From a virus, in the IMG/VR virus record IMGVR_UViG_3300020477_000083, positions 1 to 33,198 of that record: DNA of 33,198 nucleotides. One strand, written 5' to 3'. Positions 1-33,198 of the stretch are shown piece after piece (the first letter of the stretch is position 1; the number at the start of each line of letters is the position of its first letter). The notes below the pieces were generated by a model. The model worked only from the letters and a program-made list of their open reading frames with translations. It ran no database searches and was not told the origin of the DNA. Both the position numbers and the translations under genes were made by a program.

Positions 1-648
1 CCAGCCACAATCGGTGTTACGACGACGTTCTCGGCAGGCGTATCGGTCCCGGCAACGGTTACTCCGTCAACAGTCGCCTGTCCGGTAGTAATTGTACCTT
101 CCGTTACTGCCAACTCAATCAGCGTACACGGCGGCATTACTGCCCCAGCTACCCTCCCCTCACCCACTATCTCAGCGGTCGTTACACCGGCTGCTGTGGC
201 GACTACAGCGACATTCCCCGGCCATTCGCTATACATCACTATTGATGCGACACCGGGAGTTATCGCAGCTACCGCAACGATGCCTTCGGAAACACCGAGC
301 GGCAACTTCACATTCGAGGCTTCAACTATTGCAGTAACCTCGACAGTGGGCGCTAAAGAAGTTTATCGATTACTAGTTATGCCTACAGCAGACACGCTTC
401 CACGCATCGGTCTACCTGAAGCATCTTCGGCTCCTGCCCGTGCTCTTATGCGTCACTTCGCACCGGGGGCACAAGGGAGTAATGTATTTATAGTCAATGG
501 CTCGACTGTTCAAACATATTTACCAGCGGACTGGGCAACAGTTACTCGCTGGATTTATGGTGGACACGAAAGCCCACGTGACTTAACAGCAGCAGAAGAA
601 ACCGTGCTGGTATCAGCCGGTTATTCATTTAGAGTAGGACCAGAATAA
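1..648 (+). CDS. Virion-associated protein, 5'-truncated
   Basis: The frame is open from the first base of the window, so the N-terminus lies outside it and 215 residues are visible. Residues 1-75 are rich in Val, Thr, Pro and Ala, with loosely repeating Pro-Ala-Thr and Val-x-Pro segments, typical of elongated beta-rich phage appendage or tail proteins. The rest is a more globular domain. An internal ATG at 196 would also give an ORF, but the upstream frame has the same composition without a break, so I read this as one gene. Its stop overlaps the next start (TAATG), making it the first visible member of the rightward virion block ending at 4712. No family was recognised with confidence; the structural role is inferred from composition and neighbours. 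Confidence 0.6.
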   Translation, partial: PATIGVTTTFSAGVSVPATVTPSTVACPVVIVPSVTANSISVHGGITAPATLPSPTISAVVTPAAVATTATFPGHSLYITIDATPGVIAATATMPSETPSGNFTFEASTIAVTSTVGAKEVYRLLVMPTADTLPRIGLPEASSAPARALMRHFAPGAQGSNVFIVNGSTVQTYLPADWATVTRWIYGGHESPRDLTAAEETVLVSAGYSFRVGPE

Positions 649-1058
649 TGCCAATTTATGTTTACCGTTGTCTCGATTGTGGATTATCACACGAGATTCG
701 TCACGGGTTTGATGAAACCTACGACGGTGTTTGCGATGAATGCCGGGGGGTCGTGCGTAAATACTTCGGTGAAGTGCATATATCTGCCTCAGCTACACCA
801 ACAAGAGGTATGCACGATGGCAAAGCTATTGATTGGTCTGGAAGTAAAGCTAAAGAAAGAGATAAAGAAAGGGATATGGCAGCCTACAAACGCCTCCGAT
901 CTGAAGGTATTCAGCCGAAGGGCATTGACGGCGCTGCCAAAATGGAACGAGAAGCCTTAACTTCTCACGAAATTAAAGCAGGGACTCTTCTCCAAGGGCC
1001 GAAATCAGAAAAGAAACGTAAAGAACGTGCCCTTAATGACGTTCTCGGGAGTGGCTAA
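648..1058 (+). CDS. FmdB-type zinc-ribbon protein
   Basis: A 136-aa protein that opens with MPIYVYRC and carries two CxxC pairs (Cys8/Cys11 and Cys29/Cys32), the signature of the FmdB-like zinc-ribbon family. Small proteins of this type are common beside virion genes in phages, and their role is not established. The C-terminal two thirds is rich in Lys, Arg and Glu and probably helical, suggesting nucleic-acid or protein binding. The start overlaps the upstream stop by one base (TAATG) and the stop overlaps the next ATG, so expression is probably coupled to the virion genes. An overlapping +1-frame ORF at 658 is a shadow. Confidence 0.75.
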   Translation: MPIYVYRCLDCGLSHEIRHGFDETYDGVCDECRGVVRKYFGEVHISASATPTRGMHDGKAIDWSGSKAKERDKERDMAAYKRLRSEGIQPKGIDGAAKMEREALTSHEIKAGTLLQGPKSEKKRKERALNDVLGSG

Positions 1059-2005
1059 TGACTGCACAAACATGGATTGACGAAACAAGAGACATGCTGT
1101 TGTCCGGCTATGTCGAAGAACTTCTCCAAGTGAGTGCCCCTCTCGTAGAAAATGCTACTGGTACAGCTTTTACTATTGGTGAAGCAGCTAACTCTGGAAT
1201 CGCTAAAGGCGTTATAATAGAAATTAACGAAGAACTTATGTATGTGACATCAGTAGATGGCACAACAGTCAACGTAATCCGTGGCTATGGCGGATCAACT
1301 GCTTCTTCTACCGGCCACGCAATAAATTCTTTAGTCCGAGTGTCCCCTAAATTCCCGACTCATCGGATTATTGATGCAATTAATCACGATCTGCGTGATC
1401 TTTCTTCCCCTGATTCTGGTTTATTTCAAATAAAAACAACCAGCTTTACCTATAACGCTGCCATAGATGGCTATGACTTGACTGGTTTAACAAGCGAAGA
1501 AGTCCAATCAATTTACTCAGTCACTTACGCACAAGTAGGAGTCGAGGCAAGAGAACCAGAAGTTATCTCATGGAAATTACGGCGCAACAGAGACACAGCT
1601 TCCTTTAGCAGCGGCCTTGCTTTAGTTCTTTACGGCACAGCATGGCCCGGAAAGAAAGTAACTGTAAGTTATAAGTCGCCATTCACAAGTATCACAAGTG
1701 GGTCTACGGCTTTATCGACAGTAGGGCTCCCAACAACAGCCTACGATCTGCCACCCTTAGGCGCAGCTATGGCGTTGATGACAACACGACCTATACGCAG
1801 AGAGTTCCTTGACGCTGAAGGAACCTCCAGAATGGCAGCAGAAGTTCCACCCGGAGCTATCTCAGCATCATTCAGAGATCTTATGGGCCGACGAGAAGCA
1901 CGGTTGCGTGCAGAATCGGCTCGCTTGGCGACAATGTACCCACAACACTTAAAGGAGAACTCAATCACTCATCCGGTTGGTAACTGGGGTCGTTACTGGC
2001 CGTGA
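1058..2005 (+). CDS. Adaptor/neck-like virion protein
   Basis: A 315-aa protein. It starts with a helical segment (IDETRDMLLSGYVEELLQV) and continues with a beta-rich domain containing an EELMYV...VIRGYGGSTA pattern, seen in phage neck or adaptor-type virion proteins. The C-terminus has an Arg-rich helix (about residues 270-300) and an aromatic tail. The next gene looks like a beta-propeller nozzle, so the pair may be the tail adaptor and nozzle of a short-tailed phage; this is inferred from gene order and general character, not a firm family match. Coupling is tight on both sides: ATG overlaps the upstream stop, and its TGA overlaps the next GTG start. Confidence 0.6.
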   Translation: MTAQTWIDETRDMLLSGYVEELLQVSAPLVENATGTAFTIGEAANSGIAKGVIIEINEELMYVTSVDGTTVNVIRGYGGSTASSTGHAINSLVRVSPKFPTHRIIDAINHDLRDLSSPDSGLFQIKTTSFTYNAAIDGYDLTGLTSEEVQSIYSVTYAQVGVEAREPEVISWKLRRNRDTASFSSGLALVLYGTAWPGKKVTVSYKSPFTSITSGSTALSTVGLPTTAYDLPPLGAAMALMTTRPIRREFLDAEGTSRMAAEVPPGAISASFRDLMGRREARLRAESARLATMYPQHLKENSITHPVGNWGRYWP

Positions 2006-3945
2006 GTTTTAACGCTGAATCTCTCCCTATCGAATTAGATGGTGTCTCATATCTGTTAGACACCACCCAATATCGTCGTACAACTGTCCCTGTATCTCGT
2101 CAACAACGAGACAACAGCCGAGAAGCTGGTGAAAATACATTGGACACTACCGGCGCATGGGTCAGATCACAAAGCGACTGGTCTTACGGTGCAGGACAAC
2201 TCTACCTTGACAACGAAGACTCTGACCGGCGACGTTTTTACTCTTCGCAAGGCATTGATGTTTGGACTAAAGGACAAATAACTTTACTGCCTATCACCGA
2301 AACACCCACAGGCACTAACACTCCTACGTTTACTACTGGTGAAATCATTATCGAGTCAGTAACAAACGCTTCGGGTGTCGAGTATATGTATGTTGCACAA
2401 GCCAACAAACTTTTTTGGACAGCTAACCCCGGAGGTTCTTCCCCTACATGGAACGCTTCGGCAGGTATCACAGTAGGCGGAACTGTCACGAGCTTAACCA
2501 GTGACGGAACCAATGTTTATATCGGCTTTGATGGCTCTATAGTTGCAGAACAAACTGTTATCGGAAGCGGTACTACATCATCTTTTGGATCTTTAGATCC
2601 CAACTTAATTAAAATTGTTAGTGGGCGTATCATCGCCGCTGACGATAACGCTATCTACGAACTCGATTCCGCTGGAGCTAAAGCCAGTTCTTCGCTAGAC
2701 TATTCACTCCCATTAAGCAGCAGCAAATGGGTGTCAGTAACGTCAGGCGCAGCAGGAATTTTCGCTGCGGCTAACACAGATAACACCGGAAGTATTTACT
2801 ACATCGGTGTGAATAATAGTGACGGAACTCTTAATGTTCCGATTATGTCAGCGAGTGTTCCCCGTAATGAAACCATCAACGAAATCATGGCTTACGGCGG
2901 AGTTTTGGGAGTGGCTACAAGCCTTGGATTTAGGCTGGGCTTAATCGATCAACAGTCAGGCTCAATAATTCTTGGGCCTGTTATAGATACAGGCGGCGAA
3001 GCCTACTCACTTGAAGCAGATAACAAATTCATGTGGTGGGGTACAGACTACGGTACTTGTTACCGGGCAGATCTTTCTAAGTTCACTGACACTCTTGTCC
3101 CTGCCTATGCGTCGGATTTAGTGTCAGCAGAGTCAGCGACAGCTAGCGATCTTACTAAGTCTTTAGCTCGAATAAACAATGACGGTAATCCTAAATTGTT
3201 TATGGGTATAAAAAGTTCTGGCGATGCGGTATTACAACGTGAGCATTACAACAATGAACGAGTAGCTTCAGGCACACTCATTGCTGGTGAAATCACATGG
3301 TCAACTGTTGTACCTAAACTCCTACGATCCGGTGTCATTGACCTTGATAGATCTCAATTCGAGAATCTAAAAACTGATTACCGTGCAAGTGACACAGACT
3401 ACGCATCTGAAAGTGACACCTACACACTTGGTCCTGAAACCACTACACCAGTCGGCAGTATTACTTTGACAGCTAAGAACGGTGCTAACACATCAGCCAC
3501 TATTCCCAGTAGCGGCTCGTTACAAACTGGCACACCTCAAACTTTTGTTTTCTCAGACGGCATAGATACCGCAGTATCCTACGACTTGACAGTCACCATT
3601 ACCCGATCTGCAAGTGACGCAACAAAAGCTCCTGTTTGCCACGACTGGCAACTGACAGCGGTAGCAGTTCCTCGGCGAATAGACGAAATTATTTTACCTA
3701 TAGTTCTCCGCCGCAATGTTCTCACCGCCCGGAACTCCGGCGCTCCCGTTCGCCTAGCCGCTGGCGATACCTTCACCAAACTCCGTGGCCTTATGGAAGC
3801 TGGTAAAGCTATTAGCTACAAGGAAGGTGACCGATCAGAAAGTGTCACCATCGAGCGATTAGAGATGCAACCCGAGAGACTATCCGATGATGGAAGCTGG
3901 TGGGAAGGTAGCCTAGTTGCACGGCTTCTAACTGTACCTACTTAG
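2002..3945 (+). CDS. Beta-propeller-like tail (nozzle) protein
   Basis: A 647-aa protein starting at GTG 2002, in a GTGA overlap with the upstream TGA. Residues about 110-370 contain repeated short strands of the type seen in beta-propellers (for example VTSLTSDGTNVYIGF, GRIIAADDNAIYELD, AGIFAAANTDNTGSIYYI). The N-terminus contains an acidic DSDRRRF...GIDVWTKGQ stretch, a combination I associate with phage tail proteins. The C-terminal 150 residues are another beta domain. In T7-like podoviruses the nozzle is a beta-propeller encoded after the adaptor, matching this gene pair, but a siphovirus-style minor tail protein is an alternative. A 11-nt gap separates it from the exonuclease gene. Confidence 0.6.
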   Translation: MSFNAESLPIELDGVSYLLDTTQYRRTTVPVSRQQRDNSREAGENTLDTTGAWVRSQSDWSYGAGQLYLDNEDSDRRRFYSSQGIDVWTKGQITLLPITETPTGTNTPTFTTGEIIIESVTNASGVEYMYVAQANKLFWTANPGGSSPTWNASAGITVGGTVTSLTSDGTNVYIGFDGSIVAEQTVIGSGTTSSFGSLDPNLIKIVSGRIIAADDNAIYELDSAGAKASSSLDYSLPLSSSKWVSVTSGAAGIFAAANTDNTGSIYYIGVNNSDGTLNVPIMSASVPRNETINEIMAYGGVLGVATSLGFRLGLIDQQSGSIILGPVIDTGGEAYSLEADNKFMWWGTDYGTCYRADLSKFTDTLVPAYASDLVSAESATASDLTKSLARINNDGNPKLFMGIKSSGDAVLQREHYNNERVASGTLIAGEITWSTVVPKLLRSGVIDLDRSQFENLKTDYRASDTDYASESDTYTLGPETTTPVGSITLTAKNGANTSATIPSSGSLQTGTPQTFVFSDGIDTAVSYDLTVTITRSASDATKAPVCHDWQLTAVAVPRRIDEIILPIVLRRNVLTARNSGAPVRLAAGDTFTKLRGLMEAGKAISYKEGDRSESVTIERLEMQPERLSDDGSWWEGSLVARLLTVPT

Positions 3946-3956
3946 CCGTTGGGGAT

Positions 3957-4712
3957 ATGTCTAAAGTACTTTTCTTTGACATCGAGACAGCACCTAACCT
4001 CAGCTATGTATGGGGTCAATGGCAACAAGATGTCATCGAACACGTCAACGAATGGTACATACTCTGTTTCTCATACAAATGGGAAGACCAAAAATCTACC
4101 CACGTTGTTGCATTAAAAGACTTCGAGCTTTACGACAACGACCCAGACAATGACTTACAAGTAGTTAAAAAACTATGGGAACTACTTGATGAAGCCGACA
4201 TAGTTATCGGTCACAACTCTGATGCGTTCGATATTAAAAAAGCAAACGCACGGTTCGTGTATCACGGGCTTGCACCGCCAAGCCATTACCAAACTGTTGA
4301 CACATTAAAGCTAGCTCGTAGACATTTTAAATTTAATAGCAATAGACTAGGACACTTAGGCGAACACCTCGGTTTAGGTGGCAAAGAATCGACAGGGGGT
4401 TTTGAAACATGGGCAGGTTGTATGAAGGGTGATACAAAAGCGTGGGCAGTAATGAAGAAGTATGCGAAACAAGACGTGGATCTTCTTGTCGATGTTTACG
4501 AACGGCTTCGCCCTTGGGCTACTAATCACCCCAATAGAAACGTAATTGACGGCACTTCTCATGCGTGTCCCACTTGCGGTAGCAACAAACTACAAAAGCG
4601 TGGCACAAGAAAAACTCGGACAATGACTTATCAGACTTATCAATGTACTCGCTGTAAATCTTATTGCAGAGAACGAATAGCTTTAGTTAGCCCTCGCCCT
4701 GAAGTGGTCTAG
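3957..4712 (+). CDS. DnaQ-like 3'-5' exonuclease with C-terminal zinc ribbon
   Basis: A 251-aa protein with the three exonuclease motifs of the DEDDy type: ExoI DIET (Asp8, Glu10), ExoII GHNSDAFD (Asp92) and ExoIII Y-x3-D (Tyr169, Asp173). It is the RNase H-fold exonuclease related to proofreading domains of family B polymerases, but no polymerase domain is attached. Instead, a zinc ribbon follows (Cys204, Cys207, Cys230, Cys233) in a basic segment, probably a nucleic-acid-binding module. Predicted activity is 3'-5' degradation of DNA or RNA; the substrate is unknown. It is the last gene of the rightward virion block although it is a DNA-metabolism gene. Its stop shares the palindrome CTAG (4709-4712) with the stop of the opposing gene. 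Confidence 0.85.
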   Translation: MSKVLFFDIETAPNLSYVWGQWQQDVIEHVNEWYILCFSYKWEDQKSTHVVALKDFELYDNDPDNDLQVVKKLWELLDEADIVIGHNSDAFDIKKANARFVYHGLAPPSHYQTVDTLKLARRHFKFNSNRLGHLGEHLGLGGKESTGGFETWAGCMKGDTKAWAVMKKYAKQDVDLLVDVYERLRPWATNHPNRNVIDGTSHACPTCGSNKLQKRGTRKTRTMTYQTYQCTRCKSYCRERIALVSPRPEVV

Positions 4713-4876
4713 TCGTAGTTATATCGAGGTCGCATAACTCGTTCAGGATCATTGCGAAGAATCCGCGCCTTACATTTTTTGCAGCGGCATTCTCCAACTA
4801 AATACTTAGCTAATGTTCCATGCTTTTTGAAATCACCTTTGTCCCATCTAATGTGACCAAGGTCATCCACGAACAT
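4709..4876 (-). CDS. Small zinc-binding protein (55 aa)
   Basis: An ATG start at 4876 overlaps the upstream stop as TAATG, and the frame runs to TAG at 4709. The 55-aa product contains CRCKKCK (Cys-x-Cys-x2-Cys) and an Arg/Tyr-rich C-terminus (MRPRYNYD), so it may be a half zinc ribbon or metal-binding nucleic-acid binder. It is the last gene of the leftward operon and converges tail-to-tail with the exonuclease gene, with overlapping stop codons and no room for a terminator between them. The translational coupling and the Cys pattern support a real gene. Function unknown. Confidence 0.65.
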   Translation of the reverse strand: MFVDDLGHIRWDKGDFKKHGTLAKYLVGECRCKKCKARILRNDPERVMRPRYNYD

Positions 4877-5046
4877 TAGTAATCTTCAGGGTTACTAGAA
4901 TCTCGTTTGATAGTTTCAGCTATACGGTCAGCTTCTTCTTTATTAAGAACCCATTCCCTTATAGCTCTGTCGCAGATTACCGCATACCCTTTGACGGTTG
5001 GACCTCCGACAATACGTGCCGGGATTTCTTCAACTGTAATATCCAT
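4876..5046 (-). CDS. Small hypothetical protein (56 aa)
   Basis: The likely start is the ATG at 5046, preceded by GGAGAAAAGCG, a good ribosome binding site; a longer frame from 5160 would run through a hairpin region and lacks such a site. The product begins MDITVEEIPARIVGG and has a helical, charged C-terminus. No family recognised. A plausible promoter lies just upstream (5071-5098). It is coupled to the 55-aa zinc-binding gene through TAATG. Confidence 0.6.
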   Translation of the reverse strand: MDITVEEIPARIVGGPTVKGYAVICDRAIREWVLNKEEADRIAETIKRDSSNPEDY

Positions 5047-5070
5047 CGCTTTTCTCCAATCACGATGCCA

Positions 5071-5098
5071 TATATATTTTACCACGGTTAGTGAGCAA
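5071..5098 (-). promoter_or_regulatory. Candidate leftward promoter
   Basis: On the minus strand TTGCTC (5098-5093) and TATATA (5076-5071) are separated by 16 bases, in an AT-rich stretch between a possible terminator and the ribosome binding site of the 56-aa gene. The match to a sigma-70-type consensus is moderate. If real, it would drive the last two small genes separately. Confidence 0.35.
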
Positions 5099-5163
5099 AA
5101 GGGCAGGACACCGGGGTAGAAAGGAGAAGACCCCCGATGCCCCATTACCGGTAACGACACCGG
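5097..5163 (-). terminator. Possible weak terminator (two hairpins)
   Basis: Directly after the 106-aa gene's stop codon there is CCGGT/ACCGG (5148-5163, 6-nt loop). Next comes a larger imperfect hairpin, GGGC..GGGGT (5101-5117) against ACCCC..GCCC (5130-5142), with only four T residues following on the minus strand. The large stem has asymmetric internal loops, so termination efficiency is doubtful. Confidence 0.3.
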
Positions 5164-5484
5164 CTAGCCCTTAAAACCTAGTGTTTCTCTTAGTTCTCGT
5201 AGTCGTCGTACATTTTCTTCACGAGGTAAATACTCACGCTCGATGGCCTTTATCTCCATACGATCTCGTCGTATCGCGGCATCGTATACCTCTTTGAACT
5301 CAGATATAGCAGGCCAATACGGGTGATCCCTTACCAATTCGTTTAAACATTTTGTGACAACAGTGTGTTGCAAACTAAGCAAAGAAGTGTGCCAAAGTTT
5401 TAATGTTCCTTCGGGCACACTCTTTGAATGCCACCATAACTGCGACATTAGTAAGAGAACTTCGTCAGCTTCGTCTTCACTCAT
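5164..5484 (-). CDS. Hypothetical protein (106 aa), helical
   Basis: Mostly helical, with an acidic N-terminus (MSEDEADEVLLLMSQLWW) and a basic, charged C-terminus (LPREENVRRLRELRETLG). A central segment, LVRDHPYWPAISEFKEVYDA, resembles the C-terminal helical part of small phage replication-associated proteins: the PxxxEFxx pattern is seen in some helicase-loader-like or DnaD-like phage proteins. That similarity is too thin to assign function. The ATG overlaps the end of the upstream 60-aa gene by 8 bases. Confidence 0.55.
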   Translation of the reverse strand: MSEDEADEVLLLMSQLWWHSKSVPEGTLKLWHTSLLSLQHTVVTKCLNELVRDHPYWPAISEFKEVYDAAIRRDRMEIKAIEREYLPREENVRRLRELRETLGFKG

Positions 5485-5659
5485 GGGCAGCAGGCTCTAC
5501 TAGTGGCATGATCCATGTCGGTTCGTAAAGAATAAATGTTTGGTCATAATAAACAGCAGAATCCCATCCGTTAAACGGGCCGACTATTTCGTACCCGTCG
5601 CTTAGGTTGCCTTTCATAATGACGTGAGGGATCTCATCTAAATCTGGAAACTCAGACAT
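5477..5659 (-). CDS. Hypothetical protein (60 aa)
   Basis: Starts MSEFPDLDEIP at 5659 after a GAGGAAAA ribosome binding site and stops at 5477, overlapping the next gene by 8 bases. The product contains a short beta-rich core (GYEIVGPFNGWDSAVYYDQ) and ends in a Pro/Trp-rich segment. No family recognised; the length, binding site and overlap are those of a normal operon member. Confidence 0.55.
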   Translation of the reverse strand: MSEFPDLDEIPHVIMKGNLSDGYEIVGPFNGWDSAVYYDQTFILYEPTWIMPLVEPAAHE

Positions 5660-5697
5660 TTTTCCTCGCTCGATCTATCTCACCTTTAGTGAATGAA

Positions 5698-6102
5698 TCA
5701 CTTTGAAATATCACTGGATTGTTCCGTGATTTCATGGCCTTCTTTTGCCACGCTATCTTTTCTTCCGGGCTCATTTCGTCCCTGTCTTGCCCCATTTTTT
5801 CTTTCCTTTCTTAATCGCAAGATTCGTTTTCCAACAGGACCATACTTATCTTCCTGCTGTTCTTTCTGTTTCCGTAAAGCTGTCTCGAATGCTGGCTCAG
5901 TAAACGCCCACGTTGTGCTTAATGCTTCGTAACAATCATCAAGACTCCAACCTGCGTGGATAGCTGTTTCAACTATATGCCTAATCCTCGCTGGCTTAAC
6001 TAGAGGTTTCGTTTCCTGTGTCTTCCACCACGTGTTCAACATGTGCGTTACGTTCTTGAACTCCGGGTGATAGGGGGTATCCAAGCGTATTAACTCCCCC
6101 AC
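5698..6102 (-). CDS. Hypothetical DNA-metabolism protein (134 aa)
   Basis: The GTG at 6102 is preceded by AAAGGGAAAG at suitable spacing, so I keep this start even though it places 107 bases inside the upstream nuclease gene. The body holds a small helical domain (IRHIVETAIHAGWSLDDCYEAL, given here in part) and a long basic, charged tail from about residue 78 (KQKEQQEDKYG, LRLRKERKNGARQGR). This is a layout often found in small phage replication or loader-like proteins. No specific family recognised. An internal Met near residue 21 is the main alternative start and would shorten the overlap. Confidence 0.5.
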   Translation of the reverse strand: MGELIRLDTPYHPEFKNVTHMLNTWWKTQETKPLVKPARIRHIVETAIHAGWSLDDCYEALSTTWAFTEPAFETALRKQKEQQEDKYGPVGKRILRLRKERKNGARQGRNEPGRKDSVAKEGHEITEQSSDISK

Positions 6103-6472
6103 GACTTTCCCTTTCTTTCATATCCATCCATGTCCTAAGCAGCGAAGCAAAGTGTGCTAGCTCCATTACAACGTAAGCTCCTCCTGTTCCAAAGTTCCTA
6201 CGTTTTACTAGCGCCACTCCGTAATCTGCGTCTGCGTTAATCCTTTCTTGTTCTGTTTCTTTCATTATCTCCGACAAAGAAGACAACGCATCCTTCCTGT
6301 TTTTGCATTCAAATACAAATTCAGGAAGCCATGCACTTTCAATATCGCCAGTATCTTTATTACCAGATAAAGGAGATCTTCTGAACCCACGTTCGTTTCC
6401 AAAAATCACATGGGATAAATAGCGAACGCACTCGGTTTCCCAAGCCGTCCCCTTTTGTTTCGCTTTGTTCAT
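5996..6472 (-). CDS. PD-(D/E)XK nuclease, Holliday-junction-resolvase-like
   Basis: A 158-aa protein with a resolvase-type nuclease core: Glu12 in GTAWETE, then RRSPLSGNKDTGDIE (Asp43), then the E-x-K pair in FECKN (Glu55, Lys57), followed by a helix. This is the catalytic layout of Hjc/RecU-like PD-(D/E)XK endonucleases, which cut branched DNA. The domain ends near residue 115 and the rest is polar. In phages such enzymes resolve recombination intermediates before packaging, which fits the SSB, annealing protein and exonuclease genes upstream. The next gene begins inside its 3' end in another frame. A structure-specific nuclease of another subfamily remains possible. Confidence 0.7.
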   Translation of the reverse strand: MNKAKQKGTAWETECVRYLSHVIFGNERGFRRSPLSGNKDTGDIESAWLPEFVFECKNRKDALSSLSEIMKETEQERINADADYGVALVKRRNFGTGGAYVVMELAHFASLLRTWMDMKERESRGGVNTLGYPLSPGVQERNAHVEHVVEDTGNETSS

Positions 6473-6477
6473 AAGAG

Positions 6478-6732
6478 TTATTCGTCCGGTGAATATCTTT
6501 CTCGGTGTTCATCCATGAAGAACAACTGCATACCATTTTGAATTAAGAAAGACCGTGCTTGTTGCAACTTGTTGTTCCCATCCATGTTGTACCCAGAAGG
6601 ATGGTTCTCAAACTCTTCGACCATCTTCATTGCTTCATAATCAAAGTGATTAGCAAAATCCCTTGGCACAACGACAGACAAAATCGTTACGTCTTCATTC
6701 AATATAGGTATAAGAATGCTGTTCTCATCCAC
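6478..6732 (-). CDS. Hypothetical protein (84 aa)
   Basis: Starts at GTG 6732, overlapping the ssb stop by one base (TAGTG). The product has a beta-rich N-terminus (SILIPILNEDVTILSVVVP), then helical segments and an acidic end. It is read through coupling with ssb and ends six bases before the nuclease gene. No family recognised. Confidence 0.55.
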   Translation of the reverse strand: MDENSILIPILNEDVTILSVVVPRDFANHFDYEAMKMVEEFENHPSGYNMDGNNKLQQARSFLIQNGMQLFFMDEHRERYSPDE

Positions 6733-7130
6733 TAGAAAGGCTCCGTATCATCCTCGATTTCGAACCCTTTTTGCACAGCCGAAACTGCTTGTTTAGCTAC
6801 CGTATCACTTTGAGAACCCCTCGGTTCCCATCTCCAAGATGGTCCGGCATCATCGGCATACAACCGTAACTTCTTAACGGTTTTACCTTCTTTGCTAGTC
6901 CACTCATCTTCTTTCATTCGTCCTTTAACAATGACTCGTTCGCCTTTAGGCAACTCTGACATGCGTTCAGCCAACGTGTTAAAACACTTCACATCGAACC
7001 AGTGAGTAGCTTTTGTATCGTCACGTCCTGTCGTAACAGCTACCGAGAACATGACATTGGCAGTCCCCTGTTTAGAGAACCGCAACTCAGGCTCTTGTCC
7101 TATATTTCCTGCAATGGTGATCTCACTCAT
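6732..7130 (-). CDS. ssb: Single-stranded DNA-binding protein
   Basis: A 132-aa OB-fold protein starting MSEITIAGNIGQEPELRFSK, with the typical TxWFDVKCFNTLAERMSELPKGERVIVKGRM strands in order (quoted in part). The C-terminal acidic tail ends EDDTEPF, matching the conserved D-D-x-x-P-F tail that recruits partner proteins. The start at 7130 is chosen because it gives the canonical N-terminus and follows GAGAGGAAGACA; an upstream extension to 7205 has no support. It coats ssDNA during replication and recombination. It overlaps the annealing-protein gene by 8 bases, as expected for a recombination operon. Confidence 0.95.
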   Translation of the reverse strand: MSEITIAGNIGQEPELRFSKQGTANVMFSVAVTTGRDDTKATHWFDVKCFNTLAERMSELPKGERVIVKGRMKEDEWTSKEGKTVKKLRLYADDAGPSWRWEPRGSQSDTVAKQAVSAVQKGFEIEDDTEPF

Positions 7131-7542
7131 TGTCTTCCTCTCTTTTATTGAGTATGTCGGCAAGCACATAGTTGCCGTCTTGTTTATGCCAGAGATGTAG
7201 GCCAAGACCCAACCTCATCGCACATCTTTTAATCCCATCAGACGCACACGCTTTCAAACGTGCTCCATCTGTCTTCCAGTTGTTCGGGTTCTCACACTCG
7301 CCAACTTCTTGTATCGAGGTAACTCGTCCATCAATCTCAACAACAAGAGTGCAAAGGCAACCAGTAAGAGTACCATCAGCATCCCTAACAACATCATCAA
7401 TAGAAAAATCATAAGGCCCCACTATCCCTAGTAAAAATTGGGTAACGATCCCGTGAGGAACGTAAGCCGCAGCAAACTTACCCGGCTTAGTCTCAACGAA
7501 CCTGTCTGAAAATGGAGTAGCTAACTTAGATAGCTGACTCAT
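7123..7542 (-). CDS. Rad52/Sak-like single-strand annealing protein
   Basis: The start is the ATG at 7542, after AAAGGAGAATACT; a longer frame from 7662 lacks a good site. The 139-aa product begins MSQLSKLATPFSDRFV and has the key C-terminal helix-turn signature TDGARLKACASDGIKRCAMR followed by LGLGLHLW. This closely matches the core of phage Rad52/Sak-type annealing proteins, which anneal complementary ssDNA during recombination. At 139 aa it is short for the family but covers the core fold. It sits between a Cas4/RecB-like exonuclease and SSB, the expected partners, and overlaps both (17 and 8 bases). Conceptually the pair resembles lambda Exo and Beta. Confidence 0.75.
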   Translation of the reverse strand: MSQLSKLATPFSDRFVETKPGKFAAAYVPHGIVTQFLLGIVGPYDFSIDDVVRDADGTLTGCLCTLVVEIDGRVTSIQEVGECENPNNWKTDGARLKACASDGIKRCAMRLGLGLHLWHKQDGNYVLADILNKREEDNE

Positions 7543-8341
7543 AGTATTCTCCTTTTGTTTTAAGTATTTCGCTAACTGAATCTCCCATCGGTAATTCACA
7601 TAACGCTCGGTGCGAACAGTAATTACATTCCCAAGGCAACTCGTCCCCGTCCCAAAGATCACGCAACCCTTTAGGTATTTGATCGGTAGCTAAAGCTGTT
7701 CCAGCTTGAAGACATTCTTCGGACAGAACATAGTTAGCTATTTGTCTAAGAGTTGCTCCGCTTTGTTCGACGACATCATCTATATCTATTACCCATTCGA
7801 TCATGTCTCCAGCACGAGCGCTGTCTTTCCATTTACCGGGTGTCGCATCAGTACATACATAAATAATGTGGATCAAGTTGTAACCCAAACCCATAGCGTA
7901 TGCAGCAGCCTGCAACAGATGTTCTTCTTTCGGGCCATCACGTCGAGCCATACGAAACCCATAATTTCTCATGGTTTTTATTTCGATGACTACACGATCA
8001 TGGTCTTCATTCCCATACACCCCATCCGTATGACCAGACCTCATGTATTCCGGCATAGAGACAGGTATCTCGGCAACAAAATCCCTGAACGCAGAACTTT
8101 TTTGCAACGAAAGCTGTATCTGTTCATGCAAAGTGTTACCAATTTCTCTTGCGACTAAACCATTAACAGAGTTTTGGTAGTCAACTGTCGAAGGCGGTAA
8201 CTCTAAGCCGTCATAGATTTGCTTACGGATACAAGAACCAACACCTGATGCTCTAAGAAACGAACCATCAGCAGTTGGTTTGAACTCGTGGACTACACCA
8301 AGATCAGCAATAGCCCATCGAGCAGACTCAACTTCTCGCAT
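7526..8341 (-). CDS. Cas4/RecB-like PD-(D/E)XK exonuclease with Fe-S cysteines
   Basis: A 271-aa protein with RecB-nuclease motifs: His72 (GNTLHE), Asp106 (SGHTDGVYG), Glu120-x-Lys122 (VVIEIKT) and Gln144 (HLLQAAAYA). Cys37 (GSCIRK) and the C-terminal Cys239-x2-Cys242-x5-Cys248 match the four-cysteine [4Fe-4S] arrangement of Cas4 and AddB nucleases. The predicted role is end resection producing ssDNA for the annealing protein encoded immediately downstream. No Cas1/Cas2 or CRISPR array is present, so it is a phage recombination nuclease rather than an adaptation protein. The ATG at 8341 follows AAAGGGTATTGAA. Its 3' end carries the ribosome binding site of the annealing-protein gene. Confidence 0.88.
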   Translation of the reverse strand: MREVESARWAIADLGVVHEFKPTADGSFLRASGVGSCIRKQIYDGLELPPSTVDYQNSVNGLVAREIGNTLHEQIQLSLQKSSAFRDFVAEIPVSMPEYMRSGHTDGVYGNEDHDRVVIEIKTMRNYGFRMARRDGPKEEHLLQAAAYAMGLGYNLIHIIYVCTDATPGKWKDSARAGDMIEWVIDIDDVVEQSGATLRQIANYVLSEECLQAGTALATDQIPKGLRDLWDGDELPWECNYCSHRALCELPMGDSVSEILKTKGEYYESAI

Positions 8342-8370
8342 TTCAATACCCTTTCTGGGGTATCAGTCTA

Positions 8371-8712
8371 TCATTTTCTTCCACAAGTCCAGAGCTTCCA
8401 TGCTCCGTTCGTGTTGTAAATATGGTGTGCCATTGCAGTGTTTGTTGGTATCTCATATCGCTTGGCCCACATTTTTTTACCGAAGATATCGGCCCAATAA
8501 AATTCGTTCACTTGAAAATGTCCATGATCCACACCGTTGTAAGCCCGAGGATTCCCTAGCGATTCACACCAAACAATCCCTAAAGCTGCGACACAGCTAC
8601 TGTCTTCCCATTCATATGAACAAACAGATTCAGCGATCTGAACTTGTTCCTGTGGAATTTCCACAAAGGAAGCAAAGTCTAAGATACGCCAGATAGCTAA
8701 CCAGACATTCAT
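8371..8712 (-). CDS. Small lysozyme/transglycosylase-like endolysin
   Basis: A 113-aa protein with the core pattern of goose-type/SLT-like muramidases: ALGIVWCESLGNP with the likely catalytic Glu50, then AYNGVDHGHFQVN, and downstream NTAMAHHIYNTNGAWKLW. Cys31, Cys40, Cys49 and Cys110 could form disulfides. The N-terminal 17 residues are hydrophobic and aromatic (VWLAIWRILDF), possibly an uncleaved signal or membrane-anchoring helix. It probably cleaves peptidoglycan glycan strands. It is encoded among early-type leftward genes, apart from the holin-like genes near 14685. The ATG directly follows the preceding stop (TAGATG), so it is coupled. Confidence 0.75.
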   Translation of the reverse strand: MNVWLAIWRILDFASFVEIPQEQVQIAESVCSYEWEDSSCVAALGIVWCESLGNPRAYNGVDHGHFQVNEFYWADIFGKKMWAKRYEIPTNTAMAHHIYNTNGAWKLWTCGRK

Positions 8713-8853
8713 CTAGTTACCCCGTGCTTCGTCTATCTTTCTGTCCCAGTACATAGACTCAGCGTTTTCCTGAGCTTCGAGCATTTCCTCGTACTCTTCT
8801 TCGGATAGATCTGCATACGGATCATCAGGTGGATCTATACAAAAGTATTCCAT
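8713..8853 (-). CDS. Small acidic protein (46 aa)
   Basis: ATG at 8853 to TAG at 8713. The 46-aa product is strongly acidic (SEEEYEEMLEAQENAE) and Tyr-rich at its N-terminus. It sits two bases after the upstream stop and its own stop abuts the lysozyme start (TAGATG), so it fills the gap exactly; this is the main reason to call it real. A role as an inhibitor or partner of an adjacent product is possible but not shown. Confidence 0.6.
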   Translation of the reverse strand: MEYFCIDPPDDPYADLSEEEYEEMLEAQENAESMYWDRKIDEARGN

Positions 8854-8855
8854 TG

Positions 8856-9071
8856 CTATGCCTCCCACTTTTCTCCATCAACAGCCAACACTTTGACCGC
8901 ACGTTCTTCGTTCACAGCAAATGTCCAATGATCTTCTAACTCTGGTAGATCATCAGTCATGCACATGTTGTGAACAAAATCGACAGCTTCTTCAAGCTCT
9001 TCTTCGTCATGCTCAACTGTCACTAACCAATACAAGGTTTGTGCCACTTCAACTTCAAATGTCCGTGACAT
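8856..9071 (-). CDS. Hypothetical acidic protein (71 aa)
   Basis: Starts at 9071, with GGAGAATA upstream and a one-base overlap with the preceding stop. The product alternates beta strands (RTFEVEVAQTLYWLVTVE) with an acidic helix and a C-terminal strand (RAVKVLAVDGEKWEA), a compact small fold. No family recognised. Confidence 0.6.
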   Translation of the reverse strand: MSRTFEVEVAQTLYWLVTVEHDEEELEEAVDFVHNMCMTDDLPELEDHWTFAVNEERAVKVLAVDGEKWEA

Positions 9072-9496
9072 TATTCTCCTTTACTTTGTTTTATTTGCCG
9101 ATCCATTTCATCCCAAAACACATCATCGTAAACACCGTGCCTAGATTTCACACCGTATCCTTTGCTAGTACTCCGCCATAAATACTGGGGCCCAGCATGA
9201 CGTTCAGGTCTAATCGATGGACGAGTTTCTTGACGATGACATAACAGACATACAACAGGCTCGATCATTCCGGCTCTTTGAGCACGCTTCATCAATGGCC
9301 CAAGCAACCTGCCATTCTTCAGTATTACTCCGGCAGCTTTTAATTCTTCGTGTACTTCATCACTTGTCCACTCAACATGAACATTGAATTTCTGGTAGCA
9401 CCTTTGAATTGCTTGCTTGACAGCTAGCTTTTGGGATGGCTTCGCATATGTCTCAGCTATAGCCATGCCTCGGTCACGTTCTTGTTGACCAGTCAT
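9071..9496 (-). CDS. Hypothetical protein with winged-helix-like segment (141 aa)
   Basis: Residues about 40-80 (TSDEVHEELKAAGV, then RLLGPLMKRAQRAGMIEPV) have the helix-turn-helix-wing spacing of a small winged-helix DNA-binding domain. A CxxC pair (LLCHRQ region) and a basic, aromatic C-terminal part follow (RPERHAGPQYLWRS). The combination is typical of phage DNA-binding proteins of unknown function. Its ATG lies in an ATGA overlap with the stop of the DUF932 gene. Confidence 0.6.
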   Translation of the reverse strand: MTGQQERDRGMAIAETYAKPSQKLAVKQAIQRCYQKFNVHVEWTSDEVHEELKAAGVILKNGRLLGPLMKRAQRAGMIEPVVCLLCHRQETRPSIRPERHAGPQYLWRSTSKGYGVKSRHGVYDDVFWDEMDRQIKQSKGE

Positions 9497-10482
9497 GCTT
9501 CTATCAATGCCTTCGCTGCCTTCTCAGTCATCGGCAGCTTCCCGAACATCACGTTTGCTTGATGTCTGCGAGTACGATCTCGACTACTCTTAATACCTTT
9601 AACTGATTTATCTTTTTGTTCCCACGCTTGGACAGCCATGAGTGCACCCCATTTAGTGTTACGCACACCAGCTATATCTTCATCGAGATGAAAGCGATTG
9701 TTTAAATCAGCTTTAGTGTTAGACCATCGGGTCAACTTGTTGTAATAACCTTGCTGTGGAACTTTCAATGATGGACGTGGCATAGACCCGATCAGACCAA
9801 CAACTAACTGATCCCATTGCTGATCGACAAACTCTTGGTTAGCCATCCGTTCAATTTGTGCAGCGTATTGTGTATGACGTTCATAGCCTTTACACAACTC
9901 TTCAACAGCTTCTTGCATCAATGCCTGTGGATCACCCATCTTTTTAAATCTAAAGACAGCATCTTTATCTAAGATGTTCCACTTAAATGTGTTGGCACAC
10001 ACAACAGCAGTCGCAGATTGAGTAGCGATCAAGGGAACTTTTTTGTCGTGACCATTGCCAATGTTGAACATCGACTCGACCTTCGACCAACCCGGTATAT
10101 TTATTTCATCTTTAAACTTTAAAGATATGTAACCAACAGCGCCGTTATCGTAAGTACCAACTGATTCAATAGTCTCTACTAAACCAGTATCAATAAGCAT
10201 TCCAGTTAGATCATCAGCCATAAACCGATGCTGAACTATTTGATATCGGTCGCTTACTTCAGCATAAGCATACGGATAGTTGACCATCTTTAAAACATTT
10301 CTGTCTAAGAGGACACCTACCTCATCATGCTCAATATGTATTGGGTGTCGAACAACTTCACACCAGTCAAAAGCATCACGAGCTTTCTCCCAAGTGATAT
10401 GCCCAACATTTCCTAACCTATGCCAAGGAGTTACCGCATACAAAGCGTGCTTGGCATCCAATTCTGTCATCCGATGTGACAT
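9493..10482 (-). CDS. DUF932 / TIGR03299-family phage-plasmid protein
   Basis: A 329-aa protein. The N-terminal PWHRLG motif with HALYAVT before it, the central YAYAEVSDRYQIVQH and the CANTFKW motif match the DUF932 (phage/plasmid-like TIGR03299) family, widespread in phages and plasmids. Its molecular function is not established. The family is about 300-400 aa, so this is full length. The ribosome binding site AAAGGAGAAATAA lies upstream of the ATG at 10482. It is probably expressed early with the replication and recombination genes downstream. Confidence 0.85.
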   Translation of the reverse strand: MSHRMTELDAKHALYAVTPWHRLGNVGHITWEKARDAFDWCEVVRHPIHIEHDEVGVLLDRNVLKMVNYPYAYAEVSDRYQIVQHRFMADDLTGMLIDTGLVETIESVGTYDNGAVGYISLKFKDEINIPGWSKVESMFNIGNGHDKKVPLIATQSATAVVCANTFKWNILDKDAVFRFKKMGDPQALMQEAVEELCKGYERHTQYAAQIERMANQEFVDQQWDQLVVGLIGSMPRPSLKVPQQGYYNKLTRWSNTKADLNNRFHLDEDIAGVRNTKWGALMAVQAWEQKDKSVKGIKSSRDRTRRHQANVMFGKLPMTEKAAKALIEA

Positions 10483-10493
10483 TTATTTCTCCT

Positions 10494-10589
10494 TTATTTG
10501 AGATCTTCAGGAGAGAGGAGTTCGTCATCTATATTCAGGGAGGCAAACTCCCCTCTCCCTTTCTTGCAGCTAATCAGGCAACGCCCCAT
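10494..10589 (-). CDS. Possible 31-aa peptide filling an intergenic gap
   Basis: In the gap between two leftward genes, an ATG at 10589 preceded by GAAGG with a 6-base spacer opens a frame ending at 10494, just before the ribosome binding site of the DUF932 gene. The product starts MGRCLISCKKGRGEF and ends LLSPEDLK. The frame stays open upstream to a stop at 10629-10631 and there encodes CPHHEC, which with the two downstream Cys would make a zinc-finger-like array, but only GTG 10595 or ATT 10625 could start it. Real gene status and start are uncertain. Confidence 0.35.
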   Translation of the reverse strand: MGRCLISCKKGRGEFASLNIDDELLSPEDLK

Positions 10590-10635
10590 GTACACCCTTC
10601 GGCATTCGTGGTGCGGACATCCAATTAGCTACGTT

Positions 10636-10914
10636 CTAAAAGCGGCGGCCTTTCCACATTTCTTCGGTCACGCCTGCGTCTAACAGTTTGATTGCCATTT
10701 CTTTGGCACGTTCTTCAGCTTCACGTTCCATGTCATCAAGCATGGATCCGATGTCGCTATCAATATGCTTGTCTAAAGCAAGCAACTCAAAGTAAGTACC
10801 CCGATCAGCGTCCCCGTGTTCTTGGAGATCTTCTAATCTTTGTTGGATATAAAGTCTGATTCCCTCTGCTGTGCTGCAATCAGGAATCCTTACAGTCTTC
10901 GCATGTATCTTCAT
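10636..10914 (-). CDS. Hypothetical helical protein (92 aa)
   Basis: Starts at 10914 after GAAAGGGAAGC and directly downstream of an extended -10 promoter motif (10936-10944). The N-terminus is a short beta strand (MKIHAKTVRIPDCS), followed by charged helices (MLDDMEREAEERAKEMAIKLLDAG) and an aromatic/basic end; quoted in parts. No family recognised. It appears to be the first gene of the leftward unit running to DUF932 and beyond. Confidence 0.65.
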   Translation of the reverse strand: MKIHAKTVRIPDCSTAEGIRLYIQQRLEDLQEHGDADRGTYFELLALDKHIDSDIGSMLDDMEREAEERAKEMAIKLLDAGVTEEMWKGRRF

Positions 10915-10935
10915 GCTTCCCTTTCATTTAGTTTA

Positions 10936-10944
10936 ATTATATCA
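10936..10944 (-). promoter_or_regulatory. Extended -10 promoter of leftward operon
   Basis: On the minus strand TGATATAAT (10944-10936) is a perfect extended -10 element (TGN-TATAAT), 22 bases upstream of the 92-aa gene's ATG. No good -35 hexamer lies 17 bases further upstream, as is common for extended -10 promoters. The 318-base repeat-containing leader at 10945-11262 lies directly upstream and could carry its operators. Confidence 0.6.
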
Positions 10945-11262
10945 GATGTGACTGCCGTTCCGTGACTAATCGTGACATAGCACATCGTAACTCCCATGAC
11001 TTAACTTAACTGCCGTAACATAACGATACATAGCGCAACTCAGCAAAACGGAACAGAACCCTCCGTAAGAGAACTCACGTCGCGATGCCTCGTCATTACT
11101 GCCACTACATATGTTGACTGTCCCCAGCGCAGGTCTTCTCGCCTTACCTCTACGGGACACAACTAGTCTGCCTTACCAGAGCACGCCTCAACGGAGAAGG
11201 CCCTACCAGAACTGGACTGCCATGACGTAGAATAGACCGCCTTGCCTAGAAACAACTGTCCA
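10945..11262 (-). promoter_or_regulatory. Non-coding region with recurring ACTGCC / CGTRAC motifs
   Basis: No credible gene. The only long frame (minus strand, 10966-11160) has no binding site and odd composition. The plus strand is C/A-rich. ACTGCC recurs, always in the same orientation, at 10951, 11009, 11098, 11216 and 11265, with a partial copy (GTCTGCC) at 11166; three copies continue as ACTGCCGT. CGTGAC/CGTAAC/CGTAAG hexamers cluster between 10970 and 11075, and TACCAGA occurs at 11174 and 11204. Spacing is irregular (49-89 bases). It lies immediately upstream of the extended -10 promoter, so operator, stoperator-like or replication-origin functions are possible. Confidence 0.5.
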
Positions 11263-11733
11263 CTACTGCCGTGAAAAGTATTTCTTAATAGCAGTTGAAA
11301 TAGATTTAAGTTCAGTGAACCCATCTATTTCCTGTTGTAAGTTAAGCAACTTAGTTTCAAGACGAACAAGTTGCTTGTTGTATTTCCAATCATCGTCCAA
11401 CACAACAACGGAAGGATGATGACTTTGTGCAGCACCAGTACCACTACCACTTTGAGGCATCATAAATGCCTTCATCGGTACAGGTATATCTTGACCGGTG
11501 CGAACAACTTTAATTTGGTATCGATTAATAAGCCGATACGCTTGTGCTTCCCTATATTTTTCGCCAGCTACACTGTCATCCCATTCAAACTTAGAATGCA
11601 ATGCAGACTTAGGGTTACGAGCTTTATCAACAACACCTTTAGCTGTTAGCTCACCCTTATCTTCATACAATTCCACCAACTCCATGTATTCAGGAGTATC
11701 AGGTTCTTGTATCTCTTTAACCTTAGAGGCCAT
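11263..11733 (-). CDS. Conserved-type phage protein with C-terminal coiled coil (156 aa)
   Basis: The N-terminal half has a short helical domain with a NPKSALHSKFEWDDSVAGEK segment followed by YREAQAYRLI. I associate the pattern 'SxLHxxFEWDDxxAxxxYRxxQAxxLI' with a widespread phage hypothetical family. A low-complexity Gly/Ser linker follows, then a leucine-rich coiled coil (about residues 115-150: QLVRLETKLLNLQQEID). The start overlaps the preceding gene by 11 bases, so the two are probably made together. Function unknown. The stop sits at the edge of the ACTGCC-rich non-coding region. Confidence 0.65.
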   Translation of the reverse strand: MASKVKEIQEPDTPEYMELVELYEDKGELTAKGVVDKARNPKSALHSKFEWDDSVAGEKYREAQAYRLINRYQIKVVRTGQDIPVPMKAFMMPQSGSGTGAAQSHHPSVVVLDDDWKYNKQLVRLETKLLNLQQEIDGFTELKSISTAIKKYFSRQ

Positions 11734-12424
11734 GTTCTTCCACTTTCTTCATATTGATTTTGTATTTCCCATAGCTACCGCTATAAGACTTAGGAGCAGC
11801 AGCACGCCATTCACCGACGCCACCACGACCACCTTGCTGGACCAAGGCCAACACTGAGTCAGCGTCCATCACTTCAGGCTGATATTGCACATGCAAAATA
11901 GCACCCCACTCTTTATATTCAGCACGAGTACGCAAATCAGGAGAACCATTAGCATTACGCACCAAATCAGTACGCATATTAGGTTCACCAATAATCGGTA
12001 TTAAATCAGGATCACCCGGCGCAGTACCAAGCACAAAGATCTGTGTCTTAGCTAACACCAATGTCATTTGCGGAAAGGCCCGAGCAGCGGTAACAGTCGC
12101 AGCCTTAAACGCACTCGCCTTAACACCATCAGTACATTTAACGCCACCAATAGTCACAGGCTTAGGCAATATAATACGTGCATGTTTATAATCTTCTAAA
12201 GGATCTTTAGGCGGACGCTCTTTAGTGTTCACCTTCTTACCCTGCATAGATTCAAGCATTTGTTCCTTTGACTTATGACCAAACTCATTCATAATCAAAG
12301 GAGTAACACCTTCAATGGGAATAGTAAGTTCACGCTCTTCTAAAACCCTAATGCTTATTACTTCAGGATCTGGTTGCTGAACAGGTACCGCTTTCGCAGT
12401 AGATTTCTTAGCTTTTGTAGGCAT
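11723..12424 (-). CDS. Phage protein with Gly-rich GGRGGVGEW loop (233 aa)
   Basis: The start is the ATG at 12424, after AAAGGGGCTTCA; the frame extends five codons further without a better site. After a basic Ala/Lys-rich tail, residues about 30-75 read LTIPIEGVTPLIMNEF...KEQMLESMQGKK. The C-terminus holds GGRGGVGEWR and GSYGKYKI. This ordered set (TPLI, Lys-rich segment, KDPLEDY, FKAA, GxGEWR) recurs in many phage hypotheticals. The glycine-rich loop next to beta strands is reminiscent of RRM/Cas7-like folds, but that is only a suggestion. It has its own leader with a hairpin and an 18-nt repeat, so it may be separately regulated. Confidence 0.65.
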   Translation of the reverse strand: MPTKAKKSTAKAVPVQQPDPEVISIRVLEERELTIPIEGVTPLIMNEFGHKSKEQMLESMQGKKVNTKERPPKDPLEDYKHARIILPKPVTIGGVKCTDGVKASAFKAATVTAARAFPQMTLVLAKTQIFVLGTAPGDPDLIPIIGEPNMRTDLVRNANGSPDLRTRAEYKEWGAILHVQYQPEVMDADSVLALVQQGGRGGVGEWRAAAPKSYSGSYGKYKINMKKVEEHGL

Positions 12425-12455
12425 TGAAGCCCCTTTCATTGTCGTTAATTAAATT

Positions 12456-12479
12456 GTCGAACCTATGTCGCAGTTCGAC
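12456..12479 (-). promoter_or_regulatory. Leader hairpin / dyad upstream of 233-aa gene
   Basis: GTCGAAC (12456-12462) and GTTCGAC (12473-12479) form a perfect 7-bp dyad with a 10-base loop, 32 bases upstream of the ATG at 12424. It could be an operator or a leader hairpin. On the minus strand a TATAGC -10-like hexamer lies just upstream. Confidence 0.4.
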
Positions 12480-12497
12480 GGCTATACTGATTCCCCC

Positions 12498-12515
12498 GTG
12501 GGGGGGAGGCTCGGC
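12498..12515 (-). repeat. 18-nt repeat, copy 1 (inverted relative to copy 2)
   Basis: The minus strand reads GCCGAGCCTCCCCCCCAC, identical base for base to 14258-14275 on the plus strand. It is in the leader of the 233-aa gene, between the terminator at 12553-12591 and the dyad at 12456-12479. In each case the repeat is read in the direction of transcription of the downstream unit. Confidence 0.8.
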
Positions 12516-12552
12516 TGTGGAGTGGGGTTTGCAACCTCTCGGTAAGCCGACC

Positions 12553-12591
12553 AAAAAAAGGGAGCCGATGTGGGGGGACACACCGACTCCC
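12553..12591 (-). terminator. Strong intrinsic terminator after the 241-aa gene
   Basis: The minus strand forms a 13-bp stem (12579-12591 with 12560-12572), a 6-base loop (12573-12578) and a run of seven T (12559-12553). Two of the pairs are G-U on the minus strand and would be A-C mismatches on the plus strand, fixing the direction as leftward. It lies 12 bases after the stop at 12604, making that gene a separate transcript. Confidence 0.9.
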
Positions 12592-12603
12592 TTCTTTGTG
12601 CTG

Positions 12604-13329
12604 TCAGCCCATCTCAGGCTTGGCAAGATTCTCGTTGCGGTCTGCCATCTCTAGGGTTTCACCAGCTTCAAGGGCTGCAACTCCCTTATCGTCCTCGACC
12701 TCTTGGTCGTGGCGATACAAAGCAAACTGCGCCTGATTAATGTTGACATATTGAGCCTTGCGACTCTCTATGTCGTAACCCTCGGGGACTTCGTAGATAA
12801 ACTCAACTCTCGGAGCACCCCACTTTCTTCCATCGTGACGACGCATATGAATCTCATACACAGTCGGGTCAGCATCCGGTGACCATTGCATGTCAATCAT
12901 AAGGACTGTACGACCTGCAATGTCTTCGTCCCTAGCACGGCTATCCCTAGCCTCTGCGTCGGCACCAGATTTACACACTCGCAACCATTCGAACCGAGCC
13001 TTTTGCAACAAAGGGAACCAGAAATTGTGAGCCATCTGCATCGCATCCGGGTTCATCGAGGAGCGCACGTACCGAGGCTTCCCGTCGTTACCGATGATGT
13101 TCACAACTGCTCTCGCTTCATCCGCATTCGCCTCATCACCGATGTGGAATGCCGTAGCCTTCCCAAGCGGTTGGCTGTCTAGGTTTTCCCAACAATCCTT
13201 TATGCGCTGAACCAGATCTTTTCTATCGGCATTCACGCTCATATAGTTTGCTGATGTCCGGTGTGCTGTCGGTACTTCTACCATCTCACCGGTGTGTATA
13301 TTTTCTACTTTAGTTGTCTTAGTATTCAC
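12604..13329 (-). CDS. Hypothetical phage protein (241 aa), own transcription unit
   Basis: Starts at GTG 13329 after AAAGAGAAGATA; no ATG gives a better start. The product has a polar N-terminus (MNTKTTKVENIHTGEMVEVP), a mixed alpha/beta middle with VLMIDMQWSPDADPTVYEI, and an acidic C-terminus (VEDDKGVAALEAGETLEM). No family recognised. It ends before the strong terminator at 12553-12591 and begins only about 60 bases from the structured RNA, from which it diverges. This suggests a monocistronic, early or regulatory gene. The distinct transcript and high position argue for abundant or separately timed expression. Confidence 0.65.
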   Translation of the reverse strand: MNTKTTKVENIHTGEMVEVPTAHRTSANYMSVNADRKDLVQRIKDCWENLDSQPLGKATAFHIGDEANADEARAVVNIIGNDGKPRYVRSSMNPDAMQMAHNFWFPLLQKARFEWLRVCKSGADAEARDSRARDEDIAGRTVLMIDMQWSPDADPTVYEIHMRRHDGRKWGAPRVEFIYEVPEGYDIESRKAQYVNINQAQFALYRHDQEVEDDKGVAALEAGETLEMADRNENLAKPEMG

Positions 13330-13354
13330 TATCTTCTCTTTTCTTTCGTTAATG

Positions 13355-13368
13355 AGCAGTCATCTGCT
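13355..13368. promoter_or_regulatory. Small dyad in the divergent region
   Basis: AGCAG (13355-13359) and CTGCT (13364-13368) flank a 4-base centre, with additional GAG/CTC symmetry around them. The dyad lies in the approximately 60-bp space between the leftward 241-aa gene and the start of the structured RNA. A shared operator is plausible. I cannot identify convincing -35/-10 boxes in either direction. Confidence 0.3.
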
Positions 13369-13390
13369 ACTCAGTTAAAAAACACAAGTG

Positions 13391-14120
13391 CCATGTGGTC
13401 GCTAGGCCTGTCAAGATCCCAAGCGCAGCGCAGCCGCCGAATCAGTTGTGTTACGAAACGGGTTCTTCGTAACAGAACTGACACATCTATGATGTGGGCG
13501 GTCGGCCCTCGGTTGGGCCGAGGCTCTCTTTACTGGCCTAGCGGCCACATGGCAAAGCCCCATTAAATTTCCCAAACCCACGGGGTTTAGGAAATTTCAT
13601 GCAACCGGCCCGTAGGTACGGGCAAATCCGCTTCGTTGCGGATTTAGGTTGTGCTCAACCTCCGGCCCCAAGGCCGGGGGTTCTTGCTTCCACGTTCATT
13701 GCGTGGAAGTGGATCGCTCCGATCCATTGAGCAGGGCCTTGTGTCAACTGAGAACCACCAGCGAGGTCCGGCGAAGCCGGGAAAGGGCCTTCGAATCGCC
13801 TTGGGTATCGGCGCTTTATTGCGCCGACGATTCTAATGGCCCGAGCGTCTGGAGGGGGCTCCGCCTTCCCTAAACGCTGGGAGGATGTCAAACGAGCTTT
13901 AGCTCGTTCCGACCTAGCGACTTCCGAATTACCGCAGCGAGCGCACAGCGAGTCGCTTCGGTCACGACATAATGTCGGGGCCGAGATTGGACGGAGGTCG
14001 AACGCCAAAGGCGTCGTCGCATCTCCGATGCGTTGCCTCCGGCCACTTAATTCGTGAAGGTTTTAGGGGCCGCAGAACCGCACCGTGTTAGCGGTGCCTG
14101 CGGCGCTCACTAAACCTTAC
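13391..14120 (+). ncRNA. Large ornate structured RNA (GOLLD/ROOL-like candidate)
   Basis: About 730 bases contain more than twenty nested inverted repeats and no credible gene. Domain A is closed by an 18-bp helix, 13391-13408 with 13535-13552. It encloses 13434-13438/13497-13501, a 15-bp hairpin 13442-13457/13466-13481, 13482-13487/13491-13496 and 13507-13512/13518-13523. Domain B holds 13565-13579/13583-13597, 13608-13614/13617-13623, 13624-13631/13638-13645, 13647-13651/13656-13660, 13662-13667/13672-13677, and 13679-13684/13751-13756 around two hairpins. Domain C nests 13785-13789/13838-13842, 13793-13798/13828-13833 and 13808-13814/13821-13827. Domain D includes 13891-13897/13902-13908, 13931-13940/13953-13962 and 13992-13997/14036-14041. 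Domain E nests 14054-14066/14110-14120, 14069-14075/14098-14104 and 14080-14085/14092-14097. Most G-U pairs favour the plus strand. The class assignment is inference. Confidence 0.85.
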
Positions 14121-14137
14121 GGACAACTCTAGCCCGA

Positions 14138-14260
14138 GGCACACCACAACAACCACACACAAATAAGTAAGTCACGGTGTACCCGGGTGGGTTTGTTTGG
14201 TATTTACCGGGTGTCACCTCGTTTTCTGACGGTGATCAACGTTTATAAGGGTGGTGTGCC
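14138..14260 (+). ncRNA. 3' structured extension of the large RNA
   Basis: GGCACACCAC (14138-14147) pairs perfectly with GTGGTGTGCC (14251-14260). The enclosed region contains 14176-14186/14207-14218, an 11-bp stem with one bulged U and one U-G pair on the plus strand. It follows directly on domain E and may be the 3' domain of the same transcript, giving about 870 bases in all, or a separate leader element. The final bases of the closing helix are shared with copy 2 of the 18-nt repeat. Confidence 0.6.
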
Positions 14261-14275
14261 GAGCCTCCCCCCCAC
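14258..14275 (+). repeat. 18-nt repeat, copy 2
   Basis: The plus strand reads GCCGAGCCTCCCCCCCAC, identical to the minus strand of 12515-12498. Five bases later TATGAT (14281-14286) resembles a -10 hexamer, but no -35 element is found at the usual spacing. Confidence 0.8.
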
Positions 14276-14548
14276 ATATATATGATTATCGGTGTTTTGG
14301 GGAGTTTGGTTCAGTTGTTTGGGGGTTGTGTTGGTTATGTCCTTGGTATCCTCCGAGTGTTGAGGCCTCTCTTGCCTTGACCGAGCCGTGCTGTGCTGGT
14401 CGCTCCGTGCCCCCTCGTTGTGTTGGGCCGTCGTGTCTGGACACGGAGTCAGATGCCCCTCTGACGGGCGATCGAACCGTTGTTAGCGGCGGGTCGTTAG
14501 AGAGTGTATCATTTTGGTTCTGGGGGTTGACACGTTTTGGAGATTTTT
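14276..14548 (+). promoter_or_regulatory. G/T-rich leader of the rightward operon
   Basis: These 273 bases hold no credible gene. The plus strand is conspicuously rich in G and T (for example GGTGTTTTGGGGAGTTTGG at 14291) before becoming more mixed. Two local hairpins occur: CGTGT/ACACG at 14432-14445 and GTCAGA/TCTGAC at 14448-14465. A GGAG ribosome binding site precedes the ATG at 14549. TTGACA at 14527-14532 has no partner -10 box. It is probably a long 5' leader of the rightward operon, or the 3' flank of the large RNA. Confidence 0.45.
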
Positions 14549-14677
14549 ATGGCTGAAAAAAAGCAAACTATTGTTGATAGAGAGCGTGCTCGTGTTGATA
14601 CGGAAGAAATTTTTCGGTTGATGCGTGGCGATGGTAACCAGTCCCGTATTAATGACGGGAAGTGGTCGCCGTCCTGA
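14549..14677 (+). CDS. Small charged protein (42 aa)
   Basis: ATG 14549 is preceded by GGAG at a spacing of 8. The product begins MAEKKQTIVDRERARVDTEE and ends with a short polar tail; it is highly charged and probably helical. It is the first gene of the rightward operon, ending eight bases before the next start. No family recognised, but the binding site and position are good evidence that it is translated. Confidence 0.6.
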   Translation: MAEKKQTIVDRERARVDTEEIFRLMRGDGNQSRINDGKWSPS

Positions 14678-14684
14678 TTGCGTT

Positions 14685-14960
14685 ATGACAATCGAGGATG
14701 TTGCTGAAAAAGCGGATGTTTGGTCTGAAGCAATTAAGAAGATTGTTAAGGCTATTACTGCGGCGGCTGTCGCTTTGGGTACTGCTATTGCTGCGTTGTT
14801 GACGTGGTGGCCTTCTAGTGCCCCACCGGAGTCTGAGCCGTTGCTGCAAAATACTGGGTATGGCCCCCAGTGTTCTCAGCTTTACAATACAATCGACCAT
14901 ACTTGGACTGAATCCCAGTGGACAGTGTGGGAAAGTCTGAAAAGAGATATGGACTGCTAA
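14685..14960 (+). CDS. Single-TM holin-like protein (91 aa)
   Basis: The start at 14685 is chosen because it lies just after the upstream stop and gives a natural amphipathic N-terminus (MTIEDVAEKADVWSEAIKKI). A longer frame from 14625 would overlap the previous gene, and no start here has a strong ribosome binding site. One membrane segment covers about residues 20-42 (VKAITAAAVALGTAIAALLT), followed by a Pro/Ser-rich, Trp-containing soluble tail. Small size, one TM and position next to another TM protein suggest a holin or other lysis factor. The lysozyme-like gene, however, is in the opposite operon. Confidence 0.55.
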   Translation: MTIEDVAEKADVWSEAIKKIVKAITAAAVALGTAIAALLTWWPSSAPPESEPLLQNTGYGPQCSQLYNTIDHTWTESQWTVWESLKRDMDC

Positions 14961-15404
14961 ATGGCTGAAGATATTGAAAACGATTTTAAACAAATTAAAG
15001 TCAGCCGTTTAACTCTCGGACTTATCATGTCCGTAGCAGTCACATCGGGCGTAATTGTGTGGAACGCCGCCCAAGTAGCAAGCCGAATAGGCGAACTCGA
15101 AGATACAGTCAACCGAGTCGAACAAGACATGGGTGAGTTGCAAATCGAAACCGACCCCACAATCCTTATCAGACTCGACTCATTAGAAGAAAAAATCGAT
15201 GAGCTTGCCGATATGGAGGGCTTAGACGAAATAGATGAGCGTTTAGAAAATATCGAAACGTGGATAGAGGAACTAGACCGGGACTCCGGCGAGGAGTTTC
15301 GTTGGGAAATAGACGACTTACATCATCGTTCATGGGCTTTGGAGGAAACACTTCGGAGTCGTGAATGGGGGAATGAGATGCTGCGAGAATTTTTGGGATG
15401 GTAA
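14961..15404 (+). CDS. Membrane-anchored coiled-coil protein (147 aa), lysis-associated?
   Basis: An N-terminal membrane segment (about residues 18-38: LGLIMSVAVTSGVIVWNAAQ) is followed by a long acidic coiled coil (VASRIGELEDTVNRVEQDMG and onward to about residue 115), then an Arg/Trp-containing end. This layout is seen in phage spanin-like, holin-accessory and unrelated anchor proteins. The ATG directly follows the preceding stop, so it is coupled to the holin-like gene. Function is inferred from architecture and context only. Confidence 0.55.
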   Translation: MAEDIENDFKQIKVSRLTLGLIMSVAVTSGVIVWNAAQVASRIGELEDTVNRVEQDMGELQIETDPTILIRLDSLEEKIDELADMEGLDEIDERLENIETWIEELDRDSGEEFRWEIDDLHHRSWALEETLRSREWGNEMLREFLGW

Positions 15405-15407
15405 AGA

Positions 15408-15491
15408 ATGAGGGAATGCCCAAATTGCAGTTGTATGTCATGCCCCTGTAGCTGCAATCATTGTGATTGCTGTGGACATATGGATGGCTGA
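15408..15491 (+). CDS. Metallothionein-like Cys-rich peptide (27 aa)
   Basis: ATG 15408 lies four bases after the preceding stop; the frame ends in TGATG, whose ATG starts the ferredoxin. Nine of 27 residues are Cys, at positions 4, 7, 9, 12, 14, 16, 19, 21 and 22, in CxxC, CxC and CC spacings, plus His18 and His24. The sequence runs ECPNCSCMSCPCSC and then CDCC. One third Cys without aromatic residues is the composition of metallothioneins, which bind Zn, Cd or Cu clusters in the cytosol. It is too short for standard ORF cut-offs. The coupling to ferredoxin argues that it is real; homology to known metallothioneins is not claimed. Confidence 0.65.
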   Translation: MRECPNCSCMSCPCSCNHCDCCGHMDG

Positions 15492-15733
15492 TGAAAGTCT
15501 GGATCGACCAAGATCTCTGTACCGGTGACGGATTATGTGCAGAAATATGTCCTGATGTTTTCGTCATGCGAGATGACGGGCTTGCTTATGTCCAAGAAAA
15601 CGGTCACGTATTCCACGATCCGGGTGGTGCGTTAGGGTTAGCTAATTTCAAAGAAGATGATTTAGAAGCTGTTATTGAATCCGCAGAAGAATGTCCGGGG
15701 GAATGTATCTATATTGAAGTAAGTTTAGAATAA
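15491..15733 (+). CDS. [4Fe-4S]-type monocluster ferredoxin (80 aa)
   Basis: The start is ATG 15491 (MKVWIDQDLC), overlapping the previous stop; a frame from 15467 adds eight unlikely residues. The cluster motif is Cys10-TGDGL-Cys16-AEI-Cys20-Pro, with a C-terminal EECPGEC supplying the last ligand. Asp13 takes the place of the usual second Cys. The same Cys-x2-Asp-x2-Cys arrangement occurs in Pyrococcus furiosus ferredoxin, whose N-terminal region looks very similar, and the shared fold with actinobacterial 3Fe/4Fe ferredoxins is clear. It should be a small cytosolic electron carrier. No partner oxidoreductase is encoded nearby, so a host enzyme would be the partner. Confidence 0.88.
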   Translation: MKVWIDQDLCTGDGLCAEICPDVFVMRDDGLAYVQENGHVFHDPGGALGLANFKEDDLEAVIESAEECPGECIYIEVSLE

Positions 15734-16020
15734 TGGTTGTTTACGGGTGTGATTGTGAAAACGAAGAATGTATATGCCATTTTTACCATTATGACTGCGC
15801 CTGTGACCATTGCCCAGACTGCGCTGACGACTGCTTTTGTTTCGAATACGCAGAAGAAATCGACGGGGTTGAACCCCTTATGGAACCTTTAACACTTATG
15901 GAAATTTTAGAAGAATACCCAGAACTCCTCGGGGAACGAATAGACATAGATCCTTTTGACGATGACGAAGTTATTGAATGCGATTTAGAAAACCCAGAGA
16001 TTTGTGATTCTTGCCAATAA
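15733..16020 (+). CDS. Acidic Cys-rich metal-binding protein (95 aa)
   Basis: The start overlaps the ferredoxin stop by one base (TAATG). Residues 6-36 contain ten Cys (6, 8, 13, 15, 22, 24, 27, 30, 34, 36) in CxC and CxxC spacings, with His16, His19 and His26 among them. The remainder is strongly acidic, with three more Cys near the end (83, 91, 94). It resembles a metallothionein-like head joined to an acidic tail, perhaps a metal or Fe-S donor/scaffold for the ferredoxin, but no family is recognised. It ends ten bases before the terminase start. Confidence 0.7.
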   Translation: MVVYGCDCENEECICHFYHYDCACDHCPDCADDCFCFEYAEEIDGVEPLMEPLTLMEILEEYPELLGERIDIDPFDDDEVIECDLENPEICDSCQ

Positions 16021-16029
16021 AGGGATGAT

Positions 16030-17952
16030 ATGCCGTCAGGTAAAGCGACAACTGTAGAGAAATGGGCGGATTATCTAGCGTTCCGCCGTCAAGGGAAGTC
16101 TTTATATGCGGCTTCAAAGGAAGTCGGGCTCTCTTACCACGCTTGCCGAGACGCGGAAAATGGAAAAGCCCCGAGAAACTACATCGCCGCAGAGGAAGCC
16201 CTCGGCAAAACAATCCAACCAGAGGTACCCCAATACGATGACCTTTGCCCAGAAGCCCAAGCTGCATACGACAATATCGAAGTCTTTGCCAAAAGGTATT
16301 TCGGCATTATTTTACAACCGTGGCAAGTTGAAGCAACCGAACGCATTATGGGCCTTATGGAGACACAATACGAAGAATACGTCGTAATTAATGCTCCACC
16401 GGGTACCGGAAAATCAACTTTCTTTGCTAAAGTACTCCCGGCATGGGCAACCGTGCGTAACCGAGCTATCCGTGGGATGATCGGTTCCTCGACACAACGA
16501 CTAGCTGAATGGTATTGCCGTAGGTTGCGTGCCGAATTAGATCGAGCGCATCCAGTCAAAGCGGAGTTGAATGATGTTCGACTCCAATTAGCGGTTGACG
16601 CTGAAGCTACGTTGCAAGAGGACTTCGGCATGTTTAAGCCAGACTCATCTGAGATCTGGCGTGCCGAAGCATTCACGGTTTTACAAAAAGACGACACTCC
16701 TCTTTCCCAGAAAGAACCAACATGGTCAGCGTTCGGAATGGACTCCGGGTTTCTTGGAGGCCGTTTTGATCTAGTTATATGGGACGACGTATACGATCCA
16801 CGCAAAATGCGTTCCGCCGAATCTCGTGAAGATATGCGAAGATGGTGGGATGAAGTAGCAGAAACACGGCTCGAACCGGGTGGTTTACTCGTTTTGCAAG
16901 GGCAGCGCATGTCCGCAGACGACATATACCGGTATGCGTTAGATAAAGTAGCGCCTCCCGACGAATACGAACTAGACGAATTTGACCCAGAAGACGCACC
17001 AGATGAATGGCGGAAATACAATCACCTTAAATATCAAGCACATTATGAAGAAAATTGTGAAGGCGAGCACAAACCTGACGCCGCACCTTGGCCCGAAGGG
17101 TGTTTACTTTACCCTCGCAGACTCCCGTGGCGACGACTCCGCCACATCAAAGCCCAAACACCAGACCGATTCGAAGTTCTGTACCAGCAATCAGATGTAA
17201 ACCCAGCCAATGTTCTCGTTGATCCCTTATGGGTAAGCGGTGGAGTAGGCAAAGATGGTGTACACCACCCCGGCTGTTGGGACAACGACAGAGATTTATG
17301 GGAATTACCACAAAACGTAAGCGGCGATATGTTTGTTGTAGCTACAGCAGACCCATCACCAGCAAACTTTTGGGCTATCCAATGTTGGGCGTATAACCCA
17401 GAAACAGAGTTTCGGTATCTGTTAGAATCTTATCGAAGGAAAATGGATGCACCCGATTTCCTTGATTGGAGCCACGAACGGCAATCTTTCTCGGGAGTCG
17501 CTGAAGACTGGTGGCAAATCAGTAACGATATGGGTCATCCAATTACCCATTGGATTATTGAAGCTAATGCCGCGCAAAAATTTATTCTCCAATACGATCA
17601 TTTCAGGCGTTGGGCAGCGCTTCGCAACGTCCAACTTATTCCGCATTACACGCATTCTAAAAACAAAGGCGACCCCAAGTACGGAGTGCAGATGCTTGCT
17701 CCGTTATGGCGCGTTGGCCGAGTGCGTTTGCCCGGTAAAAGGGACACGGAAGCAAGACCGCATTCGCTTTTACTAATAAATGAAGTAACCCGTTGGAATG
17801 CCGAAGGAACCGGTTCTCGCACAGACGACTGTGTTATGGCAGAATGGTTCTTAGAGCATAACTTAGAGAAGATCTATGTTCCGAGTATAATCAATAATCG
17901 TCAGTGGCGACCCACGTGGATTTCTAGTGCAGCCGAGGCATCGGTGAGGTAA
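16030..17952 (+). CDS. terL: Terminase large subunit
   Basis: A 640-aa packaging motor with a ribosome binding site (AAAGGGATGAT). Residues about 24-50 form an N-terminal helix-turn-helix-like segment (SLYAASKEVGLSYHACRDAE). The ATPase follows: Walker A NAPPGTGKST (121-130) and Walker B LVIWDD (248-253). The nuclease domain contains Asp441 (TADPS), Glu511 (IIEAN) and Asp599/Asp600 (TDDCVMAEW), the RNase H-type catalytic triad. It cuts concatemeric DNA and drives it into the prohead through the portal encoded next. No separate small subunit gene was recognised; the N-terminal DNA-binding segment or an unrecognised upstream gene could provide recognition. Confidence 0.95.
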   Translation: MPSGKATTVEKWADYLAFRRQGKSLYAASKEVGLSYHACRDAENGKAPRNYIAAEEALGKTIQPEVPQYDDLCPEAQAAYDNIEVFAKRYFGIILQPWQVEATERIMGLMETQYEEYVVINAPPGTGKSTFFAKVLPAWATVRNRAIRGMIGSSTQRLAEWYCRRLRAELDRAHPVKAELNDVRLQLAVDAEATLQEDFGMFKPDSSEIWRAEAFTVLQKDDTPLSQKEPTWSAFGMDSGFLGGRFDLVIWDDVYDPRKMRSAESREDMRRWWDEVAETRLEPGGLLVLQGQRMSADDIYRYALDKVAPPDEYELDEFDPEDAPDEWRKYNHLKYQAHYEENCEGEHKPDAAPWPEGCLLYPRRLPWRRLRHIKAQTPDRFEVLYQQSDVNPANVLVDPLWVSGGVGKDGVHHPGCWDNDRDLWELPQNVSGDMFVVATADPSPANFWAIQCWAYNPETEFRYLLESYRRKMDAPDFLDWSHERQSFSGVAEDWWQISNDMGHPITHWIIEANAAQKFILQYDHFRRWAALRNVQLIPHYTHSKNKGDPKYGVQMLAPLWRVGRVRLPGKRDTEARPHSLLLINEVTRWNAEGTGSRTDDCVMAEWFLEHNLEKIYVPSIINNRQWRPTWISSAAEASVR

Positions 17953-17954
17953 AT

Positions 17955-19721
17955 GTGAAGACAGTAGATGAAATTGTCTCTCTGTACACAACCCGTTCCC
18001 GAGCAAACGACGGAGCAAAGTCTCGGATGCGTAACCTCCGAGACTATTACAACGGTGACGTTATTGTACCATTACCTGAACTCAATTCCGACGAAACATC
18101 TGCGGTAGCTAATTTACTTTCACAAGGTTTAGACCAAACCGCTATGCGAATTGCGTCTACTGCACCAGATATTTACTGCCCTCCAACAGACCCCTCCAAA
18201 AAACGGGCACGAGATAACGCTTCCAAAACACGGCAAGCATTATTTGGCTGGTGGGAAAACAGCCGCATGGATCTCCAACTCGCTAAACGAGCAAGACATC
18301 TTATTGGTTACGCAACAACTTGCACACAACTCCGATGGGATTACAAAACAGGTGCCCCACAGTGGCATGTGCGTGACCCATTAACAACCTACCCAGCAAA
18401 AATGTTGGGCGTAGATGATATGCGTCCCCGTGACATCATATTTGCTTACGAACGATCGTTAGGTTGGATACGTGACATGTACCCTGATGCTGCTCGCCAA
18501 TTCTCTGACGGCGAATCGCTTGGCGCAGATCACCCAATAGAACTCATTGAATACGTTGATGCTGAAGAACAAGTCCTTATTGGTAGTCGTGCCCCTGTCA
18601 GTTCAGGGATGTGGCCCAAAACTAGTGGGACCGAAAGCAAAAGCGCAGTAATCATAGAACTTGAACGAGTCGAAAATCGTTTAGGTCAGACACCTGTTGT
18701 TTGTGCAGAAAGAATAAATCTTGATGCAGCCCAAGGCCAGTTCGATGGAATCTTGGGAATGTACCAAATGCAAGCTCGGCTTATGGCTCTCGAAGTTATA
18801 GCTGTGCAAAAAGGCGTGTTCCCTGACACTTGGCTAATTGGGCGGCAAGGGGAAACCCCTCAAATCGTGAACCCAGCAGACGGATTAACAGGCGAAGTTG
18901 GTGTTGTACGAGGCGGCGATTTGCGTGATATGCAAATGCAGCCCGGATACATGACAAACCCAGCGATTGACAGACTCGAACGAGCACAACGCTTAACCGC
19001 TGGGATACCACAAGAATTTGGTGGCGAATCCACATCCAACATTCGGACAGGACGACGAGGCGACGCTGTTCTTTCAGCAGTCGTAGACTTCACCGTACAA
19101 GAAGCACAGAAAATTTTGGCTCGGTCTTTGCAAGAAGAAAACCGTTTGGCGTTAGACATGTCGAAACGGTATGCCGGAAACCGAGGCCGCAGTTTCTACG
19201 TCAGCACCAAAAACGCTAAAGGCCGGGTGAACTACGTTCCCAACGACAACTTCGAGTCAACTGACAATGTTGTCTCTTATTCACATCCGGGCGCAGACAT
19301 CAACAATCTTGTTATTGGTGGCGGTCAACGTGTCGGAATGGGAACCATGTCGAAACGGTCTTTCATGGCGATAGATCCCCTTGTTGATGACCCTGAATTT
19401 GAACATGACACTGTAATCGGAGAACAACTAGAACAAGCATTGTTAGCTTCTGTGCAACAGCAAGCATCCCAAGGGGCTATACCTCCTGCGGATCTTGCAC
19501 GGATCATGGATCTTGTAATGCACGACAAAATGGAACTTGCCGGAGCCGTAGAAAAAGTTCAGCGAGAAGCCCAAGAACGGCAAGCAGAACTAGTAGACGC
19601 TATGGCTCCTGAAGCACAACCCGGATTAGCGATGCCGGGAATGGGTGCAGAAGCAGCAGTCGCTGTTGAAGAAGCACCTCCAGCGGAACCAAATCTTGAA
19701 GAGTTACTTGGAGCGTTATAA
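17955..19721 (+). CDS. Portal protein
   Basis: A 588-aa protein starting at GTG 17955; the nearby ATG 17953 is out of frame and stops at once. The N-terminal part (MRNLRDYYNGDVIVPLPEL) leads into a long mixed alpha/beta body with RWDYKTGAPQWHVRDPLT, as in portal proteins of the P22-to-SPP1-like fold. The C-terminus is helical and ends in a low-complexity Ala/Glu/Pro tail. Position right after terL and size support portal identity. It would form the dodecameric DNA channel, and its tail may dock the ejection proteins encoded downstream. Confidence 0.88.
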   Translation: MKTVDEIVSLYTTRSRANDGAKSRMRNLRDYYNGDVIVPLPELNSDETSAVANLLSQGLDQTAMRIASTAPDIYCPPTDPSKKRARDNASKTRQALFGWWENSRMDLQLAKRARHLIGYATTCTQLRWDYKTGAPQWHVRDPLTTYPAKMLGVDDMRPRDIIFAYERSLGWIRDMYPDAARQFSDGESLGADHPIELIEYVDAEEQVLIGSRAPVSSGMWPKTSGTESKSAVIIELERVENRLGQTPVVCAERINLDAAQGQFDGILGMYQMQARLMALEVIAVQKGVFPDTWLIGRQGETPQIVNPADGLTGEVGVVRGGDLRDMQMQPGYMTNPAIDRLERAQRLTAGIPQEFGGESTSNIRTGRRGDAVLSAVVDFTVQEAQKILARSLQEENRLALDMSKRYAGNRGRSFYVSTKNAKGRVNYVPNDNFESTDNVVSYSHPGADINNLVIGGGQRVGMGTMSKRSFMAIDPLVDDPEFEHDTVIGEQLEQALLASVQQQASQGAIPPADLARIMDLVMHDKMELAGAVEKVQREAQERQAELVDAMAPEAQPGLAMPGMGAEAAVAVEEAPPAEPNLEELLGAL

Positions 19722-20119
19722 TGCCACGAACAGGGATGGGCCAAAAAGGACAGGCTGTTCGTACAGCTACCGGACAAGAGTATGGTCAAGCCACACAACA
19801 GGAACAAGCGCAACAAGTAGCGCCATTACCTGACGATCTTGCGCCAACAGAAATGCCGACTCGTGCTCCACGCCAAGAACGGGCAGGGTCACGGGGTAGC
19901 CCCTTTAGGCCAACAGAGCGAAGCCTAGAAGACGTAGGTGCAACGCCACCGATAGATGACGTTCTTCCTAATTTGCCACCTCAAAGAGCACGGCTTATAG
20001 CTCCGGCGATGCACATGATGTACACAATCGCTGATAACGCTTATTCGGACCCAGAACTTCGCTCTTTTGTGCGACGTATGGAAAACTTTATTCCAGCTAA
20101 ATATGAACCGTTGCCATGA
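19721..20119 (+). CDS. Hypothetical virion-cassette protein (132 aa)
   Basis: Coupled to the portal gene through TAATG and to the next gene through ATGA. The N-terminal half is Gln/Gly/Pro-rich and probably disordered (GQEYGQATQQEQAQQV). The C-terminal half contains helices (RARLIAPAMHMMYTIADNAY) and ends in an Arg/Phe-rich segment. No family recognised. It may be a small accessory of the ejection apparatus or a linker between portal and internal proteins. Confidence 0.55.
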   Translation: MPRTGMGQKGQAVRTATGQEYGQATQQEQAQQVAPLPDDLAPTEMPTRAPRQERAGSRGSPFRPTERSLEDVGATPPIDDVLPNLPPQRARLIAPAMHMMYTIADNAYSDPELRSFVRRMENFIPAKYEPLP

Positions 20120-23100
20120 GTTTCAGCGAACGCCTCGACAAAATAGTCGATGCTCCGTTTGATCTTGGAGCACAGGCCGCTGACTTTTTTATTGACGCAG
20201 CAGTTCACACTGTAAAACAAATAAATCCTATAGATGCCCTTATCGAGTCTTTTAAAGACAACATTATGGGAATGCAGTCCGAAACTGGGACTGGTGAAAA
20301 AAATGTTGCAAGTGCATTACTAGGGCCAGAAGGAATTATCGGTGCGCCAATAGGTGCATTACCCGGCGTAGTTCGCGATCCGTTTAGCCAACTGATCTGG
20401 ACTCCGTTTATGGAAGGAACCCAGTTCCTTTACAAAAACTTTATTGATCGCCCAATCGGAACATTAGCAACAGTCGAAAGAATGGTTGCATCAGAAATAG
20501 GTGGCGAAGACACAGACTTTTTTGAAAGACTAGGGAACTTAGGCGAACAAGTTATTCCCGGTGCTGGCGACAGCAAACTCTATAACTGGAGTACATACCA
20601 ACAAGCGTGGGATGTAACACAAAGCAGAAGCGCAGGACAGGCTTTAGCTTTGTCTATTTTCCATATAGACATTATGGACCCGAAAGCTCTTGAAGAGTTC
20701 AAGGGGACTGACTGGTATTTCGCAACGTCAGGAATCCTTGACTTTGCAATGAACATTGGGCTTGACCCTCTTTACTTAGCTGCTCGTGGTTCACGCTGGG
20801 CGTATGCAATGAAAAGGGCTAAAGAAACTTACGCAGCTACTGGGGTATATGACCCAAGAATGCTGCAAACAAGTCTTGCACCGTTTGAGTTTCGTGATAT
20901 AAAACCAAACCGAAAAGGACAGGCACGGTTACGTGACGAGGCTTTCTGGGAAAACTGGAGTTATCGACCCACATTTCTTGACGAAACAGTCGCACCTACC
21001 GTAGACGAAGTAATCAATAGCGCAGGGTTCGACAAGTACCGTGCAGAGATCTGGAACATAGCTGAAGAAGTCAGAGCAAAAAGAGGCGATACACCCACGA
21101 CATCATTTGAAGATGAGTTTGGGAAAGCCTTTATCGACGCAGGCAAAGAAGGTCGTCTTGGCAAAGGTTGGAATCGACCAGCAGAAGACATGTATGACTG
21201 GGGTCGAACTATTGCCAAAGTTATAGGCGATGGACCAGTAACCAATGAAAGCTGGTTGCCGTTCGACAACTTAATGAGAGTCTCCTTAGCAGGAACAGGT
21301 GGATTCCCAGCGTTAGAACGACAAGCTGGACTACTCGCAGCAATCATGTTCCAAGTAGACAATCTTGGCGGCGGTCGGGCTTTGATGGACGAAATGCAAG
21401 CCATCAGCAACGACATCGTAGAACTTGAACGGCGAAGCCTAAACACTAATTCTTTAGAAGAAGTAGATCTTTTAAGCCGCCAAATACGAGATTTAGAAGC
21501 ACGTCAAGCAGTTATAGCTGACAAAAATCCGCAACTAGTAGACGACGTAATGACAGTCGTTGCCGATGCTTTAGACGAAGGTCAAGCTGGTGTATCTAAT
21601 CTTTTAGAACAGATTGATACGCCATCGTTCCGCACTCCGCAAGTCGGTACTCCTGAGTTCAACCAAATGTGGAAAGACCTTGGCGATCTTAAAAATATGC
21701 CGTGGAATGCAATTCTTTCCTTAAAAAACAATTTAGTAGAAACACTAATAAAAGATGTTCCGAATGGTTTTGGCACCCCCACAGTTTTAGATAAATACGC
21801 TACCGACATTGGTAATGACGTTGTTAAAGCAGCAGCAAACGAAATCCTTGACGCACACCAAGTACCTACTCTCCCAGATGCACAACTTCCCTACTTAGGT
21901 GCAAGCAACAGACTCGGCTATAAAGCCAAAACCTTTTTTGAAAAATCAGGCACTTACCGCAATGTGCGAGGCACTAACGCTGTCCAAATGATTGTCGATA
22001 AAGTTGCTCAAAACATTATTGACTTACATCAGCCAAGCTCTGCTTATGTGCAAGTCGAGCGAATGCTTCGAGATGTAGAACGTATCCCAGCACCACAAGT
22101 AACAACGATTCCTAATCGTCCAGCAAATATGTTAGATGCTGCTGGTCTTAACGCTGACGACGTACTCATAGAGTTTCTCAACAAATCAAATAACCGTGAT
22201 GCGTTAGCAGCACACTTTGACGAAGTTGTAAGAAAAATCAACGACGCAATCGTTGAACAGTTAGGGCCGATACTTGATGATGGAGTAGAAGTTACTCTCG
22301 GCGCAGACGATCTACGGCAAATTCTTAACGGCCAAATCATCGAAGCAAAAGAACTTTTAAACAAAGCTGCTGACGATACACAACGTGCTTTCGGCAATGT
22401 CGATTTTACTGAAGTTATTTGGGAGCAAAGTCGAGGAGAAACTGTTAGGCGACGCATCCCGATTAGCCCAAGCCAAATGCGTAAAGCATCGTTGGTGCCA
22501 CGCTACGACCTTATAGATCGTTACGTCAAAATGGTTGAGGGCGACATGAAAACTGTCCCCACTCCTGATGGCCCTAAACGAATTAACATTGCACCTGAAC
22601 GTGCCAAAGTGCAAGCAGCACGGCGAATGATAAGTACTGCTTGGAAACGAGGGGTTCTTTTAACTCCACGTTGGCAAATGGTTGTCAATGTTGACTCTAT
22701 GTTGCGTAACTTTGCTCATCTTGGCGTAGCGGATTCTCTTGCAGGTATGGGCATAAGACTTGACAGGCTTCGTGCCCGTTGGTTGGAGCGTGCCGGGACA
22801 GATGTCCAAGGAATAGTTCTTAGTAAAGTAGACGAAGCATTAGGGGAAGACGGAGTTGGGCTTTCTTTCGTAGACAAAGTTCAGGAATACAACAAACTTT
22901 ATGACGAAGGAACAGTAGAAACAAACTACGAAGGCTTAATGGATCAAGTCATCGGAGATGAATACGCAAAAGGCAGAAAAAACCGCCGTGCAGCATTCAT
23001 GTCCGGGGCTGGCCTATTCTTTGCTGGGCCAGCAGGCGCAGCCGCAGGAGCCGCACTGTATGGGAGACATGCACGCAAAAGCCAAGTCAACTTAGCCCGT

Positions 23101-26100
23101 CACAAAACCGCTACTGGTTATGGCGAAGCTCTACTACTAGACGCTAAACATATGGTCGATGAAATCGAGCAAGCCGAACGTGCATTGCTTGAAGGACTCG
23201 ACGACCGCTCAGTTCTTGAACTAGATCTGCTTACCCCTGAAGAGGTAAACAAACTTGGGCAAGACTCAACACTTGCTGATGTTTTGGCGCAAGCTAAAAA
23301 AGACAGGCGAGAAGCAGCGAAACTATTGGCTGCCCGTTCTGAAGGAGTAACTAGCTACCAAAAAATGGTGGTTGAAAACTTCCGCAAAGAATACCCAGAA
23401 ATAGCAGGCAAGTTTGACGAAGCCGCTGAACTTTTAGGAGACATAGGGTACAACCAGTCGATGCTGGGCTCTAACGCTATCCCTAACCCTTGGGGTGACA
23501 ACCCACAACTTCGAGCAGTAACAGAACGTATCAATAGCGCCAACCCAACGAAACGCCAAATTTGGTCTGACACTAACGCACAAATGAGGCGTACTGAAGC
23601 GTGGGAAGAATCGCACCAGTACAACATCACAGACCCTTATGAAGCAGAAGCGTTTACACGAGCCTATGACGCATTTATTCAGAACCACGTCAGCAGTCCG
23701 GGGATGCCCGGTCAGTCGGTGCAAAGAGATTTTTGGCGGCAACAATGGCTCGGCAAAACAGATCAGGAAATCTTTGATTGGTTAGGGACAGAAGGGCGAC
23801 CTGTCTTAGATAGTTTGCCTGATGAGTGGCGAAGCCCAGACGCAAGAATGGAATTGATTCGCCGTACACGGTACGAAGCAAACAGTCTTGTACCGGACTT
23901 ACCTGAATTTGCAAGTGTCCGAGGACGACTTGCTAAAGGTGAACTCATTACATGGGACAGGGATATAAAACCTATTCTTGATTCGTTAGATGCAAGATCA
24001 AAAGAAATTCTTGAAGAAGTCGCTTACACAGGGGACATACGGAGGATTCCAACAGGGACTGTTGTCGATCAAGCTGTTTACTATGCAGTTATAAACAGAC
24101 TTGATGAATCAGTTTATTTAGAAGGAAGTAGACAAGTTTCTGATGCAGCTAAGGATGTATTACAGCTTGAATTTATTGAGTTGCTTCGGGGAATCGGGAA
24201 ACAAATCGGGGCTGATGATTTACGAGCAATAAATCGTTCTGAATTTACTGACCAACTTGCACCTTTAATTGATTTTGGTAAGACAGTTAATGACTCTTCT
24301 TATCTGGATGGGCTTAAAACTGGTACGCAAATTAAACAAGCCAAAGAAATTATTCGTCATGTAACTGATACATGGTTTGAAAACTTGACAATGGTTGAAG
24401 ACACTGTTTCACGTGGAACAATGTTTGAAGCTGCATACGAACGTCAAATGGCAATCGAAATGCAGCGTTACCGGAACAACGATGGGTCATACAGAATCCC
24501 TGAAGCCGGTAAAGCTATTGAAGAAATGTCTCAACGTGCTCGCCGGTATGCCCTTGCTGAAACTAAAAACATTTTGTACGAACTTGCTGACCGTACACGG
24601 TTTGAAGAAATAGCTACAGAACTTTTCCCATTCCTTGGAGCATGGCAAGAAGTTGCAACCAGATGGATGGGACTAGCTGGCGAAAACCCTGTGTTCGTTG
24701 CACGTGCTTTGCGAGCTTGGGGATTAGTAACTGGCGAAGACGAAGACGGCAACCCTCGCATTGTTATGCCAATGCCCGGGTTCCTTGATTCAAACCTTGG
24801 AAGCATGAAACTGTTCGGGCAGCTTTCCCAACTAGCGAACGAAGAGATTAATTTAAATCTTGAATCTGCTTCGATGATTGGTGCTTTGCCCGGTTTCGGA
24901 CCACTTGTTTCTTTCACAATGTCTGAACTAATTGTCGAAAACCCAGACTTAGACGAGTCGCTTGGCTGGATGCTTCCTTATGGATTTGTAGAAGGCGAAG
25001 AAATATATACACGATTCCTCAATGCACATACACCTTCATGGATTCGGAACGGTTCAAAAGCTGTTGGCATGAACGACGAGGGCAAAGCCAGAACAGCGGC
25101 CAGAGTTACCCAAGACATGATTACCCAATATGTTGAGCAGGGCCGTGAACTTCCGCAAACAGCGGCAGAGTTGCAAGAGTTCGAAGACGAAGTAGAACGC
25201 AGAACTAAAGCAATTTTCGGAATCAGAATGTTGCGCTCTATAGCTGTTCCAGTTTCATTCCGTCAACAGTCACCGTATTGGGGAATTATCAACGAGTATT
25301 GGGATGTTCAAAAAGAACATGGCCCCGACGTTGCAACCGCATGGCTTCTTGAAAACCACCCAGACATGTGGGCCTTTACAGCACGCACCACGATGGCCCA
25401 AGATGTTCGGGCAGGAACATTAGAAGGCCACAAAAAATACAAAGAGCATCAAGATTTTATTGAACGCCACCCCCAACTAGCTGCATTAGTGCGAGGAGAA
25501 GTTGGGGCTCTCGATGTCCAATTTAATTACAACCGTGCAGTTGCCGAACTAGAAACACGAGAAGGCCGTCGAGATTACATGGATCCGGCAGGCATTCTCA
25601 CTGATGCGTCAGTCAGCATGGGTTGGAGAGAGTGGCGTGTATTCAGAAACTCAATGGATGACGAGCTTCGGAAACGTGCAATGGGTGGAGGATCTGGAAG
25701 TCTTTTAGCTCAAACTAATTTTGATTTGTGGAAAGACCGTCGAAAATTTATTGAAGATCTTGGAAGAGAAAACTCTTTTTGGCTTGAAGAGTTCAATACA
25801 TTTGGGCAACCGCAAGCACAAAAAGAAATCCTTGCTGGTTTACGAGAGTTTGTTTCTTCAGGAGAGTTTGCGTACCGACCTGAGATTGTTCAAATTGCAA
25901 CATTTGTTGGCAAACACGATGAGCTTGCTTTAAAGATGGTGAAACGTGCCGAGGGTACTAACAACCGTAATTATTTGCGGATGAGTTATTCTGGGAACCA
26001 AGACATTCGTCAAGAATGGGATGTGTTTTTGCTGGAAGTATTAAGTTACCCCAGCTTCGGCCCAATCTATGACAGGTATTTTAGTAATATGCTTTCAATT

Positions 26101-26154
26101 TCTGTAGGTAATTTGCCTACCGGATTAATAACCGAGTATGAGGCAGCAGCGTAA
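20116..26154 (+). CDS. Giant putative internal virion / ejection protein (2012 aa)
   Basis: The largest gene of the window, coupled at both ends (ATGA and TAATG overlaps). The N-terminus has membrane-prone helices (DAPFDLGAQAADFFIDAAVH). A glycine-zipper hydrophobic stretch near residues 958-985 (FMSGAGLFFAGPAGAAAGAA) could insert into membrane. A helical C-terminal domain near residues 1475-1520 contains ARRYALAETKNILYEL and LFPFLGAWQEVATRW, a pattern I associate with very large phage structural proteins. No N4-type virion RNA polymerase motif was found. Its place between portal and capsid genes, beside a transglycosylase-bearing protein, fits the T7 gp14/15/16-like ejection proteins that form a channel across the cell envelope. 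A tape-measure role is less likely. Confidence 0.65.
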   Translation: MSFSERLDKIVDAPFDLGAQAADFFIDAAVHTVKQINPIDALIESFKDNIMGMQSETGTGEKNVASALLGPEGIIGAPIGALPGVVRDPFSQLIWTPFMEGTQFLYKNFIDRPIGTLATVERMVASEIGGEDTDFFERLGNLGEQVIPGAGDSKLYNWSTYQQAWDVTQSRSAGQALALSIFHIDIMDPKALEEFKGTDWYFATSGILDFAMNIGLDPLYLAARGSRWAYAMKRAKETYAATGVYDPRMLQTSLAPFEFRDIKPNRKGQARLRDEAFWENWSYRPTFLDETVAPTVDEVINSAGFDKYRAEIWNIAEEVRAKRGDTPTTSFEDEFGKAFIDAGKEGRLGKGWNRPAEDMYDWGRTIAKVIGDGPVTNESWLPFDNLMRVSLAGTGGFPALERQAGLLAAIMFQVDNLGGGRALMDEMQAISNDIVELERRSLNTNSLEEVDLLSRQIRDLEARQAVIADKNPQLVDDVMTVVADALDEGQAGVSNLLEQIDTPSFRTPQVGTPEFNQMWKDLGDLKNMPWNAILSLKNNLVETLIKDVPNGFGTPTVLDKYATDIGNDVVKAAANEILDAHQVPTLPDAQLPYLGASNRLGYKAKTFFEKSGTYRNVRGTNAVQMIVDKVAQNIIDLHQPSSAYVQVERMLRDVERIPAPQVTTIPNRPANMLDAAGLNADDVLIEFLNKSNNRDALAAHFDEVVRKINDAIVEQLGPILDDGVEVTLGADDLRQILNGQIIEAKELLNKAADDTQRAFGNVDFTEVIWEQSRGETVRRRIPISPSQMRKASLVPRYDLIDRYVKMVEGDMKTVPTPDGPKRINIAPERAKVQAARRMISTAWKRGVLLTPRWQMVVNVDSMLRNFAHLGVADSLAGMGIRLDRLRARWLERAGTDVQGIVLSKVDEALGEDGVGLSFVDKVQEYNKLYDEGTVETNYEGLMDQVIGDEYAKGRKNRRAAFMSGAGLFFAGPAGAAAGAALYGRHARKSQVNLARHKTATGYGEALLLDAKHMVDEIEQAERALLEGLDDRSVLELDLLTPEEVNKLGQDSTLADVLAQAKKDRREAAKLLAARSEGVTSYQKMVVENFRKEYPEIAGKFDEAAELLGDIGYNQSMLGSNAIPNPWGDNPQLRAVTERINSANPTKRQIWSDTNAQMRRTEAWEESHQYNITDPYEAEAFTRAYDAFIQNHVSSPGMPGQSVQRDFWRQQWLGKTDQEIFDWLGTEGRPVLDSLPDEWRSPDARMELIRRTRYEANSLVPDLPEFASVRGRLAKGELITWDRDIKPILDSLDARSKEILEEVAYTGDIRRIPTGTVVDQAVYYAVINRLDESVYLEGSRQVSDAAKDVLQLEFIELLRGIGKQIGADDLRAINRSEFTDQLAPLIDFGKTVNDSSYLDGLKTGTQIKQAKEIIRHVTDTWFENLTMVEDTVSRGTMFEAAYERQMAIEMQRYRNNDGSYRIPEAGKAIEEMSQRARRYALAETKNILYELADRTRFEEIATELFPFLGAWQEVATRWMGLAGENPVFVARALRAWGLVTGEDEDGNPRIVMPMPGFLDSNLGSMKLFGQLSQLANEEINLNLESASMIGALPGFGPLVSFTMSELIVENPDLDESLGWMLPYGFVEGEEIYTRFLNAHTPSWIRNGSKAVGMNDEGKARTAARVTQDMITQYVEQGRELPQTAAELQEFEDEVERRTKAIFGIRMLRSIAVPVSFRQQSPYWGIINEYWDVQKEHGPDVATAWLLENHPDMWAFTARTTMAQDVRAGTLEGHKKYKEHQDFIERHPQLAALVRGEVGALDVQFNYNRAVAELETREGRRDYMDPAGILTDASVSMGWREWRVFRNSMDDELRKRAMGGGSGSLLAQTNFDLWKDRRKFIEDLGRENSFWLEEFNTFGQPQAQKEILAGLREFVSSGEFAYRPEIVQIATFVGKHDELALKMVKRAEGTNNRNYLRMSYSGNQDIRQEWDVFLLEVLSYPSFGPIYDRYFSNMLSISVGNLPTGLITEYEAAA

Positions 26155-27512
26155 TGGCAGGCAACAGATGGATTCCTGATTTTTTAGAAGAAGGTGTACT
26201 TTCTCTTTTAGATAAAGTTGCTGAAATTTTGCGTATGCAGGGCGAAGGTGCTATTAGCGACGCAGAAGCAAACGAAGCGCTAGCTGAAGCAGTTAAAGAC
26301 GAAGGCATTATGCAATGGCTTCAAGATGCGTGGAACTATGAGTTTGTTGACAAAGGCTCAGATGCTAAGTCTAAAAGCATGTTGCCTGATTGGATGAGTC
26401 CATCAGCGCTTTTGTCAGACGATGATGAAGAAGTGGTTGGAGAAGAACCCACTCCTTTAGACATTGAAGAAATCACAGAAGCATACGAAGAACAAGGAAT
26501 AGCTCCGCAAGATATTCCACGAGATTCTCAGGGCAATATTATTCCTTTGCCAGATCGCAGCGGAGAAGAACGAACTTCTCTTCAACGGATACCTGATCCT
26601 GCTGGATCTGGTCGTTCGCTGGTTCCCGATACATACATCCAAGCTCAGATTGACCCAGAAAAATGGGCTGCGTATATACCTGTTGAGTTTGGTGAACCTG
26701 AAGGACCGTTAGATGCTGGTCAATACGAGTTGACACCACCTGTAGGTCAAATGGGTGTTCAAGATCTTGAAGTATTTGAATCTCGCCCTATATCACCGAT
26801 ATTGCAATCTGTTATGGGGGAAGACTATATGACTCTTCGGTGGACAGATGATCCCGAAGCAGGCATGTCTTTTACTCCTGCGCTTATCGAAGATGTCCCG
26901 TTTACATTTACTAATGCTTATAAAATATACCAAGCTCAAACTCCTGAAAACAAAAGACGTATTGCTGAAGGTTTAGCTTTAGGCACCGGTAATACTTCGT
27001 TTATGTATTCCGCTATTGGTGACGTAATGTTTTCTAACCCGGATGCTATTTACGCAGACGAAAATGTTCGTAGAGCGTTAATCCAACAACAAGCGTACGC
27101 ACGAGATATGGCGAGTATCACTGAAGGTGGATTTGCTGGGCTTGGCGACGAATATATTCCTGAAGTTTGGGATCCTGAAGAAGTCGAAAACATTTCAGAT
27201 GAATTGTTCCAACTTGCTAAAAATGCTGGAGCCGTAGTATCTATTGGGGCTTCGTATGGGAATGCCGTAGCTAGCAAAGTGATGGCCTCTTTAACTGGTA
27301 AGAGTGGAGATGACGCAAGGTTCCGTAACCTTGTTTCAAAGTGGACTGCTGAGATCCAAAGAGAAACGATGGGACGTAAGGGGATCTCTCAAACAGAGTT
27401 GCAAGCCATGTTTGGGGAACGCATTGAAGAAGAGTTTGCTGAGGATGTTGCGGCTAGCAGAAATTTGAGCAGGGCTAATACCTTGGCAAAGGTTATGGGA
27501 GTAACGATCTGA
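26154..27512 (+). CDS. Putative internal virion protein (452 aa)
   Basis: Coupled to its neighbours by TAATG and TGATG. The N-terminus is helical (LEEGVLSLLDKVAEILRMQG), then a long acidic, Pro-rich region (about residues 85-200) and a compact C-terminal helical domain. It lacks a recognisable catalytic motif. By gene order it belongs to the ejection cassette of four large proteins between portal and scaffold; it may be a channel component comparable in role to T7 gp15. Confidence 0.5.
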   Translation: MAGNRWIPDFLEEGVLSLLDKVAEILRMQGEGAISDAEANEALAEAVKDEGIMQWLQDAWNYEFVDKGSDAKSKSMLPDWMSPSALLSDDDEEVVGEEPTPLDIEEITEAYEEQGIAPQDIPRDSQGNIIPLPDRSGEERTSLQRIPDPAGSGRSLVPDTYIQAQIDPEKWAAYIPVEFGEPEGPLDAGQYELTPPVGQMGVQDLEVFESRPISPILQSVMGEDYMTLRWTDDPEAGMSFTPALIEDVPFTFTNAYKIYQAQTPENKRRIAEGLALGTGNTSFMYSAIGDVMFSNPDAIYADENVRRALIQQQAYARDMASITEGGFAGLGDEYIPEVWDPEEVENISDELFQLAKNAGAVVSIGASYGNAVASKVMASLTGKSGDDARFRNLVSKWTAEIQRETMGRKGISQTELQAMFGERIEEEFAEDVAASRNLSRANTLAKVMGVTI

Positions 27513-29320
27513 TGAGGGTATCTAGCGAAGAATTAGCCGAAGCTCTCGAAGATCGTGGCTGGAGTCCTGACGATATTTATAATCTTGTCGCTATAGCAAA
27601 TTTAGAATCCGGCTTTGAATTAGATACTTTGGTATGGAACTCTTTAGACCATTCGGCTGGCATGTTCCAACTAAATCTTAGAGAAGAAGACGGTGGTGCT
27701 AAACGTGCTTTTGAGTTAGGCATTGTCGATACTGAACGTGTCCCAACAAAAGCTGAAGTCCGAGCATTTTTAAAAGGCTTAGACAAAGAAGAGTTACTCG
27801 AATTTAATTTAGATGTAGCCGAATATGTTTATAAAGAGGCAGGGAATAATTTTAGGCTTTGGTCTGTTCACCCAGATAATAAGTTTTTTGAAAAAGATTC
27901 CAGCGATGAATATACAGCGGAAGTAAAAAAAGAAAAGTGGCTAGAAGGCCGTGCAGTAGCTCGTGAAGCCTTAGCAGAAGTAGGTATTGAATCTCCGTTA
28001 GCTAATTTAGATCAGTCTTATATTGACCAGAACATACCTGAAAATTTGCAGGGCAAACTGGGTAGTGAAATAGAGTTTCGTTTAGAAGAAATGATGGACG
28101 AAGCCGAGACTCGTGAAGAAGCAGCCATCATTCGCAAAATGATTCTGAACGAACGGAATCGCGATCCAAACCAAATTGGAAAATTTGGTGAAAACCAAGG
28201 GCTGGATGTGACCCGGCCTGATCGTGTAGTAAATCTTTCTGATTTAGGTATTGAATTAGCTTCGGCTCAAACTCCCAACGATCCTCGTCCAGAAGAAGAA
28301 ATAATTGTTGACGATCCAAACGAATCAGGACAATTTGCTAATCCTCAACAGGATTTAGAAGAAAGCATTGAAAGCAAAAAATCTAAGTTAGATATTTTGA
28401 TGTGGGAATACTTACGGGGAAATCCTTCAGTATTAGTCGAACATCCCATTACGGGGGAGATGGTCGATCTTGTTGCCCTCATTGAAGAAAATCCTCTTGG
28501 ATATGAAGACAACACTCCAGAAATGGAGCAATGGATCAAAAGCCTTTACTACCAAACAGACCATTATCAAGACAGTGAAGTTGGTAGAGCCGACAGAGAA
28601 TATCAGTGGAACAGTGGCGGTGATAGTGAAGACGAATGGTCCACTCGTCGCCTTGATCTGATTTCTATTCAGATTGAGCAACTTGAACAAATCCTTGGGC
28701 AAGCCAATATAAATCTGGATGACACACAGATTTGGGAGTTAGCGAAACAATCCTATTTGCAGGGGCTCAACCTTGCTGAAATAAAAGATTTCTTAGTTAC
28801 AGCAACAACAGACACGGGAAGTCCTCTTTTTGATTTTGGTGCAGGGGCTCCTGCCGGTGGAACGATTTCAGATTTCCGAAGCAGTATCAACAACTTGTAT
28901 CGTCAGTACTTGATGGACCCGGATGAAGAGTTATTGGAACGGCGTTCACGGCAACTGTTTACAGGTGAAACAACTCTTGATTTAGTTGAAGATGAAATGA
29001 TTGAGCAAGCAGCTTTGCTGTTCCCTGCATGGAAAGACCGCATTGAAGCCGGTAAATCTCCGCTTTCTATTGTGTCTAGCTATAACGGAATCTTTAGTTC
29101 CGTAATGGGTTATAACCCCTCATGGGATGGCCGCCACAAAGATATGGCTGTCCAGCTTGGCGGTTTAACCGTAGAAGGCCAAGACCAAATGGAGATGTCT
29201 GGTGGGGATTTTGCTCGCTGGCTTCGACAAACAGATGAGTACGATCAAAGTCCACGGGGGATTAATAACGCTTATGAGCTTGTAACTGGATTGGGCAGGC
29301 TTATGGGAGAGGTTGCGTAA
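27512..29320 (+). CDS. Internal virion protein with N-terminal lytic transglycosylase domain (602 aa)
   Basis: The first 55 residues carry an SLT-type motif: AIANLESGFELDTLVWNS, with Glu32 as the likely catalytic residue, followed by AGMFQLNL. The rest is helical and acidic, without other known motifs. In T7 gp16 a transglycosylase domain at the N-terminus opens the peptidoglycan during DNA injection; the same arrangement here indicates a virion-associated peptidoglycan-degrading ejection protein. It is coupled to both neighbours through overlapping TGATG and TAATG stop-start junctions. Confidence 0.75.
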   Translation: MRVSSEELAEALEDRGWSPDDIYNLVAIANLESGFELDTLVWNSLDHSAGMFQLNLREEDGGAKRAFELGIVDTERVPTKAEVRAFLKGLDKEELLEFNLDVAEYVYKEAGNNFRLWSVHPDNKFFEKDSSDEYTAEVKKEKWLEGRAVAREALAEVGIESPLANLDQSYIDQNIPENLQGKLGSEIEFRLEEMMDEAETREEAAIIRKMILNERNRDPNQIGKFGENQGLDVTRPDRVVNLSDLGIELASAQTPNDPRPEEEIIVDDPNESGQFANPQQDLEESIESKKSKLDILMWEYLRGNPSVLVEHPITGEMVDLVALIEENPLGYEDNTPEMEQWIKSLYYQTDHYQDSEVGRADREYQWNSGGDSEDEWSTRRLDLISIQIEQLEQILGQANINLDDTQIWELAKQSYLQGLNLAEIKDFLVTATTDTGSPLFDFGAGAPAGGTISDFRSSINNLYRQYLMDPDEELLERRSRQLFTGETTLDLVEDEMIEQAALLFPAWKDRIEAGKSPLSIVSSYNGIFSSVMGYNPSWDGRHKDMAVQLGGLTVEGQDQMEMSGGDFARWLRQTDEYDQSPRGINNAYELVTGLGRLMGEVA

Positions 29321-30525
29321 TGGCTATTGAATATTACGATACAGACGAAGAAGGCAACCTAATAGACCGTAGGCAAAGCTCGCAGGAAGAACGAGATGCG
29401 GCTAGAGCAGCTATTGGTTGGACTCCAGAACGAGGCGTAGAAGCCGGACAAACTTTTGTACCTAACCAGCGCATTATGCGTGATGGTGTTTGGGTTGATC
29501 CAGTTTCTGGAGAAGAAAACCCGGAGCTTGGCGCAGGTTATTGGAGAACGGAAGTACCCGGAGGGCCAACAGCAGGTATCCCCCATTCATATATTTCTGG
29601 TGCACCAATTACCCCAATAGATAAGCTCCCCGGCGCAGAAGATCCATATGATAAATGGGAACGATGGAAGCGCAACGAAAACATTAAAGGCGCTAAAGCA
29701 GTTATCCGCAGTTTCCTTGAACGATTTGGGCTAGGCGCTTTAACGGACATAGCTATGGGTTGGGCAGAATCAGGCATGTCCCAAGAAGCAATGCTTGTGG
29801 AACTCCGTTATGGACCTGACCCAACTGTACGTCAGGTTTACGACAACAAATTTCCTGCAATGAAACTGCGTGAAGCCGCAGGATTCCGGGCAATTAACGA
29901 AGCTGAATACCTTGATCTTGAACGAGGCATTTTACAAATAGCTGCCCGAGCCGGAATCGACAATAAGTTTCTTGGCATGGACCCAGAAACAGGCGTGACT
30001 GGTGTTACCGCTTTGATTGGTGGGGATGTTTCTTTAGCTGAATGGCGTGACCGTGTAGCTCTTGGGGAAGAAGCAAAAAAGAATGCGGATGAAACAACTA
30101 TAGAGTTATTGCAATCACGTTACGGGTTCGGTGAAGGCGACATTGTTTCAGCAATGCTTGACCCAACAAAAACTAAAAACATTGTAGATGCTCGTCGCCA
30201 ATTTGGTGCTGCTGGTTTAGCTTCTCAATCTCAACAAACACTTGGTCCACAAAACACATTCAGTAAAGATCTTGCTGATGAGTTACAGCGTTTAAACGTA
30301 CAGCGCCGGGAAGTGGCAGCACGCCTTACCCCGTTGCAAGGGCTTACATCAGATTTGCTTTATCAAGAAGGTTTAACCGCTGACGAAATAGGTGAAGGCG
30401 CATTTGGTGTCGGAGAAGACGCTTCAAAACTAGGGCGGCAACAACAACGCAGAGGCGCAGCTTTCAAAGGCGATTCAGGGTTATTGACAACCCAAACTGG
30501 TGTGACTGGATTTGGCAGCGTATAG
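29320..30525 (+). CDS. Putative internal virion protein (401 aa)
   Basis: Starts in a TAATG overlap. The N-terminus is acidic, then comes a central helical domain (AKAVIRSFLERFGLGALTDI) and a polar C-terminal tail rich in Gln, Arg, Gly and Thr (LGRQQQRRGAAF). No family recognised. As the last of the four large genes before the scaffold, it probably belongs to the same ejection apparatus. A 104-base gap without gene follows, containing only a small GC-rich hairpin near 30550. Confidence 0.5.
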   Translation: MAIEYYDTDEEGNLIDRRQSSQEERDAARAAIGWTPERGVEAGQTFVPNQRIMRDGVWVDPVSGEENPELGAGYWRTEVPGGPTAGIPHSYISGAPITPIDKLPGAEDPYDKWERWKRNENIKGAKAVIRSFLERFGLGALTDIAMGWAESGMSQEAMLVELRYGPDPTVRQVYDNKFPAMKLREAAGFRAINEAEYLDLERGILQIAARAGIDNKFLGMDPETGVTGVTALIGGDVSLAEWRDRVALGEEAKKNADETTIELLQSRYGFGEGDIVSAMLDPTKTKNIVDARRQFGAAGLASQSQQTLGPQNTFSKDLADELQRLNVQRREVAARLTPLQGLTSDLLYQEGLTADEIGEGAFGVGEDASKLGRQQQRRGAAFKGDSGLLTTQTGVTGFGSV

Positions 30526-30629
30526 TTGCTAAATTAATTATGTTGTCTGGCCCTCTCGGGGTGAGCTATTCAACAGCCCTCCATCCGAAGTACCACCGCT
30601 GAGGATGCGTAACGATAGGTGAGTGACAT

Positions 30630-31097
30630 ATGACAGATTCCGACTCCACTGGTTCCAGTGATGGCGGCGCTGCCAGTACATCTGAATCGAAACCGAACTG
30701 GCGACGTGATTTGGAAAATCGTTTAAAGGACGCAGAAGATAGAGCTTCAGCAGCCGAAGAACGACTTTCGGGTTATGAACGCAGAGATACGTTCCGAACA
30801 GCAGGACTTGATCTTGATGACGCACGTGTCAAGTATTTCGTTAAAGGTTACGAGGGAGAACTCGATGCCGAAGCTATCCGTCAGGAAGCTATGGCTGCTG
30901 GGTTTTTGGGCGATGACGCACCTCTACCTGAAATAAATGACTCGATGCAAGCGGAACAGCGTATCCAAGCAGTCGGGGAAGGTGGAGATCCAGTGTCACC
31001 TACCGATCTTGAAGCTCGGATTAAAGCAACAACTAATCAAGATGAATTGCGTGCTTTGATGGAGAGCCAAGGGATTGAATGGGGAGCATCAGCCTAA
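30630..31097 (+). CDS. Scaffold-like protein (155 aa)
   Basis: Ser/Gly-rich N-terminus, then a coiled coil (about residues 23-50: WRRDLENRLKDAEDRASAAE) and acidic helices to the C-terminus. Small, acidic, helical proteins directly upstream of the major capsid gene are typical prohead scaffolds, which guide capsid assembly and then leave. The binding site is AGGTGA. Evidence is position and composition rather than a sequence match. Confidence 0.7.
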   Translation: MTDSDSTGSSDGGAASTSESKPNWRRDLENRLKDAEDRASAAEERLSGYERRDTFRTAGLDLDDARVKYFVKGYEGELDAEAIRQEAMAAGFLGDDAPLPEINDSMQAEQRIQAVGEGGDPVSPTDLEARIKATTNQDELRALMESQGIEWGASA

Positions 31098-31114
31098 ATC
31101 TCTAGCCGATGGAG

Positions 31115-31129
31115 TCCTAACACTTAGGA
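31115..31129 (+). promoter_or_regulatory. Hairpin sequestering the capsid gene ribosome binding site
   Basis: TCCTAA (31115-31120) pairs perfectly with TTAGGA (31124-31129) across a 3-base loop. The AGGA at 31126-31129 is the Shine-Dalgarno of the capsid GTG at 31136 (6-base spacing). The hairpin would block initiation unless opened, for example by ribosomes finishing the scaffold gene. Confidence 0.6.
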
Positions 31130-31135
31130 TTTCAA

Positions 31136-32074
31136 GTGGCATATACAACCACCTCCACACTTGACGATCAGGTAAAAACGGCGTTCGATCAGGTTGCGTA
31201 CTTTGCTTTGCGTTCGCAGCCTTTGTTTGAAATGGTCGCTGATGTCAGGTCAACAGCCCAGAGCCATAATGGTTCGGGCGTACAATTCACGTTCTATGCC
31301 GACATGGCACAGGCAACATCGGCCCTTACTGAAGGTTCTGATGTAACTGCTGTTGCGTTGACAGACAGCGCAGTAACCGTAACTCTCGCTGAGTACGGTA
31401 ACGCTGTCATCACCACCGCCAAGGTGCGTGGAACATCGTTCCTCAACGTAGATGCTGATGCGGCCAACATTGTTGGTTACAACATGGCTGACTCGATGGA
31501 CAAAATCGTTTCGGATGTCGCCAATGGCGGTTCAAACGTAACGTATGTCGGTCAAACAAGCCGTGGCGCTATTACAGCTACCGATAACTACAGTGCTGCT
31601 GAAGGACGTAAAGCTGTTGCACAGCTTCGTACTCGTAACGCTCCGGGTTGGGAAAACGGTAACTACATGGCGATCATTCACCCTGACGTTTCCTACGACC
31701 TTCGTGGAGACACAGCGGTAACTGACGTTATTCAGTACCAACTGTACCAAGAAGGCGCTCCGATCCGCTCAGGATCAATCGGGACCTTCAACGGTATCGA
31801 ATACATCGAAAACCCACGTGCCGGTCTAATTGCCGACGGTGGCGCAAGTAACGTCGATGTTTACCAAACCCTTATCTGTGGCCGTCAAGCGCTTGCAAAA
31901 GCGTTCTCTCGTGCCCCCGGATTCGGTGCTGAACCAAGCATTGTTGTTGGTCCTGTGACTGACACTTTGCGTCGGTTCAACCCAATCGGCTGGTACCACC
32001 TAGTTGGATACGGCATCTTCCGTGAAGCCTGTATGCAACGTGTGGAAGCAGCTTCCACCATTGGCGATAACTAA
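31136..32074 (+). CDS. Major capsid protein, N4-gp56-like
   Basis: A 312-aa protein starting at GTG 31136. It has the HK97-fold layout of the N4-gp56 capsid family: an N-terminal segment (LFEMVADVRSTAQSHNGSGV), a beta-rich middle with AVTVTLAEYGNAV, the conserved IIHPDVSYDLRG, and a C-terminus GWYHLVGYGIFREACMQRVE. It would be the main shell protein. The start is set by AGGA in a hairpin (31115-31129), suggesting that its translation depends on the upstream scaffold gene. A perfect 8-bp hairpin (GTGGAAGC/GCTTCCAC, 32041-32057) lies in its last codons. Confidence 0.85.
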   Translation: MAYTTTSTLDDQVKTAFDQVAYFALRSQPLFEMVADVRSTAQSHNGSGVQFTFYADMAQATSALTEGSDVTAVALTDSAVTVTLAEYGNAVITTAKVRGTSFLNVDADAANIVGYNMADSMDKIVSDVANGGSNVTYVGQTSRGAITATDNYSAAEGRKAVAQLRTRNAPGWENGNYMAIIHPDVSYDLRGDTAVTDVIQYQLYQEGAPIRSGSIGTFNGIEYIENPRAGLIADGGASNVDVYQTLICGRQALAKAFSRAPGFGAEPSIVVGPVTDTLRRFNPIGWYHLVGYGIFREACMQRVEAASTIGDN

Positions 32075-32095
32075 TAGTTAAAGCCATATAGGTTT

Positions 32096-32132
32096 GGAGG
32101 GGTCGGGTTTTCCCCCTTTCCCCGGCCCCTCC
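32096..32132 (+). terminator. 12-bp hairpin after the capsid gene (no T-tract)
   Basis: GGAGGGGTCGGG (32096-32107) pairs with CCCGGCCCCTCC (32121-32132), with one U-G pair on the plus strand and a 13-base loop. No T-run follows, so it is better seen as a partial terminator, attenuator or transcript-stabilising 3' hairpin for the capsid message. Confidence 0.55.
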
Positions 32133-32157
32133 ATTAACCTCTGCTATCATTTCAATC

Positions 32158-32259
32158 ATGCCTATCGTTGATGGAAAGAAGTATCCTTATACCGCCAAAG
32201 GTAAAAAGGCTGCTGCCGCCGCAAGGAAGAAGAAAAAAAATGCAAAAACCAAACGGTGA
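32158..32259 (+). CDS. Small Lys-rich basic protein (33 aa)
   Basis: ATG 32158 to TGA 32259. The product starts MPIVDGKKYPYTAKGKKAAA and continues almost entirely in Ala, Lys and Arg, with a very high net positive charge. Small basic proteins with a G-K-K-Y/F-P-Y-T start occur in marine phage genomes next to capsid genes, from general recollection. It could bind DNA or RNA in the virion. No clear ribosome binding site precedes it; translation from the hairpin-flanked capsid message is possible. Confidence 0.6.
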   Translation: MPIVDGKKYPYTAKGKKAAAAARKKKKNAKTKR

Positions 32260-32311
32260 TGTAACGATCAGGCCCAAACCGATCCAAGGAACAGGTTCTA
32301 CTAATGGCTAG
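32240..32311 (+). CDS. Possible 23-aa peptide in overlapping frame
   Basis: ATG 32240 is in the +1 frame relative to the Lys-rich gene and starts at the end of a run of eight A. The 23-aa product (MQKPNGDVTIRPKPIQG...) overlaps the next gene by 8 bases. It has a natural composition and fills the gap, so it may be translated by coupling. Alternatively it could be reached from the previous gene by a frameshift at the A-run. Weakly supported. Confidence 0.4.
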   Translation: MQKPNGDVTIRPKPIQGTGSTNG

Positions 32312-32741
32312 TGGTCTTTACGTTGAGACTTTCGAAGCTGCGTTTAAGAACGATCTCGCTCTCGACATGGATAATGACACGTTCAAGTGCATGTTGGTGA
32401 CAGCTTCTTACACACCAAACTTTGAAACTCACACAAATAAATCAGATGTATCAAATGAAGTCACAGGTACTGGTTATACAGCCGGTGGCGAGGCTCTTAC
32501 CAGTGTCGCAATGACTAGCAGTTCTGATGGAACGGGCACAATTAAATGGGACGCAGATGACGTATCGTGGACCAGTTCCACGTTGTCGAATGTACGAGCC
32601 GGAGTTATCTACGATGACACGGTGACGAACGACCGTCTGATTGCATACATAGATTTTGGGGGAGATTTCAGCACAACGTCAGGCACATTCCAAATTCAGT
32701 GGAATGCGTCTGGTATTTTTACCCTTGATCTAGTTCCGTAG
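32304..32741 (+). CDS. Virion protein, beta-rich (145 aa)
   Basis: Starts at ATG 32304. The product is Thr/Ser/Asp-rich and almost all beta, with GTGYTAGGEALTSV and a C-terminus IYDDTVTNDRLIAYIDFGGD. I recognise this pattern from small phage structural proteins near capsid and tail genes, often annotated as hypothetical virion or decoration-like proteins. It may decorate the capsid or be a minor tail component. No clear catalytic motif. An AGGAG site for the next gene begins at its stop. Confidence 0.65.
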   Translation: MASGLYVETFEAAFKNDLALDMDNDTFKCMLVTASYTPNFETHTNKSDVSNEVTGTGYTAGGEALTSVAMTSSSDGTGTIKWDADDVSWTSSTLSNVRAGVIYDDTVTNDRLIAYIDFGGDFSTTSGTFQIQWNASGIFTLDLVP

Positions 32742-32749
32742 GAGCAATA

Positions 32750-33198
32750 ATGCCAACAGCTAATTACCCAACTTCTCTTGACACAACCTCAACGCAGGTA
32801 ACTCCAGCGTCTACTACTGACTTAGATGCGTCAGGTTACGAACACGATCAGGTACATGGTGCTGCTTCTACTGCTTTAATTGCTTTAGAAACTAAAGTCG
32901 GTATTAGCGCTTCGCCTGCTGCTTCAGCGTCAGCGAACGCTTTCTTAGAGCACAGTGGTACTGGCACGACAGGGTGGACTAACACTTTGACGGGCTCAAC
33001 GATTGCTGGTGCGACTCTTTCTGGTGCCATTGTTGGCGCAGATCAGGTCATGTCAGCAGTCATCCACAAGGACTATTCCGAAACGGTGTATGCCGGTGGT
33101 AACACTGGTGCTGCTCCAGCCATTGATGAAGCTAATGGCAACACTCAAACTTGGACGCTAGATAATAACGCTACGTTTGCTTTGCCAGCGGATTCTGG
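32750..33198 (+). CDS. Tail fibre/appendage protein, 3'-truncated
   Basis: ATG 32750 follows an AGGAG ribosome binding site. The 149 visible residues begin MPTANYPTSLDTTSTQVTPA and contain HDQVHGAASTALIALETKVG, a short helical motif common near the N-terminus of phage fibres, where it attaches to the tail. A Gly/Thr/Ala-rich beta region follows. The gene runs off the end of the window. The receptor-binding role is inferred. Confidence 0.7.
   Translation, partial: MPTANYPTSLDTTSTQVTPASTTDLDASGYEHDQVHGAASTALIALETKVGISASPAASASANAFLEHSGTGTTGWTNTLTGSTIAGATLSGAIVGADQVMSAVIHKDYSETVYAGGNTGAAPAIDEANGNTQTWTLDNNATFALPADS

Follow-up and report, generated by a model that had tools for sequence, protein, structure and literature searches.

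What kind of element occupies the long gap between the divergent operons of an uncultured marine tailed phage, and what might it do? The window analysed here is a whole 33.2-kb record (33,198 nucleotides), in which a leftward early operon and a rightward late operon flank a structured RNA element (Table 1). A DNA search among isolated phages returned no close relatives of the window; relatives of its DUF932 protein were found in actinophages only, and its capsid is best matched by Streptomyces phages, so the host is probably actinobacterial. A small hairpin at 13352-13373, within the first early gene's 5' region, shows compensatory changes in two related loci, L003 and L011 (GAGCAG..CTGCTACTC, GAGCAGAG..CTCTACTC, GAGCGGAG..CTCCACTC).

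Table 1. Features of the RNA element and its flanking operons, in window coordinates; minus denotes the leftward strand.
Feature	Position	Strand or direction	Content or evidence
Early operon	4.7-13.3 kb	leftward	DUF932 protein, Cas4-like exonuclease
Ornate multi-hairpin domain; hypervariable, modular, mosaic among close relatives	13390..14137		folding z; alignments of relatives
Left domain, including the 18-bp closing helix	13390..13553		13 compensatory pairs in four sequences, 97.6% paired
Helix P1, closing a sub-domain beside the core	14138-14147/14251-14260		pairing in part of the relatives
Tract rich in G/T on plus and in C/A on minus, separating the ornate part from the core	14290..14345		alignments; most lineages read
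Conserved core RNA module	14333..14512 (covariance model R1, 14341-14512)	minus	covariation, cmsearch, reciprocal model R2
Pseudoknot	14355..14377; stem 1 14355-14359/14367-14371, stem 2 14363-14366/14374-14377	minus	both stems compensatory
Hairpin P2 (GACC.AGC/GCT.GGTC)	14379..14401	minus	99.4% paired, one compensatory pair
Long helix P3	14402-14409/14442-14450	minus	compensatory changes in 6 of 8 pairs, 98.9% paired
Hairpin P5 (GCCC-CUCUGAC-GGGC)	14455..14469	minus	invariant in 22 relatives
Hairpin P4 (CCG-UUGUUAG-CGG)	14477..14489	minus	conserved among relatives
Conserved extended -10; predicted leftward promoter, start near 14496	14503..14511	minus	TGATACACT on the minus strand
Late operon	from 14.55 kb	rightward	terminase phrog_38, 2012-aa ORF of tape-measure size, capsid

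A sequence-only reading of this gap had proposed a multi-branched non-coding structure at 13391-14260, and its description of the fold is borne out. The ornate region folds at -437.9 kcal/mol, whereas its dinucleotide shuffles give -337.9 +/- 7.3, a z of -13.6 on the plus strand; z is -10.5 on the reverse strand and -0.4 for a control taken from another part of the window. The 18-bp helix 13391-13408/13535-13552, interrupted by the single pair U13399-G13544, is present as described and, as read from the sequence, grows outward by G13390-C13553. Among the four sequences that share the left domain, 13 of its 64 pairs are altered on both sides; at most one of 500 shuffles (0-1) scored as high on every measure, and slid controls were 34-45% paired. 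The closing helix is maintained by compensatory changes despite differing sequence in the relatives. Reading frames are not conserved in the ornate region, where module replacement and indels break all ORFs.

The ornate domain evolves as a mosaic. Among the 79 loci that terminase relatives yielded, three distinct relatives have ornate parts in common with the window, namely L081, L003 (with its near-copy L047) and L011. Whole modules are swapped or replaced between close relatives, the same site in other relatives carries unrelated yet likewise structured sequence, and the ornate part of more distant lineages is only weakly structured. At L046:3440-4290 and L048:2690-3520, one imperfect palindrome of ~600 nt replaces the multi-hairpin domain, with z values of -24 and -21 and nine double-compensatory pairs between both. 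Helix P1 is clear in the window, L081, L003, L011, L046, L025 and L027, with pairing variants such as GGCACACCAC/GTGGTGTGCC, GGCAGACTCC/GGAGTCTGCC and GGCATATCCCCC/GGGGGATGTGCC; it was not found in many others, and was rejected as a universal helix. Further right, at window positions 14254-14290, a conserved TGTGCCGA is followed by 20-21 variable bases and then TGNTNATC across lineages, a block that is promoter-like on the plus strand and matches no known consensus. The contigs of several relatives (L002, L007, L010, L013, L027) end within the equivalents of 14040-14372, as if assembly breaks there.

The region delimited by the sequence-only reading is real; its right end was misplaced, as the conserved element reaches about 14512, and the more important half, a core of ~180 nt to the right of the ornate part, was overlooked. 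Conservation over 14249-14512 ranges from 72 to 91% in about 25 relatives. In an alignment of 22 sequences, 96.7% of the cells of the core are paired and 11 pairs are compensatory, a level reached by 0 of 500 shuffles, so that covariation among relatives is found in the core as well as in the closing domain. The pseudoknot keeps an equal layout with different sequences in L113, L117 and L108, and P2 likewise has different sequences in group B. No sign of coding was found in the core, whose stops fall in varying frames across relatives. The most conserved part of the core is P5, which is common to the RNA-based replication origins of mycobacteriophages and occurs there in the compensatory variants GCCG/CGGC, GUCC/GGAC and CCCC/GGGG; in group B the P4 loop resembles UUGCNAG, and in mycobacteriophages it is UUGGCNAG. 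A 9-nt identity between the antisense of the 3' side of P5 and the 16S decoding region was dropped because the mycobacteriophage variants break it. Since the folding energy of the core is unremarkable in most relatives, an energy-only screen would miss it.

We searched for the core with a pattern scan based on the P5 sequence and with the covariance model R1. It occurs in marine and freshwater phages, as a single copy per record or genome, and wherever enough sequence is available it precedes the packaging or late genes. The phages that bear it differ in terminase, comprising a phrog_38 group, L106, L107, L109, L112 and L116 with the phrog_2 type, and L108 and L115; L108 also has an integrase gene. 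Across 84,980 prokaryote genomes, the pattern scan returned a single phage contig, which belongs to a marine MAG (L122), four matches attributable to chance in other contexts, and no cellular, host or prophage copy. Neither the core nor the ornate region matched Rfam, at gathering score across the window or at E up to 5 over 13330-14620, and the element is therefore not a GOLLD, ROOL, OLE or HEARO RNA. The earlier suggestion of a giant structured RNA, perhaps of a new class, gains support from the covariation and the lack of an Rfam match, while membership of GOLLD or ROOL is rejected.

The function of the core is approached through its homologues. Phage RNA-based origins were previously known from five mycobacteriophages (PMC7157519). 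In these, Wetzel et al. 2020 (PMC7157519) described a ~600-bp region that gives rise to a non-coding RNA running opposite to parA, is sufficient for plasmid replication without any protein (RedRock, Alma, LadyBird, Gladiator, Et2Brutus) and is necessary for stable lysogens in Alma and LadyBird; parABS was dispensable for replication, and Alma lacking ori grew lytically as normal (PMC7157519). A short search of isolated phages matched 139 mycobacteriophage records, and in phages with parABS (Rahalelujah, Changeling, Vanisoa) the motif lies immediately upstream of parA. P5 sits within the intervals that suffice as ori in RedRock, Alma, LadyBird and Gladiator, and within both published deletions that destabilise lysogens (PMC7157519). 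In the mycobacteriophage set, the cells of P5 and P4 are 100% paired and 7 of 11 pairs are compensatory.

The relationship holds in both directions of search. Model R2, built solely from 14 mycobacteriophage origin sequences, recovers environmental cores (L039, E 3.7e-12; L036, 4e-10; L113, 6e-9; L108, 2e-6), and its matches in the relatives cover P5 and P4; in the window its sole match is the core (E 5.8e-5), mostly via P5, which alone is well aligned. From the window side, R1 finds the cluster A4 phages Kampy, Peaches and LeoAvram (E 1.2e-7) and the Gordonia phage Coeur (E 6e-6). The common part is mainly P5-P4, to which the A4 phages add P3; group B has an additional hairpin following P4. 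Neither P2 nor P3 nor the pseudoknot gave a recognisable alignment to the mycobacteriophage origins. The core thus carries the conserved P5-P4 module of the mapped RNA-based origins, and on sequence comparison the homology of this module is solid. A full copy of the mycobacteriophage-type element was also seen in the Gordonia phage Daredevil (90 kb; L133:1501-1731), in a 1.2-kb gap from gene 11 to an HNH endonuclease gene, near the terminase. A query with the RedRock ori found no plasmids with an origin of this type. The right ends of D29 and RedRock (L160:480-600 and L161:370-500) contain a minus-strand stretch resembling a tRNA T-arm and acceptor (GGTTCGATTCC...), in which ARAGORN called no tRNA.

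Like the non-RepA prophage origins of the extrachromosomal cluster A phages RedRock, Alma, LadyBird and Gladiator, the window element is non-coding and carries P5 (with a YUCURAC loop) and P4 in that same succession, each showing compensatory changes; its promoter and RNA are predicted to run leftward relative to the motif, as they do there. Unlike them, it adjoins late genes instead of parA, with no parABS recognised, and has its own pseudoknot, P2, P3 and hundreds of nucleotides of hypervariable ornate structure. The non-coding right end of the A4 phages Kampy and Peaches resembles it in having P3-P5-P4, at the R1 score given above, and in lying between leftward early and late genes on the circular map; unlike the window element, this region is short and has no ornate domain.

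The strand of the core was assigned from the promoter and the homology, not from wobble pairs. The minus-strand motif TGnTACANT stands just outside the hairpins and is kept in the main group (with the exception of L027 and its kin, TGCTACACC) and in group D, and in group B the extended -10 is shifted outward, beyond the extra hairpin. It behaves like a predicted leftward promoter, in agreement with the published leftward RNA and with the wobble bias among the mycobacteriophage sequences (on the motif strand, AC 14 and GU 2). The plus-strand transcription proposed earlier from G-U pairs is rendered doubtful by this conserved -10 and by the leftward mycobacteriophage homologue, and such counts do not settle the strand: they tie in the marine core, and in the ornate domain they mildly favour plus (by symmetric counting, about 29:13 in nine related sequences and about 18:8 in a second count of wobble changes). 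Strand assignment from wobble pairs alone was rejected as ambiguous. With moderate confidence we place the core RNA on the minus strand, and two overlapping transcripts are possible. A sigma-70 promoter scan gave nothing above chance. In L106, L109, L112 and L116, the sequence after the core has TATCAT exactly 6 nt before the ATG or GTG of the first gene (4 of 4), a spacing that resembles actinobacterial leaderless mRNAs; this TATCAT overlaps the minus-strand -10.

Given the P5-P4 homology and the conserved leftward -10, our best reading, which we put at an even chance, is that the locus is a non-coding replication-origin element of the RNA type, belonging to an uncultured phage whose host is probably actinobacterial, and endowed with a giant hypervariable ornate domain. 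Transcription in the window phage, its direction and an origin function are what we infer from this, the last of them being about evenly balanced. In this mechanism, a leftward RNA would start at the conserved promoter just right of P4 and fold through P4, P5, P3, P2 and the pseudoknot; the folded RNA would help initiate phage DNA replication, perhaps by serving as a pre-primer or by regulating one, much as RNA II and RNA I do in ColE1. The likeness to ColE1 is one of proposed principle only, a structured RNA that initiates or controls replication, and no homology of sequence or structure is claimed. The ornate domain may be a fast-evolving structured extension, either of the leftward RNA or of one transcribed from the opposite strand.

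Several observations bear on this origin reading. Models for DnaB and Pol I found no match in nine related records, which is consistent with RNA-initiated replication, although other replication genes may be present. The single copy per genome and the actinobacterial host signal also speak for the origin reading. Neither parABS nor repA was recognised among the proteins scanned; as parABS is dispensable for replication in the mycobacteriophages (PMC7157519), an adjacent parABS is likely not essential to this class of origin. Conversely, because Alma without ori grows lytically as normal, a role in lytic phages does not follow automatically. In the window, G001 and G004 the minimum of the cumulative GC skew falls close to the element, but it tracks gene direction, and in G010 and G011, where genes run in the same direction on both sides, there is only a local skew switch and no genome-wide switch at the element; the skew therefore offers no independent support and was rejected as origin evidence. 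Counting against an origin, besides the unrecognised parABS and repA, the skew and the lytic growth of Alma, are the restriction of the common part mainly to P5-P4, the good alignment of R2 to P5 alone in the window, the negative plasmid search with the RedRock ori, the G/T-rich tract, which would favour an R-loop from a plus-strand and not a leftward transcript, and, mildly, the wobble lean of the ornate part.

The main rival, which we regard as unlikely, is that the element corresponds to a very abundant and stable RNA of ~500 nt that cluster A mycobacteriophages (L5, D29, StarStuff, Kampy) produce at their right end from the leftward early promoter. Such an RNA would serve lytic growth in some way other than replication, the core forming its 5' part and the early genes lying downstream. 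The position between leftward early and rightward late operons matches the circularised right end of Kampy, where P3-P5-P4 at 50710 lies downstream of a predicted promoter, TTGACA-17-TAGCGT at 50802-50830, and where the uncalled right end is transcribed very strongly (PMC4626039). Against this, the P5-P4 module was not found in the right ends of D29, RedRock and Bxb1, the start near 50,400 placed by the Kampy authors is left of the module (PMC4626039), and no leftward early operon follows in G010 and G011.

It seems improbable that the element is a plus-strand leader that heads the long late operon and acts on it in cis, for instance as a put- or EAR-like processive antitermination RNA. The element always lies directly upstream of the late or packaging operon, though the first gene varies, no terminator occurs from the core to that gene, and the wobble bias of the ornate part is mildly plus; yet the mycobacteriophage homologues precede parA or occupy the right end instead of standing before a late operon, the conserved -10 faces the opposite way, and no plus promoter was found left of the ornate part. 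Even less probable is a DNA-level site (cos/pac or a recombination site) whose hairpins act as DNA: many lineages have the element beside the terminase, folding is good on either strand and the wobble asymmetry is weak, but the element is common to phages with unrelated terminases and to parA-proximal origins, has a pseudoknot and long-range compensatory pairs, and in records with end repeats the genome ends elsewhere. The virion or packaging role raised earlier has no specific support beyond this terminase-adjacent location, and the homology points instead to replication initiation. Least credible of all is a trans-acting RNA that assembles an RNA-only cage as GOLLD/ROOL do (PMC12286853), to which the element is similar in its length, multi-branched fold, conserved and variable parts and phage origin, but from which it differs in having no Rfam match, no tRNA islands (ARAGORN called zero tRNAs in the window, hence no tRNA cluster near the element) and a different conserved core, with an ornate part that is replaced entirely from one close relative to another and is weak in numerous lineages.

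The structured RNA is real and previously uncatalogued, and a giant variable domain had not been described for RNA-based phage origins; the literature searched held no defined RNA structure for such origins and no homologues elsewhere. Our analysis gives these origins a covarying, searchable RNA core, ties them to the unexplained, strongly transcribed right-end region of the cluster A4 phages and extends the RNA-based origin module to marine and freshwater phages. More broadly, and only tentatively, a widespread family of structured RNAs may initiate replication without an initiator protein in actinobacterial tailed phages, both lytic and extrachromosomal, exceeding 1 kb in some marine lineages with a hypervariable ornate domain that is possibly diversified for compatibility of co-infecting replicons. 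Because its most conserved part is the module inside experimentally mapped mycobacterial phage RNA-based origins, what would otherwise be a giant RNA of unknown function gains a specific, testable candidate role, that of starting phage DNA replication, with P5 and P4 as the key residues.
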